Assembly (NCBI RefSeq): GCF_900110455.1
Contig: NZ_FOIS01000003.1
Span: forward strand, 265,491 to 329,490
Length of the DNA stretch: 64,000 nucleotides
From: Natrinema salifodinae
GTDB lineage: Archaea > Halobacteriota > Halobacteria > Halobacteriales > Natrialbaceae
Direction of reading: 5' to 3'
Shown here: positions 1 to 64,000 of the stretch, one piece after another
Position numbering within the stretch: position 1 is the stretch's first letter
Layout of the letters: each line of letters starts with the position of its first letter
Program-made: the position numbers and the translations under genes
The notes under the pieces: model-generated
What the model was told of the DNA's origin: nothing
What the model saw: the letters and a program-made list of their open reading frames with translations, nothing else
Databases searched by the model: none

Positions 1-870
1 GGGCTCATCGTCGTCGCGAACGCCCTCGAAGAACGTCTCGAGCGTTTCGCGGACGTCCCGCCGATCGCGCTCGTCGATGGCCTGTTCGCCCTTCTCCGCG
101 AGCTGTCGCAGCCCCTGTTCGGTGGCGTACTCGACGGCGAACTCGCCGACCAGCGCGTCTTCGAGTCGGTGGTCGAGGTCGGCCTCCTCGCGGAAGTTCT
201 CGACCGTTCCCGTGGTGCCTCCGAGCAGCATTCCGTCGATTCCGTCTTCGTCTCCGCCCCCGCTGTCAAGAAACTCGAGTTCGGCGCGCTCGGCGACCTC
301 GTCGAAGAAGTCCCGTTTCTGCCGTTCGCGGTCGCGTTCGAACCGCTCGGCCGACTGGCCGCCGGCGCTCGATTTCCCGGGCACGTCGCTGTCGAACGTC
401 TCGACGGGTTCGACGCCCTCGTCGTCCAGCCGACCCAGCGCGGCCCCGCCGCGCTCGACGACGACCAGGCCGTAGGTCGACTCGGGTTCGGTAACGTCCT
501 CGAGCGGTGTGAGATCGAACTCGTTTCCGTGTTCGTATCGCGACTCCTCGATCGGGATCGGGAGGTCGTCGAAGGTCGCGGTCACGAGATCCCTGTCGAC
601 GACGCCGGCGTAGATCGCCAGGCCGTTGTCCGGAATGTCGTCGTACTCGTTTAGCCGACTCCGGACCGTTTCGAGGGCGTCGACCAGCGGCGTGGGGAAC
701 GACCGCTCGTCGAGTTGAGTCGCCTCGGCGTAGTCGGTTTCGACGGGCTGGCGGGCCTCGCCGATCGATTCGTCGGGCCTGACGGTCACCGTGACGAGCA
801 CGTCGCGGTCGGCGGACGCGTTCGAGAGGCGGGCGAGTCGCTCGTGGAGTTCGTAGTTCGCGAGAGACAT
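1..870 (-). CDS. eRF1-superfamily protein with GGQ motif (3' end outside window)
   Basis: The minus-strand frame opens with ATG at 870 and stays open for 290 codons to the window edge, so the C-terminus is missing. Residues 170-172 are Gly-Gly-Gln in the context GKSSAGGQSAERFERDRE, the peptidyl-tRNA hydrolysis loop of archaeal/eukaryotic class I release factors. The following domain resembles the central eRF1 domain (a segment with DGMLLGGTTGT). The N-terminal domain is about the usual size, but the place where aRF1 carries NIKS reads AEATQLDERSF instead. I infer a paralogue of aRF1 that may act in ribosome rescue or peptidyl-tRNA release rather than stop-codon reading. A divergent aRF1 is the alternative. 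Family membership is confident, role is not. Confidence 0.75.
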   Translation of the reverse strand, partial: MSLANYELHERLARLSNASADRDVLVTVTVRPDESIGEARQPVETDYAEATQLDERSFPTPLVDALETVRSRLNEYDDIPDNGLAIYAGVVDRDLVTATFDDLPIPIEESRYEHGNEFDLTPLEDVTEPESTYGLVVVERGGAALGRLDDEGVEPVETFDSDVPGKSSAGGQSAERFERDRERQKRDFFDEVAERAELEFLDSGGGDEDGIDGMLLGGTTGTVENFREEADLDHRLEDALVGEFAVEYATEQGLRQLAEKGEQAIDERDRRDVRETLETFFEGVRDDDEP

Positions 871-1052
871 GCGTAGCAGGGAGTCGTTTCTGTCGCCGCA
901 CCGTCGACGGGTCGAGAGCGGTCGCGCGGCGTAACGGGTCCGCCGTCGTGACGTCGCGTCCCGAACGTCGCAGTGAGGTAGATACCAGCGGTTACGAACG
1001 GCCCGGGGTTGAACTCCCTGCCGGCGTGTTCAGCCCCCGTTCGACGTCGTAT

Positions 1053-1655
1053 TCACTCGTCGCGGCCGAGCTGATCGCCGCCGAACTCGTGGTCGCTCTG
1101 GATGCGCGAGGCCTGGGGGCCGTCCTGGTCCTGATACTTCGAGCCGCGCTCGCTGCCGTAGGGCCGTTCCGCTTCGGTCTTGAGCTCCGTGAAGGTGAGC
1201 TGCGAGATGCGCATGCCGGGCGTCAGCGCGACCGGCGCGGTGCCGAGGTTCGAGAGCTCGAGCGTGATCTGGCCCCTGTATCCGGGGTCGCAGAGGCCGG
1301 CCGTGGCGTGGACGACGACGGCGAGCCGGCCCAGGGAGGAGCGGCCCTCGACGTGGGCGATCAGGTCCGCCGGGATCTCGACGCGCTCGTGGGTCGTCCC
1401 GAGCACGAAGTCGCCGGGATGGAGGATGAAATCGTCGCCCTCGTCGACGATCGTCTCGGTGACGTACTCGTCGACCTCCTGTTCGGAGTTGGGATGGATA
1501 CACGGGATGTTCGTCCGCTGGAACTCGAGGAACTCTCGGCCCAGCCGGAGATCGACGCTCGCGGGCTGGATCTGCAGTTTCGGCTCGTCCAGGGGCTCGA
1601 CGACGAGATCGCCGTCCTCGAGTCGATCGAGGATGTCCGCGTCGGAGAGGATCAT
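1053..1655 (-). CDS. dcd: dCTP deaminase
   Basis: 200 aa. It deaminates dCTP to dUTP, feeding dTMP synthesis (or, in bifunctional forms, also hydrolyses dUTP). The trimeric dUTPase-like fold is recognisable from the start [18 protein letters not shown], the nucleotide-binding [20 protein letters not shown] segment and the C-terminal [14 protein letters not shown] tail that closes over the active site. Length fits archaeal Dcd. It is convergent with nothing nearby and stands alone; the start ATG at 1655 gives the family's standard N-terminus. Confidence 0.93.
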
Positions 1656-1825
1656 ACCGGGTAGGAGCGAACCAGGCTTCCTAAATTATCCGATCCGATT
1701 GCGGTCCGATCGTGATTCGATCCCAATCAGATCGCGGCGACGGGTATCCGGCGATCGGTCGAGAAGCCGGACGCTCCCGCCATCGGCCACAATCGATTAT
1801 ACGGACGCATCCCGAAGGGCGTCCC

Positions 1826-2638
1826 ATGGGTGGGCAACAGGAACGGTTCACCGGAGATGCAGGGGTGATCCATCAACGAGCGGTCAGAACGCCGCTCCCG
1901 AACGAAGCAGCCGAGCGAGTCTTCCACGAGAACATGATGACCGTCGCGGATGCCAGAGAGCGGAAGGCGGATCTGCTCGCTGATCCAGACGTCCCGCTGC
2001 TCGTCGCCTACGAGGAGGAACTCGACCGCGTCGCCGAGAGCTTCGAGCGGCGGCTCCGACGATTCGCGGGCGACGACTACGAGGAGGCCGCGATGGCCTA
2101 CTACCGCGGCGAGCGCGACGACCGCGTCGGGGAACTCGCCGCGTACTACTTCGAGGGACTCTGGCGGATTCAACAGCGGACCACCATCACCGACATGGTG
2201 TTCTCCCCGCTCATCCTCCGCTATCCCGACAGTTTCACGGTGAACATCCGCTTCGCCAGCGGGTATACTACGCCGAACTCGGTGCGATACGAATCACCGG
2301 AACACTCGTCCGAAGAGTTAGACGACGACCACGCTGAGATCTACTACGAGGAGAGCGTCTACTCACAGCGCCAGGCGGCGGAGTACCTCAGGGAGACGGC
2401 ACAGATCATCCGCGAGGAGTTCCCCGACCCCGACGAGAGTACGTTCGAGGAGCGAAAGTACGGCGGCATCGTCTCGGCGGGCGGGCGGCGGGGATCGGAG
2501 TTTTCGGCGCTGCTCGAGCGCGTCGAGCCCGATCCCGATCGGTTCTCGGAGCCGGTTGCGAACCCGACCCTCGTCGAAGCGGGACCGGAAGCCGACCGGA
2601 CGGAACGTGAGTTCTGTCTCGACAATGTCGTCCACTGA
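1826..2638 (+). CDS. conserved hypothetical protein
   Basis: 270 aa, acidic and soluble, with no signal peptide or membrane segment. I do not recognise the family. The ATG at 1826 (MGGQQERFTG) is preferred because the upstream in-frame ATG at 1712 adds a basic, low-quality stretch unlike the rest. The protein has helix-rich N-terminal sequence (AERVFHENMMTVADARERKADLL), a Tyr-rich central part (AAYYFEGLWRIQQRTTITDMVFSPLILRYPDSF) and an acidic C-terminus. It lies upstream of pth2 with 66 bp between them; co-transcription is possible but not shown. Confidence 0.7.
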   Translation: MGGQQERFTGDAGVIHQRAVRTPLPNEAAERVFHENMMTVADARERKADLLADPDVPLLVAYEEELDRVAESFERRLRRFAGDDYEEAAMAYYRGERDDRVGELAAYYFEGLWRIQQRTTITDMVFSPLILRYPDSFTVNIRFASGYTTPNSVRYESPEHSSEELDDDHAEIYYEESVYSQRQAAEYLRETAQIIREEFPDPDESTFEERKYGGIVSAGGRRGSEFSALLERVEPDPDRFSEPVANPTLVEAGPEADRTEREFCLDNVVH

Positions 2639-2704
2639 TCGCACGGTACCGGGCGCGTCGACCGTATAGTCAGGGCTAAAGGGATTCCCGTTCTCGTCTC
2701 GGCC

Positions 2705-3043
2705 ATGAAACAGGCCATCGTCGCCCGTACGGACATCGGCATGGGACAGGGAAAGCTCGCCGCCCAGGTCGCCCACGCCTCGCTGTCGGCCTACGAGAAA
2801 GCCGACTCGCAACTGCAGAACCAGTGGAAGCAGGGCGGTCAGAAGAAGGTCGTCCTGAAAGGCGAGAGCGAACGCCAACTCCACGAACTCGCCGAGATCG
2901 CCGACCGCGACGGGATTCCCAACGCCATTATCCGTGACGCCGGGCATACGCAACTCAACCCCGGGACCGTCACCGCCCTGGCCGTCGGCCCGGCGGCGGA
3001 CGACCGCGTCGACGGCATCACCGGCGATCTCTCGCTGTTCTAA
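2705..3043 (+). CDS. pth2: peptidyl-tRNA hydrolase, Pth2 type
   Basis: 112 aa. It hydrolyses peptidyl-tRNA released from stalled ribosomes. The whole protein matches the small archaeal/eukaryotic Pth2 fold: N-terminal [25 protein letters not shown], central [10 protein letters not shown], and C-terminal [21 protein letters not shown] with the conserved Asp/Ala/Gly and Thr positions. Length is standard. Its stop is 6 bp from the stop of the convergent EamA gene. Confidence 0.95.
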
Positions 3044-3049
3044 CGTGCT

Positions 3050-4033
3050 TCAGTCCGAGTGGTAGCCCCGCGGTTCCTCCCTGGCCGCAGCATCGTCGTC
3101 GTCGGACAGCGGCGCGTCGGTCGAAACGGCCGGGAGTAGCCCGCGGACGTCGATCGACTTGCTTCCCAGCACCGCGAAGCCGGCGAAGATCGTCAGGAAA
3201 CCGGCGATCGCCATCGCGTCGATCGTCTCGCCCAGCAGCGCCCAGCCGCCCAGCGTCGAGACGACTGGCACGACGTAGAAGATCAGGTTCGCGCGGATCG
3301 CGCCCGCGTCGTCGAGGAGGGCGAAGTAGGCGATGTACGCGAGCACGCCGGCGAAGACGCTGACGTAGGCCAGCGCCAGGACCGCCTCGCTCGTCCAGGT
3401 GATCGCCGCCGTCGACTCGCCGGACGACCAGGCCAGCAGGTGACAGAGCGCGGCCGCGAAGGGAAGCCCCCAGGCGATCCGGACGCTACTCGAGATCGTG
3501 CTCTCGGCACGCCGGATGAGGACGGCCCCCAGCGCGGCGCTGATCGCGCCGACGAAGAGGATCCCCTTCCCGACGGCGCCGCCGAGCAGGTTCGCCGGAT
3601 CGGGGCTGACGACGAGCCCGACGCCGAGCAGCCCCAGACCCATGCCGACCCCGCCGCGCCTAGAGAGGCGCTCGTCGGAGAGCAGGGCCGCGGCGAACAC
3701 CGGCGTCATGATGGGGTTGAGGCTGTAGACGATCGATGCGACGGCGCTGGTGACGTACTGCTGGCCGACGAACAGCAGAGCGTTCGTCATGCCGATTGCG
3801 AGCACGCCGGTCGCGAGGATGCCGCCCAGATCGCCGCGCGTTCGCGGGACCAACTCCGACCGCGACGTGGTGAGGCCGACGTAGACCAGCATGAGAACCG
3901 CCGCGAGGTCGAATCGAATGGCGACGAACAGCAGCGGCGGGAAGTACGCCAGGCCGGCCTTCGCGGCGACGAACGTGCCCCCGAAGAAGAGACTCGCGAG
4001 GACGAAACAGACGGCGGTGCGAGTAGAGACCAC
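3050..4033 (-). CDS. EamA/DMT-family transporter
   Basis: 327 aa with about ten hydrophobic segments arranged as two EamA repeats (roughly residues 8-145 and 155-290), typical of drug/metabolite exporters. Seen directly: the first repeat ends with SAVASIVYSLNPIMTPVFAA and the second contains YFALLDDAGAIRANLIFYVVPVVST. The C-terminus is acidic and cytoplasmic. Substrate cannot be inferred. It is divergent from the HTH regulator at 4274 across a 240 bp region with two palindromes, so that regulator may control it. Confidence 0.88.
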   Translation of the reverse strand: MVSTRTAVCFVLASLFFGGTFVAAKAGLAYFPPLLFVAIRFDLAAVLMLVYVGLTTSRSELVPRTRGDLGGILATGVLAIGMTNALLFVGQQYVTSAVASIVYSLNPIMTPVFAAALLSDERLSRRGGVGMGLGLLGVGLVVSPDPANLLGGAVGKGILFVGAISAALGAVLIRRAESTISSSVRIAWGLPFAAALCHLLAWSSGESTAAITWTSEAVLALAYVSVFAGVLAYIAYFALLDDAGAIRANLIFYVVPVVSTLGGWALLGETIDAMAIAGFLTIFAGFAVLGSKSIDVRGLLPAVSTDAPLSDDDDAAAREEPRGYHSD

Positions 4034-4135
4034 GGTTATCTCGTCACCTCCGTGCGATCTGCGTACGTCGCCTCGAATCCGGGCGACGCGTAAATAGCGA
4101 AAATCATCGTACTACACCGTACGAGCTCCGGGTAT

Positions 4136-4156
4136 ATAGTTTCGTTCAGAAACTAT
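4136..4156. promoter_or_regulatory. inverted repeat, candidate operator
   Basis: The arms ATAGTTTC and GAAACTAT pair perfectly around a 5-nt centre (GTTCA). The site lies between the divergent EamA transporter (start 4033) and the HTH regulator (start 4274). Overlap with a TATA-like GTATATAG at 4132-4139 makes a regulatory role plausible. This is inference from position and symmetry only. Confidence 0.5.
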
Positions 4157-4215
4157 TTCAGGACAAGAAAGTGGATCGGTCCGGGAAATCAGCGGGAGCC
4201 GTGCGGGGGATGCAG

Positions 4216-4236
4216 ACCGTGAAAAGTTTTCACGGT
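4216..4236. promoter_or_regulatory. perfect 10-1-10 palindrome, candidate autoregulatory operator
   Basis: The arms ACCGTGAAAA and TTTTCACGGT are exact inverse complements around a single G. The site ends 37 bp before the ATG of the HTH regulator at 4274, just upstream of where a TATA box for a leaderless transcript would lie (GGATTTACC near 4245-4253). That is the usual place for archaeal regulator sites. Autoregulation is inferred. Confidence 0.6.
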
Positions 4237-4273
4237 GCGAAACGGATTTACCGATGCGGGACGGAGAACGGGT

Positions 4274-5068
4274 ATGGAATCGGCGCTCGAAGAAATCGAG
4301 TTCCTCGCGCTCTCGTCGAACCGCGTCGAGGTGCTCAGGCTGCTGGCGGAGCGACGGCACACGCGCACCGAGTTGGCGGAAGCGACCGGGGCCTCGCAGG
4401 CCACCCTGGGACGGATCCTCGGGGACTTCGAGGAGCGGTCGTGGATCAGACGCGAAGACGGGGAGTACGTCGCGACCGCGACGGGTCGGCTCGTCGCGGA
4501 CGGGTTCACCGACCTGCAGGAAATCCTCGAAATCGAAGGGACGCTCCGCGATATCGTGGACTACCTGCCGACCCACGCGATGGACTTCGACCTCCGGCGG
4601 CTCTCGGACGCGACGATCACCGTTCCCAGCGCGACGCGGCCCAACGCGCCGCTGGGGCGGTTGCTCGGGATCCTCCGCGAGGCCGATACGGTGCGGGCGT
4701 TCTCCCACACGTTCAACGAACAGACGCTGGGCGTCGTCCGCGAGCAAGTGGTCGGTGACGACCAGCGGTTCAAGGGCGTCTTCGGCCGGACCGCGATCGA
4801 CGCGCTCGCCGACGAGTCGGAACTCCGTCGGCAACTGGAAGCGTTGCTCGACGCGGACGAGGCCGAGATCAGGGTCCGCGAGGAGGGGGTCCCCATCGCG
4901 GTGATGGTCGCCGACGAGACCGTCTACGTCCTCTTACGCGACGAGAACGGCGTCCTTCGGGCCTCCGTCGACACCGCCGACGACGCCGTCCGTTCGTGGG
5001 CCGAGGACTCCCTAGACCACTACTGGCGGACGGCAACGCCGCTCGAGTCCGAGACGCTGTCCGACTGA
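4274..5068 (+). CDS. HTH transcriptional regulator, FilR1-like
   Basis: 264 aa. The N-terminal third is a winged helix (VEVLRLLAERRHTRTELAEATGASQATLGRILGDFEERSWI, about residues 18-60). The rest resembles the FilR1-middle type domain of archaeal regulators, with ATITVPSATRPNAPLGRLLGILREADTVRAFSHTFN and the C-terminal VYVLLRDENGVLRASVDTADDAVRSWAEDSLDHYWR. Start chosen at ATG 4274 because the 13 upstream in-frame codons overlap the palindrome and add nothing conserved. Ligand and targets are unknown; the divergent EamA transporter is the obvious candidate target. Confidence 0.82.
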   Translation: MESALEEIEFLALSSNRVEVLRLLAERRHTRTELAEATGASQATLGRILGDFEERSWIRREDGEYVATATGRLVADGFTDLQEILEIEGTLRDIVDYLPTHAMDFDLRRLSDATITVPSATRPNAPLGRLLGILREADTVRAFSHTFNEQTLGVVREQVVGDDQRFKGVFGRTAIDALADESELRRQLEALLDADEAEIRVREEGVPIAVMVADETVYVLLRDENGVLRASVDTADDAVRSWAEDSLDHYWRTATPLESETLSD

Positions 5069-5089
5069 GGACCGATCCGCCGGTCGCTG

Positions 5090-6793
5090 TTACGCCGATG
5101 CTGTCGGCGGCGATATCAGCCCGGGCCCGCCGTCGGCTGCCGGTCCGCCTGGCTCGCCTGGTCCGTCGAGCGCTGCGGGAGGCGCGGGTCGCGCGAGCGC
5201 GGGGGACTGCGATCCGGTGGCGACTGCGGACGCGGGCTCCGAGTCCGACTCGTCGTTGGTCCGTTCGATGACGTACTCCTGGCCGACCGTCGATGACTGG
5301 AGGTCGTCGACGGGCGCGTGCTCCTCGGTCAGCACCGGCATGCCGTCGGTGTTCGGCTCGTCCATGTACGCCTCGACTTCGGCGCTCAGGTCGATGCCGA
5401 GGTCGCGTTCCTCGTTTCGCTCGGCGAGGTCGGCCTCGGTAAAGTCCGTCTCGCCTTTCGTCGCGACCACCTCGATGTTTTGGACCGAGTCCCAGTTCGA
5501 CGTTCGGAAGCTGTAAGTCGACGCGAAGGCCTGGTCGATCGTCTTGTACTGCGCCCGGTAGAAGTCAGAGCCGCTGCCGCTGGGCGCGGAGATGACGTTG
5601 GCGAGGAAGACGCCGTCCTCGGCGAGGTGATTCTCTGCCAGGTCCATGAACTCCACCTGCGTCAGGTGGATGGGGACCTGGTCCTTCTGGTAGGCGTCGA
5701 GGACGATCACGTCGTACGTCTTATCGGTGTCCTGCAGGAAGATCCGCCCGTCTTCGGTGTGCGCACTCAGGTTCTCGCTCTCTTCGAGACGGAAGTGCTC
5801 CTTTGCTGCCTGAGTGACCTCGGGATCGATCTCGACGACGTCGACGTCGACGTCGTACTTCCGCTCGAAGTCCTTCGGGCCGGTGTAGCCGCCCCCGCCG
5901 ATGAACAACACGTCCTCGACCTCCTCGTGGTCGTCGACCATCAGCATCGGTAGGTGAAAGTACCGCGTGTACTCGAAGACGTGGCGCTCCGGTTCGTCGA
6001 GATCCATCGCGCTGTGGCGAGCTCCGTCTAAGTACATCGTTCGGACGTCGCCGTCGTCGATGACCTCGAGTTCCTGATAGGGCGTCTGGGTCTGGTAAAC
6101 GACGTCGCCGCGGTGGTCGAAGGCGACCGGTCCGATCCCGGCCGCGACGACGAGCAACAGTGCGACCCCGACGCTTGCCAGCGCCGGCCTCGGCGGGAAC
6201 GCGGGCAGCATGAGCGCGATCGCGGTGCCGACGAGAATGAAGCCGAACAGCAGGCCGATCACGTCGATCCGAAGCGCCGGGATGAGGACGTACGTCGTCG
6301 CACCCGCGCCGACGATGCTGCCGATGGTGCCGAGCGCGTAGACGTGGCCCGACGCCTCACCCGTCCCCTCCTTCTGGGAGAGTTCGGCCGAGTACGGGCT
6401 GATAAAGCCCAGCAGGTAGGTCGGCGGCCCGAAGAGGATGAGCACGGCCGGCAGCGACGCGAACCGAGCGGGCAGCGGCATCGCCGACGCTGAGAGCAAG
6501 AGTTGATCGCTCGCGTAGATGATGATCGCGACGTAGCCCGCCGTTCCCAGCAGGAGCCAGATCATTCGCCGATTCGACGCCGTCTTCGCCTGGCGCCCGC
6601 CCTGCCAGTAGCCGAGGCTCAGGGCGGCCAGGAAGACGGTGATGATGCTGCCCCAGGTGTAGATGCTGCTACCGAACTGGGGTTCGATGATCCGGCCGGC
6701 GAGGATCTCCAGACCCATGCTGGTGACGCCGGAGACGAACACCGCGACGTCCGGTTTCGTCGGCCGGAACGCGGAGGACTGCCGCAGACTCAT
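5090..6793 (-). CDS. membrane protein fused to a spermidine-synthase-like methyltransferase-fold domain
   Basis: 567 aa. ATG at 6793 (MSLRQSSAF) is the sensible start; the frame runs further upstream but with shadow-like sequence. Residues about 15-250 hold seven or eight hydrophobic segments (VTSMGLEILAGRIIEPQFG, then IYTWGSIITVFLAALSLGYW). Residues about 275-480 form a SpeE-like Rossmann domain: LFIGGGGYTGPKDF, VVEIDPEVTQAAKEHF, DGRIFLQDTDKTYDVIVLDAY. Such fused proteins are often annotated as spermidine synthases, but activity is uncertain. The last ~50 residues are a low-complexity Ala/Pro/Gly tail, possibly a decayed or shifted end. Confidence 0.85.
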   Translation of the reverse strand: MSLRQSSAFRPTKPDVAVFVSGVTSMGLEILAGRIIEPQFGSSIYTWGSIITVFLAALSLGYWQGGRQAKTASNRRMIWLLLGTAGYVAIIIYASDQLLLSASAMPLPARFASLPAVLILFGPPTYLLGFISPYSAELSQKEGTGEASGHVYALGTIGSIVGAGATTYVLIPALRIDVIGLLFGFILVGTAIALMLPAFPPRPALASVGVALLLVVAAGIGPVAFDHRGDVVYQTQTPYQELEVIDDGDVRTMYLDGARHSAMDLDEPERHVFEYTRYFHLPMLMVDDHEEVEDVLFIGGGGYTGPKDFERKYDVDVDVVEIDPEVTQAAKEHFRLEESENLSAHTEDGRIFLQDTDKTYDVIVLDAYQKDQVPIHLTQVEFMDLAENHLAEDGVFLANVISAPSGSGSDFYRAQYKTIDQAFASTYSFRTSNWDSVQNIEVVATKGETDFTEADLAERNEERDLGIDLSAEVEAYMDEPNTDGMPVLTEEHAPVDDLQSSTVGQEYVIERTNDESDSEPASAVATGSQSPALARPAPPAALDGPGEPGGPAADGGPGLISPPTASA

Positions 6794-6906
6794 TGTCGGG
6801 ACAGTCGTGGGCCCGCGACGAGAACTTGTCGCCTCACCGCAACGGTCGCCGGTACTCGGGGCGAAGCCGAAACCGAAATCGGGACCGGTGATCGGTCTCC
6901 CTCCCG

Positions 6907-7134
6907 TCAGGGCTTCGAGACGACGTGCGTAAGGAGGAAGACGCCGAGTGCCACCGCGATGACCGTCCTGGGAAGAAACGGGAGGAGGTCGATGAGGCTC
7001 GCCCCGTAGACGAATACGAGCGCGAACAGCGTCGAGAGGGCGGCGTTCAACAGGAGTAGCACTCGCGGATCCCCCTCCGAAGATTCGAGGCCCTCCTGCA
7101 GGCCGTGCTCTCGCTCGTCGTCGGGTCCGCTCAT
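6907..7134 (-). CDS. small two-helix membrane protein
   Basis: 75 aa. A charged N-terminus of about 22 residues is followed by two hydrophobic helices (PRVLLLLNAALSTLFALVFVYGASLI and FLPRTVIAVALGVFLLTHVV). No recognised family. It sits 113 bp upstream of the membrane/SpeE-like gene on the same strand and could share its transcript. Confidence 0.65.
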   Translation of the reverse strand: MSGPDDEREHGLQEGLESSEGDPRVLLLLNAALSTLFALVFVYGASLIDLLPFLPRTVIAVALGVFLLTHVVSKP

Positions 7135-7305
7135 GGGACGAGACGGGAACGGCGGTCACTTAGCCGTTTCCGTGCGCGCTGAGCAGAACGGACTGGGCCG
7201 AGCGGAGCGAGCGGCCAGGACCAGGCGACGCGATCCCGAACACGACTCGTGACGCCGAGCGGCCGGCGGTCTTTATGACGGTTCGGACGCAGGATCGAGA
7301 CGACT

Positions 7306-7722
7306 ATGCGCGAAGTGACGGTGTCTCGCGTCGTCGACGCGGCGTCGGACGACCTGGCGGCCTGGCTCGAGCCGGCGACGATCGTCGAGGCCGAGGGGAG
7401 TTTCACGGTCGAGACCATCGACGAGTCGGGCGACGCGACGATCGTCGTCGCCAGCGGCCCCGGGATGCGGCTCCCGCTGCGGTTCGAGGATCGCGAGGAC
7501 GAGAGTGCGATCTACTACACGCAGGAGGGCGAGCACGGCCCCTTCTCGCACATGGAGACCTGGCTCGAGCACGAGCCGATCGACGCCGAGCGAACTCGGG
7601 TTACGCTCCGGTCGGCGGTCGAACTCGCCGCGCCGCTGCCGTTCGGCGATCGGATCGCGGCCTGGAAACGGCGGGGCGAACTCCGGCGAGTGCTCGAGAC
7701 GATCGAAACGGACGTCGGCTGA
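7306..7722 (+). CDS. SRPBCC-fold protein
   Basis: 138 aa. It has the START/polyketide-cyclase-like pattern: an N-terminal strand (MREVTVSRVVDAASDDLAAWLE), alternating beta strands with acidic loops, and a long amphipathic C-terminal helix (FGDRIAAWKRRGELRRVLETIE). Such proteins bind hydrophobic ligands in a helix-grip cavity; the ligand is unknown. Alternative: a small stress-related haloarchaeal family of the same fold. Confidence 0.75.
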   Translation: MREVTVSRVVDAASDDLAAWLEPATIVEAEGSFTVETIDESGDATIVVASGPGMRLPLRFEDREDESAIYYTQEGEHGPFSHMETWLEHEPIDAERTRVTLRSAVELAAPLPFGDRIAAWKRRGELRRVLETIETDVG

Positions 7723-7770
7723 CGATCGGCCCGCAAACGCCCGGCTAACGATCGACGAGCAGTTCGGGGT

Positions 7771-9045
7771 TCAGGGCTCGCGGAGGACGACCGCCTGGTC
7801 GTCTCCGTCCGTGCCCTCGCCGACGCGTTCGCCCTCGCCGTCGGCCCCGCCCGGGAACGGGTTCGCCAGGCCGTCGGCGCGCGCCCACTCGTCGTCGGTG
7901 ACGAGACAGTCGTCGAGTCGGTCCCGGAGCGTCGCTTCGCGCTCGTCGAGGGCCGTTCCGATGACGACCAGTTCCGTCCGCCGGTCGCCGTGTTCGTCGT
8001 GCCACTCGAGATCTGGGCGGTTGGACCGGTACAGGTCCCGCCGGACCTCGGGGAGCGCGGCGATCCACGGCCCGCGGGCGGTCGCGCGGACCGAGGGCCC
8101 GGCCTGGGCGATGTCGATTTTCACGTCTCGGCCCGCGACCCAGGCCGTCCCCTTCGAGCGGACGACGTCGTCCGGCAGCTCCGCGAGGAACGACGCAAAG
8201 CGCTCGGGATGGAACGGTCGTCGCGCCCGGAACACGAACGAGTCGACGCCGTAGACCTCGTCCGGGTGGCGGTGGTCGCGTTCGGTCCCGTGTCCGTGCT
8301 CGCGCTCCGAATCGTGATCGTGAGACGCGTCGTCCTCCGCCAGCGCCCGCTGCCAGCCCGCCTGGTCGCCCAGGTGCTCGGGGTCGAACAGCCCGACACC
8401 CAGCAGGCGGTCCGGATCGACCGCGCTGAACTCCGTGCGGATCGTCTCGGCTGACGGCCGGAGCGCCCGGACGAGTTCCTCGGCGGTCGCGAGTTCCGCC
8501 TCGGTACAGAGATCCGCCTTGTTGAGCAGGACGAGGTTCGCGACCTCGAGCTGTTCGATCAGGAGATCCGAGAGGGGGCGGTCGGCGTCGTCGGCCGCGC
8601 CGCGACGTTCGGGCACCCCGTCGCCGGCGAACGCGTCCAGAAACAGCCGCGTGTCGAGCACCGTCACCAGGGCGTCAAGGTCGTACTGCGCGGCCACACG
8701 CGAGGACGTCGTAAAGAGCCTGGCGACCGGCGCGGGCTCGGAGATGCCCGAGGCCTCGACGACGAGGTGATCGAACTCTCGCTCGCGGGCCAGGCGGACG
8801 ACCGCGGTCTCGAGGTCGTCCTGCAGTTCGCAGCAGATACAGCCGTTCGAGAGCTCCGCGACGCCGCCCTCGACGTCGAGATCGGAGCCCTCGGCGACGA
8901 GTTCGGCGTCGACGTTGACCGCGCCCATGTCGTTGACCAGGACGGCCAGGTCTCGGTCGGCGGTCCGCAGGAGGTGGTTGAGCAGCGTCGTCTTCCCCGC
9001 GCCGAGGCTCCCCGAAAGGACGGTGACGGGAATCGTCGATGACAT
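7771..9045 (-). CDS. CobW/ZNG1-family GTP-dependent metallochaperone
   Basis: 424 aa. Walker A is GSLGAGKTT (residues 12-20), the metal-binding CICC motif is at 69-72, and a guanine-specificity NKADL follows near residue 188. A His/Asp/Glu-rich stretch (about 240-265, DHDSEREHGHGTERDHRHPDE-like) separates the GTPase from the CobW C-terminal domain, as in zinc-handling members. It probably delivers Zn(II) or Co(II) to a client enzyme. It is far from the cobalamin operon at 39-46 kb, so a B12 role is not implied. The next gene upstream is divergent. Confidence 0.88.
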   Translation of the reverse strand: MSSTIPVTVLSGSLGAGKTTLLNHLLRTADRDLAVLVNDMGAVNVDAELVAEGSDLDVEGGVAELSNGCICCELQDDLETAVVRLAREREFDHLVVEASGISEPAPVARLFTTSSRVAAQYDLDALVTVLDTRLFLDAFAGDGVPERRGAADDADRPLSDLLIEQLEVANLVLLNKADLCTEAELATAEELVRALRPSAETIRTEFSAVDPDRLLGVGLFDPEHLGDQAGWQRALAEDDASHDHDSEREHGHGTERDHRHPDEVYGVDSFVFRARRPFHPERFASFLAELPDDVVRSKGTAWVAGRDVKIDIAQAGPSVRATARGPWIAALPEVRRDLYRSNRPDLEWHDEHGDRRTELVVIGTALDEREATLRDRLDDCLVTDDEWARADGLANPFPGGADGEGERVGEGTDGDDQAVVLREP

Positions 9046-9190
9046 AGGGGGAGATTATCACTCGAAGGGTAAGAACCTCGCTCCGAGAGCCGACCCGCGT
9101 CCGTGTAGTTGCTCCGGCCATTCAGTCCGTTCGACAGAACTGGTTACGTGAGTATAAATTAATGAAAACCTACTTGTGTCGGGAGAATAA

Positions 9191-11167
9191 ATGTCTGGCA
9201 GTATGCCACAGTGTCCCCGCCGCACCCTCCTCGGAGGCATCGGCACGACGATCACCGTCGCGCTGGCCGGAAATACCGTAACCGCGACGGACGCGGATTC
9301 GACCGCGGAAGGCGGCTCTGCGCCCCGCGAACTCGGAGCGCTTCAGGAATATCTCCCGGCGTCGGCAGCGAGCGACGAGGATTCGATCGTCCTCTCGGCG
9401 AGCGACTTCGATCGTCGACGGAAGGCCGACGAACCGTACGAGCCCCGTCCGACGACCGGGCGGTTCGAAATCGAGCCCGAATCCGTCTCGAAGCAGGTCT
9501 CCGTCACCACGTACGGCGACGAGTACACGCGACCGATTACCGTCCTCGCCGGCGATATCCAGTTCGTGGACGAGGGCGACGGCGAAACCCGCGAGGCCGC
9601 CGGCGTCGAATACGAATACTACGAGGCCGACGACGGTGACGGGGTTGCCGCCGTCGGCGACGGCGTCGTCGTCTTCGCCACGGACAGCGGGACGGTCGAG
9701 GATGCATTCGCCGCGGACGCGGGCGAGACCGACCGACTGCTGGACGCCGAACCGCTGCTCGAGGAGGCTACCGGCCTCTACGACGATATCGACGGCTACA
9801 GCGTTCAACTCAACGACGAGTATCGGGTCCCCGGGAGCGACGACGACGTCGAAGTCGACTACGTCGTTCGAGCGATGACCGTCCTCGGTCCGGATACGAT
9901 CGAAATGAAATACGGCATCGCCTTCGGAGACGAATCCGACGTCACCGACGAACTGGTCGAAAGCATCGAGAGCGAACTGGCGTACCAGGCGACGAAAGGC
10001 GACCCGACCACCGAGGTCGACGGCGACCTCGTTACCGTCACCGCCGAGCGAGACCTCGCGGCCGAACGGCGCGTCCGCGAACACGACAGCCCTGGCTTCC
10101 TCCGAGCCGACCGGGACGTCGATCCTGACGACGACTCCCTCGAGATCGAAATCGGCCGCGGCGATCCGACCCCTGTCGAGGACCTCACCCTCGAGGTCGG
10201 CGACGAGGAGTACGACCGCGAGATCTGGGCCGACGGCCACGGGACGCTCGAAGAGGGCGACACCATCGCGATCGATATGGACGACGTCGAACCAAACCTG
10301 TCGATCTCGCTCACGCACGACCACGAACTCGGCAGCAGTTCGAGCGGGACGACGATCCTTAGCCGCCTCCGGTTCGAGTACGACTACGATCCTGACGCCG
10401 AGACGCTCACCGTCGAGTACGCGGACGAGTTCCCCCTCGACGGCGATTCCGTCACGCTCGCGGCCTACGACGAACGGCCCGCCTACCGCCCGGACCCGGA
10501 CGAGGGCTCCGACCCGCACGCGACCGCCCAGCCCTGGACCGACGAGACCGTAAGCAAGGGCGACCAGGCGACGGTCGACGGCGTCCGAGCCGGCGACACC
10601 GTGCTCGTCGGCTGGGACGGGACGAGTCAGCAGGACAGTATCGGTACCTTCCGTGCCCGGCCACCGGGACGGGTTCGTTTCGAGTACGGGTACGAGAGCG
10701 AGACGCTCTCGGCGACGATCGAGTTCGAGGACGACGGGGAAACGCGGCCGGCCGACGAGTACGAGCTGCTGGTCGACGACGAGCCGACCGATACCCAGTG
10801 GGCCGACGAGTACGAAACCGTCACCTCGGGGACGACGCTCGAGGTCGACGACGTACCGGTCGGCACAGACGTCACCGTCGTCTGGGGCGACGACGCTCGC
10901 GTCGGCAGCACTCAAACGCATCCCTCGATCGACCTAGCCTTCGACGAGGACGAGGCCGCGATCGAACACGCCGGTGGCGACGCGGTGCCGGCGTCGAAGC
11001 TCACGGCCCGCGTCTGGTCGGAAGACGGCACCAGCGAGATCGACCTCGCCGACGAGATCGACGGCGACTTCGAAGACGGAGATGCCGTGGATATCGACGC
11101 TGACGAGGTCCACCACGTCACACTTCGATACGGCGAGCGACGTATCGTCGGCTTTGCTCGTCCGTAG
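9191..11167 (+). CDS. Tat-exported protein with about four tandem beta-type modules
   Basis: 658 aa. The start at 9191 has a GGGAG Shine-Dalgarno element immediately upstream and opens into a twin-arginine signal (CPRRTLLGGIGTTITVALAG, residues 7-26). After an acidic N-terminal domain (about 40-300), four similar modules begin near residues 315, 392, 494 and 579. Modules 2 and 3 start with LRFEYDYDPDAETLTVEY and VRFEYGYESETLSATIEF; module 3 ends GTDVTVVWGD and module 2 has GDTVLVGWDG. The strongly acidic composition suits an extracellular haloarchaeal protein. Function is unknown; cell-surface or adhesin-like roles are possible but unproven. Confidence 0.8.
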   Translation: MSGSMPQCPRRTLLGGIGTTITVALAGNTVTATDADSTAEGGSAPRELGALQEYLPASAASDEDSIVLSASDFDRRRKADEPYEPRPTTGRFEIEPESVSKQVSVTTYGDEYTRPITVLAGDIQFVDEGDGETREAAGVEYEYYEADDGDGVAAVGDGVVVFATDSGTVEDAFAADAGETDRLLDAEPLLEEATGLYDDIDGYSVQLNDEYRVPGSDDDVEVDYVVRAMTVLGPDTIEMKYGIAFGDESDVTDELVESIESELAYQATKGDPTTEVDGDLVTVTAERDLAAERRVREHDSPGFLRADRDVDPDDDSLEIEIGRGDPTPVEDLTLEVGDEEYDREIWADGHGTLEEGDTIAIDMDDVEPNLSISLTHDHELGSSSSGTTILSRLRFEYDYDPDAETLTVEYADEFPLDGDSVTLAAYDERPAYRPDPDEGSDPHATAQPWTDETVSKGDQATVDGVRAGDTVLVGWDGTSQQDSIGTFRARPPGRVRFEYGYESETLSATIEFEDDGETRPADEYELLVDDEPTDTQWADEYETVTSGTTLEVDDVPVGTDVTVVWGDDARVGSTQTHPSIDLAFDEDEAAIEHAGGDAVPASKLTARVWSEDGTSEIDLADEIDGDFEDGDAVDIDADEVHHVTLRYGERRIVGFARP

Positions 11168-11293
11168 TACTCGGAGCGAAATCCGGGTCCGTTTCCGGCG
11201 GCCGGAGACCGCCATCGTCGACCGCTGGCGCGGTGCGATCGACCCGCGCGGGTCGCGACATATTTTTGTCTCCGGCACCGAGCATGATGGACG

Positions 11294-11590
11294 ATGACAC
11301 TCACCGATCGGATCGCCGCGTTTCGGGAGACACTCGAGGAGTGGCTCCGCGGGCTCTACCACGGGATGATCGCTCATCCCGCCTACGAGAAAATCGAAGC
11401 CGAGGCCGAGGATCTCGAGGACGCGTTCATGCTCGCGTGTTTCCCCGACGCGTTCGGCATCCCGTCGCCGGTGTCGTACTACACGGCCGAACTCCTGCCG
11501 TACCTCGAAGACGAGTACCAGGCCTGGGAGCGGCGGATGTGGGACCGACAGTCGATCATCGAACGGAAGGGCCACCAGTATCACTTCTGA
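11294..11590 (+). CDS. small conserved hypothetical protein upstream of Get3/ArsA
   Basis: 98 aa, mostly helical and acidic/aromatic (ETLEEWLRGLYHGMIAHPAYEKIEAEAEDLEDAFMLACFPDAFG, then YLEDEYQAWERRMWDRQ). No signal, metal motif or membrane segment. Its stop is 6 bp before the ATPase start, so the two are very probably co-translated. I do not recognise the family; the arrangement suggests a partner or client-binding adaptor of the ATPase. Confidence 0.75.
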   Translation: MTLTDRIAAFRETLEEWLRGLYHGMIAHPAYEKIEAEAEDLEDAFMLACFPDAFGIPSPVSYYTAELLPYLEDEYQAWERRMWDRQSIIERKGHQYHF

Positions 11591-11596
11591 TCCTCG

Positions 11597-12583
11597 ATGA
11601 CGACGTTCACCTTCTTCGGCGGCAAGGGCGGGGTCGGCAAGACCACCGTTTCGAGCGCTTACGCCCTCGAGTGCGTCGACGCCGGGTTGGAGACGCTGGT
11701 GGTCTCGACGGACCCGGCCCACAGTACGGCCGACGTCTTCGATCAGGAGTTCGGCGATGACCCCCGTCCGGTCGAGGGGTACGAGGGGCTCTCGGCGATG
11801 GAGATCGATCCCGATCAGGAGGTTCAGGATCACTTGATGGAGCTGAAACAACAGCTCGGCTCGCAGCTGAGCGCGACGATGGTCAACGAAGTCGATCTCC
11901 AGTTGGAGATGGCCCACCAGACGCCAGGCGCCTACGAGGCCGCCCTGTTCGATCGGTTCGTCGAGGTCATGCGCACCGCCGAGTCGTACGATCGGGTCGT
12001 CTTCGATACTTCGCCGACCGGCTCGACGCTCCGGCTGCTCGCGCTCCCGGATCTGCTCGAACGGTGGATCGAGCGGCTGATGGACAAACGCGAGCGCAGC
12101 ATCGATCTCTTCGAGAAGGCCGCGATCGGCAATCAGGAACCCCGTCGCGTGATGGAGGGGGATCCGATCCTGGCACGCTTGCGGGAGCGCAAGGAGCGGT
12201 TCGAGTTCGCCGGTGAGGTGCTCCGCGAGGACGCCGATTTCTACCTGGTCTTGAACCCCGACGAGCTCTCGATCCGCGAGACGCGTCGGTCGATCGAGCA
12301 GCTCCGCGAGGCCGAGCTGCCGGTTCGCGGCCTGGTCGTCAACCGGCTCTCGCCCGAACCCGACCCGGACGAGAACGGCCGGGGAGCGCGGTACCTCCGC
12401 CAGCGGGTCGAGACCGAACGCGAGCGCCTCGCCCAGATCGAACGCGAGTTCAACGTCCCGGTCGCGGCGACGATCGAGACCCGCGTCGAGGAGGTCCGCG
12501 GGAGCCTTCTCGAAGACGTCGCCGCTGAACTCGAGATCGAAGTCACGAACGCGGACGACGAGCGCGCCCCGCCGACGGAGTAA
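11597..12583 (+). CDS. Get3/ArsA-family ATPase
   Basis: 328 aa. The deviant Walker A P-loop GGKGGVGKTT occurs at residues 8-17, Switch I-like DPAHST near 42, and FDTSPTGSTLRLL near 137. Single ATPase domain as in Get3/TRC40, not the double domain of bacterial ArsA. Archaeal Get3 homologues are thought to target tail-anchored membrane proteins; no ars genes are next to it, which argues against arsenite export. It lacks the CxxC pair of eukaryotic Get3 in what I can see. Likely an operon with the 98-aa gene. Confidence 0.88.
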   Translation: MTTFTFFGGKGGVGKTTVSSAYALECVDAGLETLVVSTDPAHSTADVFDQEFGDDPRPVEGYEGLSAMEIDPDQEVQDHLMELKQQLGSQLSATMVNEVDLQLEMAHQTPGAYEAALFDRFVEVMRTAESYDRVVFDTSPTGSTLRLLALPDLLERWIERLMDKRERSIDLFEKAAIGNQEPRRVMEGDPILARLRERKERFEFAGEVLREDADFYLVLNPDELSIRETRRSIEQLREAELPVRGLVVNRLSPEPDPDENGRGARYLRQRVETERERLAQIEREFNVPVAATIETRVEEVRGSLLEDVAAELEIEVTNADDERAPPTE

Positions 12584-12731
12584 GTATCCCGCCGGTTCGG
12601 GCATCGGTTCGGTCCGATCTGGTACCCAGTTTCCCAGAAGCCGATCCGAATACCGTTTGTTATTTTATGTTCTCTGTCTGATTGGGGAAGAAATGAACGT
12701 TCAAACAGCGCTCGTCGGAAACACAATGAAT

Positions 12732-12744
12732 TATATTTATGGTC
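12732..12744 (+). promoter_or_regulatory. AT-rich TATA-like box upstream of cstA
   Basis: The run ATTATATTTATGG lies about 35-47 bp before the cstA ATG at 12779, inside a 195 bp intergenic stretch that is much richer in A/T than its surroundings. A GGGAG element at 12767-12771, about 7 bp from the ATG, suggests a short leader with a ribosome binding site. Position-based inference. Confidence 0.45.
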
Positions 12745-12778
12745 TCTCCGTACAACCCCTCGCTAGGGAGATGGTAAC

Positions 12779-14611
12779 ATGGCAGGCGTAATATGGATCG
12801 TCGCACTGGTACTGGTGTTGTTCTCGGTCGCGTACGTGGGGTACGGGCGGTACCTCCAGCAGTTCGTCGACCTCGACGATAGTCGCGAGACGCCAGCGCA
12901 CAAGTATCAAGACGGTCAGGAGTATGTACCGGCTAAGAAGCCGGTCCTTCTGGGGCACCACTATTCGAGTATCGCGGGCGGGGCACCGATCGTCGGTCCG
13001 ATCACGGCCGCGCTGGTCTGGGGGTGGGTGCCGGCCGTCCTGTGGGTCGCCATTGGCAATCCGCTGCTCGGGGCAGTCCACGACTTCGTCTCGCTGTCGA
13101 GCAGTCTCCGACACGAGGGGAAGTCGATCGGTTACATCATCGGCGAATACGTCGGAGAGCGCGGCAAGAACATGCTGCTGTGGTTCGCGTTCCTGCTGAC
13201 GATCCTCGTGGTCGCCGTGTTCGCGCTGGTCATCGGAATCGTCTTCGACGGCTACCCCCAGGCCGCCACCGCGAGTATGCTCTACATCGGGCTCGCACTG
13301 GTCTTCGGGTTCTGGCTCTACCAGCTGAACCTCCCGTTCTCGGTGGGAACGGTCGTCTTCGTCACCGGCATCTTCGCGACGGTGTACGTGGGTATCCAGT
13401 ATCCGATCGCGCTGTTCGGTTCGGAGTTCCCGAACGCTTCCGACACGATCGTCCTGTTCGGCGAGACCGCACCCTCGTTCGTGCCGGAGCTCGGCTTCAA
13501 CGCGAACGTCGGCGCGTGGGTGCTCGTGATGCTCGTCTACGGCGGAATCGCCAGCATCCTGCCGGTCTGGATGCTGCTCCAGCCCCGCGACTACCTGTCG
13601 TCGTTCCTGCTGTACACCGGCGTCGGCGGTGCGCTGCTGGCCGTCATCGTCGGCACCTTCGTCACGACCACCAGTCAGCCCCTGGAGTTCCAGGTCGACG
13701 CCTGGTACGGAGTGTTCGGCAGCAATAACGCGGCGTACGATCTCATGCCGCTGTTCCCGCTGCTGTTCATCACGATCGCCTGCGGGACGATCAGCGGCTT
13801 CCACTCGCTGGTTTCCTCGGGGACCACGGCCAAACAACTCAACCGGGAGACCGACGCCCGCCTGATTGGCTACGGCGGGATGCTCGGCGAGGGGCTGCTC
13901 GCCGCAGTCGCGCTCTGTACGATCGGCGTCGCGGGGATCGCCGGCGCCGGCGGGATTGGCACGGCGCTGCCGAACTTCGCGACCGGCGGCGGCGTGATCC
14001 TCACCGCCTTCGGTATTCCCGAGAGCTACGGCGCGCCGTTCATGGCGCTGGTGCTCGCGAGCTTCCTCCTGACGAGCATGGACACCGCCGTCCGCCTCAG
14101 CAGGTACATGGTCGAGGAACTCGTCGGAACGCCCCGGACGACGGCCCAGACGTACGGCGCCAACCGCTACGTCAACACGAGCATCGTCGTAATCGTCGCG
14201 TTCCTCCTGCTCGGCACCGGGAGCTGGGAGGACCTGTGGCTGCTGTTCGGCGGCGCGAACCAGCTGCTGGCCGCGCTGGCGCTGCTGACCGGGACGGTCT
14301 GGCTCGCCAACTGGGACCGGAGCAAGCAGCTGGTCAGCACGGGCGTTCCGCTGGCGGTGATGTCGTTCATCACGATCATCGGTCTCGTCTGGGTCGCGTT
14401 CTACCAGGTGCTGTACGTCCGGCTCATCTCAGGTTCTCCCGGGTTCTGGACCTGGGTCTCCGGCGGCGGCCAGATCGTGATCAACCTGACGCTGATCGGC
14501 CTGGCGCTGTCGCTGCTGCGGCTGGGCTACGGCAATATCAAGTCCAGTCGCGGGCTTGGCGACGAGGCCGTGGCAGCCGACGGCGGCGAACCGTCGGACG
14601 ACGACCGCTAA
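12779..14611 (+). CDS. cstA: carbon starvation protein CstA-family transporter
   Basis: 610 aa with roughly 15-16 hydrophobic segments. The N-terminal CstA core is clear: YGRYLQQFVDLDD, YVPAKKPVLLGHHYSSIAGGAPIVGP, WVAIGNPLLGAVHDFVSL, and later HSLVSSGTTAKQLNRETDARLIGYGGML. CstA proteins are peptide or pyruvate importers; this one lacks the larger C-terminal extension of E. coli CstA (701 aa). Substrate is not deducible. The last 4 bp overlap the convergent gene at 14608. Confidence 0.92.
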   Translation: MAGVIWIVALVLVLFSVAYVGYGRYLQQFVDLDDSRETPAHKYQDGQEYVPAKKPVLLGHHYSSIAGGAPIVGPITAALVWGWVPAVLWVAIGNPLLGAVHDFVSLSSSLRHEGKSIGYIIGEYVGERGKNMLLWFAFLLTILVVAVFALVIGIVFDGYPQAATASMLYIGLALVFGFWLYQLNLPFSVGTVVFVTGIFATVYVGIQYPIALFGSEFPNASDTIVLFGETAPSFVPELGFNANVGAWVLVMLVYGGIASILPVWMLLQPRDYLSSFLLYTGVGGALLAVIVGTFVTTTSQPLEFQVDAWYGVFGSNNAAYDLMPLFPLLFITIACGTISGFHSLVSSGTTAKQLNRETDARLIGYGGMLGEGLLAAVALCTIGVAGIAGAGGIGTALPNFATGGGVILTAFGIPESYGAPFMALVLASFLLTSMDTAVRLSRYMVEELVGTPRTTAQTYGANRYVNTSIVVIVAFLLLGTGSWEDLWLLFGGANQLLAALALLTGTVWLANWDRSKQLVSTGVPLAVMSFITIIGLVWVAFYQVLYVRLISGSPGFWTWVSGGGQIVINLTLIGLALSLLRLGYGNIKSSRGLGDEAVAADGGEPSDDDR

Positions 14612-15237
14612 AGCTGGAATCGCCGGGCGATCAGCCCGAGAATACCCGGTTCTTTTCGTTCGATTCGCTCCCAGAGTCGAAACGCGGTCGCGACGTCGGC
14701 GTTCTCGCTGGCGACCAGGTCTTCGTCGTCGGGCGCGACGACGATCAGGTTGAGTTCGTAGTGGCCGAAGTAGCCGTACTTCAACAGCGTTCGGTCCGAG
14801 AACCCGGCGACGCGGTCGCGAACGGCGTCGGGGATCGACGGTGCGACGGCGACGAATGTGAACTCGGTGCTGAAGTGCTCCTCGTCGGCGTCGATCCAGT
14901 CGTCGGCTAAGCGATGCCCCAGCTCGACGTACCGATCGAGCGTTCGGTCGTCGACGCGGTCGACGCGGTCGACGAACAGGTGCTCCGTCGACTCGTGTTC
15001 GGCGATCGAGATCGCGGGGTGGAGGAAGTGCTTCTGGCTGGTCAGGTCCATGCGCCCGTACAGCGTGAACCGCTCGCCGTCGACAGCGTAGTCCTTCTCG
15101 AGGTCGTAGTTGTGCAGCAGCCGATCGCTCACCCGGTCGACGTACTCGTCGTCCCAGTCGGGGACGTCCGCGGGCTTCGTCTCCGAGTTCGAATCGAGAG
15201 CGCGGCCCTCGTCCGCCACCGTCTCGCGATCAGACAT
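14608..15237 (-). CDS. conserved hypothetical protein
   Basis: 209 aa from ATG 15237 (MSDRETVADEG). Soluble and acidic; the central part reads DWDDEYVDRVSDRLLHNYDLEKDYAVDGERFTLYGRMDLTSQKHFLHPAISIAEHE, and the C-terminus FGHYELNLIVVAPDDEDLVASENADVATAFRLWERI. The family is not recognised by me. An in-frame ATG at 15420 exists but would add a basic stretch without matching composition. It is convergent with cstA, overlapping by 4 bp. Confidence 0.75.
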   Translation of the reverse strand: MSDRETVADEGRALDSNSETKPADVPDWDDEYVDRVSDRLLHNYDLEKDYAVDGERFTLYGRMDLTSQKHFLHPAISIAEHESTEHLFVDRVDRVDDRTLDRYVELGHRLADDWIDADEEHFSTEFTFVAVAPSIPDAVRDRVAGFSDRTLLKYGYFGHYELNLIVVAPDDEDLVASENADVATAFRLWERIERKEPGILGLIARRFQL

Positions 15238-15494
15238 AGTCGCGGTCCCCTCCGTCGGTCCACGAGCGTTCGGCTCGCTGTGGCGGATCGCGGCCGATAG
15301 ATCGCGCGCCTGGCGAACCGAACGACCGTCCCGTCGTGACCGCTCGTGCCGATCCCCGCCGCGATCGGTGAGTCCCGTTGCCGAAATCGTCCATGTGGAC
15401 TGATGCCACGTTGCGGACAAAAGTCCGTCGGCACGGCGGGCCGGGCGCGTGACGGATTTAAGTGGCGACGCCCCCTACAGTGGGACGTACTCCC

Positions 15495-15719
15495 ATGGTA
15501 AAAGACCGCGAATCCTGCGGCCGTTGTTCGATGTCGGCCGCAGTCGACGTCGCGAACACCGACCGCGACGCCGACGAACTGGGCGAGCGCGACCCCTACG
15601 GCGAGGAGCGGATCGAGGTCGACGAGGACCGACTCCGGACGCTCTCACCCGGCGCCTGGGCCGGTGGGCTTGCAGACCGACTCGACGACGCGGTCGGGCG
15701 GTTCGTCTGGAACCGGTGA
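15495..15719 (+). CDS. small hypothetical protein with CxxC
   Basis: 74 aa beginning MVKDRESCGRCSMSAAVDV. One CGRC pair near the N-terminus could bind metal or be redox-active, but there is no second pair. The rest is acidic with a C-terminal amphipathic helix (AGGLADRLDDAVGRFVWNR). The ATG at 15495 is chosen over 15462 because the upstream codons are not haloarchaeal in character. Codon use (GC-rich third positions) supports coding. Confidence 0.55.
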   Translation: MVKDRESCGRCSMSAAVDVANTDRDADELGERDPYGEERIEVDEDRLRTLSPGAWAGGLADRLDDAVGRFVWNR

Positions 15720-15759
15720 GCGGCTGCGGCCGCGACCGGCGACGACTGACACACGAGCG

Positions 15760-16104
15760 TCACGGTCCCGTCTCCCGGTCGCCGTCGCGAGCCGGCCGGA
15801 TCTCGAGAGAGCCGCGGCTGGAGACGGTTATTCGAACGCCGCGGTGTACGAACTCGATCGACCGTCGGGACGGCCTGGCGCGCAACTCGGACGGGGTCAG
15901 CACCCGGTCGAGCGCGTCGGGATCGATCGCCTCGTACAACGACTCTCCGCGGTCGAGGGCGTCATCGGGAAGCGATTCGAGCGCCGTGATGACGGCGAGA
16001 CTCGGCGCCGTCGTGGCCGGGTTGTACGCCATTCGGTAGGTTTCGGTTGTCGGATCGTACGATAGCGTCTCGACGGAAACGGCGTCAGCTGAGTTCATTG
16101 TCAT
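15760..16104 (-). CDS. HalOD1 output-domain protein
   Basis: 114 aa. The pattern of the haloarchaeal HalOD1 domain is visible: TYRMAYNPATTAPSLAVITALESL, then LYEAIDPDALDRVL and a C-terminal strand-rich part EFVHRGVRITVSSRGSLEI. The family is thought to act as a signalling output module, sometimes fused to regulators. Here it stands alone and starts inside the 3' end of the Lrp-type gene (20 bp overlap), so the two are likely translationally coupled. Confidence 0.8.
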   Translation of the reverse strand: MTMNSADAVSVETLSYDPTTETYRMAYNPATTAPSLAVITALESLPDDALDRGESLYEAIDPDALDRVLTPSELRARPSRRSIEFVHRGVRITVSSRGSLEIRPARDGDRETGP

Positions 16105-16573
16105 TGGCTTCGTCGACGACTTGTTTGCCGAAGTGGTCGAACGGCTGGACGTGCGAACTCTTGAGGACGCTCGAGTTAACGACCGTCAGGCCGAGTTCGT
16201 GTAACTCGTCGTTGACCCGAGCGATGTCGTCGGTGTCCGTTCCGATGGCTTCGATCTGGACGTTGTCTCGTCCGTTGAGAACCTCGCGAACGCTCACGAC
16301 ACCGCTTACAGACCGGGCGGTTTCGGCGCACGTCTCCCGGTCGAGGCCGGGAGTACGACAAACGAAGAGCACGTGAAGCTGGAGGCCCGCTTTATCGTAA
16401 TCGATCTCCGGATAGTATCCTCGGATGACGCCCTCGTCTTCCATCTTTTCGATCCGGTTTCGTATCGTACCGGCCGACACGCCCACTCGATTCGCCATTT
16501 CGCGCATCGCGATCCGGCGGGAGTTCTGCTGGAGAAGATACAGAATCGCTTTGTTCACGTCGTCTAACTTCAT
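16085..16573 (-). CDS. Lrp/AsnC-family transcriptional regulator
   Basis: 162 aa. Residues 1-55 are the HTH of the Lrp family (LDDVNKAILYLLQQNSRRIAMREMANRVGVSAGTIRNRIEKMEDEGVIRGYYPEID). Residues 62-150 form a RAM-like alpha/beta domain. Unlike classic Lrp proteins the C-terminus carries an extra tail (SSHVQPFDHFGKQVVDEANDNELS). Effector is unknown. A dyad upstream of the promoter suggests autoregulation. It precedes the overlapping HalOD1 gene, with which it probably forms a two-gene unit. Confidence 0.88.
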   Translation of the reverse strand: MKLDDVNKAILYLLQQNSRRIAMREMANRVGVSAGTIRNRIEKMEDEGVIRGYYPEIDYDKAGLQLHVLFVCRTPGLDRETCAETARSVSGVVSVREVLNGRDNVQIEAIGTDTDDIARVNDELHELGLTVVNSSVLKSSHVQPFDHFGKQVVDEANDNELS

Positions 16574-16617
16574 TGGTCACGAGTTCGAAGTTGCAGGAGC
16601 CAATGATCATATTTTCC

Positions 16618-16641
16618 CCAAACTGTCATGGTACGGTTTGG
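16618..16641. promoter_or_regulatory. dyad upstream of the Lrp-type gene, candidate operator
   Basis: Arms CCAAAC and GTTTGG are exact inverse complements, and the inner GT/AC pair extends the symmetry (CCAAACnGT-N6-ACnGTTTGG). On the minus strand the site lies just upstream of a TATA-like AAAATATGATCA (about 16603-16614), which is 30-40 bp before the ATG at 16573. Placement fits an Lrp-family operator. Confidence 0.5.
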
Positions 16642-16804
16642 AATTAGCAATTTACGGACGGAATAATCGGACTCGGACGGAGCGACACTGCGAAGATCGA
16701 AACCCGGCAGGAGTAGCGAACCGAACGAGATGCGGCGGTTCAAAAACAGGATCGACCGTTTGTGCATCGCTCGAACCGGGTCGGCTCGGGCGACGATTGA
16801 TCGG

Positions 16805-18049
16805 TCAGTTCGTCGTGACGACCTCGATCACGTCCCGCGGTTCGACCTCGTAGTCCTTGCCCAACTGACGGTTGGATCGACAGTCGATCGCGTGCAGGAA
16901 GCCGTCGCCGATGTCCGAGTGGAGGCTGTACGCGAAGTCCTCCGCGGTCGAGTTCGGCGGGATCAGGTAGCAATCGGGCAGCACCTCGCCGCGCTCGTTG
17001 CCCAGTCCGTTCGCGCCGCCGGGGAACACCGGCGTCACGCCGAGGACGTCGAACAGCGCCGTCTCGAGGGCCGCCTGAACTCCCGTCGCGCCGTACTCCT
17101 TGAGGAAGTCCCGGATCTGCTCTAAGCCCTGTTCCTGTTCGTCGGAGATATCGCCCGTGTCATCGGACTGCGTCCGATTGCTCGAGGCGCTTCGCGCCTC
17201 GCTGATTTCGAAGTCCGGGTCGCCTGGTCGGTAGTCGACGACGCCGGACTGGTCGGCCGACTTCAGGGCCTTCTCAGCGTGGGCGCTGCAGGGGACGATC
17301 GTAAGGTGGTCGTACTCCGGATCCGCCGTGATCTCCTCGTAGTTGGCCTGCGCTTCGGGCGTGTCCATCTTGTTCGCCGCGATGACCATCGGCTTGGTCT
17401 CCTTGCGGATCTCGCGGGCGAGCCTGAGTTCGTCGTCGTCGTCCCACTCGGCGGGATCGAAGCCGATATCGACCCGGCGGATGAGGCGCTTGATCTCGTC
17501 CTCGTTGGTCTTGAACGCGCTCATCTGCTCGGCGAGCTCCTCTTCGATGGCGTCGTCCTCGGTCGTATATCCGGACTCGTAGCGCTCGATGCCCTTCTCT
17601 AGAATGCCGAGGTACCACTGGTCGAGTTCCTCCTCGAGGAAGTCGATGTCCTCCCGCGGGTCGTGGTCCTCGGTGGGTTCGCCCTCGGCGTCGGTCGTCC
17701 CGGAGAAGTCGACGACGTGGACGAGCACGTCGGTCTCGTTCAGGTCGGTGAGGAACTGGTTGCCCAGCCCCGCGCCCTCGTGGGCGCCCGGGATCAGCCC
17801 GGCGACGTCGACGAGTTTCGTCGGGACGAAGCGGGTGCCGTCGTCGCAGTAACCGACGTTCGGAGTACACACCTCGTCGAACTCGGGAGCCGCACAGTCG
17901 ACGCGGACGTAGGCCTCGCCCACGCTGGGATCGATGGTCGTGAACGGATAGGCCCCCTCGGGCACGTCGTTCATCGTCGCCGCATTGAAGAAGGAGGACT
18001 TGCCGACGGAGGGTTTGCCGACGAGTCCGATCCGGTAACTCGTACTCAT
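16805..18049 (-). CDS. ychF: YchF/OLA1-type ATPase (Obg superfamily)
   Basis: 414 aa from ATG 18049. Visible motifs: P-loop GKPSVGKSSFF, DVAGLIPGAHEGAGLGNQFL, the NKMD specificity motif, and a C-terminal TGS domain (SLHSDIGDGFLHAIDCRSNRQLGKDYEVEPRDVIEVV). YchF proteins associate with ribosomes and bind ATP. Compared with what I know of the archaeal family, an extra stretch of about 15 residues (SEARSASSNRTQSDD, near 283-297) sits in the linker before DEQEQGLEQIRDFL; its DNA is a pair of hairpins. The frame is open upstream to 18121, but the codons before 18049 are not conserved. Confidence 0.92.
   Translation of the reverse strand: MSTSYRIGLVGKPSVGKSSFFNAATMNDVPEGAYPFTTIDPSVGEAYVRVDCAAPEFDEVCTPNVGYCDDGTRFVPTKLVDVAGLIPGAHEGAGLGNQFLTDLNETDVLVHVVDFSGTTDAEGEPTEDHDPREDIDFLEEELDQWYLGILEKGIERYESGYTTEDDAIEEELAEQMSAFKTNEDEIKRLIRRVDIGFDPAEWDDDDELRLAREIRKETKPMVIAANKMDTPEAQANYEEITADPEYDHLTIVPCSAHAEKALKSADQSGVVDYRPGDPDFEISEARSASSNRTQSDDTGDISDEQEQGLEQIRDFLKEYGATGVQAALETALFDVLGVTPVFPGGANGLGNERGEVLPDCYLIPPNSTAEDFAYSLHSDIGDGFLHAIDCRSNRQLGKDYEVEPRDVIEVVTTN
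17162..17201. repeat. paired palindromes within ychF
   Basis: Two adjacent hairpins: ATCGGAC-TGC-GTCCGAT (17162-17178) and CGAGGCGC-TTC-GCGCCTCG (17183-17201), separated by TGCT. They encode an in-frame peptide absent from typical YchF as I know it. The layout (a 19-nt 8-3-8 hairpin plus a shorter one) matches the pair in the desaturase gene at 34981-35024. Confidence 0.65.
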
Positions 18050-18169
18050 TACCCCTTCTGGACGGGGGGCGCCTAAACGGGTTTCTCTCCGGCGCGACAG
18101 TGCTACGTCGTGACAAGACACGTCGGTCGTCGACGGTCACCGACGAGCGAGCGCAACGGTGTCGACGCG

Positions 18170-19237
18170 CTACTCGAGGACCGCTTCCAGCGCGTCCATC
18201 GTCCGCTCGACGCGGTCGACGCGCGCGTTGTGGCCCATGTGCCCGACCCGGAGTACGTCCTCCTCGAGGTCGCCGAGCCCCGTCGCGAGGACGATATCGT
18301 GTTCCTCGGCCAGGCGCTCCTGAATCTCGATCGCTCGGCCGGGAATCTCGAGCGCGGTCACGGTCGGTGACGGCCGTGCCCCGTCGGGGTACGGCGACAG
18401 TCCGAGGTCGTCCGCCCGCTCGCGACACAGCGCCGCGGCCTCCTCGTGGCGCTCGAAGACGGCCTCGAGCCCCTCCTCGAGCAGCAGGTCGATCGCCGCG
18501 TCGAGGCCGTAGAGGTTCGACGAGAGGTGCGTGTAGGGGAACCACTCCTCCTCGGCGGCGTCGCGCCACGGTTCGAGGTCGGTGTACAGTCCGGCGGTCT
18601 CGAACGATTCGATCTTCGACCAGGCGCGGTCGCTGACCGAGCAGACGGTCAGGCCAGGCGGCGCGCTGAAACACTTCTGGGAAGCGCCGAGACAGATGTC
18701 GATCCGGTCGGTAGGGACCGGCGTTCCGCCGAGCGAGGAGACCGCGTCAACGATGCTGACGACGTCGTGCTCGTCGAGCAGGTCCAGCACCGGCTCAAGG
18801 TCGTTCAGCACGCCGGTCGGCGTCTCGCAGTGGACCATCGTCGCCGCGTCGAACGACCCGTCTTCGAGCTGCGATTCGATCGCGTCGAGATCGAGGGGCT
18901 CCTGCCATGGCGCGTCACAGACCACCGCTTCGCCGTCGTACATCTCGACGAAGTCGGCGAACCCGTCACCGTAGAGGCCGTTCGAGAGACAGAGCACGCG
19001 GTCGCCCGGTTCGACCAGGGAGGCGATAGCGGCCTCGAGCCCGAGGATGCCCTCGCCGCCGAGGATCAGGACGTCGTCGTCCCCGTAGACCGCGCCGAGC
19101 TTGTCGGTCAGGTCGCGGTAGAACTCGAAGAATTCGGGTTCGACGTCGGGATTCGGCGTCGGCTCGCTCATCCGCTCGCGGACGGCGACCGGGACCTCGG
19201 TCGGTCCGGGGGTCATGCGGAGTCGATCGTCGCTCAT
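18170..19237 (-). CDS. class V aminotransferase (alanine-glyoxylate / serine-pyruvate type)
   Basis: 355 aa from ATG 19237 (MSDDRLRMTPGPTEVPVAVRE). PLP fold type I: LILGGEGILGLEAAIASLVEPGDRVLCLSNGLYGDGFADFV, SIVDAVSSLGGTPVP with the PLP-binding Asp, and CLGASQKCFSAPPG with the Schiff-base Lys. Family members transaminate alanine or serine with glyoxylate or pyruvate; archaeal homologues may also make phosphoserine-type or amino-acid intermediates, so the substrate is open. Confidence 0.9.
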   Translation of the reverse strand: MSDDRLRMTPGPTEVPVAVRERMSEPTPNPDVEPEFFEFYRDLTDKLGAVYGDDDVLILGGEGILGLEAAIASLVEPGDRVLCLSNGLYGDGFADFVEMYDGEAVVCDAPWQEPLDLDAIESQLEDGSFDAATMVHCETPTGVLNDLEPVLDLLDEHDVVSIVDAVSSLGGTPVPTDRIDICLGASQKCFSAPPGLTVCSVSDRAWSKIESFETAGLYTDLEPWRDAAEEEWFPYTHLSSNLYGLDAAIDLLLEEGLEAVFERHEEAAALCRERADDLGLSPYPDGARPSPTVTALEIPGRAIEIQERLAEEHDIVLATGLGDLEEDVLRVGHMGHNARVDRVERTMDALEAVLE

Positions 19238-19348
19238 ACGGGTGTCACCGGCGCGTCCGGCCATAAAACCACTCGGGACGCGTCGGTCGCAGCGGACGGG
19301 TCCGCGATCGGTGTGACCGTTATGTGGCTGTTCGTGGTCGCCTGGCCC

Positions 19349-20020
19349 ATGGCAGACTGCGAGCCACAGCGGGCCGCGACCGAGGAGCCGATCGACCACC
19401 CCGTGTTCGCCGCGTTGTACGACCGATGCACCCCCGACCGCTTCCTGCTGGGTCCCCACCGGGAGTACCTCGCGGCCGACCTCTCCGGGCGCGTCCTCGA
19501 CCTCGGCGCGGGCAACGGACCGATGTTCCCGTACGCCGCCGACGCCGGCGCGGACGACCTCGAGTACCACGCGATTGATCCGGATCCGAACATGCGCCGC
19601 CGGGCCGCGAAGAAGGCCGACCGGGTCGGTCTTCCGGTTCACCTCCGGGACGCCCGCGCGGAGACCCTACCCTACGTCGACGACGCGTTCGACGTCGTGC
19701 TCTCCGGCCTGGTCTTCTGTACGATCGCCGACCCGGACGCGGCCCTCGACGAGGTCGCCAGAGTGCTGCGACCGGGCGGCGAACTGCGCTTTCTCGAACA
19801 CGTTCGCAACGACGGGTGGCGCGCGCGGGCCCAGGATCGCCTCACGCCGCTGTGGGAGCGCGCGGCCGGCGGCTGCCAGTTGAACCGCGAGACGGTCGAG
19901 CGGTTCGTCGGACACGACGGGTTCGACGTCCGCGAGATCGAACGGCTCGGGATCGGCCTGTTTCCGGCGACGCCGATCGTCCGCGGGCGGCTCGGACGGC
20001 GACGGGAATCGACGAGTTGA
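19349..20020 (+). CDS. class I SAM-dependent methyltransferase
   Basis: 223 aa from ATG 19349 (MADCEPQRAATEEP). Motif I is VLDLGAGNGPMFPYAADAGA, an acidic ribose-binding residue follows in HAIDPDPNMRRRA, and motif IV/post region is YVDDAFDVVLSGLVFCTIADPDAALDEVARVLRPGGELRFLEHVR. UbiE/Methyltransf_11-like; substrate unknown. ATG 19322 is a possible alternative with nine more residues. It is divergent from the aminotransferase. Confidence 0.85.
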   Translation: MADCEPQRAATEEPIDHPVFAALYDRCTPDRFLLGPHREYLAADLSGRVLDLGAGNGPMFPYAADAGADDLEYHAIDPDPNMRRRAAKKADRVGLPVHLRDARAETLPYVDDAFDVVLSGLVFCTIADPDAALDEVARVLRPGGELRFLEHVRNDGWRARAQDRLTPLWERAAGGCQLNRETVERFVGHDGFDVREIERLGIGLFPATPIVRGRLGRRRESTS

Positions 20021-20110
20021 GGCGATCCGTCCGCTCGGAACCGTCACTCGGTCGGACTGACTGGCAGATCGGGGACGATCGTTAAATCTACAGCAGTGGT
20101 ATCTAGTACC

Positions 20111-20542
20111 ATGGCACGGAAGACGTTAGTCCCGATGGACGATTCGCCTCAGGCCGAGGCGGCGCTCGCGTACGCGCTCGAGGAGTTCCCCGAGGCCGCG
20201 GTGACTGCGATGCACGTCGTACGGTTGCCGGAGGGCTACTGGTCGGCGTTCGCCGGCTCCGAGGAGGAGCTACCGGGGTATGAGCGGGCCCACGATCGCG
20301 CCAGGGCGCTTCTGGAATCGGCCGCGCGGACGGCCGCCGACGGCGGCCGCGACATCGAAACGGTCGTGAAAAGGGGGAAGCCGGCCAGGGAGATCGTCGA
20401 GTACGCGACCGAGAACGGATTCGATCAGATCGTCATGGGCAGTCACGGCCGACACGGCGTCGACCGCGTCTTGCTCGGCAGCGTTTCCGAGTCGGTGGTC
20501 CGCCGCGCGCCGATGACGGTGGTCGTCGTCCACGAACAGTGA
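20111..20542 (+). CDS. universal stress protein, UspA family
   Basis: 143 aa. N-terminal MARKTLVPMDDSPQAEAALAYALEEFP and C-terminal GSHGRHGVDRVLLGSVSESVVRRAPMTVVVVH contain the ATP-binding Usp signature G2xG9G(S/T). Single domain. Start 20111 is preferred over 20096. An AT-rich GTTAAATC at 20080-20087 about 25-30 bp upstream could be the TATA box of a near-leaderless transcript. Confidence 0.9.
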   Translation: MARKTLVPMDDSPQAEAALAYALEEFPEAAVTAMHVVRLPEGYWSAFAGSEEELPGYERAHDRARALLESAARTAADGGRDIETVVKRGKPAREIVEYATENGFDQIVMGSHGRHGVDRVLLGSVSESVVRRAPMTVVVVHEQ

Positions 20543-20885
20543 CCGGCGTCCGATCGGGATCCGTTCCGTCCCGATCAGCGGATCTCGCCTTTCCCATCGG
20601 AACCGTTTCCGTCGAACTTTTCGTCCGCAGGCGGGCGGTATCGACGTTCGACGGAATCGTAACGGAGCGCCAGTTTCCGGAAACTGCTGATAATAACTAT
20701 GTCTCACCGGTTCGCGATCAGTCGTCGGGACGTGGTCCGTGCATCCCGAACGGACCCGGCGTACCACGTCCCTCGATTGGCGATCGTATCTCATGCCGAC
20801 CGGCGCGGCCGTTTCGGGACCGATCGGCGGTACCGGCACGGTCGGCGCGGCGGCGGTCGGGGAGTAGCTCGGACCGACGAATCCG
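20543..20885. other. 343 bp intergenic region without clear gene
   Basis: It lies between uspA and the convergent NnrD-like gene. Frames open here are continuations of antisense shadows; none has a convincing start or haloarchaeal composition. I see no tRNA or strong hairpin. The AT-rich stretch around 20690-20700 (GATAATAACTATG) is the only promoter-like feature. Confidence 0.4.
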
Positions 20886-21662
20886 TTACCGGACCGTGTT
20901 CGGAATCCGCTCGATGACGTCGGTCGCGACGACCCCCGGTCCGTACTCGGCGGTCGCGCGTTCGCCGGTCTTGCCGAGCACCCAGGCGCCCAGTTCGGCG
21001 GCGTCGCGGCGGTCCATGCCCTGGCCGAGCAAGGAGGCGATGATCCCGGCCATCGTGTCCCCCGTTCCGGCGACGGTCATGGCCGACGTTCCCGTCTCGT
21101 TTTCGATCCGCTCGCCCTCGGCGACGATTTCGTCGACGTCGCCGGTTAGGATGACGACCGCGCCGGTCTCCTCGGTGAAGGCCTCGAGCGAACCGTAGGC
21201 CTCGTAGATCGGGCCGTCCTCGGCACCGCTGGGCGTCAGAATGGCGTTCGAGAGGTCGGCCTCGAGCGCGGGCTCGATCGCCAGGGCGTCGACGACCATC
21301 GGGATCTCAATCTCGTCGACCGCCTGGCGCACCGCGTCGGGGTCGGCGTCGACGAGTCCCGGTCCGATCACGAACGCGTCGGCCCACTCGCTGACCTCGA
21401 GGGTCTGCTCGACGGCGCCGTCGTAGTACTTCTCGTGATCGTAGGAGTCCACGAGCAGGTTCGGCGAGTGGCTCGCGACGATCTCGTAGATCGGCTCGGC
21501 GACGAACGCCCGGACGTGATCGGAGCCGGTCCGCAGCGCCGCGCGGCCGACGAGCGCGGGCTGGTTCGGGTAGGCGACGCTGCCGCCGACGATGCCGACG
21601 CGGCCGTTGTCCCGGCCGGACTTGTCGCTGATGTTCGAGAGCGTTTCCTGAAGCCGTGCCAT
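20886..21662 (-). CDS. nnrD: ADP-dependent NAD(P)H-hydrate dehydratase, stand-alone
   Basis: 258 aa, ribokinase-like. Repairs hydrated NAD(P)H. Signals: GRVGIVGGSVAYPNQPALVGRAALRTGSD, AFVIGPGLVDAD, AILTPSGAE, GAVVILTGDVDEIV and the catalytic VAGTGDTMAGIIASLLGQG (GxGD). In many archaea this domain is fused to the NAD(P)HX epimerase (about 480 aa together); here only the dehydratase part is present and no epimerase gene is in the window. Confidence 0.88.
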   Translation of the reverse strand: MARLQETLSNISDKSGRDNGRVGIVGGSVAYPNQPALVGRAALRTGSDHVRAFVAEPIYEIVASHSPNLLVDSYDHEKYYDGAVEQTLEVSEWADAFVIGPGLVDADPDAVRQAVDEIEIPMVVDALAIEPALEADLSNAILTPSGAEDGPIYEAYGSLEAFTEETGAVVILTGDVDEIVAEGERIENETGTSAMTVAGTGDTMAGIIASLLGQGMDRRDAAELGAWVLGKTGERATAEYGPGVVATDVIERIPNTVR

Positions 21663-21832
21663 AGTCCCCTTCCAGAGCGACGCTGCGTAGGCGTTCGGCA
21701 GGCGTGTTCCGGTTTCCCGGCCTGGCGTGTCGCGTCTCGGATCCCGTGTCTCGACGACGGACAGAACTGATCAGCGCGTGGGACACAAACGCATAGTATC
21801 GCGCTGTCGTAGTTCCGCGCGGGACCAGAACC

Positions 21833-22456
21833 ATGTTCGACGACAGAACCGACGCCGGCCGACGCCTCGCAACGGACCTCGAACAGCGCGACCTCGACGT
21901 CGACATCGTCCTCGGGATTCCCCGCGGGGCGTTGCCGGTCGCCAGGCCCGTCGCCGACGCGCTCGACGCGGCCCTCGACGTCGTCGTCGCGCGCAAGATG
22001 GGCGCGCCGGAGAACCCCGAACTGGCGCTCGGGGCCGTCGCCAGCGACGAGAGCGCCTGGTACAACGACGACCTGATCGATCGACTGAACGTCTCCGAGG
22101 AGTACCTCGACGAGATCCGCGCCGAGGAAGCCGAAAACGCCCGCGAGAAGGCCGACAGGTACCGCGAGACCGAGGGGCTGCCGGACCTACGGGGGAAGCG
22201 CGTGCTCGTCGTCGACGACGGCGTAGCGACCGGCGCGACCGCGACCGCCTGCCTCCGGCAGGTCCGAGACACCGGCGCCGACTGGGTCGGCCTGGCCGTT
22301 CCGGTCGGCTCACCCCAGTCCGTCGGCGACCTCGAGCGGGAGGCCGACGAGGTGATCACCCTGCAGGCACCCGCGGCCTTCCGGGCGGTGGGCCAGTACT
22401 ACCGGACGTTCGGCCAGGTGACCGACGAGGAAGCGATCGAGTATCTCGATCGGTAG
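21833..22456 (+). CDS. phosphoribosyltransferase-domain protein
   Basis: 207 aa. The PRPP-binding loop is seen as GKRVLVVDDGVATGATATACL, preceded by DLDVDIVLGIPRGALPVARPVADAL and ALDVVVARKMGAPENPELALGAVAS. This matches the widespread stand-alone phosphoribosyltransferases of unclear substrate often found near dienelactone hydrolase domains. The C-terminus ends with AFRAVGQYYRTFGQVTDEEAIEYL. Function beyond the fold is uncertain. Confidence 0.87.
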   Translation: MFDDRTDAGRRLATDLEQRDLDVDIVLGIPRGALPVARPVADALDAALDVVVARKMGAPENPELALGAVASDESAWYNDDLIDRLNVSEEYLDEIRAEEAENAREKADRYRETEGLPDLRGKRVLVVDDGVATGATATACLRQVRDTGADWVGLAVPVGSPQSVGDLEREADEVITLQAPAAFRAVGQYYRTFGQVTDEEAIEYLDR

Positions 22457-22679
22457 CGTGCCGACGCTCGAGGGCCGGCGACGCGTCGGTCGAAGCGCGT
22501 ACGGTTGCCATTCGATATCGGTTTCTGTTATTTCTCGCCCCATTCACGACCAATCGAACACTGACAATCACCGATTTCTTCCGGAAGAGACAGGAGATAT
22601 TTGCGAGGACCTCGACCATAATGATCGAATATGGAACTCTATCCCGCAGAATAGGAGATCCACCAGGTGATTACAGATG

Positions 22680-22690
22680 ATTTTTATATG
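22680..22690 (+). promoter_or_regulatory. TATA-like element for CitMHS gene
   Basis: ATTTTTATATG lies about 21-31 bp before the ATG at 22711, the spacing expected for a leaderless haloarchaeal transcript. The 254 bp gap upstream of the gene (22457-22710) is AT-rich and otherwise empty. Confidence 0.5.
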
Positions 22691-22710
22691 TAGATTGTGA
22701 CCAACCTCGT

Positions 22711-24036
22711 ATGGCAGTAACAGGGTTGCCCCTCGGTATCATCGGCTACAGTGCGATCTTTCTCATACTGTTTCTGATAATACAGCGCCGATTGTACGTC
22801 ATTCCGACGCTGATCGTCGTCCCGGTGATCGCCGGGTTACTCGCCGGGTTCTCGCCCGACGAAATCGGGTCGTTCGCGGCGGAGGGACTGACGGGAATCG
22901 TCAGCATCACCGCGATGTTCGCGTTCGCGGTCTGGTACTTCAGCATCATGCGGGACAACGGGCTCTTCGACCCGTTCGTCGCTCGCATCGTCAGCAGCAT
23001 CGTCAGCCGACCGGCGCTGTTGACGGTGGGGACCGTCGTCCTCGCGATGGTCTCGCATCTGGACGGCGCCGGCGCGACGACGATGCTGATCACGATCCCG
23101 GCGATGTTACCGCTGTACGACGCGCTCGACGTCGAACGGAAGATCCTCGCCGCGCTCGTGGCGATCACCGCCGGGACGATGAACATGGTCCCGTGGGGCG
23201 GTCAGGTCGTCCGCGGCGTCGCGGCGATCGATCCCGCGGAGATCTCCAACGTGTTCGATCCGATGATCCCCGCGCAAGTCGCCGGCGTCCTCTCGATCTT
23301 CGCGATCAGCGCCTACTTCGGGCGGCAGATCCGCGACGACCTCGACTCCGTTACCGCCTTCGAGGGCATCGACGAGGAGTCGATCATCGACGAGGCGGTC
23401 GACGAGCGCGAGATCGAGACCGATTGGCAGTGGTGGTTCAACCTCCTGTTGACGGTCGCCGTCCTCGCCGCGCTCATCTCGGGGATCACCTCGCCGGAGT
23501 TGGCCTTCATGGTCGGCCTGGTCGTCGCACTCGTCGTCAACGTCCCCGACTACGAGAACCAGAAGGACGTCCTCGAGTCCTACGCGCCGGACGTGATGAC
23601 CTACGTCGGCATCCTGTTCGCCGCGGGCGTCCTCATCGGCGTCCTCGAGGAAAGCGAGATGATCACCGAGATGGCGAACATCCTGATCGTGCTCGTCCCC
23701 GACGCGCTGGGCGCGAACCTGCCGCTGGTCGTCGCGGTCGTCTCGCTGCCGGCGCGGCTCCTGTTTAGCCCCGACGCCTTCTACTTCGGCGTCCTCCCCG
23801 TGCTCGCCGAGACGAGCGTCTCCTACGGCCACGATCCCGTGGCCGTCGTCCGCGCGTCGCTGGTCGGCCAGACCGTCGGCTTCCCGATCTCGCCGTTTAC
23901 GGGCGCCACGTACCTCCTCATCGGCCTGGCGGACATCGAACTCGGTGAACACATCAAGTTCACGCTCCCGTACATGGTGATCGTCTCGACGACGATCCTC
24001 GTGGCCGGCATCGCGGTCGGTGCGATCCCGCTCTGA
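22711..24036 (+). CDS. CitMHS-family citrate-metal/proton symporter
   Basis: 441 aa with about 11-12 hydrophobic segments. The signature MVSHLDGAGATTMLITIPAMLPLYDAL, with the following GTMNMVPWGGQVVRG, is typical of CitMHS carriers that import Mg- or Ca-citrate complexes. A cytoplasmic acidic loop (about residues 215-245, FEGIDEESIIDEAVDEREIETDW) separates two halves; the second conserved re-entrant region reads SPDAFYFGVLPVLAE and SPFTGATYLLIGL. Stand-alone gene. Confidence 0.88.
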   Translation: MAVTGLPLGIIGYSAIFLILFLIIQRRLYVIPTLIVVPVIAGLLAGFSPDEIGSFAAEGLTGIVSITAMFAFAVWYFSIMRDNGLFDPFVARIVSSIVSRPALLTVGTVVLAMVSHLDGAGATTMLITIPAMLPLYDALDVERKILAALVAITAGTMNMVPWGGQVVRGVAAIDPAEISNVFDPMIPAQVAGVLSIFAISAYFGRQIRDDLDSVTAFEGIDEESIIDEAVDEREIETDWQWWFNLLLTVAVLAALISGITSPELAFMVGLVVALVVNVPDYENQKDVLESYAPDVMTYVGILFAAGVLIGVLEESEMITEMANILIVLVPDALGANLPLVVAVVSLPARLLFSPDAFYFGVLPVLAETSVSYGHDPVAVVRASLVGQTVGFPISPFTGATYLLIGLADIELGEHIKFTLPYMVIVSTTILVAGIAVGAIPL

Positions 24037-24193
24037 GTCGGGACCGGCACAGCGGCGTCGACGGGACCGTTCTGAACCGCTATTTTTCGAGCGCAGTCCA
24101 GCAGAGCGGTCGATTTCGATCGACCGAGCCGAACCCGCTTTCGAATCGAACCGAACCGACACCCGTTCACCGCTCGAGCGCCTACGGGTGCGT

Positions 24194-24856
24194 ATGCGCG
24201 TTGCCGTCACCGTCGACGATCGGGAGCCCGCCGGCCTGGTCGCGGCCGTCCGGGACCACCCCGACGTGACGGAGGTCGTCGTCGAGCGCCTGGCGACCGG
24301 CGATCTCGCGATCGATTCGATCGGTTTCGAACGGAAGACGCTCCGGGACTACGTCAACGGCGTTATGGGCCGGAGCGGGCCCGACCTCGCGGACCAGGTC
24401 GAGCGGATGGCCGACGCCTACGATCACTCCTACGTCCTCCTCGAGGACGACTTCGCCGGTCTGGACTCGCTGCGGACGGCCGTCTCCCCGGAGTCGATCC
24501 GGGGGTCGATGGCCTCGATCACCGCCCGCCACGGGGTGCCGATCATCCCCTGTACGGACCGACGGCATCTGGTCGACTTCGCGATCCGGCTTGGGCGGAA
24601 ACACGCGGAGGATCCCTCGACCCGTCGGATTCCGGTGGGGTCGGTGCCGAGCAGGCGCGAGCCGACGACCAAGCGGATGTACGGCTGTATCCAGGGGATC
24701 GGTCCGGAACTGGCAGCGACGCTGTACGAGCGATATCCGACCGTCGAGGCCCTCCTCGCGGCGGACCGCGAGGAGCTCACGCGGATCGAGGGCATCGGAG
24801 AGGCGCGCGCGGACGTGATCTACGCCGCGTTCCGGGACGACGGCACCAGTGCGTGA
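24194..24856 (+). CDS. compact XPF/ERCC4-type nuclease with helix-hairpin-helix
   Basis: 220 aa from ATG 24194. ERCC4 nuclease core: VDDREPAGLVAAVRDHPDV carries the DxRE acidic cluster, then IGFERKTLRDYVNGVMG provides the ERK residues and YVLLEDDF follows. The C-terminal ~60 residues hold HhH repeats (CIQGIGPELAATLYERYPTVEALLAADREELTRIEGIGEARADVIY). There is no helicase domain, unlike Hef. It may process branched DNA, possibly with a separate partner. Confidence 0.88.
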   Translation: MRVAVTVDDREPAGLVAAVRDHPDVTEVVVERLATGDLAIDSIGFERKTLRDYVNGVMGRSGPDLADQVERMADAYDHSYVLLEDDFAGLDSLRTAVSPESIRGSMASITARHGVPIIPCTDRRHLVDFAIRLGRKHAEDPSTRRIPVGSVPSRREPTTKRMYGCIQGIGPELAATLYERYPTVEALLAADREELTRIEGIGEARADVIYAAFRDDGTSA

Positions 24857-24938
24857 GCCGTGAGCTATCAACCGTCGTCCATCCAGAAGAATTACGAGGG
24901 CCGCTTACCGAACAGCACTCCCGACGTCGACCGAGTCG

Positions 24939-25121
24939 TTATCGCCACTCCTCGAGCGAGGCGGATTCGGCTTCGGGCATGGCGACCCAAACGTCGTCTT
25001 GCGCGATGTCCGCGACGACGAGGTGGGACCGCCCGTCGATCTCGTCGATCGCTGCGACGATATCACCGGTCTCGCCCGCTCGACTTCCGATCGGCGTTAG
25101 GTCGGGCGTCATGGTTTCCAA
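24939..25121 (-). CDS. small haloarchaeal protein (DUF7556-like)
   Basis: 60 aa (or 57 from the internal ATG): METMTPDLTPIGSRAGETGDIVAAIDEIDG, then SHLVVADIAQDDVWVAMPEAESASLEEWR. It resembles a short haloarchaea-specific family of unknown role. No cysteines or membrane segment. Family name is from memory and tentative. Confidence 0.6.
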   Translation of the reverse strand: METMTPDLTPIGSRAGETGDIVAAIDEIDGRSHLVVADIAQDDVWVAMPEAESASLEEWR

Positions 25122-25267
25122 TATTACTTCGCCTGCTATGAATGTGACGATAGTTCTCAGATATGTGGTTGAATATTCAATCTATTCGCCTTCATTTTGC
25201 GGCCTCTAAACCGATCGGCAGGAAAGTTAGACGGCGGGAATCAGACGACGGATCGGGCAGCGACGCG

Positions 25268-26119
25268 TCACGCGTACTTCGACCACACCTCCCGCAACGG
25301 GAGCCATTCCGTCTCGGGTTCGACGCGGTCGGCGCGGACCGCGTTGAGGACCGCCCCCAGCAGGAGACAGAGCCCGCCCAGATACACCCACGTCAGGACG
25401 ATCAGGACCGCCCCGGCGACGCCGAACAGGGCCACGCTCTCGGATGCGGCGACGTACAGTCGAAATCCGACCGCGAGGACCGACCAGGCGAGCGCGGCGA
25501 AGGCGGTCCCTGGAACGATCTCGCGAACCGAGACGTCGGGGGTGGGAAACAGGTAGTACATCGGGAGGAAGACGGCGAACAGGAGCGCGACGAGCGCGAG
25601 CGGGCTCAGCAACGCCAGTACGGGACCATCACCGGCCGGGAGGCGAACGCCCACGACGCCGACCAGCGCGACGCCGACGGCGACCGTGACGGTCAGGAGA
25701 ACGGCGTTACACACCGTGACGAGCGTGACGGTGGTGGCCGCGGTGACGTACGACTGCTCCTTGCGCGCGTCGTAGATGCCCGTAAACGCGCTGTTGACCG
25801 CCTGGAACAGCCGCGTCGCGCTCCAGAAGAGGATCCCCGTCGCCAACAGCGCCGCCCGCGTCCGCGCGCTGCCGTCGCCGGCCAGGTCCGCGAGGTTGGC
25901 GTCCGACGGCGCGCCCTCGAGCCCCGTTCCCCGAACGAGCGCGTTGAGGACGGGCTCGAGCGCGTCGACGAGCGAAACGGCGACCAGCGCCAGGATCACC
26001 AGCGGGACGAGCGTGTTGAACACGTGATAGGCCAGGCCGGCGGCGACGACTCCGAGCTGGCGTTCGCGGGCGACGGCGGCGACGTCGCGGGCGAGGTCGG
26101 CGAGCCGTTCGCGTTTCAT
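25268..26119 (-). CDS. YihY/BrkB-family membrane protein
   Basis: 283 aa with six hydrophobic segments. The N-terminal LGVVAAGLAYHVFNTLVPLVILALVAVSL and the C-terminal AGAVLIVLTWVYLGGLCLLLGAVLNAV are the recognisable YihY/virulence-factor-BrkB regions (once misnamed RNase BN). Function in archaea is unknown. The start MKRERLADLARDVAAVARERQ at 26119 gives the usual amphipathic N-terminus. Confidence 0.88.
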   Translation of the reverse strand: MKRERLADLARDVAAVARERQLGVVAAGLAYHVFNTLVPLVILALVAVSLVDALEPVLNALVRGTGLEGAPSDANLADLAGDGSARTRAALLATGILFWSATRLFQAVNSAFTGIYDARKEQSYVTAATTVTLVTVCNAVLLTVTVAVGVALVGVVGVRLPAGDGPVLALLSPLALVALLFAVFLPMYYLFPTPDVSVREIVPGTAFAALAWSVLAVGFRLYVAASESVALFGVAGAVLIVLTWVYLGGLCLLLGAVLNAVRADRVEPETEWLPLREVWSKYA

Positions 26120-26224
26120 ACCACTACCACGGAACCGGACTCCACGGCGCGTCGGAAACCGCTTTGGCCGGCAATGGAATCGCTCGCGGCGTCACGACGT
26201 CGAAGAAGAGTGAATCGAGTCCGA

Positions 26225-26431
26225 TTATTCGTCGGTAACGATCGACTGGACGTGGCCGACGACGCCGCTTTTCAGTTCGACCTGCGGCCCCTCGGGCTCG
26301 TCCCCGTAAATCGTCGCGACCTCGCCGATGATCGGCTCCGTGTCCTCGGCCTGGACGTTCTCGTCGCCCTGGACGATCTCGACGGTGATGCCCTGGCGCA
26401 ACTCCTCGGCGGTCGGTCGTTCGTTGGACAT
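26225..26431 (-). CDS. YwbE-like DUF2196 protein
   Basis: 68 aa from ATG 26431: MSNERPTAEELRQGITVEIV, then PIIGEVATIYGDEPEGPQVELKSGVVGHVQSIV. It fits the small KOW-like YwbE/DUF2196 family, thought to be RNA- or ribosome-associated by fold only. Frames extending further upstream are non-conserved. Confidence 0.78.
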   Translation of the reverse strand: MSNERPTAEELRQGITVEIVQGDENVQAEDTEPIIGEVATIYGDEPEGPQVELKSGVVGHVQSIVTDE

Positions 26432-26776
26432 GAAAAACAGTGGGACGGTTTTCTCGAAAAGCGTGCTGCCTGCAGTCGCTATATCGACCGCGGAGCGGAG
26501 GTGAGCGCTCGATCCGCTTCGGCGGCCGGCACCGAAACCGCGGTTTGTGCGGTCTGGGACGGCGAATTCTGACGAGACGCCGCCCCGTTGCACGAACGAG
26601 GCCCCGTAGGGTGACCGGCGTATTTATCCGCCTGTATCCGCTTACTGGAAGTAGTGACGAGCGGGGAGGCTGAAACACGCGACCGGGGCCCCGATTCCAC
26701 GAATACATCTAGCGGTCTGGGACCACGGTGGTCCGTCGTTTGCGCTGCTGTCCAACCGACCACTACTTGACCATCT
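26432..26776. other. 345 bp intergenic region between divergent genes
   Basis: Promoter region of the DUF2196 gene (minus) and of the histidine kinase (plus). A TATA-like GCGTATTTATCC lies at 26619-26630, distant from the kinase ATG. I see no small ORF worth calling and no strong palindrome. Confidence 0.4.
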
Positions 26777-29197
26777 ATGAGCCAACCGATGCAAGATACC
26801 GCGGACGACGTTCTCGGACTCGAAACGGGACTGAAAGCGCTGCGGGCGAGTCCGGAGTTTACCGGACCCGTCGAAGCGGTCGCGGGACACGACTCCTACG
26901 ACCATCTCGCGCTTATCTACGAATCGCAGGCCGAACAGTTCGCGACGGCGATTCCGTACATCAAACACGGACTCGAACGCGGCGAGCGGTGCGTCTACAT
27001 CGCCGACGAGAACGGCACCGACGAGATTCTCGCGGCGCTGCGAGACGCCGGCGTCGACGTCGACACCGCGCTCGAGTCGGGCGCGCTGACGATGTACACC
27101 GCTCAGGAGTCGTATCTCCGCAACGGGCGGTTCGAGCCCGACGACATGATCGCGTTTATCTCTGACACCATCGAGGAGGCCGCCGCCGACTACGAGGGAC
27201 TGCGGATCACCGGCGAGATGTCGTGGGTGTTCGGCGACGATCCGCCGCTCGAGAAGCTCATCGAGTACGAGGGGAAGCTCAATCGCCTGCTCCCCGACGC
27301 GAACGGCATCGCGCTCTGCCAGTACAACCGCGAACGGTTCTCACCGGAGATCATCCGCGACGTTATCAAGACTCACCCGCACCTGATCTACGACAACACG
27401 GTCTGTCAAAATTTCTACTACACGCCGCCGGAGGAGTTCTTCGGCCCCGATCAGCCCGACCGCGAGATCGATCGGATGATGGGCACGCTGCTGGATCGAA
27501 CCGAAGCGCGCGTCGAACTACAGGAGCGACGCCAACACCTCCAGCGACAAAACGAGATCACGGGCGATCCCGACCGCTCGTTCGAGGAGAAGCTGCACGA
27601 CCTCTTCGAACTCGGCTGCGAGCGATTCGATCTCGAGCTCGGAGCGATGGCGCGCGTCGACGTCGACGACAACTGGTTCGAGGTCGAGTACGTCAGCGAC
27701 GACCACGAGCACTTCGAACCCGGCATCGAGCTCCCGCTGTCGGAGACCTACTGCACCGCGGCTACCGAAATCGAAGCCGCCGGATACGTCTCGGATCCCC
27801 AGGCCGAGGGCTACGACGACATCACCGTCTACGAGGAGTACGGTATCCGCGCGTACCTCGGGACCCACATCGAAATCGAAGGCGGCGACAATCGGACGTT
27901 CTTCTTCGTATCCTCCGAACAGCGCGACGAGGAGTTCACTGACGACGAACTGACGTTCCATCGCCTGCTGGGCCAGTGGCTGAAATACCAGCTCGAACAC
28001 GAACGACGGGAGCACCACGAGCGAACGCTGTACGAGATTGCGTCCGATCCCGACCGCTCGTTCGACGAGAAGCTCCAGACGATGTTCGATCTGGGCTGTG
28101 ACCGGTTCGACCTCGACCTCGGCGGCCTGGCCCGAGTCGATCCGGCGACCGATTCGTTCGAAGTGGAAGCGACTAACGGCGATCACGAGTATCTCACGCC
28201 AGGCGCGGAGGCGCCGCTTTCGGAGACCTACTGCCGGCTGACTTTCGATGGCGACACGTCGGCCGGCGTTACCGATCCCGAATGGGCCGGCTTCGGAAAC
28301 ACCCTCGCCTACGAGGAGTTCGGCGTCGAGACGTATCTCGGGACGCGGATCGAACTCGAGAACGAACCCGATCGGACGTTCTTCTTCGTGTCCTCGGACT
28401 CGCGCGACAGGGGCTTCTCGGACGCCGAACGGACGTTCCTCCACCTGCTGTCCCAGTGGGTCGTGTACGAACTCGAGCGGAAACAACGCGAGCGAGCGCT
28501 CGAGGAGTCGAACGAACGGTTAGAGCAGTTCGCCTACGCCGCCTCCCACGACCTGCAGGAACCGCTGCGGATGGTCACCAGCTATCTCCAACTCCTCGAG
28601 ACACGATACGGCGACGCCTTCGACGAGGACGGCGAGGAGTTCCTCGCGTTCGCTGTCGACGGCGCCGAGCGAATGCGGGAGATGATCGACGGGTTACTGG
28701 CGTACTCGCGGATCGAAACGCAGGGCGATCCGTTCGAGCCGATGGACCTGAACGACGTGGTCGAAGACGTGCTCGCGGATCTGCAGGTCCGGATCGACGA
28801 GAGCGACGCCGAGATCACGACCGCGGAACTCCCCCGCGTCGAGGGCGACGCCAGCCAGGTGCGCCAGGTGTTCCAGAACCTGTTCAGCAACGCCATCACC
28901 TACAGCGGGGACGAACCCCCGCGCGTTCACGTCGACGCCAAACGGCGCGGCCGGGAGTGGGTCATCTCGGTCGAAGACGATGGGATCGGGATCGATCCCG
29001 ACGATCAGGACCGCGTGTTCACGGTCTTCGACCGGCTCCACAGCCGCGAGGAGTACGACGGCACCGGCATCGGCCTGGCGTTGTGCGAGCGCATCGTCGA
29101 ACGCCACGGCGGCGACATCTGGGTCGAGTCGGAACCGGGCGAGGGGGCGACGTTCTCGTTCACGCTGCCCGCGTCGCGGATGTCCACCGAAACGTAG
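26777..29197 (+). CDS. sensor histidine kinase: MEDS, two GAF domains, HisKA, HATPase
   Basis: 806 aa, no membrane segments, so a cytosolic sensor. Residues about 37-205 are a MEDS (DcmR-type) domain: HLALIYESQAEQFATAIPYIKHGLERGERCVYI. Two similar GAF domains follow (about 260-400 and 418-560); both contain DPDRSF-EKL, PLSETYC, YEE-G and RTFFFVSS, so they are an internal duplication. HisKA has phosphoacceptor His591 in YAASHDLQEPLRM; N-box FQNLFSNAITYS (about 699) and G-box DDGIGIDPDDQ (about 735) complete the kinase. No response regulator is adjacent. Confidence 0.93.
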   Translation: MSQPMQDTADDVLGLETGLKALRASPEFTGPVEAVAGHDSYDHLALIYESQAEQFATAIPYIKHGLERGERCVYIADENGTDEILAALRDAGVDVDTALESGALTMYTAQESYLRNGRFEPDDMIAFISDTIEEAAADYEGLRITGEMSWVFGDDPPLEKLIEYEGKLNRLLPDANGIALCQYNRERFSPEIIRDVIKTHPHLIYDNTVCQNFYYTPPEEFFGPDQPDREIDRMMGTLLDRTEARVELQERRQHLQRQNEITGDPDRSFEEKLHDLFELGCERFDLELGAMARVDVDDNWFEVEYVSDDHEHFEPGIELPLSETYCTAATEIEAAGYVSDPQAEGYDDITVYEEYGIRAYLGTHIEIEGGDNRTFFFVSSEQRDEEFTDDELTFHRLLGQWLKYQLEHERREHHERTLYEIASDPDRSFDEKLQTMFDLGCDRFDLDLGGLARVDPATDSFEVEATNGDHEYLTPGAEAPLSETYCRLTFDGDTSAGVTDPEWAGFGNTLAYEEFGVETYLGTRIELENEPDRTFFFVSSDSRDRGFSDAERTFLHLLSQWVVYELERKQRERALEESNERLEQFAYAASHDLQEPLRMVTSYLQLLETRYGDAFDEDGEEFLAFAVDGAERMREMIDGLLAYSRIETQGDPFEPMDLNDVVEDVLADLQVRIDESDAEITTAELPRVEGDASQVRQVFQNLFSNAITYSGDEPPRVHVDAKRRGREWVISVEDDGIGIDPDDQDRVFTVFDRLHSREEYDGTGIGLALCERIVERHGGDIWVESEPGEGATFSFTLPASRMSTET

Positions 29198-29227
29198 GAC
29201 CGGACCGCGCGACGCCGACGTCGCCGA

Positions 29228-29629
29228 TTACTCGTCGTCGAACTCGAGGGCGACGGAGTTGATGCAGTAGCGCTTGCCCGTCGGCTCGGGCCCGTCCTCG
29301 AAGACGTGGCCGAGGTGGCCGCCGCAGTTGGCACACCGGACCTCCGTGCGGCGCATTCCGTGGCTGGTGTCGAGTTGCGTTTCGATCCGGTCGTCGTCAA
29401 CGTCGTAGAAACTCGGCCAGCCGCAGCCGGACTCGAACTTCGTCTCGGAGTCGAACAGTTCGGCGCCGCAGCCGGCACAGGCGTACGTGCCGTCGTCCTT
29501 GTGATCGACGTATTCGCCGCTGAACGGTTGTTCCGTGCCCGACTCGCGGAGGATGCGGTACTCTTCGTCGCTCAACTGCTCGCGCCACTCCTCGTCGCTC
29601 GTCGGGGCCTGGTCTGCCTCGTTACTCAT
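29228..29629 (-). CDS. msrB: peptide-methionine (R)-S-oxide reductase
   Basis: 133 aa from ATG 29629. Reduces methionine-R-sulfoxide in proteins. Two Zn-binding CxxC pairs ([11 protein letters not shown] and [14 protein letters not shown]), [10 protein letters not shown], and the catalytic Cys in [11 protein letters not shown] near the C-terminus. The frame is open upstream to 29923, but those codons overlap the next small gene and are not conserved. Confidence 0.95.
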
Positions 29630-29751
29630 GGGCGGTGGTACGGGCGAGACGGTCAAGAGTCTGTCTGCACGCTCGGCCATCCCGAACGGTCCATCGGACG
29701 GGGCGGGCGCTAGTCGTCGCTCGGAATCCCAGTCGGGAGGAGGAATCGCGG

Positions 29752-29913
29752 TCAGCGACTGGTGATGACGTCCGTACTCTTGCAGTTCGGACACTGCGTC
29801 ATCCGGCCCAGTTTCGGGACCTCGATCCGCAACCATTCCTCCCCGCCAGGCGGTGCTTCGAAGCCGCAGTTCCGACACCGTGACAGTCGCCGCGTAGCTG
29901 AGTTGCTCGCCAT
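29752..29913 (-). CDS. small zinc-ribbon protein
   Basis: 53 aa from ATG 29913 (or 62 aa from ATG 29940). Two CxxC pairs, [13 protein letters not shown] and [11 protein letters not shown], form one zinc ribbon. Such stand-alone ribbons are common in haloarchaea and of unknown role. Lies 122 bp upstream of msrB on the same strand. Confidence 0.65.
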
Positions 29914-30541
29914 GGTTCGACATATGCCATAGACTACCATATGTGTTCGTTTACCGTATCCCGACTGTCTCGCGTTTCGACGGACTGGTCAGCCGATCGT
30001 CTTCCGACGATCGGCAGCGACCACGCCGCGTTTGACAGGGGAGAGCGTGGACGACGCGACTCGATCGGTTCGATCCGTCTCGGTCTCGCCGAACCGTCCG
30101 GTCGCGTCGATCTCGGTCGGAGATCTTCCTCGTCAGTTCGGCCACCGCCTTCGAGCACCGATTCCGCGGTGTCGCCCGCGAGCGCCGCTTCGTGAGCGGT
30201 CACCAGGTCCCGTTGCGTCGGTCGTCGGAGCGGATCAGCGTCTCACCACGCCAAATCTCCGTGCGAACCGTCCACGAACGGCCACAAAACCGTTATCTAA
30301 CGTATCTGCCTCTATTCCGCCTCGATCCCGTTCCGGTCCGTCGAACGGGAGTCGCGTCCCGACCGGCGACGGGACCGCCCCGGCGGACGGTGCTCGCGGC
30401 GCTGTTCGATCGAGTCCGACCCCCCAGTTCAGCGACGCTCGAACCGTAGCAAGGGGGTGTTATTTTGTTCACTCTTGTCGTAGCAGTTACACCCAATCGC
30501 CGTCGCAGCGCACGCCCACGGGACAAAAATAGAGACAGAGA
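29914..30541. other. 628 bp intergenic region, no convincing gene
   Basis: Between the zinc-ribbon gene (minus) and crtB (plus). Several frames are open, but none has a plausible start, codon bias or recognisable product. The part nearest crtB (30450-30541) is AT-richer, with GTTATTTTGTTC at 30460-30471 and GGGACAAAAATAGAG at 30525-30539; one of these may hold the crtB promoter. Confidence 0.4.
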
Positions 30542-31492
30542 ATGCAACGGGAACACATCAACGCGAGCAAGGCGATACAGAGGCGGACCGGGAAGACGTT
30601 CTACCTCGCCACGCGGTTTCTCCCCGAGCGGGTTCGCCACGCCACCCACGTCCTCTACGCGTTCTTCCGGATCGCCGACGAGGTCGTCGACGACGCCGAC
30701 GGCGTCGCCCCTGCCGAGCAACGCGCCAGGCTCGAGGAGTTGCGGGACCAGGCGCTCGGCGAGCGACCGCCGGAGGACCCGGTGCTCGAGGCGTTTCGGG
30801 AGCTCCGGGTGCGGTACGGGATCGACGACGCAGAGGTCGATTCGTTCGTCGACGCGATGGCGACCGACATCGACACGAGCCGGTACGAGACCTACGATGA
30901 CCTCGAGTCGTACATGCGAGGATCGGCGGCCGCCGTCGGCGTGATGATGACCGCGATCATGGAGCCCGAAGCCGAGGAGACCGCCCTCCCCCACGCCATC
31001 AAACTGGGCGAGGCGTTCCAGATGACGAACTTCCTGCGGGACGTCCGCGAGGATATCGTCGAGCGCGACCGGATCTACATCCCGCAGGAGACCCTTCGGG
31101 AACACGGCGTCGATCCGGCGCAGATCGGACGGCTCGAGTACTCCGAGTCGTTCGCCGCGGCGATGGCCGCCGAACTCCAGCGCACGGAAGACCTCTACCG
31201 CGAGGGTGTCGCCGGCATCCGGTATCTCCCCGCGGACTGTCAGCTGCCGGTCCTGCTGGCGGCGGTCCTCTACGCCGAACACCACTCCTTCATCCGCTCG
31301 CAGGGGTACGACGTGCTCTCCCGGGAGCCGTCGCTGTCGACGACCCGGAAACTGTGGTGTCTCGCGAAGACGCGCTGGCACTGGCACTGGCATCGTGACC
31401 CGGAGGCGGTGTTCCAGCGGGTGTCGGCGGTGCCGACGGCCGAACCCGACCGCCACCGGTCCGAACACGGCGACAGCGTGGCGACTCGGTAA
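30542..31492 (+). CDS. crtB: phytoene synthase
   Basis: 316 aa. Condenses two geranylgeranyl diphosphates to phytoene, the first committed carotenoid step. The two Asp-rich diphosphate-binding motifs are FFRIADEVVDDADGV (about 39-53) and NFLRDVREDIVERDRIYIP (about 163-181). Convergent with the bacterioruberin genes to its right, with a zinc-finger gene between. Length is usual for the family. Confidence 0.95.
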   Translation: MQREHINASKAIQRRTGKTFYLATRFLPERVRHATHVLYAFFRIADEVVDDADGVAPAEQRARLEELRDQALGERPPEDPVLEAFRELRVRYGIDDAEVDSFVDAMATDIDTSRYETYDDLESYMRGSAAAVGVMMTAIMEPEAEETALPHAIKLGEAFQMTNFLRDVREDIVERDRIYIPQETLREHGVDPAQIGRLEYSESFAAAMAAELQRTEDLYREGVAGIRYLPADCQLPVLLAAVLYAEHHSFIRSQGYDVLSREPSLSTTRKLWCLAKTRWHWHWHRDPEAVFQRVSAVPTAEPDRHRSEHGDSVATR

Positions 31493-31716
31493 CGGAAGCG
31501 GATCGAAAGCGGAAGCGAGCGCCGTTCCATCGACGTGGAGCGCCGGATGGCTCGAACGACCGCGGTCGGCGCGGGGCGTGGCCCACCCTGACGCTCGCCG
31601 CCGTCGCACCGCATCCCGTTCGGCGACGGCATCGCGGCGCCGTTGGGTAGAGGCTGCGCGACCGTCGGCCGCCAACCGACGCCAACCGCGCGTCGCTCGG
31701 AGCGTCGAGACTCGGG

Positions 31717-31878
31717 CTACTCGGAGATATCGTCGGTCGACAGCGCTGTCGTCTCGGCGACGATGAACTTCGCTAACTTGCGCTTGCTGTGCTCGGCGAG
31801 CAAGTGGTCCTCGAGTTGCTGATCGGCGGCCGGCTCCTCGCGGCAGACCGGACACTCGACCGGCTCTTTTGTCGCCAT
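31717..31878 (-). CDS. small C2H2-type zinc-finger protein
   Basis: 53 aa from ATG 31878: ECPVCREEPAADQQLEDHLLAEH gives a CxxC-x13-HxxxxH arrangement, followed by a basic SKRKLAKF helix. Such mini zinc-finger proteins are frequent in haloarchaea; at least one (HVO_2753-type, different spacing) affects biofilm and motility, but that role cannot be transferred here. Confidence 0.65.
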   Translation of the reverse strand: MATKEPVECPVCREEPAADQQLEDHLLAEHSKRKLAKFIVAETTALSTDDISE

Positions 31879-31949
31879 ACGGATGACAATATCCTCACAC
31901 GCAAAAGCGATACGCCGGCATATTCGTTCGGTCCGACCGCCGGCGACGG

Positions 31950-32891
31950 TCAGGATCGGCCGCCGGGCAGCGCCGTCCGGACCATCGCGAGGTCGTAGCG
32001 ACCGGTCCCGAACAGGCCGAGACAGACCAACCAGGCGACCCCGGCGGCTACCCAGTTTCCGTAGAGGACGTTGATCGAGCCCCAGAGCAACACGAAGCTC
32101 ACCAGGTCGTCCAGCGCGAACTCGCAGGTCCGGACGCGCTCGAGCAGGGCCGCCCGATCGAAGGCGAGATCCACGAGGACGACGGCGACGGTTCCCGAAA
32201 GCAGCCACCCGCGATAATTCGAGGCGGGAACGCCGTAGTAGCCGCCTGGCGGAACGTACGTCCAGAAGCCGATCGCGACGGCCGCGGGATCGAGCACCAG
32301 GTCGACCGCGAGGACGGCGGCGATGGCCGCGAGCAGTCGCGGGACCCGCCTGGCGGCCCGCTCGCGGAGGACCAGTAGCGCGAGCAGGTAGGCGTTCAGC
32401 ACCAGCGGGACGAAAAACAGCGGGAGGGCCAAAGGGACCTCGCCGCCGAGCATCGGCCCGAGGCGGATCCCGTACTCGAAGGTCCCGTAGGGCCAGCCGG
32501 TCCGCACGCCGACGAATTCGATCGCGTAGGTGTAGGCCGTCAGGATGCCGAGGGAGACGAGCGCCCGCCGATCGATCCGCGGCAAGAGGGCGACGACCAG
32601 CGGCGAGCGCATCACCAGCGTTCCGAACAGGATCAGGAGGGGGTTGTACGCCAGCGCCGGCGGGAGCACCTCCTCGGCGCTCGCGACCAACGTCACCGCG
32701 CCGACGACGGGAAAGACGACGGCGATGGTGAATCGGTTCTCGCGGACGACGGCCTCGAGGCGGCGCTGGACGGCGGCCCGCTCGGTATCGGCGTCGCCCT
32801 CGCCCTCGCGGGACCGATTCCCCGTCGGTCCCGCCGTCTCGTTCGCCTCCGAACTCGCGCTCGCGGGATTCTCGCCGCTGCCGCTATCCAT
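31950..32891 (-). CDS. cruF: bisanhydrobacterioruberin hydratase
   Basis: 313 aa with about seven or eight membrane segments. Adds water to the end groups of bisanhydrobacterioruberin, the last step to bacterioruberin. Family hallmarks: VGVRTGWPYGTFEYGIRLGPMLGGEVPLALPL and AVDLVLDPAAVAIGFWTYVPPGGYYGVPASNYRGW. The first ~40 residues are a charged low-complexity head. Its start overlaps the end of the elongase gene by 8 bp, so translation is coupled. The order desaturase-elongase-hydratase matches the Haloarcula japonica crtD-lyeJ-cruF locus. Confidence 0.92.
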   Translation of the reverse strand: MDSGSGENPASASSEANETAGPTGNRSREGEGDADTERAAVQRRLEAVVRENRFTIAVVFPVVGAVTLVASAEEVLPPALAYNPLLILFGTLVMRSPLVVALLPRIDRRALVSLGILTAYTYAIEFVGVRTGWPYGTFEYGIRLGPMLGGEVPLALPLFFVPLVLNAYLLALLVLRERAARRVPRLLAAIAAVLAVDLVLDPAAVAIGFWTYVPPGGYYGVPASNYRGWLLSGTVAVVLVDLAFDRAALLERVRTCEFALDDLVSFVLLWGSINVLYGNWVAAGVAWLVCLGLFGTGRYDLAMVRTALPGGRS

Positions 32892-33756
32892 ACAGCAGCC
32901 TCCAGAGCCCGCCCATCGTCAGGACGGCGCCGACGGCGGTGTTGATCGCCGGGAACCACCAGTACGCGCGGTCGACCGCCACGCTCGCCGTCGCGATCGC
33001 GGCGACGAGCGCGGGATAGACCAGCATGAGCGCACCCAGCCGGGCGTCGAGCGCGCCGAAGGCGGCCGCGCTCGCGAGCCAGCACGCCCCGCAGTAGGCG
33101 TAGGTACGGCGCTCGCCCAGCACCGTCGCGGTCGTCCGGATCCCGGTCTCTCGATCGGGTTCGATGTCGGGGATCGCCGAGAACGTGTGCATCCCCATTG
33201 CCCACAGCCACCCGCCGGCGATCGCGAGCAGCGGCGGCTGCGTTCCCGCGACGGCGGCGTAGGCGGCCGCGCCCGGCGTGATGTAGAGGCCGTTCGAGAC
33301 CGAGTCCAGCGGCGGCGTCGTTTTGAGTCTGACCGGCGGCGCGCTGTAGGCCGCGCCGAGGACGAGGAAGGCGATCAGCCACGGCCAGGCGGCCAGCGGG
33401 AGCAGCGGCGCGAGCACAAGCGGCAGGGCCGCACAGAGTCCGACGGCGATGGGGACGTCACCCTGGCCCCGGTAGCGTGCCTCGCGGTCCTCCTTCTTCG
33501 GGTTCGCGGCGTCGATCGCCCGGTCGTAGACGTCGTTGATCCCGTAGAGGAAGACGTTGGCCGGCAGGAGGAAGTAGGCGAACAGCGCGACCGTCGCCGG
33601 GGCGACCAGGTCGCCGACGGACTCGGCGGCGTAGGCGACCCCGACGAGGACCGGGCCCGCCAGGTACAGCCAGAAGCGCGGCCGCGAGAGCGTGAGCAGG
33701 TACGAGAGCCGCTCGCCCGCGCTGGTCTCGTCGGCGGTCGCGGATTCCGAGTTCAT
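32884..33756 (-). CDS. lyeJ: lycopene elongase, UbiA prenyltransferase family
   Basis: 290 aa with about eight membrane segments. Transfers C5 units to lycopene ends and, in this family, also hydrates. The UbiA Asp motifs are GINDVYDRAIDAANPKKEDREAR (NDxxD) and SAIPDIEPDRETGIRTTATVLG. Downstream of the desaturase gene by 28 bp and overlapping cruF by 8 bp. Confidence 0.93.
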   Translation of the reverse strand: MNSESATADETSAGERLSYLLTLSRPRFWLYLAGPVLVGVAYAAESVGDLVAPATVALFAYFLLPANVFLYGINDVYDRAIDAANPKKEDREARYRGQGDVPIAVGLCAALPLVLAPLLPLAAWPWLIAFLVLGAAYSAPPVRLKTTPPLDSVSNGLYITPGAAAYAAVAGTQPPLLAIAGGWLWAMGMHTFSAIPDIEPDRETGIRTTATVLGERRTYAYCGACWLASAAAFGALDARLGALMLVYPALVAAIATASVAVDRAYWWFPAINTAVGAVLTMGGLWRLLYG

Positions 33757-33784
33757 CGATCGAGAGTCGCGGTGAGAGCCGGCA

Positions 33785-35320
33785 TCATCCGCGATCCTCG
33801 AGCACCTTCTCGGCGGTCAGTTCGCCGCTGATGAGACACATCGGAACGCCGATGCCGGGCGTGGTGTCGCCGCCGGCGAAGTAGAGGCCGTCGACCGCCT
33901 TCGAGCGGTGGGGCGGGCGAAAGAGCGCGGTCTGTCTGAGGGTGTGGGCCAGGCCGAGCGCCGTCCCGTCGTAGCTGTTGTACCGGTTCGCGAAGTCCTC
34001 GACGCAGAAGCGCTCTTCGAGGACGATCCGATCCCGGAGGTCGGTCCCGGTGTGGTCGGCGATGTCCGCGAGCACCTCGTCCCGGTACCGGTCGCGGATC
34101 TCGGGCGTGTCCTCGAGGCCAGGCGCGATCGGGACGAGGACGAACAGGGCGCTGTGGCCGTCGGGCGCGACGTCGTCGTCGGTCTCGGAGGGGACACACA
34201 CGTAGTAAGCCGGATCGTCGGGCCACTGCGGGTCCTCGAAGATCTGCTCGAAGTGCTCTCCCCAGTCGGTCGGAAGCACGAGGGAGTGATGGGCGAGTTC
34301 GTCGACGTCGCCCTCGACACCGAGATACAGCAGAAACGCGGAGGGAGCGTAGGTCCGCTTCTCCCAGTAGTCGGCGTCGTAGCCCCGTTGCTCCGGCGGC
34401 AACAGTTCCTGTTCGGTGTGAGCATAATCGGCGTTGCTGACGACGAGGTCGGTCCGCAGCGGTCCGTCCGGGGTCTCGACCACGAACGCGCCCTCGCGGC
34501 CCTTGATCGCCGTCGCCGGGCGGTCGGTATCGTAGGTGACGCCCAGTTCGCTCCCTACCTCCGCGATGGCGTCGACGACCGCGGCGATCCCGCCGTCGGG
34601 GTACCAGACGCCGAGGTTGAAATCGACGTGGCTCATCAGGTTGTACAGCGCCGGCGTGTTCGAGGGCGAACCGCCCAGAAACACCAGCGTGTACTGCATG
34701 ATCTGCTGGAGTTTCGGGTGGTCGAAGTAGTCCTCGACGTGGCCTTGCATCGACCCCAGCAACGAGAGCCCGCGGGCCTGGCGGGCCACGTCGAGGTCGA
34801 GGTAGTCCCGCAGGCGCGTCCGGTCCTCGTAGACGAAGTGTTCCATTCCGACCTCGTAGTTCTCGCGGGATTTCGCGAGGTAGCGTTCGAGGGCCTCGCC
34901 CGCACCGTCCTCGTACTCCTCGAAGACGGCCTTGGTGCGTTCGAGATCGGGCGTCACGTCCACGCGGTCGCCGTGTGCTCGCGGGCGCTGCCCGCTCGCA
35001 TCGTCCGCGGAACTCCGTTCCGCGCTATCCTTGAAGAAGATCCGATAGTGCGGATCGAGGTGCGTGAGGTCGTAGTAGTCGCTGGGCGTCCGGTCGAAGT
35101 CGGCGAAGAAGCGCTCGAAGACGTCGGGCATCAGGTACCAGGAGGGCCCCATGTCGAACCGGAATCCGTCCTTCTCGAGTCGGCTGGCCCGGCCGCCCAC
35201 CTGTTCGTTCTTCTCGATGACGTGCACGTCGGCACCCGCGTCGGCGAGGTAGCAAGCCGTCGAGAGCCCACCGATACCGCTCCCGATCACCGCGATCGAC
35301 TCGCCGACCAGCGATTGCAT
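33785..35320 (-). CDS. crtD: phytoene desaturase-type carotenoid oxidoreductase (likely 3,4-desaturase)
   Basis: 511 aa. FAD-binding N-terminus IAVIGSGIGGLSTACYLADAGADVHVIEKNEQVGGRAS and C-terminal GLYFAGGDTTPGIGVPMCLISGELTAEKVL define the CrtI/CrtD family. Position directly upstream of lyeJ and cruF favours the carotenoid 3,4-desaturase CrtD, but a phytoene desaturase CrtI cannot be ruled out by eye. Residues about 99-116 (SAERSSADDASGQRPRAH) look like an insertion between FFKD and GDRVDVTPDLER; its DNA folds into two hairpins. Confidence 0.88.
   Translation of the reverse strand: MQSLVGESIAVIGSGIGGLSTACYLADAGADVHVIEKNEQVGGRASRLEKDGFRFDMGPSWYLMPDVFERFFADFDRTPSDYYDLTHLDPHYRIFFKDSAERSSADDASGQRPRAHGDRVDVTPDLERTKAVFEEYEDGAGEALERYLAKSRENYEVGMEHFVYEDRTRLRDYLDLDVARQARGLSLLGSMQGHVEDYFDHPKLQQIMQYTLVFLGGSPSNTPALYNLMSHVDFNLGVWYPDGGIAAVVDAIAEVGSELGVTYDTDRPATAIKGREGAFVVETPDGPLRTDLVVSNADYAHTEQELLPPEQRGYDADYWEKRTYAPSAFLLYLGVEGDVDELAHHSLVLPTDWGEHFEQIFEDPQWPDDPAYYVCVPSETDDDVAPDGHSALFVLVPIAPGLEDTPEIRDRYRDEVLADIADHTGTDLRDRIVLEERFCVEDFANRYNSYDGTALGLAHTLRQTALFRPPHRSKAVDGLYFAGGDTTPGIGVPMCLISGELTAEKVLEDRG
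34981..35024. repeat. paired palindromes within the desaturase gene
   Basis: GCGGGC-GCT-GCCCGC (34981-34995) and CGCGGAAC-TCC-GTTCCGCG (35006-35024) lie 10 nt apart. In the coding direction the 19-nt 8-3-8 hairpin comes first, as in ychF at 17183-17201, and both begin with AGCG followed by the arm and a CGGAG/CGAAG loop. Confidence 0.65.
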
Positions 35321-35495
35321 ACCCGGATCTGAACATGGGACCGGTGTTAAACGTATGTCATACCTATGTAGGGTCGGCGACGGAGAACGGCGGCGGGCGT
35401 CCGAAGGACACGTCCGCCGGATCGAGCCGCACGGTTTCGATCGGCGAACGCGGAGTTATGCTCGTGCGTGTCGTATGGTACCACGGAGAAAAAGA

Positions 35496-35669
35496 ATGCA
35501 AGTCACAGCAACGCGGACTGTCGCGTGTCCGCACTGCGGAGAAGACGCGACCGTTTCGCTCCCTAGCGAAGACGCGGACGTAAACGTCAGCCACTCGGTC
35601 GCGGCGTTCGGCGACCACACCACCGTGACGTGCTCGCAGGGGCATACCTACTGGGTATACTTCTGTTAG
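35496..35669 (+). CDS. small zinc-ribbon protein
   Basis: 57 aa from ATG 35496 (MQVTATRTVACPHCGEDATV; a start 21 bp earlier adds MVPRRKR). Pairs CPHC near the N-terminus; toward the end a single TCSQGH and a final Cys (YWVYFC) could complete a metal site. Family unrecognised. It is divergent from crtD. Confidence 0.6.
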   Translation: MQVTATRTVACPHCGEDATVSLPSEDADVNVSHSVAAFGDHTTVTCSQGHTYWVYFC

Positions 35670-35845
35670 GACGTCCCGTTTCTTCACCGCGTCCGATCGG
35701 CGATCCGATAGCCGGAGCCAAGCCGTTTGCTATCGTCGGGCGGGGTCGCGGAGTACGTACTGCAAGCGCGCGAGAGCGAGCGCGGCCGCTAGTCGGTCGT
35801 AACTGTGCGGAGAAATCTAGTAGGAATCGGTCCCGAGTACGGGGT

Positions 35846-36130
35846 TCAATCGATGTGGCCTTCGCGACGCAGTTGATCTGCGTCCTGGCCGGTGTATCGC
35901 CATTCGATGGTGGCTTTCTCGTCCTGCCAGTCCCAGGGCTCGGCGACGACGATGTCGTCTTGCTCGATCCAGGTGCGGTATTTCATGCGCCCGGGAATGC
36001 GGCCGAGCCGTTCCTTGCCGTCTTCGCAGCGAAGTTGGACGTGGTTGCCACCGAGGTGTTCGGTTACGACGGCGAATACTTCATCGTTGTTGGGCATACG
36101 GAGGTTCCGTCGCCCGGAGTCTTCTGTCAC
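35846..36130 (-). CDS. eif1A: translation initiation factor aIF-1A
   Basis: 94 aa, an OB-fold (S1-like) protein binding the ribosomal A site during initiation. [47 protein letters not shown] and [26 protein letters not shown] are diagnostic. Length is normal for archaeal aIF-1A. The start at 36130 ([13 protein letters not shown]) fits the family. Confidence 0.96.
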
Positions 36131-36231
36131 AGCTTACCTACGTCGGGGAGCCATTTAAACCATTGGAAGGGCGTGGTATCGTCCCGCATGCAGCCGGCCG
36201 TCCGTTTTTCGCCGGCTGTGCCGCCTGGCGA

Positions 36232-36744
36232 CTACAGTTCGCGGTCCGAATCCGGGTTCTCGAGTTCCCACAGGAGTTCCGGCAGGAACGCCTCGAGGTT
36301 GTCGATGACCGACCGCTCGCTGACGTTCAGCCCCTCGCAGTGCTCGTGGGCCGAGTCGCGAATGTCGACGTGGAGGTCGCCGTCCTCCTTCCAGACCCCC
36401 AGCGGGAAGACGGAGCATCTGGTCGGCTTCCAGTCCTCCTCCAAGTGCAGCGAACACAGGCCGTCCTCCCGGAGGAAGGCGCAGGCGCAGCCGTCTTCGG
36501 CGACGTGGTCGTCGCGGGCTTTCGATTCGCGGGTGACGAACTTCTCGCCGCGGAAGTCCGTCGTGGTCTCCGCGAGGTTCGCCCGCTGGGCGAGTTCGAG
36601 GAGGTCTTTGTCGTACAGCAACACGCCGTGCTGACAGCACCAGGTGCAGTCGTCGACGCACTCGAAGGTGAGGTCGGGGTCGAACTCGACGACGACCTCA
36701 CGGTCGGGGTAGACCTCGACGCGTCGCGTTGCGTCAGCGCTCAC
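36232..36744 (-). CDS. YkgJ-type cysteine-cluster protein
   Basis: 170 aa if started at GTG 36744 (VSADATRRVEVYPD). The frame continues upstream but there lies antisense to the PRC-barrel gene, so I take the GTG. Cysteine pattern of the CxxCxxxCC zinc/Fe-S cluster family: FECVDDCTWCCQHG, then GCACAFLREDGLCSLH and RCSVFPLGVW. Probable metal-binding protein of unknown function. Confidence 0.82.
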   Translation of the reverse strand: MSADATRRVEVYPDREVVVEFDPDLTFECVDDCTWCCQHGVLLYDKDLLELAQRANLAETTTDFRGEKFVTRESKARDDHVAEDGCACAFLREDGLCSLHLEEDWKPTRCSVFPLGVWKEDGDLHVDIRDSAHEHCEGLNVSERSVIDNLEAFLPELLWELENPDSDREL

Positions 36745-36908
36745 GTGTCGTGGGAAGGTGGTCGCCCTGAAGTGCCTTTCTACCCGTCCGCCACCGACCA
36801 CGTCGGTGATCCCGTCACCGTCACCCCGACCGGATTCACCAGGCCGGGATCGCGAGATGCAAACGGAATCGCGGCGCAGTCCTGGGCCCACGCACATGTA
36901 GGTCGGAC

Positions 36909-37291
36909 GTATTCCCCGCCGCTCGGTCAAGACGGAACCGGAACCATGTGCGCCAACCTGACGGTCGACGACGAAGGGAAGCGCGTCGTCAACACGAACG
37001 GCAAGGCGGTCGGCGTCGTCAAGGACGTCGAAGCAGGCGTCGCGTACGTCGAACCGGGCCCGGAAATGACGGACTCGATCAAGTCGCGGCTGCGCCGCGA
37101 TCGAGACGTCGCCGACGGGATGGAGAACTTCCAACTCGACGAGGACTACGTCGACGAGATCACGGGCGACGAAATCCGGCTGCAGCGGTTCTGATCGGAC
37201 GCACGTAGTATCGCCGGCAGCGACGGTCCCGGATGAGCGAAGCCTCACGGACGCGAGACAAATGCAAGGGCAGTGTATACCCCGCCGCTCG
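36909..37291 (+). repeat. duplicated 17-bp upstream element of the PRC-barrel pair
   Basis: GTATTCCCCGCCGCTCG at 36909-36925 and GTATACCCCGCCGCTCG at 37275-37291 differ at one base. They lie 37 and 33 bp before the respective ATGs, so the duplication included the promoter area. The feature spans both copies. Confidence 0.7.
36946..37194 (+). CDS. PRC-barrel domain protein
   Basis: 82 aa: MCANLTVDDEGKRVVNTNGKAVGVVKDVEAG then VAYVEPGPEMTDSIKSRL and a C-terminal VDEITGDEIRLQRF. Fits the PRC-barrel fold found in RNA-processing and photosynthesis proteins. A tandem, damaged copy follows at 37308. Both are preceded by a near-identical 17-bp element (36909-36925 here). Confidence 0.8.
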   Translation: MCANLTVDDEGKRVVNTNGKAVGVVKDVEAGVAYVEPGPEMTDSIKSRLRRDRDVADGMENFQLDEDYVDEITGDEIRLQRF

Positions 37292-37307
37292 ACGGATCGG
37301 AGACCGC

Positions 37308-37543
37308 ATGTGCGCCAGCTTCACAGACGACGAAGGGAAACGAGTCGTCAATGCGAACGGCGAGGAGATTGGAATCGTTCAAAATATCAGCGGCGGAACC
37401 GCCCACGTCGATCTCAGCCCCGGCATAACCGATACGATTAAATCGAAGCTCGGCTGGGTGACGACGACGCAGAGACCTATCCGCTCGAGGCGGACCGCGT
37501 CGAGTCGATCACCGACGACGAAATCCGAATCCAACAGCTCTGA
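37308..37543 (+). pseudogene. frameshifted second PRC-barrel copy
   Basis: Starts MCASFTDDEGKRVVNANGEEIGIVQNISGG, clearly paralogous to the gene at 36946. At 37455-37460 the frame breaks: the continuing frame becomes serine/arginine-rich and non-homologous, whereas slipping one base gives GDDDAETYPLEADRVESITDDEIRIQQL and a stop at 37541-37543, matching the paralogue's end. One extra G in the GGG run at 37456-37458 would restore the gene. Either a recent pseudogene or a sequencing error. Confidence 0.72.
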
Positions 37544-37609
37544 ACGGACCCGTATCTCGTTTTTCGAGGAGACGAGACACGTTCGCATCGCCGAACGGCG
37601 ACCGCCCGG

Positions 37610-38668
37610 CTATCGGATCACGCTCTCGAGGTTCCGAGCGCGGATGTCCCGCCAGGCCTCCGCGTCGAGTTCGAACCGGTCGAACACCGTGAGCTGCGGG
37701 ATCTCTTGACCGGGGTAGATGTAGTCCGACCCCCAGACCAGCTGCTCGTGGTGGTTCGCGAGGAAGTCCTGTGCGTACTCGGGATCGCGAGTCAGCGCGT
37801 TCCACCCGGAGCCGGCCGAGAGGTCGCCGTAGACGTTGTCGTACGAGTCGAGCAGTTCGGGGACGCGGCCGCCCGGTTCGATCGCTCCCTCGGGGTATCG
37901 CCCTCGGTCAGCGGCCGAGACGTCGGCGGAGATATGCGCCCACCAGAAGTGAGCGTGCGCGATGAAGTCGACCGACGGATACGAGGCCACCACGTCCTCG
38001 AACCGCGGCAGGCCCGGCTCGTCGAGCATCGCCTTGTCGTCCAAGTGGCACAGGATCGGCAGGTCGTACTCGGCGCAGAGATCGTAGATCGTCTCGAGCC
38101 GCGGATCGTCGATCGCCAACCCGGGCTTTAGCTCGCCGAACCCGCGTGCGCCGCGGTCGACGTACCCCTCGAGCAGGTTTCTGACCGTCTCCTCCTCGTA
38201 GACCAGTGTCCGCGGATCGACCGTACAGAACGGCACCAGGCGATCCGGATACGACGACACCTGCTCGAGCACCCACCAACTCGGGGCCTGAACGGGGTAG
38301 CTCTCGGGCGAATCCAGCGCCAGAACGACGGCGCGGTCGATCCCCCGAGCGTCCAGCCAGGCGACCAGGCCGTCGGCGTCCAGGGGGTCCCTATCGAGGG
38401 TCTCGTGGGGGATCAAGTGCGTGTGGGCGTCGAACAGCGGCAGGTCCGCGACGGAACCGTCGTCCTCACCTTGCGTTTCCGCGTCCGGTTGTACGACGCG
38501 AGCGGAATCGTCGGTCGCACGAGCCGCGGCCGTCGCCGGTCGGGGTGCTCGCGTGCCGATCGCGCCGAGCGTCCCGGTGAGACCGGCGGTCGTCGCGAGC
38601 GAAAGTACTCGGCGTCGCGTCGCCGCGGCGGGTGATCGGGTCGGATCGCCCGCTCGTTCGTCGGACAT
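37610..38668 (-). CDS. Tat-exported amidohydrolase-family protein
   Basis: 352 aa from ATG 38668. The twin-arginine signal TRRRVLSLATTAGLTGTLGAIG (about residues 18-39) suggests export. The TIM-barrel amidohydrolase_2 pattern follows: DAHTHLIPHETLD with the HxH metal pair, LPILCHLDDKAML, DFIAHAHFWW and WGSDYIYPGQE with a terminal Asp. Metal-dependent hydrolase or decarboxylase; substrate unknown. Export of such an enzyme is unusual. Confidence 0.85.
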   Translation of the reverse strand: MSDERAGDPTRSPAAATRRRVLSLATTAGLTGTLGAIGTRAPRPATAAARATDDSARVVQPDAETQGEDDGSVADLPLFDAHTHLIPHETLDRDPLDADGLVAWLDARGIDRAVVLALDSPESYPVQAPSWWVLEQVSSYPDRLVPFCTVDPRTLVYEEETVRNLLEGYVDRGARGFGELKPGLAIDDPRLETIYDLCAEYDLPILCHLDDKAMLDEPGLPRFEDVVASYPSVDFIAHAHFWWAHISADVSAADRGRYPEGAIEPGGRVPELLDSYDNVYGDLSAGSGWNALTRDPEYAQDFLANHHEQLVWGSDYIYPGQEIPQLTVFDRFELDAEAWRDIRARNLESVIR

Positions 38669-38868
38669 ACGCGGTGGTCCCACCGACCGACGCAAAACGC
38701 TGCGGGGGACCGGTCGGGATCCCGACCGATCCGTGAGGGTGGTTCGGCCGGGCGTTCGGGCACCGGCGGGACGTACGTCGGGTACGTCGACTCGGTGACG
38801 ACTCTGTCACGGCGGGATGCCGAAAATGCCTTCATCAATTCGACTCGATCCGATTCCGAACTGCCGTC

Positions 38869-39099
38869 TCACTCCTCGAGCAGCAGGTACGTTCGCGCGC
38901 CGCGGTGCTCGAGCGAGACAGCGTCGGTCCCGACGGTCGTCCGGACGAACTCCTCGATCCCCGCCGCGTGTAGATCGGTGACGTCGATCCGTTGCTGGCC
39001 CGGTCTATCCCGATCGGTCGCCTCGAATTCGCGGTAGTCGATCGGCTCGACCTCGTTTCGATCGGTCCGCTCGTCGTTCCCCTCGACGATCAGTGGCAT
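38869..39099 (-). CDS. small hypothetical protein
   Basis: 76 aa: MPLIVEGNDERTDRNEVEPI, then QQRIDVTDLHAAGIEEFVRTTVGTDAVSLEHRGARTYLLLEE. No recognised family, no cysteines. Compositional bias (acidic, GC-rich third positions) supports coding. Isolated, on the same strand as its neighbours. Confidence 0.5.
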   Translation of the reverse strand: MPLIVEGNDERTDRNEVEPIDYREFEATDRDRPGQQRIDVTDLHAAGIEEFVRTTVGTDAVSLEHRGARTYLLLEE

Positions 39100-39190
39100 A
39101 TTCCTCAGTTAGTCTGAGTGTACGTTAACCCGATCCGTCCGGAGTGAAAGTGAAAGTGCGGGAGAGATCGGAGATACTCGCCGGAATCAC

Positions 39191-39667
39191 CTAGCCGAGC
39201 GGTTTGATTTCGACGCGGTGTGGCCCGTCGTCGGTCTCGATCGTGACCGCGTCGACGATCGCCTCCGTCGCTCGCGCTCGCCAGGCCCCGACGGCCTCGG
39301 CGTGGCGCTTGCGGAGCCGTTTGGCCTCGTCCGATCCCGGTTCCGAATCAGTATCCGTATCCACATCTGTGTCTACGTCCGCGTCCGCGAGTTCCGCTTC
39401 GAGATCGAGGGCGGGGTAGTCGGCGACGACCTCGTCCGCGATGACGTCGGCGGGCGCGAGGTGGACCGCGCCGGTCAGTTCGGTGTCGTCGACGCGGTAG
39501 ACGTGGATGCGAGCCCGCATCCGGCCGTGAAACGGCGGCGTCACCCGGAGGACGGCCTCGCCCGGGTTCTCCCGGCCGTACACGTACGCGTCGACCGCGT
39601 CCTCCGGGGAGAGCGCGATCGAGCGGATTGCTGTCGGGTCGCTATCGTCGTCCTCACCCTCTACCAT
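39191..39667 (-). CDS. conserved hypothetical protein at end of cobalamin operon
   Basis: 158 aa. N-terminal half has strand-rich sequence (VLRVTPPFHGRMRARIHVYRVDDTELTGAVHLAP); the middle is an Asp-rich tract (DVDTDVDTDTDSEPGSDE) and the C-terminus ends in a short strand (DDGPHRVEIKPLG). It begins 26 bp after cbiZ ends, so could be the last gene of the cobalamin operon. No known B12 motif. Confidence 0.7.
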   Translation of the reverse strand: MVEGEDDDSDPTAIRSIALSPEDAVDAYVYGRENPGEAVLRVTPPFHGRMRARIHVYRVDDTELTGAVHLAPADVIADEVVADYPALDLEAELADADVDTDVDTDTDSEPGSDEAKRLRKRHAEAVGAWRARATEAIVDAVTIETDDGPHRVEIKPLG

Positions 39668-39693
39668 CGGCCGTCGGTAGGGTTCGCGGCGGT

Positions 39694-40497
39694 TTAACTG
39701 TCGGGTTCGGGATCGCCATCGGCACGCGCCGGTCGAAAGACCTCGGCGCGGCCGTTCGTCGAGACGCCGTAAGTGGCGTCGGCGACCGATGCAGGCAGGT
39801 CCGCGTCGACGTCCGCGTAGTGCGCTCGGAGCGACGCCCGAACGGCATCACGGACGCAGGCGCGGGCCGCCGCACCGACCTCGGTACCGCTGCCCGAGAA
39901 CGCCGCTTCGGGACCCGACGGATCGTGACCGGCGACGATCGCGTCCGTCGTGGTGCCCGGAAACCCGGTCTCGGCCAGTAGCGTCGCCGCCTTCGCCTCC
40001 GCGGCGACCGCGACCAGGTTCGCCAACGCGCCAGGCGCGAGCGCGCGCGTCGTGCCGACGACGAGGTTGACGGTGCCCCACTTCGGCCCGTCCTCCCGCC
40101 CGGAATCGGGAGTCGATTCGCTTGGGCGATCCGACGCCGCGGGGTCCGGATCCATCGGCAGCGCGGCGGGGTTCGAAATCCCGGCGGTCGCGTACACCGT
40201 CACGGACCCGCGGCGCGCGCCGCGGGCGTCCGCGACATCGACGCCGGTCAGGAGCGCCGGTCCGTCCGCGGGTTCCGGTTCCGACGGCCGCTCGAACCCC
40301 GCTCGCGCGAGCCGTTCGTCGACGTACGCCCCGAGATCCGTGCGATCCCACCCGTTGGGCACTGAGACGTTGTACGCGCAGTCGGCTCTCCGCCGGCCGC
40401 CGTTCCAGCCGGTTGAGAGCCACTCGGTGTCCGGGCGCCGGATTCGGAGAACGCCGTCCCGTCGGATCGCGTCGTAGGCGCCGTCGGACTCCGTCAT
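39694..40497 (-). CDS. cbiZ: adenosylcobinamide amidohydrolase
   Basis: 267 aa from ATG 40497. CbiZ cleaves the aminopropanol side chain of adenosylcobinamide, letting archaea salvage corrinoids. Recognised by WLSTGWNGGRRRADCAYNVSVPNGW, KWGTVNLVVGTTRALAPGALANLVAVAAEAKAATLLAETGFPGTTTDAIVAG and the AARACVRDAVRASL helix. A ~20-residue Pro/Asp/Ser-rich insert splits the centre. Starts 4 bp inside cobD. Confidence 0.9.
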   Translation of the reverse strand: MTESDGAYDAIRRDGVLRIRRPDTEWLSTGWNGGRRRADCAYNVSVPNGWDRTDLGAYVDERLARAGFERPSEPEPADGPALLTGVDVADARGARRGSVTVYATAGISNPAALPMDPDPAASDRPSESTPDSGREDGPKWGTVNLVVGTTRALAPGALANLVAVAAEAKAATLLAETGFPGTTTDAIVAGHDPSGPEAAFSGSGTEVGAAARACVRDAVRASLRAHYADVDADLPASVADATYGVSTNGRAEVFRPARADGDPEPDS

Positions 40498-41516
40498 ACG
40501 TCCAGCGCGGCGAGCAACCGATCGGTCGCGTTGCGGTCCTTGACCGCCACGCGGACGTGCGAGTCGAGCCCCCGGAAGGTCGTCGCGTCCCGGATCGCGA
40601 CGCCGTCGGCCCGCGCGTCCGCGATCACCGTCGCGACGTCGCGGTCGCCGACGTCGCACAGGAGGTAGGGCGCGTCCGACGGGTGGACGTCGAATTCGGT
40701 CCCGAGCGCGTCGGCCATCCGCTCGCGCTCGCGGGCGACTCGTTCGCGCGTCTCGCGGACGAACTCGTCCCGGCGCAGACAGTGCGCGCCGACGCGGGCC
40801 GCCGGCGTTCCGAGTGACCAGGCGCGCCGAGCCGTCGCGAGCGCGTCGCGTCGCTCGCCGGTCGCGACGGCGAAGCCGGCCCGGAGCCCCGGAAGGCCGA
40901 ACAGTTTGGTGAGCGAACGGGCGACGACGACGTTCTCCCGACCGAATTCCGCCGCCGACGCCCGGTCGGTGAATCCGAGGAACGCCTCGTCGACGAGTAG
41001 AGTTGTCCCGGCGTCGGCGCACTCGGCCGCGAACGCCGCGAGCGTGTCCGGACCGATCGCGTCCCCGGTCGGATTGTTCGGCGTGCAGATCACGGCCAGC
41101 GCGCACGCCTCGAGCGTGGTCGGACCGAGGTCGGGCAGGTCGTCGTAGCGGACGAACCGCGGGGTCGCCCCCTGGAGCCGGACCTCGCGGGCGTACTCGC
41201 CGAAGCTCGGATACGGAACTAAGGCTTCGTCACCCGGTTCGAGAGTGAGTTCCATCGCCAGGCGAATCGCGGCGAGCCCGCCGGGGGTGGGGATCACCTG
41301 CGTCGGCTCGCAGCCGACGAATTCGGCCGCGGCGGCGCGGAACTCGGAATAGTCGTCGTCCGGGTAGCGGCGGGACTCCTCGAGCGCGGCCGCGTAGACG
41401 TCGTCGACGCCCTCGGGAGTGCGGGGGTTGGTGTTAGCCGAGAAGTCGAGCACGTCCTGGTCAGGTTCGCCGCCGTGGGGGACCCGTTCGGCGGTGCGGA
41501 TCGACTCAGGATCCAC
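40494..41516 (-). CDS. cobD: L-threonine-O-3-phosphate decarboxylase
   Basis: 340 aa from GTG 41516 ([17 protein letters not shown]); ATG at 41540 is an alternative with eight more residues but deeper overlap with cobT. PLP aminotransferase fold: [60 protein letters not shown] and the Lys in [15 protein letters not shown]. Makes (R)-1-aminopropan-2-ol phosphate for the cobalamin side chain. Overlaps cbiZ by 4 bp and cobT by 11 bp. Confidence 0.88.
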
Positions 41517-42564
41517 GAGTGTCCTCCGTCGCCGTCCCATCGTCCACCTGTTCGTCGTTTCTCCCGTCGCCTTCGCTCTCGATCCCGAGCCGGGCGCAGA
41601 CCGCTTCCAATCGGTCCCTGACCTCGCGCATCCGCCCGTCGGCGTCGGGGACCAGCGAGAGCGCACCGCCCATCGCGACGCCCTCCTTGGCCTCGCCGGC
41701 GCGGTAGCGCGCCATCGCGACGTGGTCGCGCTCGTCGAAGCCCGGATCCGTCACGGTCAGCTCGCAGTTGAACCGCTCGCAGGCCGCCGCGAGGTCGTCG
41801 CCCCGCTCGTCGGCCACGAACGAGGTGGTCGCGATCGACAGTCCCGCGTCGACGTCCGCGTGGCGCAGCAGGGCCGCGACGGCGACCATCTGCGTTCCGC
41901 CGGCCAGGGTCACGTCGGTCTCGGCCGCGAGCGCCCCGGCCGCGATCCCGGCCACCGTCGGCTGGACGGGATCGCCGACCGCCTCGACCGCCTCGAGCGG
42001 CGCGCCCTCGCAGTCGCCCGGTTCGAGGCCGCTCGCTGCCAGGCCCTCGTCGACGACGCGTCGCTTGCGTTCGATCGGGTTCTCGGGCAGCGACGAGGAG
42101 ACGCCGGTCGGTTCCCCGAGCGCGGTGAGGACGCCGAGCGCCGTGGTCGTGCCGCCTGGCACCGTTTCGCCGATCAGGAGCTCGTCGTCCGGCAGGCTCG
42201 TCCCGTAGTCGTACGCGCGGTCGAAGACGGCGTTCGCGTCCGGCACGGCCGCGTCCTCGCGGATGTCGTTGCCCGGTTCCACGCCGAGATCGACCGTCGG
42301 CGCGGCGGTGGACCGCGCGAGTCCGGCGTCGATCGCGGCGAGATCGAAGCCGACGACCTCCTGGACGGCCCTGGTCACTGCCGCGGGCGTCGGACAGCCG
42401 TTCGGGCTCACCGGGGTCACCGGCGCGGCGACCGGCTCCCCGTACGCGAGGATCTCGACGTCCGCGGAGGGGGTATGTTCCATCAGCTCCGGGGCGGCTC
42501 CGGCGGCGCTGATGCCGTCGATCAGGGCCGTTTCGGTCGTGCCGGCGGGGAGGAGGACGCGCAT
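41506..42564 (-). CDS. cobT: nicotinate-nucleotide-dimethylbenzimidazole phosphoribosyltransferase, archaeal type
   Basis: 352 aa. Activates the lower ligand base for the nucleotide loop. Archaeal CobT features: [57 protein letters not shown] and [15 protein letters not shown]. The C-terminal ~25 residues are an acidic tail. Begins 2 bp after cobY. Confidence 0.9.
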
Positions 42565-42566
42565 CG

Positions 42567-43223
42567 CTATCGCTCCTCCGCGTCCGTCTCCGCGTCCGAC
42601 GACGTCTCCGACTCCGTCGTCGTCACCGGTTCCGTCCGCCGATCCCGCAGCAGCTCGGTCGCGAGACGGGCGTCTTCGAGTCGGTTCACGTTCACTGCCA
42701 GTCGCGAGTCGTAGTACACGTCGGTCATAGTCGTGGTATCGTCCGGATCGCCGACCACGTTGACCCCGGTCGGCGCAAGGTGGTCCTCCGGTTCGAGTCG
42801 TGCGTCGATGCTGACGCCCAGGCGCCGCTTGAGCGCCGCGGGGACGCAGACCGTCCGCGAGGCGCCGCCGTCCCCGCGGGCTGCGAGCACACGATCGACG
42901 ACTGCCGCCTCGAGCAGCGGCAGATCCGCGGCGACGGTCAGGACCGGCGGCTCGATTTCGGAGCGGTCGAGGACGGCAAGCAGATCAGCCACGTAGCCGT
43001 CGCCAGGCGTCTCGATTGTCGCGACACCGTCGACCGATTCGAGGTGGGATCGCGTTTCGGGCGCGTTCGGCGAGACGGCGGCGTGGATCGCCTCGATCCG
43101 GCTCTCCCGGAGCGCCCCGAGCACGCGATCGACCATCGGGTCGCCGTCGATCGGGTGCAGCGGCTTCTCGTGGGGACTCTCGAGGCGGGTGCCTTTCCCG
43201 CCGCACATCACGAGAGCGTCCAC
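42567..43223 (-). CDS. cobY: adenosylcobinamide-phosphate guanylyltransferase, archaeal CobY
   Basis: 218 aa from GTG 43223 ([16 protein letters not shown]). GTP-using nucleotidyltransferase that replaces bacterial CobU in archaea. The signature [33 protein letters not shown] is present, with [20 protein letters not shown]. The end is a low-complexity Thr/Ser/Glu tail. Overlaps cobS by 16 bp. Confidence 0.9.
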
Positions 43224-43975
43224 GCGATCACCCCCAGGTGGACGCCGGCGACGCGGCCGATCTCGTTGGCCGCGCCGAAGATATCGCCGCTTATCCCGCC
43301 GAGGTGGCGGTCCGCCCAGTACCACGGGAGGCCGATCCCCGCGACCGCGCCGCAGAGCGCGACCGCCGGGACGGGCCGCGGCCAGGTGAGCGCGACAGCG
43401 GGCAGGGCGACGACCGCGGGCGCGACGAAGGAGGCGGGCCCCGACGCCGCGGTGAACTGCGCGCCCATCCCCTCGGTGGCTGCCCGGCCGAAACAGGCCA
43501 TCGCGGCCATCCCGAGTTTCGTCCCGACCTCGGCGCCGATCGCGACGCCGATTGCTGCACGGACGGGGAGGCCCGCCAGGCCGAGGCCGCCGAGTGCCAG
43601 CGCGGCGACGGTGAGCGCCACCGCCAGTAGGGCCCCGACGCCGGTCGTCGTGTCCTTGAGCACCTCGCGGCGGCGCTCGACGTCGCCGTGGACCGCCAGC
43701 GCGTCGCCGAGGTCCGCGACGCCGTCGAGGTGGTGAATCCCCGTGACGGCGTAGACGGCCAGCAGATAGCCCGCGGCCACGGTCGGCGCGGGCAGCGCGT
43801 CGGCCGCGAGCAACGGGACGGCCGTCAGCGCCCCCGCGACGGCGCCGACGATCGGAAACGCCGCCGGCGTCGATCGAAACGCCTCCCAGTCGCCCTCGCG
43901 GTGGCTCACCGGGAGCCGCGTCAGGAACCCGACGGCGCCGCGGACGGCGCCGAGCCAGCGTGCGATCACCGCCAT
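43208..43975 (-). CDS. cobS: adenosylcobinamide-GDP ribazoletransferase
   Basis: 255 aa from ATG 43975, with about six membrane segments. Joins the activated base to AdoCbi-GDP. Typical CobS sequence: VGFLTRLPVSHREGDWEAFRSTPAAFPIVG, TGIHHLDGVADLGDALAVHGDVERRREVLKDTTTGVGALLAV with Asp-rich metal site. Overlaps cbiB by 10 bp and cobY by 16 bp. Confidence 0.92.
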   Translation of the reverse strand: MAVIARWLGAVRGAVGFLTRLPVSHREGDWEAFRSTPAAFPIVGAVAGALTAVPLLAADALPAPTVAAGYLLAVYAVTGIHHLDGVADLGDALAVHGDVERRREVLKDTTTGVGALLAVALTVAALALGGLGLAGLPVRAAIGVAIGAEVGTKLGMAAMACFGRAATEGMGAQFTAASGPASFVAPAVVALPAVALTWPRPVPAVALCGAVAGIGLPWYWADRHLGGISGDIFGAANEIGRVAGVHLGVIAWTLS

Positions 43976-45045
43976 CCCGGGCTCACCTCCGTCGCCCAGC
44001 GACCGAGCAAGACGAGCGCGGAACCGCCGACCGAGGCGAGCGCGAGTCCGGTCACGGCCGCGCCCCCGCGGTCGACCGCGAGCGCCGCGGCCAGTTCGTC
44101 GACGACCAGCGCGAGGACGGCAGCCACGACGACCGAGACGACGGCCGCCAGGCCGACCAGCGAGATGGCCCGCTCGCCGTCGGCGAGCGTCGGGAGGTCG
44201 GCACCCGGATTGAGAACGTAGACGGCCGGTTTCTCGAGGCGGACGCCGAGGACGCAGGCCAGCGTCGCCATCGGCCACCCGGAGTTCGGCGAGGGCGGCG
44301 CTCGTGCCCACTGCCGAGCGCGGGCGAGCGCGAACGGGTCGGCCGCGGCGACGGCGATCGCGGCCGCCGTGAGGCGAGCGGGGACGAACATCACCAGATC
44401 GTCCAGACGCGCGCTCGCGGTGCCGATCGGCTTCGACGGGTAGCCGAGCATCGAGTCCAGTGTGTTGACGCCCTTGACCCAAGCGGCGGCCGCCGCGGCG
44501 GCCGGCAGCGAGATCGGCGCGAGCACCGCGAACGGGAGCAGCGTCGCGACCAGGCCGTCCGCGAGATTCTCCGCCGCGCTCTCGACGGCGGCGCTGCGGA
44601 GTTGGCCGGCCGAGAGGGTCGACGTATCGCGGCCGACCAGGCCGCGGATCCGCTCGCGGGCCTGGTCGAAGTCGCCCTCGTCCGATCCCTTGTTCTGGGG
44701 CTCAGCGTCGGTCGCCGCGATCACCTCCTCGGTGAGATCGAGCAGCGAGCGTAGGCTCGTCGTCAGGAAGAGCACGACCGCGGCGGCGACGCCGCCGGCC
44801 GTCGGATGCGCGTCGGTCGCGGCGAGGACGACGCCGCCGGCGACCGCGGCCGGGATCAGGGGAGCCCCGACGGCGATCGCGACCCCGACCGCTCGTTGCC
44901 CGCGGTCGTCGGGACGCCACTCTCGATCGAGCGTGCCGACCAGGCGACCGAACCAGGCCACCGGATGGGCTGCGGTTGGCGGCTCGGCGATCAGGAGATC
45001 GAGGCTGAACGCGAGGCCGATGATCGCCAGCGTCGTCAGGCTCAC
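43966..45045 (-). CDS. cbiB: adenosylcobinamide-phosphate synthase
   Basis: 359 aa, four to six membrane segments. Attaches the aminopropanol (phosphate) arm to adenosylcobyric acid. N-terminal FSLDLLIAEPPTAAHPVAWFGRLVGTLDREW and VGRDTSTLSAGQLRSAAVESAAENLADGLVATLL plus WVKGVNTLDSMLGYPSKPIGTASARLDDL are characteristic. Second gene of the operon, 45 bp after the HAD gene. Confidence 0.93.
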   Translation of the reverse strand: MSLTTLAIIGLAFSLDLLIAEPPTAAHPVAWFGRLVGTLDREWRPDDRGQRAVGVAIAVGAPLIPAAVAGGVVLAATDAHPTAGGVAAAVVLFLTTSLRSLLDLTEEVIAATDAEPQNKGSDEGDFDQARERIRGLVGRDTSTLSAGQLRSAAVESAAENLADGLVATLLPFAVLAPISLPAAAAAAAWVKGVNTLDSMLGYPSKPIGTASARLDDLVMFVPARLTAAAIAVAAADPFALARARQWARAPPSPNSGWPMATLACVLGVRLEKPAVYVLNPGADLPTLADGERAISLVGLAAVVSVVVAAVLALVVDELAAALAVDRGGAAVTGLALASVGGSALVLLGRWATEVSPGWR

Positions 45046-45090
45046 GGCGTCGCCTCCATAGTATGTTCCGTGCGTTCCGGATGGCGACGA

Positions 45091-45732
45091 TTACTCATGA
45101 CTGCTGTGATCGTTCGGGGACGCCAGGCGCGCCGGCACGTCTTCGAGTGGGCAGTCCTCGAGGAGCAGCGCCGTCCCGCCGATCGCTTCGATGCCGCCGT
45201 CGGCGCGGGGATCGTCGCCGACGTGGACGAGGTCCGCGGGGGCGACCCCGAGTTCGTCGGCGGTCAGCTCGAATATCTCGGGCGCGGGTTTGCGCCACCC
45301 GCAGCCGACGCTCGTGACGATCGCGTCGAAATCGTCGCGCTCGAACTCGGACCTGACGAGCGTCCGCCCGACCAGTTCCGGGACGCTGCAGTTCGAGCAG
45401 ATCGCGACCGGCCCCCGCTCGCGGGCGGCGTCGACCGCCTCGACCGCGCCCGGCCTGGTCTCGACGGTCGGATCGAACGCCGCGACGACGGCCCGCCTGG
45501 CGGCGTTGCGCTCGTAGTCGACGCCGCGGCTCGCGAGCGCGCGCGAGACGTGAGCCGGAAGCGGCACTTCCGCGCCGTCGGGCGCGTCGACGTGTGCCTC
45601 GGCGTAGGCGTCGGCCCAGTCGTCCGGGACTACGACGTCGCGTTCTGCAAGTTCGGTCGCGACGGCCGCGGCCGGGTCGGCCGGGCGGTCGGCGGTCACC
45701 AGGGTCCCGAAGAGGTCGAACGATACTCCCAC
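45091..45732 (-). CDS. HAD-superfamily hydrolase, first gene of cobalamin operon
   Basis: 213 aa from GTG 45732 (VGVSFDLFGTLVTADRP; the first Asp motif is DLFGT). Motif II-like ICSNCSVPELVG, motif III Lys in VGCGWRKPAPEIFELTADELGV and motif IV HVGDDPRADGGIEAIGGTALLL complete the HAD fold. No bacterial-type CobC is in the operon, so it might remove phosphate during nucleotide-loop assembly; that is inference from position only. Confidence 0.85.
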   Translation of the reverse strand: MGVSFDLFGTLVTADRPADPAAAVATELAERDVVVPDDWADAYAEAHVDAPDGAEVPLPAHVSRALASRGVDYERNAARRAVVAAFDPTVETRPGAVEAVDAARERGPVAICSNCSVPELVGRTLVRSEFERDDFDAIVTSVGCGWRKPAPEIFELTADELGVAPADLVHVGDDPRADGGIEAIGGTALLLEDCPLEDVPARLASPNDHSSHE

Positions 45733-45868
45733 GCTACTGTAACTAGTACAAGATGACTTTAATTTCGCGGTCCCTCGGAACCGGTGACGGTCACGGCGGG
45801 TGCTACGAGCACGGGCGGGAGTCACGCGCCGAAAGGAGACCGCAAAACGAACGGCGAACGAACCGTGC

Positions 45869-46480
45869 TCAGGCCAGCCGGGCGAACGCCAGGTTGCCCG
45901 AGATGTTCTTGATGTAGATGTCGACGACGTCGCCCTCCTCCGCGCCGGGGACGAAGATCGTATAGCTGCCCTTCTCGGCGACGCCGTCGCCCTTGCGGCC
46001 GGTGCCGGTGATCTCGACCGTATAGGTCTCGCCCTCTTCGACGGCGTCTTGCTGCTGTTGCTGCTGGCTGCTCGAGGAGCGCTTGGTGACCGGGCGGAAC
46101 GCACCGCAGGCGTCACAGCGCAGCATCGGGGTACGGTCCTCGCGGACGAGGCGGGTGTCCGGCAGGCCACACTCCGAACAGAGGACGTACTCGTCGACGT
46201 AGGCGTCGATCGCCGCGTTGAAGTCCTGCTCGGAGAAGGTCCCGTTGTACCGGCCGCGGCCATTTTCGAGTTTGCCGCTGGTCCCTAGCTCGCGCTGAAT
46301 GAACCGGTGGAGATGCTCGGTCTCACGGGAGAGCACATCACCGATCTCGTCGAGGTTCGTCACGCGCGTAAAGGCGCCGTCCTTCTGGGTCTGCGGGTCG
46401 GGAATCTGGAGCCGTTCTTCCTCGCCCCCGATGTCGGGGACGTCCTCCATCGCTCGGTCGAGACTCGATTCGTAATCCAT
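45869..46480 (-). CDS. eif2b: translation initiation factor aIF-2 beta with C-terminal TRAM domain
   Basis: 203 aa from ATG 46480. Subunit of the initiator-tRNA carrier aIF2. The eIF5/eIF2B-type core (THLHRFIQRELGTSGKLENGRGRYNGTFSEQDFNAAIDAYVDEYVLC) ends in a zinc ribbon (CSECGLPDTRL...LRCDACGAFRPV). After a Ser/Gln linker (SSSSQQQQQQ) comes a TRAM domain (YTVEITGTGRKGDGVAEKGSYTIFVPGAEEGDVVDIYI), a fusion known in haloarchaea. Confidence 0.93.
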   Translation of the reverse strand: MDYESSLDRAMEDVPDIGGEEERLQIPDPQTQKDGAFTRVTNLDEIGDVLSRETEHLHRFIQRELGTSGKLENGRGRYNGTFSEQDFNAAIDAYVDEYVLCSECGLPDTRLVREDRTPMLRCDACGAFRPVTKRSSSSQQQQQQDAVEEGETYTVEITGTGRKGDGVAEKGSYTIFVPGAEEGDVVDIYIKNISGNLAFARLA

Positions 46481-46611
46481 ACGCGAAATCAAGTGATGGG
46501 GACGTAAAGCCGTTCTGCTCTTATAATCCGCCCGACGGCGCGGCGATCGCTGTGTTGCAGGTCGGGCTCACGCGGGACGAATCGGCGTCGCCGACCGGAG
46601 TGGCGACCTGG

Positions 46612-46998
46612 TCAGTAGGTTGATCCGCCGCTCTCGCCGACCGAACCTTGCTTCTCGTCGTCCAGTTCGTCGAGGTCGCGCTCGGTATTGGCCTCGTTGG
46701 GACTGCCCGCCTCGCCGGTGATTTCGCCGTAAACGGCCTCGCGGACCTCCTCCGGCGAATCGTACTCTTCGTTTGCCAACCGGTCGAAGACGCTCCCCAG
46801 CGTCTCGGTCTCGTTTGGCATGTCGATCGGCTCGCTGCCGTACTCCGAAGCGATCTCCTCGCTGGTGATCGGATACTCGAGCTCGCCGAGGTGGCTCTCG
46901 ACGTCGTCGAGAATCGATTCGCTGTGTTCGGCGCGCTCGGATTTTCGCTGTTCGGCACGGTCCTGAACGCGGTCGCGGCTCGGGCCGTCGTTGCTCAT
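46612..46998 (-). CDS. DUF5789-like haloarchaeal protein
   Basis: 128 aa from ATG 46998 (MSNDGPSRDRV). Very acidic. Core: LGELEYPITSEEIASEYGSEPIDMPNETETLGSVFDRLANEEYDSPEEVREAVYGEI, which matches the helix-turn pattern of the haloarchaea-specific DUF5789 family. Ends GESGGSTY. Unknown function. Confidence 0.75.
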   Translation of the reverse strand: MSNDGPSRDRVQDRAEQRKSERAEHSESILDDVESHLGELEYPITSEEIASEYGSEPIDMPNETETLGSVFDRLANEEYDSPEEVREAVYGEITGEAGSPNEANTERDLDELDDEKQGSVGESGGSTY

Positions 46999-47362
46999 AG
47001 TCGGGCTATCACCAGCCATCGGAAAAGCGGCTGGCCGGCGTTCGCGTGGTCGTTCGTCGTCATCAGTTTCGATTTCCGTTCCCGTTTCGGTGTGCTACGT
47101 ATCCGGATTCACGGCTGACCTTCGAGTGCCGTATCCGTCCAGCCTATTGCCGTCAGCATCGTTTGCTTCTCACACCGCGTTCCAGAAACGATCGTAATCA
47201 GGGTCATACGACCCACCGTCATACGACCGCAGATTCACGCCGATCGGAACTCTGGTTGCGAGCGTTCGCCCATCCGTTGTTACGGCAGTAGCAACGATCC
47301 GTGTGCCCCTCGAGTACTCAAAGTAGATATATGTCCTCGCTGTGCCGACAAGGGGCCGTTAG
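46999..47362. other. 364 bp intergenic region, no gene seen
   Basis: Between the DUF5789 gene and the small zinc-ribbon gene. Contains one hairpin (CCAGCC-N11-GGCTGG, 47012-47034) and two copies of GTCATACGAC around 47204-47228. No frame has haloarchaeal composition. AT content rises towards 47330, near the likely promoter of the next gene. Confidence 0.4.
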
Positions 47363-47557
47363 ATGACAGATGACGGTAATCGACGAACGATCGCCGCCTG
47401 TGAGCAGTGTGGAGCGCTCTACGCGGCACTCGAGTTGGAAGAAGACAAGTTTCGACCGATCGGTCGCCGGGACGGGTGCCAATGCGGGAGCACGGAGTTT
47501 ACGCCCGTCGACGGGTCGCTCTCGGACCTGGCGGTAGAGGAGGAGGCCGACGACTAA
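47363..47557 (+). CDS. small cysteine-rich protein
   Basis: 64 aa: TIAACEQCGALYAALELEEDKF then RRDGCQCGSTEFTPVDG. Two Cys pairs (CEQC and CQC) could form a zinc ribbon. Acidic C-terminus. Unrecognised family. It marks the right border of normal GC before the AT-rich patch. Confidence 0.6.
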   Translation: MTDDGNRRTIAACEQCGALYAALELEEDKFRPIGRRDGCQCGSTEFTPVDGSLSDLAVEEEADD

Positions 47558-47675
47558 CCAATAACAATAGTTGGTAACACGGTTTCTTTATTTAGTTCTG
47601 GGTGTGAAAAGTGCGGGCATTACAGGTGTTTTATGTGTTACTGAATGAAGTGCTGCTTAGTTTCCGGGTATGTTT

Positions 47676-48461
47676 CTAGTGAACAGTATTTTCTGGTTCT
47701 GAAACTCTAAATTCGTCCTCATGGTCTATTTCGTTCTCAGGTGAGTAGTGATGCACTCCTCCACGACTGAGAAGGGGATTGCGGTCAAGAAGCGGCTTTT
47801 CTCGATGGTACAGAGGAACGCCAGAGCCATATTCTTCTTCGAGAGCATCGAGCCGAGTTTGTTCGAGCAATAGGAACGGAGTGTTGTCACCGAGTGGTTC
47901 GTTAGCGATAACGAGTTCCAACCCGATCTCGTTCAGGAGGGTGTGGTTAAGGAGTGCGGCTGTCGCACCATGATTCGATACCGCCAGTGTCTCCGTTGCA
48001 TGGGGGAACAATCGGAGCGGATATTCGGCACGTGTTTCTTCTGTCTCCTCGTCCAAAAGACGGACAACGAATGCCTCTGGATGTTCTCCCGAAAGATGCG
48101 GGTATTTTTTCTCTGGCTGCGCCGGAAGAGATACTTCGACGCGATACCCCCATATCCCAATAACCGTATTGAGCGTCGCAGCGAGATCATGCGAATGTAG
48201 TTTGTAATCGACACTGAACCGGCTTGGAAGCCCGAAAAGGAACGTCTCCTCGATGTTTTCCCACGCCTCCTCTATATTCACTTCAGCGCCGAGATAACCA
48301 TATAGCTCTTGAAATGAGGTGATGACGCCCTCACGTACTGTCTCGGGATTGTGCCCTTCCGGCAATCCCCGTTCAATCACTGTGTCCTCGTCAAATCCGA
48401 AGAGCGAGAATCCTCTCACAGCAGCCGTAAACGGGTCGTCGTAATCATCACTAAGTGTCAT
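47676..48461 (-). CDS. hypothetical protein, AT-rich gene beside tRNA-Tyr
   Basis: 261 aa. Lower GC and more AT-ending codons than neighbours, suggesting transfer. Sequence is soluble and mixed alpha/beta: EDTVIERGLPEGHNPETVREGVITSFQELYGYLG, LNTVIGIWGYRVEVSL, LALSNHG-like region and NTPFLLLEQTRLDALEEEYGSGVPLYHREKPLL. No recognised domain. Both flanks (47560-47675 and 48462-48813) are AT-rich and lack normal genes. Confidence 0.6.
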   Translation of the reverse strand: MTLSDDYDDPFTAAVRGFSLFGFDEDTVIERGLPEGHNPETVREGVITSFQELYGYLGAEVNIEEAWENIEETFLFGLPSRFSVDYKLHSHDLAATLNTVIGIWGYRVEVSLPAQPEKKYPHLSGEHPEAFVVRLLDEETEETRAEYPLRLFPHATETLAVSNHGATAALLNHTLLNEIGLELVIANEPLGDNTPFLLLEQTRLDALEEEYGSGVPLYHREKPLLDRNPLLSRGGVHHYSPENEIDHEDEFRVSEPENTVH

Positions 48462-48813
48462 ACGTGATCGTTTGCTATTCTAGTCAAAATACCTATTATT
48501 ATACCGAATTGGCTGCTTCAATTTCAAGTTTGTGACTGAATAAAGAAATTGTATTACCAAACACTACTAAAATCAGACCGAGTGACGATCAATCGACAAG
48601 ATTGGAGTGACGACAGTTCGGCAGCGTGATCGACTCGGTCTTTCGGACGCCGCACTCGATGTCGCTTTCGACCGCGTACTCCATTTGATCTAACACACCG
48701 AACAGGTGTCAGACACACCTGCTCGCGAGCGTGCGACTCCGCATTCAAGGTTCAGCAACTGATCCTCAAATTCTATCGATTCACTGCACTGATCGAGAGA
48801 GTTCGTAAGAAGT
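48462..48813. other. 352 bp AT-rich gap between the transferred gene and tRNA-Tyr
   Basis: No complete gene. One minus-strand short frame (48589-48684) reads MEYAVESDIECGVRKTESIT then LPNCRHSNLVD, open back to a stop just before HLFGVLDQ, and looks like the C-terminal remnant of a protein. I see no copy of the tRNA 3' end that would mark an attachment site. Confidence 0.4.
48589..48684 (-). pseudogene. possible gene remnant
   Basis: 31 codons from ATG 48684, extendable upstream by seven codons (HLFGVLDQ) to a stop. The peptide has two Cys and a protein-like composition but no start region of its own. It could be a decayed end of a larger gene or a chance frame. Confidence 0.25.
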
Positions 48814-48886
48814 CCGCCCTCCCCGATTTGAACGGGGGGCAAGTCGATCTACAGTCGACTGCTCTACCAGTCTGAGCTAAGGGCGG
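48814..48886 (-). tRNA. tRNA-Tyr (GTA)
   Basis: 73 nt on the minus strand. Acceptor CCGCCCT pairs AGGGCGG, D-arm GCTC/GAGC, anticodon stem GTCGA/TCGAC with loop CTGTAGA (anticodon GTA), T-arm CCCCG/CGGGG with TTCAAAT. The C1-G72 pair is the archaeal tyrosine identity element. No intron. CCA is not encoded. Confidence 0.96.
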
Positions 48887-49023
48887 TCACTTGCGGGCAC
48901 TTCAACGTAGTTGCCGAGATGCACATAAGGGTTATTATTCGGATCGACGCGGGATGTGACCGTGGCCGTGATCGGCAGAATGATTGATATGGGTGGCGTC
49001 ATAACACGTTGAATAATTCGCGC

Positions 49024-49710
49024 ATGAGTAAGATCACGTTCCGCGCCGACGACGACCTCGTCGAGCGACTCGAGGCCCTCGACGCCTCCAAAAGCGAAGT
49101 AATGCGGGAGGCGCTGCGGTCCTATCTCGAGGGAGCCGCGCCGCGGAACGATGACTCTCAACCGCAGACAGCCCAGAATCTCGACGGACAGGGACAGGGC
49201 GCGATCGACGACCTCGTCCGGAAACGGGTCGACGAACGGCTCGAGCAGCGACTACGAGAGTTAGGTCTAGGACCGCACTTCGATCAGGCGGGCGCACACA
49301 CGAGTCATGCTCCCACACTGTCCGACGCGACCGGCGACATCACCGTCTCGGTCTCGCTCGACGGCACGAACTCGCCGTCCGACAACCGCGCTCGGGTCGA
49401 CCAGGCGCACCCGCGTAAGACGACGGACGCAGCGGCTGACCGTGCGCCGACTCCGAACGGCACGAAGGAACGGCCGGAATCGGAAGCCGACGCGGGGTCC
49501 GACACCGACGAAGCGAACCGACAGTGTACGCAGTGCGGGGAAGAACTCGACGGCGATCACGTCTACTGTCCCAACTGCGGCGAGAAGGCCGCACGACGAC
49601 TGTTCTGTGAGTGCGGTGACGAGATCCGGTCCGACTGGGGATTCTGTCCTAGTTGCGGTCGTCGGACGCCGGCGGCGGACGTGTTGGAGACTGACGGGCA
49701 GCAGTTCTGA
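49024..49710 (+). CDS. cdrL: ribbon-helix-helix protein with double zinc ribbon, CdrL-type
   Basis: 228 aa. Residues 1-45 are a ribbon-helix-helix (MSKITFRADDDLVERLEALDASKSEVMREALRSYLEG). A helical ERLEQRLRELGLG segment and a disordered acidic middle follow. The C-terminus has two zinc ribbons (CTQCGEELDGDHVYCPNCG and CECGDEIRSDWGFCPSCG). Position upstream of the short RHH gene and ftsZ2 matches the haloarchaeal cdrL-cdrS-ftsZ2 locus, where these proteins control division-gene expression. Confidence 0.85.
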   Translation: MSKITFRADDDLVERLEALDASKSEVMREALRSYLEGAAPRNDDSQPQTAQNLDGQGQGAIDDLVRKRVDERLEQRLRELGLGPHFDQAGAHTSHAPTLSDATGDITVSVSLDGTNSPSDNRARVDQAHPRKTTDAAADRAPTPNGTKERPESEADAGSDTDEANRQCTQCGEELDGDHVYCPNCGEKAARRLFCECGDEIRSDWGFCPSCGRRTPAADVLETDGQQF

Positions 49711-49778
49711 CCGGTGTAAGACACGGAAAGTCACGTCCGACGAAAGTTTTATTATTCAAGCCAGACATCGACTTAGTC

Positions 49779-49801
49779 GTGTAAGACGGATCGTCTTACA
49801 C
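49779..49801. promoter_or_regulatory. strong palindrome upstream of cdrS-ftsZ2
   Basis: GTGTAAGAC-N5-GTCTTACAC, perfect 9-bp arms. About 25 bp upstream is an AT-rich TTTTATTATT (49747-49756) that could be the TATA box, which would place the transcription start at the palindrome. Single or paired copies of the half-site recur at 49714-49722, 49846-49866 and 49881-49887. Likely operator for an RHH regulator such as CdrS or CdrL. Confidence 0.6.
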
Positions 49802-49837
49802 CCGCCACCGAGGCGGGAAATCGCCCGATGGCGGGCG
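49801..49837 (+). promoter_or_regulatory. tandem GC hairpins in the presumed cdrS leader
   Basis: CCCGCC-N5-GGCGGG (49801-49817) and CGCCCG-N4-CGGGCG (49822-49837) follow the palindrome. The right arm of the first and the left arm of the second can also pair with each other (CGGG with CCCG), so alternative structures are possible. Whether they act in RNA is unknown. Confidence 0.4.
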
Positions 49838-49845
49838 GTTCCAAC

Positions 49846-49866
49846 GTAAGACACGTCGCGTCTGAC
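49846..49866. promoter_or_regulatory. second, imperfect GTAAGAC palindrome
   Basis: GTAAGAC-N7-GTCTGAC, one mismatch from full symmetry. It lies about 42-62 bp before the cdrS ATG; a further half-site GTCTTAC is at 49881-49887. Confidence 0.5.
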
Positions 49867-49907
49867 AGGGGCGCGCCACCGTCTTACCCTCAACGGGGAA
49901 TACAACC

Positions 49908-50084
49908 ATGGAGCGTGTGACACTGCGAATCCCGAAACAGCAGATCGAAGAGGTCGAACAATTAGTCGATTCGGGCGAGTTCCCGAACCGGAGCGAAGCG
50001 ATTCGGTCGGCCGTCCGCGAGATGATCAACGAACAGGACGCGCCGCGCGAGCAGTCCGGTAAGCGCAACTGGGCCAAGGTGTAA
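49908..50084 (+). CDS. cdrS: short ribbon-helix-helix regulator, CdrS-type
   Basis: 58 aa. [20 protein letters not shown] then [22 protein letters not shown] is a minimal ribbon-helix-helix DNA-binding domain with a short basic tail. Its stop is 2 bp before ftsZ2, matching the cdrS-ftsZ2 operon described for haloarchaea, in which CdrS regulates ftsZ2 and division. The upstream GTAAGAC repeats are candidate targets. Confidence 0.9.
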
Positions 50085-50086
50085 CG

Positions 50087-51274
50087 ATGCAGGATATCGT
50101 TCAAGATGCCCTCGAGAACGCAGAGGAAGAGGCCCGGGAGATGGACGTCTCGATGGACGAGGACGAGTTCGGGGACCCCCGGATCGTTATCGTCGGTTGC
50201 GGCGGAGCGGGCAACAACACCATCAACCGGCTGTATAACATCGGCGTCGACGGTGCCGACACCGTGGCGATCAACACGGACAAGCAGCACCTCAAGATGA
50301 TCGAGGCCGACACGAAGATCCTGGTCGGCAAGTCGCTCACCAACGGGCTCGGCGCCGGCGGCGACCCGTCGATGGGCGAACGCGCGACCGAGATGGCCCA
50401 GAGCACGATCAAGGAGGTACTCGGCGATGCGGACCTCGTATTCGTGACCGCTGGGATGGGCGGTGGTACCGGCACGGGTGCCGCCCCCGTCGTCTCGAAG
50501 ATCGCCAAGGAGCAGGGTGCGATCGTCGTCGGCATGGTCTCGACGCCGTTCAATGTCGAGCGTGCCCGCACGGTCAAGGCCGAGGAAGGCCTCGAGAAGC
50601 TACGCGAGCAGGCTGACTCGATCATCGTGCTCGACAACAACCGCCTGCTCGATTACGTCCCGAACCTGCCGATCGGCAAGGCGTTCTCGGTGATGGACCA
50701 GATCATCGCTGAGACCGTCAAGGGTATCTCGGAGACGATTACCCAGCCCTCGCTGATCAACCTGGACTACGCCGACATGTCCACGATCATGAACCAGGGC
50801 GGCGTCGCCGTCATGCTGGTCGGCGAGACCCAGGACAAGAACAAGACCGACGAGGTCGTCAAGGACGCGATGAACCACCCGCTGCTTGACGTCGACTACC
50901 GCGGCGCGAGCGGCGGACTCGTCCACATCACCGGCGGCCCGGACCTCACGCTGAAAGAGGCCGAGGGTATCGCCGACAACATCACCGAGCGCCTCGAGGC
51001 CTCGGCGAACGTCATCTGGGGTGCCCGTATCCAGGAGAACTACAAAGGCAAGGTCCGCGTCATGGCGATCATGACCGGCGTCCAGAGCGCGCAGGTGCTC
51101 GGACCGACGACCCAGAAACAGGCCGATAAGTCCCGCGCGAGCATCGAAGGGCTCAACGACACCGATTTCGATGCGAGCAACAACGTCGAGAACGCGGGCT
51201 CCGGTTTCGGCGCGCAGAGCGACGGCGGCCGCGAGGAAGTCGAACGCCAGAACGGCGTCGACGTGATCCGCTAG
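50087..51274 (+). CDS. ftsZ2: cell division protein FtsZ2
   Basis: 395 aa tubulin-family GTPase that, with FtsZ1, builds the archaeal division ring. N-terminal extension of ~30 residues, then [19 protein letters not shown], the tubulin signature GGGTGTG at 125-131, [23 protein letters not shown] and the T7-loop region. The C-terminus is a flexible linker ending QNGVDVIR. Co-transcribed with cdrS. Ncs A downstream is on the other strand, as in Haloferax. Confidence 0.95.
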
Positions 51275-51662
51275 GACGGCACGCGGCGGGTGGCCCACGA
51301 GACGACACACCACCACGCTACTGACACACCACACCACACCGCGACGGCCGGTCACCGGCTGCGTCGCCGTTCGTTTTCTTCGCCGGTCGATACGATCGGC
51401 ACCGATTTGTCACGGGTTCGGCTCGGAAGCTACTCGAACAGTCGTTCCCATGTCCCGTCTCGCTACTTCCCGGGCCAAATCACACGATAGAGGACCGTTT
51501 ACGACCGTATACGAGGAGATCGTGTGGCCCGGTTCCGAGATCGATGTAACCGAACACAGGCATCGCGCCCGCTCTCGGGCGCAGGTCGCCTGGCCACCCG
51601 ACGAAGAAACGATTCCGATGTGGGGTGGGGGCGACGGGCCGCCAAACGACGACAGTGTGAGC
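51275..51662. other. 388 bp intergenic region with probable ftsZ2 terminator
   Basis: Between convergent ftsZ2 and ncsA. A hairpin-forming GCCGGTCACCGGC near 51345-51358 is followed by TCGTTTTCTTCG (51369-51380), a T-rich stretch that fits an archaeal terminator. The frames open in the rest (for example one crossing into ncsA antisense) lack coding character. Confidence 0.4.
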
Positions 51663-52622
51663 TCAGGCGAGCGATTCGAGCAGCGAACACTTGCGACAGA
51701 TCTCTCGGGTCGTCGTCGAGCCACACTGCGCGCATTCTCGGAGGTCGGCACCGTCGTCACCGCTGTATTCCTCGGCGGTGATGGCGGCTAGCTCCTCGTA
51801 TCCGGACAGAATCGAGTGGCGAGTCCCGGGGTGGTTCTCCTCTAAGTCGTAGAGCAGTTGTTGGATCTCGCCGCGGTAGGCCTCGCTCGCGTGGGGACAC
51901 TCGGTGATGTGAGCGGGGAGGTCGTTGACGTGGGCGTAGAGGGCGACTTCCTTTTCGGGGACGTCCCGGAGCGGTTTCGCGCGCGGAACGAACTCCTCCT
52001 GGTCCTCGCGCTCCGAGAGGGGGCCGAGGCTGGCGTCGAAGTGTTTGGCGATCTGTTCGACGTCGCCTTCGAGGAAGTTCATCAGGGCGGTCTGGGCCTC
52101 GTCGTCCAAGTTGTGGCCCGTCAGCAGGAGATCGGCGTCGAGTTCGTCGGCGTACGTCGAGAGCAGATCGCGCCGGAAGACACCGCAGTAGGCGCAGGCG
52201 GCCATGTTCTCGGGATCGTCCTCGACGACGTCGTCCATCCGAACGTCGAATTCGTCCTCGTAGCTGACCAGTTCGTGGCGAATGCCCAGCTCCTCGGAGA
52301 GTTCGACGCAGGCGTCGACCGACTTGTCCCGGTAGCCTTCGATGCCCTCGTGGATCGTCAGTCCGACGAGTTCGATGCGCGGATCCTCGGCGAACGTATC
52401 GTGGAGGATCTGCGTGAGAACGACGCTGTCCTTACCGCCGGAGAGGCCGATCACCCAGGTCTGGGGGTCGTCGGGCGTCGCGTCTTGGGGGACCAGATCG
52501 TCCCGTCGGACGCGGCGGCGAACCCGCTTCTCGACCGACTCGCGGAAGTGATCCGCACAGAGGTGTGCCCCGGAGTAGGCGGCGTGCATGATCGCCTCCT
52601 CGTCACACCGGTTGCAGTCCAT
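51663..52622 (-). CDS. ncsA: tRNA 2-thiolation protein, NcsA/TtuA type
   Basis: 319 aa. PP-loop ATPase that thiolates U34 of some tRNAs. N-terminal zinc finger MDCNRCDEEAIMHAAYSGAHLC, PP-loop IGLSGGKDSVVL (about 58-69), catalytic/FeS Cys in ACAYCGVFRR and a C-terminal zinc ribbon (ECAQCGSTTTREICRKC). The same gene neighbours ftsZ2 in Haloferax volcanii, supporting the name. Confidence 0.92.
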   Translation of the reverse strand: MDCNRCDEEAIMHAAYSGAHLCADHFRESVEKRVRRRVRRDDLVPQDATPDDPQTWVIGLSGGKDSVVLTQILHDTFAEDPRIELVGLTIHEGIEGYRDKSVDACVELSEELGIRHELVSYEDEFDVRMDDVVEDDPENMAACAYCGVFRRDLLSTYADELDADLLLTGHNLDDEAQTALMNFLEGDVEQIAKHFDASLGPLSEREDQEEFVPRAKPLRDVPEKEVALYAHVNDLPAHITECPHASEAYRGEIQQLLYDLEENHPGTRHSILSGYEELAAITAEEYSGDDGADLRECAQCGSTTTREICRKCSLLESLA

Positions 52623-52792
52623 TACGGGTCAGCTTGCCGTCGGACGCGTATGTCGGTTTCGTCTCCCCGGTCGCGGTCCGTCCGACGCGCTCGTCCGTCG
52701 CGTTCTGCGATGCGCGGACCGCGGTCGGACGACGCCGACTGTCGACTGCCAACTGCCGTCCGCCGACCGCGGGCGCCGAAGACCGGGCCGGA

Positions 52793-53512
52793 TCAGGCCG
52801 GAACCGTCGGCCGGTCCTCGACGGCGTCGGACCCGTCTTCGAGGACGGCTAACAGAAGCTCGACGTACCGGTCACGTACTGCGGACGAGAACAGTTCGTG
52901 GCCGCCGTTGTAGAGGACGACGTGTTCGGCGGGGACCCGCTCGCCGATCGGTCGAAGGCTGATGACGGGATCGCGAAGCGAGCAGAAGACGACGGCGTCG
53001 TGGTCGATCGTCAGCAGGTCTTCTTGCGCCCGACGCGTCTCCCGGACGAACGCCGGCGACACCCACGAGGGCGTCGTCGCGATCTGGTGGTCAGTCGCGC
53101 GCTCGCCGAGGGCCGCCCGGTCGAGGCCGCCGACTGGCAGACAGGGGAACGCGGTCGGAAGCTTCGACACCGCATCCAATACCGGATTGGGGAACTCGTC
53201 GCCGTACCCCCACCACGGGCTCAGATAGACGTGGTTGTCCGCGCCGTCTAACGCCTGGGCGATGAGCGCGCCGGCGCTGTGGCCCAGCAGCTGGTAACCG
53301 TCGAGGTCGCGAACGTACTCGGCAACTGGCTCGAGCCAGTCAGCTTTGAAATCGTCGATGTTCGTGGGGAGCTCGAAGGCGTGGACCCGGTAGCCCGCCT
53401 CGGTCAGCTGCCCGATGAGCCAGCTGACGTTCTCGTGGGTCCAGCGGTTGCCCCAGCCCATGACGAAGACGAGTTCCTCGTCGCCGTCCTCGTTGAAGAT
53501 CCGGTGACGCAT
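52793..53512 (-). CDS. alpha/beta hydrolase
   Basis: 239 aa. The nucleophile elbow is GHSAGA (about 77-82); an acidic residue in DPVISLRP and His in NGGHELFS supply the rest of a triad. FVMGWGNRWTHENVSWLIGQL replaces the usual HG oxyanion motif. Substrate unknown; lies upstream of the DUF7095 gene on the other strand. Confidence 0.8.
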   Translation of the reverse strand: MRHRIFNEDGDEELVFVMGWGNRWTHENVSWLIGQLTEAGYRVHAFELPTNIDDFKADWLEPVAEYVRDLDGYQLLGHSAGALIAQALDGADNHVYLSPWWGYGDEFPNPVLDAVSKLPTAFPCLPVGGLDRAALGERATDHQIATTPSWVSPAFVRETRRAQEDLLTIDHDAVVFCSLRDPVISLRPIGERVPAEHVVLYNGGHELFSSAVRDRYVELLLAVLEDGSDAVEDRPTVPA

Positions 53513-53712
53513 AGGATTCCGTTCGCTCGGCGGCGATAAAAAACTGATCTCGTGACACGCGGTTCGAGATCGACGCCCTGGCTCTCCGGGAACGGGGAGA
53601 GGAGGCCGAACGCCCGACGGAACTGATTGCTCGCCGATGATCGCGCCCCCGTTCCCGTCGGCGGTGGGCGAACTGAGAAACGACTTTGCGCGTCGAGCCC
53701 CAACGGCGACCG

Positions 53713-54435
53713 ATGAGTGGATTTGACCGCAGTGACGCGGTCGACCGCCTCGAGCGGCTCGTCGACACCGTCGAAGACGAGCGGATGCCGGTCCCCGTCC
53801 GTGAGGTGTGGGCCTTCGGCGACGTCGCGCTCGGGCTCGATCCCGTCGAGCGCTTGGACGTGTACGTCACCAAGGACATTCTCGTACGCGACGACAGCGA
53901 ACCGGCCGCGCGTGGCGGTGGGGACGACGACGGAAACGGAAACAGAGACACGTCGGACGCGACCGCGGACCCGAACGAGCGGTTCCACGAGTCCCACGGC
54001 GTCGAGGGCGTCGGCAAGTCCGTCCGGGGCGACTGGGCCCGCGAGCATCCCGAGTACCTCCGAGCGAACAAAAACGGCCACGCCGCGCCCGAGCGGTGCC
54101 TCGCCGCCCACCTCCTCGACGACGACGAACCGATTCACCTCGAGGTCTGTAACTCCCCGTTCGAGGACAACGTCACCCAGCGACTCCGAGGCGCGCAACT
54201 CCGCGAGGACTACACGCAACTGCTCGACCCCCGCGGAGTTTGCCTCTGGGCCGAGGGCACCCGCAGCGACGAGGCGTTTCGAAAGCTTCGGGAGAGCGAA
54301 CTCGCGCTCCCGACGCTGTCGGCCGCCCTCGAGATGCTCGGGATGGACGAGGCCGAAGCCGACCAGGCGGCCCGAGAACTCCACGCCTGGCGCGAGCGCC
54401 AGAACGGCGTGACGGTTCGCGGTGACGTCGTTTGA
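53713..54435 (+). CDS. DUF7095-like haloarchaeal protein
   Basis: 240 aa from ATG 53713. VPVREVWAFGDVALGLDPVERLDVYVTKDILV begins a structured domain; an acidic Gly/Asp insert (about 70-95) follows; the second half includes HLEVCNSPFEDNVTQRLRGAQLREDYTQLLDPRGVCLWAEG. Conserved in haloarchaea near ftsZ2/ncsA by memory; function unknown. Confidence 0.75.
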   Translation: MSGFDRSDAVDRLERLVDTVEDERMPVPVREVWAFGDVALGLDPVERLDVYVTKDILVRDDSEPAARGGGDDDGNGNRDTSDATADPNERFHESHGVEGVGKSVRGDWAREHPEYLRANKNGHAAPERCLAAHLLDDDEPIHLEVCNSPFEDNVTQRLRGAQLREDYTQLLDPRGVCLWAEGTRSDEAFRKLRESELALPTLSAALEMLGMDEAEADQAARELHAWRERQNGVTVRGDVV

Positions 54436-54565
54436 CGCCGCGATCGCGAGCGTCGCCGCGGCCGCTATCGGCGGTGGTGTCGCCGTCGTTGTGGTCTCAC
54501 TGTTCGGAAAGCGGATCCTGCAGGTCCGCGATGGCCCCCCGTGCTCGTTCGAGGTGCGTGGCTAG
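54422..54565 (+). CDS. possible 47-aa single-helix membrane protein
   Basis: GTG start at 54422 lies 14 bp inside the end of the DUF7095 gene. Product: VTSFDAAIASVAAAAIGGGV, then AVVVVSLFGKRILQVRD and a short tail, one strong membrane helix. Its 3' half overlaps the convergent HTH gene. Translational coupling would fit, but the overlap argues for caution. Confidence 0.4.
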   Translation: MTSFDAAIASVAAAAIGGGVAVVVVSLFGKRILQVRDGPPCSFEVRG

Positions 54566-54886
54566 CGCCTCGCGATCGACGGAGATCGTTTCGCGATCGG
54601 GGTCGTATTCGACGATGCCGAAATCGTCGAGTTTCGGCAGGTGAACGTGGCGCAGTTGCGTCGCAACGCGTCGGCGGGCGACGCGTGGGTCCGTCTCCCC
54701 GTCCGTTTCGACCGCGTCCGACGCCCGCTCGGCGACGTAGTCGACGAGTTCCGCTCGGGTGACGATCGGCGTCTCAGTTCGGCTGACGTATCGGCAGACG
54801 GAGCGTCGATGGGGATCGCGCAGAATCTCGAACGATGCGTTCGCCCGTGTCACTCCCGAGCCCCTGTCCACGTTCCGGTTTGTCAT
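54497..54886 (-). CDS. HTH-domain protein of DUF7344 type
   Basis: 129 aa. A winged-helix pattern of the haloarchaeal DUF7344 family: ASFEILRDPHRRSVCRYVSRTETPIVTRAELVDYVAER, VATQLRHVHLPKLDDFGIVEYD and the C-terminal helix. Probably a small transcription regulator. Divergent from the HTH-10 gene at 55043. Confidence 0.78.
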   Translation of the reverse strand: MTNRNVDRGSGVTRANASFEILRDPHRRSVCRYVSRTETPIVTRAELVDYVAERASDAVETDGETDPRVARRRVATQLRHVHLPKLDDFGIVEYDPDRETISVDREALATHLERARGAIADLQDPLSEQ

Positions 54887-55042
54887 TGGATGGCAATGCT
54901 CTGTCCTGTCGGATAGCTACGATGCGTAAATATTCACGGCTTTTATATTCGTTTTCGGGCCGATGTGTAAGGCGGCGGACTGTTTCAGGCGCAGGTCAAA
55001 ACTGGCAAGACACCCCGATCCGTACGACGACGAACCTCCAGT

Positions 55043-55726
55043 ATGCTACTTACTACGTTTCAGGTGGATTATCCTATTCTCCGCGAGACGTTATCGCACG
55101 CGCCTGACATCGAACTCACGTGGGTGCGATCGGATCTCACTGCGGACGGCGACCATCGATTGCTCGCCTGGGTCGAGGGCGACGATCTCGAGGCGTTCGA
55201 GAACGAACTCGAGGACGATCCGACCGTTACGCCGCCGTCTCCCGTAGCCGAATTCGACGGGCGCCGCCTCTACCAATTCGAGTTGACGCCCGCGGGGCAG
55301 CAGGCGAGCGTTTATCCGCTCGTGATCGACGAGGGCGGCGTCTTACGGGAGGTGACCGCGACGGCCGAGGGCTGGCGCTTCCGCGTCGTCTTCCCCGATG
55401 AAGCGGCGGTCGAACGGTTTCACGCGTTCTTCAGGGAGCAAGAGTCGACCGTCGAACTCCGTCGACTGCACGAGTGCGAGGACGGCGACGGCGGCAATCG
55501 TCCCCGATCACAGTTTGGGTTGACCGACCGCCAATGCGAAACGCTGATCGCTGCCGTCAACGCCGGTTACCTCGACATTCCCCGCTCGTGTTCGCTCGCG
55601 GAACTCGGCGAGCGGTTCGGAATCTCGCCGAACGCGACGTCGGAGCGGTTCCGCCGCGGCGTCAGGACGCTCGTCGAGAACACGGTGTATCCGGACGACG
55701 AGTCGTCGACTGACGGGACGCCGTAG
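55043..55726 (+). CDS. HTH-10 (bacterio-opsin activator type) regulator
   Basis: 227 aa. The N-terminal ~150 residues are a sensor-like Bat-associated region (AEGWRFRVVFPDEAAVERFHAFFREQ). The C-terminal HTH-10 is clear: FGLTDRQCETLIAAVNAGYLDIPRSCSLAELGERFGISPNATSERFRRGVRTLVENTV. Targets unknown; no bop gene nearby. Confidence 0.87.
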   Translation: MLLTTFQVDYPILRETLSHAPDIELTWVRSDLTADGDHRLLAWVEGDDLEAFENELEDDPTVTPPSPVAEFDGRRLYQFELTPAGQQASVYPLVIDEGGVLREVTATAEGWRFRVVFPDEAAVERFHAFFREQESTVELRRLHECEDGDGGNRPRSQFGLTDRQCETLIAAVNAGYLDIPRSCSLAELGERFGISPNATSERFRRGVRTLVENTVYPDDESSTDGTP

Positions 55727-55815
55727 CGTCTCGTTTCGAGCGCAACGGGTCAATGGGACCGACCGGGCGCAACAGCGTGCTGAGTGCGCCGATACCGCAA
55801 CTCCGACGGCCACCG

Positions 55816-56604
55816 TCAACCGATATCGCGCCGCCGAAACCACAGTTGGCTCGCGACGAGGAGGACCACCGTCATCGCCGCGAGGATCCCCGCGCCGGCG
55901 AGGTCGTAGGTCCCCTCGAGGAGGACCTCGTTCGGATCGTAGTACCGCATCGGCGCGATCGCGCCGACGGCCTCGGCGTCCGTCCCGGAGAGCAGCGACT
56001 CCGACAGGAACAGCGCGAACGTCACGCCGAGGGCGACCCGCTGAGCGATCCCCGCCCGGTCGACGGCGACCGACGCGACCAGGCCGATCCCGGCGCAGGC
56101 GAACAGGTAGGGAATCGAGAGCAGGTGGACCGCGAGCACGTCCGCGGCGCTCAGGGATTCGTCGATCAGTTCGGCGCCGACATAGACGACGATTGGCGGC
56201 AGGAGGTTCGCGACAACGATCGGGACGACCATCGCGGCGAACCGTTCGCCGACCAGACGCGTCCGGGAGAGCGGCATCGCCAGCAGGACGTCCATCCGCC
56301 CGCGGTCGACGTCGTCGGCGATCGTCCCGGCCGTGCTGTAGGCCAGATACAGGCCGAGCAGGATGATCCACCCAAAGGTGTAGAGTTCGAAGGCGAGGAA
56401 GCCGCCGAGGCTCGCCATCGTCTGGACGCCCATCACCTGCAAGATCGGCTCCGGATAGGCGGCCAGCAACTGGTCAAGGTCGACCTCGGCCTGGAACGAC
56501 GGATAGACCCAGATGACCATCGCGGCGAGCAGGGAGAGGCCCACGGAGAGATAGAGGCTGCCCCGGATCCGCCGGCGGCCGTCGTAGCGGGTCAGTTCAA
56601 ACAT
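55816..56604 (-). CDS. ABC transporter permease, ABC-2 type
   Basis: 262 aa from ATG 56604 (MFELTRYDGRRRIRG), six hydrophobic segments. AGTIADDVDRGRMDVLLAMPLSRTRLVGERFAAM is the typical cytoplasmic loop of ABC-2 permeases. Overlaps the ATPase gene by 8 bp, forming a two-gene exporter. Cargo unknown. Confidence 0.85.
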   Translation of the reverse strand: MFELTRYDGRRRIRGSLYLSVGLSLLAAMVIWVYPSFQAEVDLDQLLAAYPEPILQVMGVQTMASLGGFLAFELYTFGWIILLGLYLAYSTAGTIADDVDRGRMDVLLAMPLSRTRLVGERFAAMVVPIVVANLLPPIVVYVGAELIDESLSAADVLAVHLLSIPYLFACAGIGLVASVAVDRAGIAQRVALGVTFALFLSESLLSGTDAEAVGAIAPMRYYDPNEVLLEGTYDLAGAGILAAMTVVLLVASQLWFRRRDIG

Positions 56605-57721
56605 CGTCCTCACCCGCCTGGCCCCGCTCGTCGGCCGCGTCGGCCCTCGCCTCGTCGCCCGTCGGATTCGGCGCGTCGGCGCCGGCGGCCAGGCGGTCGG
56701 TTTGAACCCTGCGTTCGTCGCCGTCGTCCTGGCCGTAAAACCGCATGAAGATGTCCTCGAGCGGCGCTTCCTCGATCGAGAGGTCGAGCAGTCGGTACTC
56801 GCGAAGCCGATCGAGCAGGGCGTTGACGTCGCCGGTGAACGTGAACGCGTACTCGCTGCCCGTCGCCGTTCTCGTTCCCGCGCCTGCTTCCGGCTCCGTT
56901 TCGGTCCCGGTTTCGGTCTCTGTTCCGCCCCCATCGTCGTCTGCGACTCCCTCCGAAGCGCCAGCGCCGGCGGCGTCGGCGTCGCTTTCGAGGTCGTGGA
57001 CGCCGTCGATCGCCAGGGCGTCGCGCGGGAGCGGCTTCGTGGCGCGCAGGCGAACGACTTTCCCGCTCCTGTCGAGCAGCGATTCCACGGGTTCGACCGT
57101 GACGAGCCGCCCGTTCCGGATAATCCCGACCCGATCGCAGAGCCGGCGCACCTCGCTCAGGATGTGCGAGGAGAAAAACACCGTCACGCCGCGCTCGCGT
57201 TCGGCCCGCAGGAACTCCGCGAAGCGCTGCTGGAGGAGCGGGTCCAGTCCGCTGGTCGGTTCGTCCAAGATCACCAGGTCGGGATCGTGCATGAACGTCG
57301 TCACGAGCCCCAACTTCTGGACGTTTCCGCGGGAGTAGTCACGGATCTCGCGGTCGACGGGCGGGTCGAAGCGGTCAAGCAACTCGTCGCTGCGCCGATC
57401 GCCCTTGATCGACGCGTGCAGGTCGAGGACCTCACGTCCAGTCGCCGTCTCGTCGAACGCCGGGCTGTCTGGCAGGTAGCCGAGCCGGCGTTTCGCTTCG
57501 AGGAGTTCCCCCTCGTCGGTCACCTCGTGGCCCAGTAACCGCGCGGTTCCCGCGGTCGGCGCGATAAACCCCAGCAGCGTCCGGATGGTCGTCGTCTTTC
57601 CCGCGCCGTTGGGGCCCAGGTAGCCGAAGATCTCGCCGCGGTCGACGTCGAACGTGACGCCGTCGTTCGCGAGCACCTCGCCGTAGTCCTTCGTGAGTCC
57701 CTCGAGTTCGATCGCAGCCAT
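56597..57721 (-). CDS. ABC transporter ATP-binding protein
   Basis: 374 aa. Walker A GPNGAGKTTTIRTLLG, signature YSRGNVQKLGLV, Walker B LVILDEPTSGLDPL and the switch His in FFSSHILSEV. Subfamily of multidrug/NatA-type exporters. After residue ~240 a low-complexity Glu/Thr/Ala stretch precedes a C-terminal domain (NALLDRLREYRLLDLSIEEAPLEDIFMRFYG). Pairs with the permease. Confidence 0.92.
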   Translation of the reverse strand: MAAIELEGLTKDYGEVLANDGVTFDVDRGEIFGYLGPNGAGKTTTIRTLLGFIAPTAGTARLLGHEVTDEGELLEAKRRLGYLPDSPAFDETATGREVLDLHASIKGDRRSDELLDRFDPPVDREIRDYSRGNVQKLGLVTTFMHDPDLVILDEPTSGLDPLLQQRFAEFLRAERERGVTVFFSSHILSEVRRLCDRVGIIRNGRLVTVEPVESLLDRSGKVVRLRATKPLPRDALAIDGVHDLESDADAAGAGASEGVADDDGGGTETETGTETEPEAGAGTRTATGSEYAFTFTGDVNALLDRLREYRLLDLSIEEAPLEDIFMRFYGQDDGDERRVQTDRLAAGADAPNPTGDEARADAADERGQAGEDDV

Positions 57722-57776
57722 ATGTACTGTTCGTAGCGTGATACCTTTGGTATGGCGGTCGCGACGCCGATCGCAA

Positions 57777-58643
57777 TTAGGACTCCGTCTCGGCCCCCGA
57801 CTCAGCCCCGGAATCGATACCGGATCCGCTCTCGGCCCCCGGAACCCGACCGACGGTCACGTAGAACGGAACAACCTCCTCGCGGCGGTACTCGCGGTCG
57901 CGCATCTGCTCGATCACGTCCCGGCCCATCTCGCGCCAGGCGCCCCGGAGGTCGTCGTACTCGCCCGCGGTCAACTCGCCGGCGAGCATCGTCTCGCGGT
58001 CGTCGGCCAGGCCGTCGCCGGTGGCCTTGCGGCGGGCGGCCGTCAGCGCGCCCTCGCCGTACGGCGGCTCGACCGTCCGGACGTGGTCGTACTGACGAGT
58101 CTCGAGCACCTCGAGTCCCGCGTTCTGGAAGGCCTCGCGGGCGTCGGCCCCGAGGGCCACGTCGGTGTTTACGCCGTCGAGGTAGGCCCGCCGCGCGCGG
58201 CGCTCGAGGCGGCCCTCGGCGTCGACGCTCGAGTCGATCTCGACCGCGGCGTTGTCGGGTTCGACGGCCGCGATCAGGTCCGTCGAGACGCGCGCGAACT
58301 CAGCCACCGCGGCCGCGGGCTCGGGCAGGTTGATCAGCAGCGCCTGACAGACCACGAGATCGAAGGCGTCGTCCGCAAACGGCAGCCGCAGGGCGTCACC
58401 GGCCACGGTCGGGACGTGCTCGCTCGCCGCCGCGAGCAGGGCCGGATCCGCGTCGCAGCCAACGACCTCGCCAGGCGACTCCGCGGCGAGGACGCGGCTC
58501 AGTTCGCCGGTCCCGCAGCCGACGTCGAGGATCCGGTCGCGAGACTCGAGGGCCAGCGGCTCGAGGGCCAGGCGGGAGTCGTCCCACATCCCCTCGCGGG
58601 TCCGGCTGAGATAGGATTCGGAAAACTCGCGCACGGGCCGCAC
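57777..58643 (-). CDS. class I SAM-dependent methyltransferase
   Basis: 288 aa. RILDVGCGTGELSRVLAAESPGEVVGCDADPALL is motif I with the acidic ribose residue; LRLPFADDAFDLVVCQALLINL is motif IV. The C-terminal ~25 residues are a Gly/Ser/Glu tail. Substrate unknown. 55 bp upstream of the ABC pair in the same direction. Confidence 0.85.
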   Translation of the reverse strand: MRPVREFSESYLSRTREGMWDDSRLALEPLALESRDRILDVGCGTGELSRVLAAESPGEVVGCDADPALLAAASEHVPTVAGDALRLPFADDAFDLVVCQALLINLPEPAAAVAEFARVSTDLIAAVEPDNAAVEIDSSVDAEGRLERRARRAYLDGVNTDVALGADAREAFQNAGLEVLETRQYDHVRTVEPPYGEGALTAARRKATGDGLADDRETMLAGELTAGEYDDLRGAWREMGRDVIEQMRDREYRREEVVPFYVTVGRVPGAESGSGIDSGAESGAETES

Positions 58644-58700
58644 TAACGGGGTCGCGAGTAAAAACGGGTCGATTTCTCGAACTAATGGAGACCGCCGGGA

Positions 58701-59576
58701 CTACTCCTCCCGGAGCTCCTTGACCTTCCGGATGTTCCATGCGAATCCGCGGCCGTCCTCCGTCGGCGTCTCGAGCGCGAACGGCAGGTCCCGCAGGTCG
58801 GGGTGGTTGACGATCGCCTTCATGCCGTCCTCGCCGATGTAGCCTTCGCCGATGAGGGCGTGTTCGTCCTTGTGCGTGCCGACGTCGTGTTTCGAGTCGT
58901 TGAGGTGGATGTACTCGAGGTACTCCAGGCCGACCTCGTCGTCGAACCGTCCGACCGTCTCATCGACCGCTTCGGGCGTCGTGAGGTCATTGCCCGCGAC
59001 CAGCGTGTGGGCGGTGTCGATACAGATCCCGATGTCGGTCTCGGTGCGGTCGATGATCCCAGCCAGGTGCTCGAACTCGCCGCCCAGCTTCGTCCCGCTG
59101 CCCGCGTCGGACTCGATGAGGATCGTCACGTCCTCGGGGACGTCGAGTTCGTCGATGACGCTCGCGGCGTTGTCGAGCCCGCCTTCGACGCCGGCGCCCG
59201 TATGCGCGCCGAGGTGGACGTTTACGTACGGAATTCCGAGCTTGTCGGCGGCGTCAAGTTCCGCTTGCATGCTCTCCTTGGACTTCCGGCGGAGATCGTC
59301 CTTCGGGGTACAGAGGTTCACGAGGTAGGCGGAGTGGATCACCCACGGCCCGTCGAGTCGCTCGTCGGTCTCCGCCCGGAAGCCGTCGGCGGCCTCGTCG
59401 CTGATCTCGGGGTGTTGCCAGACCTGCGGCGAGGTGGTGAAAATCTGCCCGCAGTTGCCGCCGAAGGCGACCTGACGGTGGACCGCGTTACGAATGTCGT
59501 CGTACGGCGGCGTCTCGTCGTCGGAGGAGACCCGCGAGCCGGAAATCGAAACGTGTGCGCCGACCTTCATCGTCAT
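58701..59576 (-). CDS. nfo: endonuclease IV
   Basis: 291 aa. AP endonuclease of base excision repair with a three-zinc site. [49 protein letters not shown] and [28 protein letters not shown] carry the conserved His/Glu/Asp ligands. An ATG six bases downstream (MKVGAH) is an equally good start. Confidence 0.94.
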
Positions 59577-59747
59577 GGATTCCCGTCAGTACCGGGCCGT
59601 GATAGGTATAACGGAGCGGCTCGATCGAGTGCCGCCTCGGACGCCGATCGGGCACCCGCGACCCGACCGTCCGTGCATTCGAATGCGGAATCCGTTCGCC
59701 GTTCGGCTCACCGCAGCCGCACCGCTGCGGGAGCGAGCGCTCCGTCG

Positions 59748-60584
59748 TTACCGTCCGCTCGCCTCGAGCACCTCGCGATCGCGGACCCACGCGTCGGACC
59801 CGAACTTCCGATCGGCCAGGTCGCGGGCGGCTTCGAGTTCGTCGTCGCGCCAGGCCGACTCCTCGGCGTCACACCAGTCCTGTAACGAATTCGCGATCGC
59901 ATCGACCGCTTCCGATCGATCGATCCCCGCCTGTTCGCGGATACTCGTCACGCGGTCGGTGAACGTCGACTCGTCGAGGTCGGTGTCGAACACCCCGGCG
60001 TGTTTCCGGGGTTCGAGATCGTAGCTGATCGAACCGTGCTGGATGACGACGTCCCGTTGGCGGTACTGGGCGTTGCCGCTGATCTTCCCAGCATCTGCGC
60101 CCGCCGAAGCGGGCGCGACGATGTCGTGGGCCGGATTGATATCGCGCAGGTAGCACGAGGGCTGATAGATCGCGTCCTGCTCGGCCGACGCGAAGGCGGC
60201 GTCGACGCCCATCCGGTCGAACGCCGCCAAAATCGGCTCGCAGAACAGTTCGTAGCACGCCATCAGGTTTCCAGGGACCTCGTCGGCCGGGGCCACAATC
60301 GTGTACGAGATATCGGCATAGCGGTCGTGGTAAATCCCGCCGCCGCCGGTCTGGCGGCGCGTGACGTCGATCCCCTCCCGCTCGCAGAACTCCCAGTCGA
60401 CGGTGTCGGCCGCCTGGCGATACCCCAGCGAGAGTGTGCTCGGCTCCCACGAGTAGACGCGGACGGTCCGTAGGTCGTCCTCGAGCGCCGTCTCGGCGGC
60501 GACTTCCTCGATCGCCATCTGCGTCGCGCCGTCCCGGGGGTCGTCCCGGATCAACCGCCAGTCCCGATCTGCCAGGCTGGTCAT
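59748..60584 (-). CDS. lplA: lipoate-protein ligase A family
   Basis: 278 aa from ATG 60584. Attaches lipoate (or octanoate) to proteins. RRQTGGGGIYHDRYADISYTIV is the conserved RRxTGGG loop, and GKISGNAQYRQRDVVIQHGSISYDL contains the catalytic Lys region. A short APASAGADA segment (about 157-165) before GKISGNA is encoded by a perfect hairpin. No 2-oxoacid dehydrogenase genes are in the window. Confidence 0.9.
   Translation of the reverse strand: MTSLADRDWRLIRDDPRDGATQMAIEEVAAETALEDDLRTVRVYSWEPSTLSLGYRQAADTVDWEFCEREGIDVTRRQTGGGGIYHDRYADISYTIVAPADEVPGNLMACYELFCEPILAAFDRMGVDAAFASAEQDAIYQPSCYLRDINPAHDIVAPASAGADAGKISGNAQYRQRDVVIQHGSISYDLEPRKHAGVFDTDLDESTFTDRVTSIREQAGIDRSEAVDAIANSLQDWCDAEESAWRDDELEAARDLADRKFGSDAWVRDREVLEASGR
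60097..60116. repeat. hairpin within lplA
   Basis: GCGCCCGC-CGAA-GCGGGCGC, perfect 8-bp arms. It encodes a small alanine-rich insert beside the lipoate-binding loop. Resembles the second class of hairpins in ychF and crtD but is single, so membership in the same family is tentative. Confidence 0.5.
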
Positions 60585-60834
60585 AGACGAGCACACATCG
60601 GCGAGGGGGAAAGTGATTCCGCCGAACGACGGATTTCGTATATCTATATGTGGTTCATTCGGTCATTCGGACGGCCGTGTGCGTTCGAATTGGTTCCCAA
60701 CCGGTCCGACGGCGATGAGTCCCCGCCGTTAGCGCTCGATGGCGGCCACGTCGCCGGCGACGAGAAACGAGGGCGGTCCCGCGGTGCCGCCGGGCGTCAC
60801 GCCGTTTTTACGTATACGCCGGCTATCCCGTCGT

Positions 60835-61743
60835 ATGGTGCGAAACGTCGCCGGGTTGCTCCCGGAACTCGAGGCGGAGGACTTCTATCTCCTCTCGGGG
60901 GTCGAACAGGGGATGCGCTTCTCCGAGTGGGTCCAGCGGGAGAAGCTCCCGAAGTTCTCCGACCTGACCGAGGAGGAGGTTGATTACCGGCTCGAACGCT
61001 GTCTCAAGCGCGGGCTGATCGAGAAGAAGACCATCCAGTACGAGGGATATACCCTCCAGTTCGAGGGCTACGACGCCCTGGCGCTGCGAGCGCTCGTCCA
61101 GCGGGACACGATCGCCGAATTTGGCTCGCCGCTGGGCGTCGGCAAGGAGAGCGACGTCTACGAGGTCCGCTCGTACAAGCCGCTGGCGCTGAAGTACCAC
61201 CGCGAAGGCTACACGAACTTCCGGGAGATCCACAAGGAACGCGACTACACGTCGGACAACGAGCACGTCTCCTGGATGTACACCGCCCGAAAGGCCGCCG
61301 AACGGGAACACGGCATCTTGGAGGAGCTCTACCCCGACGTGGCGGTCCCGCGGCCGATCGACCAGAACCGCCACGCCATCGTCATGGAGAAGATGGACGG
61401 GGTCGAACTCTCGCGGACCAAACTCGAGGACGAACAAGTGCTGGGGGTCCTCGAGTTGCTCCTCTCGGAAGTCGCACGCGCGTACGCGAACGGGTACGTC
61501 CACGCCGACATGAGCGAGTACAACGTCTTCGTCGACGAGGAGGGCGTGAAGATCTTCGACTGGCCGCAAGCGGTTCCGACCGACCACGAGAACGCGAGCG
61601 AGTTCCTCGAGCGAGACGTGACCAACCTGATCGGCTACTTCCGCCGGAAGTACCCCCAGCACGTGCCCGACGACCTGGCCGCCGACGATGTCGCACGGGC
61701 CATCGCGGACGAGTCGTTCGAATCGATCGAACCCTACGTCTAA
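60835..61743 (+). CDS. rio2: RIO2-type serine/threonine kinase
   Basis: 302 aa from ATG 60835. N-terminal winged helix (residues 1-90, LTEEEVDYRLERCLKRGLIEKKTIQYEGYTLQFEGYDALALRALV), then the RIO domain: GVGKESDVYEV nucleotide loop, ALKYHREGYTNFR Lys, catalytic YVHADMSEYNVFV (HxDxxxxN) and metal-binding KIFDWPQAV. Acts in small-subunit ribosome maturation. Confidence 0.95.
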   Translation: MVRNVAGLLPELEAEDFYLLSGVEQGMRFSEWVQREKLPKFSDLTEEEVDYRLERCLKRGLIEKKTIQYEGYTLQFEGYDALALRALVQRDTIAEFGSPLGVGKESDVYEVRSYKPLALKYHREGYTNFREIHKERDYTSDNEHVSWMYTARKAAEREHGILEELYPDVAVPRPIDQNRHAIVMEKMDGVELSRTKLEDEQVLGVLELLLSEVARAYANGYVHADMSEYNVFVDEEGVKIFDWPQAVPTDHENASEFLERDVTNLIGYFRRKYPQHVPDDLAADDVARAIADESFESIEPYV

Positions 61744-62235
61744 CGACCGACCCGGCCGCGACACGTCTCGATTCTCGATCGTCTGAGCGCCGTATCTCAC
61801 CAGCAGCGGTGACACACAGCTCTTCTCGCCGCCCGCGCGTTCGACGGCGGCGGCCCAAATTCAGCGATTGAACCGCCAGCACGGTGACGTAGCTCTCCGT
61901 CAGCCGGCCGGAATAACTGCCGTGTCGGAGGATAAATCTCATACCGATATATCAAACTCGGTGGCCAGTTCGAGACCGTGGATTCCCTCGTGCGCCAGGC
62001 GCAGTAGTGAGCGGGTCGTACTGGACGGGAGGTCGTGGGTGTGGAGACCGTGACGACTGCCGTGGTGTCGCCGAGCGCGAGCAGATGACGGCGACTCGCC
62101 GTCGGCAACGGTCTCACTGCTCCGGACCATTCGGAGGGAACTCCGGTCTTCGACGATCGACCGCACTCCGGTAGTCGCGGCTCAGGCGGACGCGCCTCGG
62201 AATCGGGCAGTCAGAAAAAGTGGAGGGGAGCGGAG
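61744..62235. other. 492 bp intergenic region between convergent rio2 and the protease
   Basis: No convincing gene. A minus frame 61939-62166 ends with TTRSLLRLAHEGIHGLELATEFDISV, slightly protein-like, but its upstream half is His/Arg/Ser rubbish. GGATAAATCTCATACCGATATATC near 61931-61954 is the only AT-rich spot. Confidence 0.4.
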
Positions 62236-63771
62236 TTACTGCTGGGCGCTACCCGGCGCGATGTCGATTTCGTCGAACGACGCGAAGTCGCCCGCTTCGG
62301 CTCGTTCGACGGCCGCATGGGCGTCGACGTATCCCGCTCCGACCGATTCGGCGGTGTACGACGCGTCGCGCCCGTCGTCGGCAGTCGCCTCGAGCGTTAC
62401 GAGGACGTCCATCGGATCGGGCGCATCCCCGTGGCGCTCGATGGCGGCGTCGTAGACTAGCGCGGCGCAGCCGGCGGTGACGGGACAGGACATGCTGGTT
62501 CCGGACGCCAGGCCGTAGTACTCTTCCCCGTCTGATTCCATGAGGTTCAACGGATCGAGCGGGTTGAGCGTGCTCATCACGTCCGCGCCCTTGGCTGCGA
62601 CGCCGTTCCGGTAGACGCCTAGCGGGCCGTCGATCTCCGGTTCGGTACCCTCGTGGAACGCGGTGAGGTTCTCGTAGGCCGCTTCTCGATCGTAGTTGGC
62701 CGCGTCGAACGAACCATCTTGCGGGCGCCCGCGCGAGGAGAAGTCGGCGACGGTTCCCTCGTCGTCGGTCGCCGCGACGCCAAGGACGTGCGGGGCCGTC
62801 GCGTACTGGTTCAGGGTCCCCTGCTCGGGGCCGTTGTTGCCGGCCGAGAAGACCGGGAGGATGCCCTCCTCGTGGGCGTGCCAGGTCGCGACGTTGACCG
62901 GGTCGTCCGGAACGAACGCCTGGTCGTCGCTCGATCCGTACGAGTTCGAGACGATCTGAATATCGTGCTCGCCCTCGCGCTGCCGGCGAAGGAGATCGTC
63001 GTACGCGGCGACGACGTACACGATCAACAGTCCGCCCGCACCCGCCGAGTACACCGTCAGGTCGGCGTCGGGAGCCATGCCGGTGTACTCGCCGTCGCTC
63101 CGCTCGCCGGTCCCGGCGATGCTCCCCGAACAGTGGGTCCCGTGGCCGCTCGCGTCGGTGTCGACGGAGCCGAGGTCCTGCCACCAGAGGGGTTCGTCCT
63201 GAATACCGGGGATGCCGACGTACTGGTAGTTCGCGTTGAGGTTCGACTCGAGATCAGGGTGATCCCCGTCGACCCCCGAGTCGATGACGGCGACGTGGAC
63301 GTTCTCGCCGGTGTAGGACGTCTCGAGCCCATCCCCAGCCTGGATCGCATCGGCGTTCGTCGCCTGACGGGCGTCGGCGTTGAAGTACTCGAGTTCGTAG
63401 TTCGTGGAGACGTATCGGACCGCGTCCCAACTCGCGACGGTCTCGATGAGCGAACCCGGAAGTATGGCGTAGCCGATCGGAAGCTCGTCGAACCCGAACG
63501 AAATCTCGACGTCGAGGGTTTCGAGTTGCACGAGATCCGCGGGCGATTCGAAGACGATCACCACCTCCTGAAGGGCATCGCTCTCGATTTCGAGGCCGTC
63601 GTCGACGAGCGTGTCGCCGACGGTGAACAGTCCGTCGAGCGCGTCATCGACGAGTTCGCGATCGAGCGCTGCGCCCGTTCCGGAGAAGGCGACGGTACCG
63701 GCGATGCCGGTGCCGACCGCTTCGAGGACCCGTCGGCGCGTCGATCGGGAAGCGGGATTGTCGTTACTCAT
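62236..63771 (-). CDS. Tat-exported subtilisin-family serine protease
   Basis: 511 aa from ATG 63771. Twin-arginine signal at residues 9-33 (RSTRRRVLEAVGTGIAGTV). A propeptide-like region extends to about residue 150, then the S8 domain with Asp164 (VAVIDSGVDGDHPDL), His210 (HGTHCSGSIAG), oxyanion Asn312 (SAGNNGP) and Ser426 (SGTSMSCPVTAG). Lacks the C-terminal extension of classical halolysins. Probably an extracellular or surface protease. Confidence 0.92.
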   Translation of the reverse strand: MSNDNPASRSTRRRVLEAVGTGIAGTVAFSGTGAALDRELVDDALDGLFTVGDTLVDDGLEIESDALQEVVIVFESPADLVQLETLDVEISFGFDELPIGYAILPGSLIETVASWDAVRYVSTNYELEYFNADARQATNADAIQAGDGLETSYTGENVHVAVIDSGVDGDHPDLESNLNANYQYVGIPGIQDEPLWWQDLGSVDTDASGHGTHCSGSIAGTGERSDGEYTGMAPDADLTVYSAGAGGLLIVYVVAAYDDLLRRQREGEHDIQIVSNSYGSSDDQAFVPDDPVNVATWHAHEEGILPVFSAGNNGPEQGTLNQYATAPHVLGVAATDDEGTVADFSSRGRPQDGSFDAANYDREAAYENLTAFHEGTEPEIDGPLGVYRNGVAAKGADVMSTLNPLDPLNLMESDGEEYYGLASGTSMSCPVTAGCAALVYDAAIERHGDAPDPMDVLVTLEATADDGRDASYTAESVGAGYVDAHAAVERAEAGDFASFDEIDIAPGSAQQ

Positions 63772-64000
63772 CGATCTTCGAAGCAACCGCCGGTGCGTCC
63801 GGTACCGTCCTGTGCGCTGTCCCGTCCGATCGACTATTGACCGTCGGTTGCCGCCTATTAGTGTTCGATAACTCCAATGGTTGCATCATATGCGTATCCG
63901 GAATATTCCTCAATGAACGAATTTAAAAATATTGTGGTTGTCGGGTTCGAATCTGTTGAAAACGGCGTCGATAACCGATCTCGAACGGGTCAGCCAGGCG

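Follow-up and report, generated by a model that had tools for sequence, protein, structure and literature searches.

Which protein reads the repeated GTAAGAC/GTCTTAC sites in front of the haloarchaeal division operon cdrS-ftsZ2, and are these sites DNA signals at all? How archaea time their FtsZ-based division is for the most part unsettled, and for CdrS and CdrL the binding sites on DNA were previously known just as ChIP peaks or as a motif from a single species. In the window, by which we mean the whole 64-kb stretch of DNA analysed here, the genes follow each other in the order tRNA-Tyr (48812-48886, minus strand), cdrL (49024..49710, plus strand), a gap of 197 bp, cdrS (49908..50084, plus strand) and ftsZ2 (50087..51274, plus strand). 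The first-pass annotation had described a division operon whose first gene encodes a ribbon-helix-helix (RHH) protein, and this description is correct: cdrS is followed by ftsZ2 as the second gene of the operon, and cdrL is located directly upstream. The window is haloarchaeal, its ftsZ2 gene having its closest named matches in Halopiger, Natrinema and Natrialba. According to Pfam, cdrS encodes an RHH protein of 58 aa. The translation and Pfam assign to CdrL an N-terminal ribbon-helix-helix and a C-terminal double zinc ribbon (RHH_1 and DZR; CdrL_M is matched as well, below its cut-off). Since both proteins match RHH_1 above its cut-off, RHH-domain regulators are encoded at the locus.

Five exact GTAAGAC/GTCTTAC heptamers are found at positions 49714-49887 of the window, and one GTCTGAC lies in the same gap. 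Two of the five (49781-49787, plus strand, and 49793-49799, minus strand) belong to the main operator palindrome GTGTAAGAC-GGATC-GTCTTACAC at 49779-49801, which can be written as 9-5-9 or as 10-3-10. One further half-site, GTAAGAC at 49716-49722 (plus strand), is located upstream of the predicted TATA box, and two lie in the leader, namely D1 (GTAAGAC, 49846-49852, plus strand) and D2 (GTCTTAC, 49881-49887, minus strand). The GTCTGAC heptamer (49860..49866, minus strand) is also a leader site; it has the form of the heptamers in the ftsZ1 box described below and makes up the right half of a 7-7-7 element, GTAAGAC-ACGTCGC-GTCTGAC (49846-49866), which has one mismatch. Both the perfect 9-5-9 and the near-perfect 7-7-7 palindrome that had been proposed for this gap are present. 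Counted over the whole 64-kb window the heptamers are unremarkable (7 copies; shuffle mean 3.9, with 14 of 100 shuffles reaching 7). Their clustering within 175 bp, to which the first-pass annotation had also pointed, is far beyond chance, as five exact copies stand against a maximum of two in 300 dinucleotide-shuffled windows. Of 1000 shuffled versions of the intergenic region, two contain a palindrome arm of at least 10, and the 4.27-Mb genome has a single copy of the full palindrome.

Footprinting of related cdrS upstream regions had been set beforehand as a possible refutation of the operator idea; it found the palindrome throughout the class. All 80 named loci gathered by FtsZ2 similarity, as well as the window, carry an exact GTAAGAC-N4/5-GTCTTAC ahead of cdrS. 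With a spacer of 3-7 the palindrome is present in 374 of 391 class genomes vs 8 of 391 for a reversed control pattern, and it is a single-copy element in 372 of them, two copies being found in G239 and G363. Among the 17 class genomes without an exact palindrome, 14 keep cdrS and have a variant at the same place, with a spacer of 2 or an altered arm. The other three (G229, G348 and G362) gave neither a true match to cdrS nor a convincing one to CdrL, and the cdrS locus is probably missing from these assemblies. In a set of 392 genomes of the phylum, 79 of the 81 that belong to the order have the palindrome. Of the 311 others, 6 have it, which is not above chance, and 23 have the reversed control pattern.

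A set of 125 loci was used to describe the arrangement of the sites. It consists of the 80 named loci, the window and 44 loci from further genomes, with species partly overlapping, and it purposely takes in all 14 variant genomes. If a spacer of 2 is allowed, 117 of the 125 loci are exact, with spacers of 4 in 91, 5 in 18, 2 in six and 3 in two loci. The heptamers therefore start 11 bp apart in 91 and 12 bp apart in 18 of the 117 loci, which is about one helical turn. The palindrome sits 97-137 nt before cdrS in all 117 exact loci. Exact copies of D2 are found 19-32 nt ahead of the cdrS start in 112 of 117 loci, and exact copies of D1 in 84 of 117. In 75 of 117 loci the 110 nt preceding the palindrome contain an exact half-site, compared to 1/117 and 0/117 in two control windows. 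Beyond the palindrome itself, no shared 11-bp phase was found across the haloarchaeal leader half-sites.

A TATA-like string begins 30-38 nt upstream of the palindrome in 114 of 117 loci, and positions -33 to -28 before the palindrome are rich in T and A (1.0-1.8 bits, 117 loci). In the window the sequence and these T/A-rich positions point to a TATA box TTTTATTATT at 49747..49756 (plus strand), directly preceded by a candidate BRE, ACGAAAG, recognized by its sequence. Archaeal promoter geometry places the transcription start downstream of the TATA box. As the TATA box lies at about -33 from the palindrome, the start is predicted to coincide with the palindrome or to lie a few bases from it at most, and because of this position of the operator the regulation of cdrS-ftsZ2 is expected to be negative, i.e. 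repression. A TATA box, a start site and a 5' UTR are indicated for the Haloferax cdrS gene in a figure legend of PMC8406309.

We consider it quite probable that these sites form the DNA operator of the cdrS-ftsZ2 operon and that they are read by the RHH proteins of the locus. The first-pass annotation had named them as candidates for the CdrS/CdrL operator, and this candidacy gains support from the class-wide conservation and from the published ChIP binding of CdrL to the region (PMC7439475). The basic unit would be the 7-bp site GTAAGAC, two inverted copies of which, about one helical turn apart, would make up the main palindrome and hold two adjacent RHH dimers where transcription starts. 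The remaining half-sites, those preceding the TATA box as well as those of the leader, would strengthen or extend this complex. Direct contact between protein and heptamers and the number of dimers are what we infer from this arrangement. Counting against the operator reading is the spacer range of 2-5, which exceeds what a rigid protein-DNA palindrome usually allows.

RHH operators composed of repeated heptads are known, for example those of the omega protein of plasmid pSM19035, in which contiguous 7-bp units in direct or inverted orientation are bound by RHH dimers in cooperative rows. The sites described here likewise consist of 7-bp units; they differ from the contiguous omega operators in their 11-bp spacing.

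The region itself is the one bound by CdrL of Halobacterium salinarum, with the same operon and the same intergenic region (PMC7439475). In the passages considered, that paper gives no sequence of the site, and its main text uses neither the term "motif" nor "palindrom"; the heptamer, the palindrome and the conservation throughout the class are added here. Neither the heptamer operator nor arrays with an 11-bp period were found described in the literature searched, including the passages considered of PMC7439475 and PMC8406309. A single-copy operator found class-wide, together with the ftsZ1 box and the phased arrays described below, provides the exact bases to mutate. The operator and the boxes also predict the regulon in genomes for which there are no data, and they make the division of labour between CdrS and CdrL testable.

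Where CdrL is present, it would most likely be the main reader. This is indicated by ChIP-seq in Halobacterium salinarum, in which the region upstream of cdrS-ftsZ2 is reported as the sole reproducible CdrL site (PMC7439475), by the single-copy nature of the palindrome, and by the taxonomic range that both have in common. Within the order CdrL is found in 77 of 81 genomes (392 genomes of the phylum searched), compared to 79 of 81 for the palindrome, and among the matches listed outside the order the similarity to CdrL covers the zinc-ribbon part only. The same observations favour a stricter explanation, according to which the operator belongs to CdrL alone, CdrS is no reader, and genomes without CdrL hold a relic or an unrecognised replacement. 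The Haloferax data point in the same direction, since the published CdrS ChIP misses the cdrS promoter (PMC8406309). However, the shared range of CdrL and palindrome corresponds to one clade and is thus weak evidence. Moreover, a search of 386 class genomes left 13 without a CdrL match, and 12 of these 13 keep the exact palindrome, including all sampled members of the groups g27, g38 and g67, so the rule that the site occurs only where CdrL occurs fails. The CdrL-less genomes depart from the statement in the Discussion of PMC7439475 that CdrL is present in all sequenced Halobacteria. For six of them (G001, G002, G007, G026, G137 and G281) the 1.4-2.1 kb preceding cdrS were read and no cdrL was found there; this upstream reading left out G093, G135, G260, G311 and G353, and the stretch of G182 is too short to judge. 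A search with the N-terminus of CdrL only, carried out for four of these six genomes, gave no convincing match (best E = 0.018). As the CdrL-less genomes retain the palindrome, CdrL alone does not explain its conservation and was dropped as a full account. GTCNGAC arrays also precede cdrS homologues outside the order, where an RHH-bearing CdrL was not found among the matches listed. We regard an operator that is CdrL's alone as possible and rather doubtful.

Six haloarchaeal genomes with an intact palindrome have no cdrL beside cdrS (loci L175, L176, L177, L178, L234 and L235).

For our preferred reading, in which both RHH proteins of the locus are involved, CdrS is implicated by a related box upstream of ftsZ1 and by the GTCNGAC arrays at cdrS homologues outside the order. 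A sequence scoring at least 10/12 to GTCNGAC-N4-GTCNGAC is found upstream of ftsZ1 in 48 of 50 class genomes, and in 46 of the 50 it lies 62-68 nt before the start. Other spacings (2, 3, 5, 6 and 7) reach this score before ftsZ1 in 1, 6, 5, 2 and 1 of the 50 genomes, respectively. The strict box pattern occurs at 28 places in 10 genomes vs none for the control, and misses the ftsZ1 box of the window's own genome, which scores 11/12. In most genomes the cdrS palindrome and the ftsZ1 box have the same 7-4-7 geometry, and their inner letters are the same. The palindrome is nevertheless not a GTCNGAC-N4-GTCNGAC box: five of the six specified letters per half agree, and the third from the outer end is A/T, so that the two differ by one symmetric change per half, C to A on the left and G to T on the right; the window's palindrome has a spacer of 5. 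The GTAAGAC form is found within 100 nt upstream of ftsZ1 in just one of 50 genomes and at the cdrL promoter in just 6 of 117 loci.

From its gene, its position and its symmetry we infer that the ftsZ1 box corresponds to the published CdrS motif of Haloferax volcanii, which is likewise symmetric and similarly placed upstream of ftsZ1 (PMC8406309). Table 1 of that paper lists 18 CdrS ChIP-seq sites, with ftsZ1 included at -50 and the cdrS promoter absent; the protein was tagged and expressed from a plasmid. Because the cdrS promoter is missing from this list, CdrS alone is no easy explanation of the palindrome either. In Halobacterium the ftsZ1 level is reported to be independent of CdrS (PMC7439475). 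None of the eight proteins downstream of exact boxes that were assigned with Pfam is DacZ, PanA, PsmB or Cdc48, the other published CdrS targets; their Pfam identities include Mch, bactofilin, GTPase, CetZ and DUF7139.

Exact GTCNGAC-N4-GTCNGAC boxes were noticed ahead of mch, bactofilin-like, GTPase and DUF7139 genes (L244, L245, L249, L254, L256, L248, L250 and L259). They mostly lie 44-53 nt before the start codon, and one is found 212 nt ahead of a cetZ gene.

The region upstream of cdrL contains a box that scores at least 10/12 to GTCNGAC-N4-GTCNGAC in 65 of 117 loci (e.g. L096 and L111), whereas a control inside cdrL gives 1 of 117. The window has no such box at the cdrL promoter (score 7), nor do most loci of the Natrialba group among those listed. 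To judge from these boxes, CdrS may control cdrL in many lineages while CdrL binds before cdrS. RHH proteins of the Arc/MetJ/CopG type contact their operators through the N-terminal beta-strand. The N-terminal recognition strand of CdrS reads R-x-T-x-R in 125 of 125 loci and the recognition strand of CdrL reads K-x-T-x-R in 117 of 117, so that the pattern basic-x-Thr-x-Arg is common to both proteins; such invariant strands are compatible with closely related half-sites.

Outside the order, 40 loci were taken from among the CdrS matches listed there. In each of the 40 the 220 nt preceding the cdrS homologue contain one or more exact copies of GTCNGAC, and 31 have at least two. The copies add up to 86, whereas 200 rounds of shuffling gave 1.17 on average and never more than 4; the GTAAGAC form is present in two of the 40 loci. 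The copies are strictly phased: sites with at most one mismatch form 54, 62, 44, 28 and 34 pairs at distances of 11, 22, 33, 44 and 55 bp, and at most 4 pairs at any other distance up to 60 bp. The longest unbroken 11-bp chain in the 40 loci, again with at most one mismatch per site, comprises 6 sites.

Upstream of the cdrS homologue of L281, about eight GTCAGAC-like heptads stand in a row with an 11-bp period.

Because the arrays occur at 40/40 of the homologues outside the order and the GTAAGAC form at only 2/40, a phased GTCNGAC array upstream of cdrS looks like the ancestral state, and the haloarchaeal palindrome looks like a reduced and relettered form of it. CdrS is then likely to be the ancestral reader and possibly still active, and a CdrS that reads the operator would give the division operon feedback control. 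How the operator came to CdrL can be suggested only tentatively, as a handover at the cdrS promoter from CdrS to the new paralogue CdrL, and the odds appear to be against it. Ancestral CdrS would have regulated cdrS by way of GTCWGAC heptads arranged in rows with an 11-bp period; in haloarchaea the row would have shrunk to one inverted pair, and the symmetric C-to-A change would have produced GTAAGAC-N4-GTCTTAC, readable by CdrL. CdrS would have gone on using the original sequence at ftsZ1 and, in many lineages, upstream of cdrL. If this is true, the two genes form a feedback loop, and a difference of one base pair in each half-site keeps the two RHH regulators of archaeal division apart.

The leader heptamers could also be conserved as RNA, with stem-loops formed by the palindrome hairpin and by D1-D2 that control translation or decay. 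The window leader indeed folds better than its shuffles (z = -3.94), and the leader, taken without the palindrome, averages a z of -2.09 over 86 thinned loci, compared to -0.38 for the cdrS gene start and -0.55 for upstream DNA. Complementarity between D1 and D2, together with inner stems, is seen in most of the 57 loci compared, and signs of post-transcriptional control of the operon have been reported (PMC8303175). However, half-sites precede the TATA box as well (75/117), and the ftsZ1 box, which has the same geometry, lies upstream of a predicted promoter. An alignment of 31 leaders, drawn from the 81 of the named loci and the window, shows no covariation between paired heptamers; 14 pairs are invariant in 31 of 31 sequences, and the total covariation term is -0.26. 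Most of the arm variants that were found disrupt the hairpin. We therefore think it improbable that the heptamers are conserved as RNA. A hairpin as the main cause of conservation was rejected: a structured leader is supported, but it leaves the half-sites on the promoter side unexplained. The leader may have an additional RNA role beside the DNA operator, which would not replace the DNA reading. A third haloarchaeal factor as reader of the palindrome would suit the imperfect fit of both the CdrL distribution and the published CdrS site list (PMC8406309), but it requires an extra unseen protein and leaves aside that the geometry and most letters are common to the boxes of ftsZ1 and of the cdrS homologues, which makes it very improbable.

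Two minor observations concern the leader downstream of the operator. Positions 49803-49907 of the window and related leaders out-fold shuffled sequence in about half of the loci, with a variable mid hairpin and a D1-D2 stem as recurring structures. The string GGGGAAT ahead of the cdrS start codon (49895..49901, plus strand, in the window) is strongly conserved among the loci and is possibly a ribosome-binding element.
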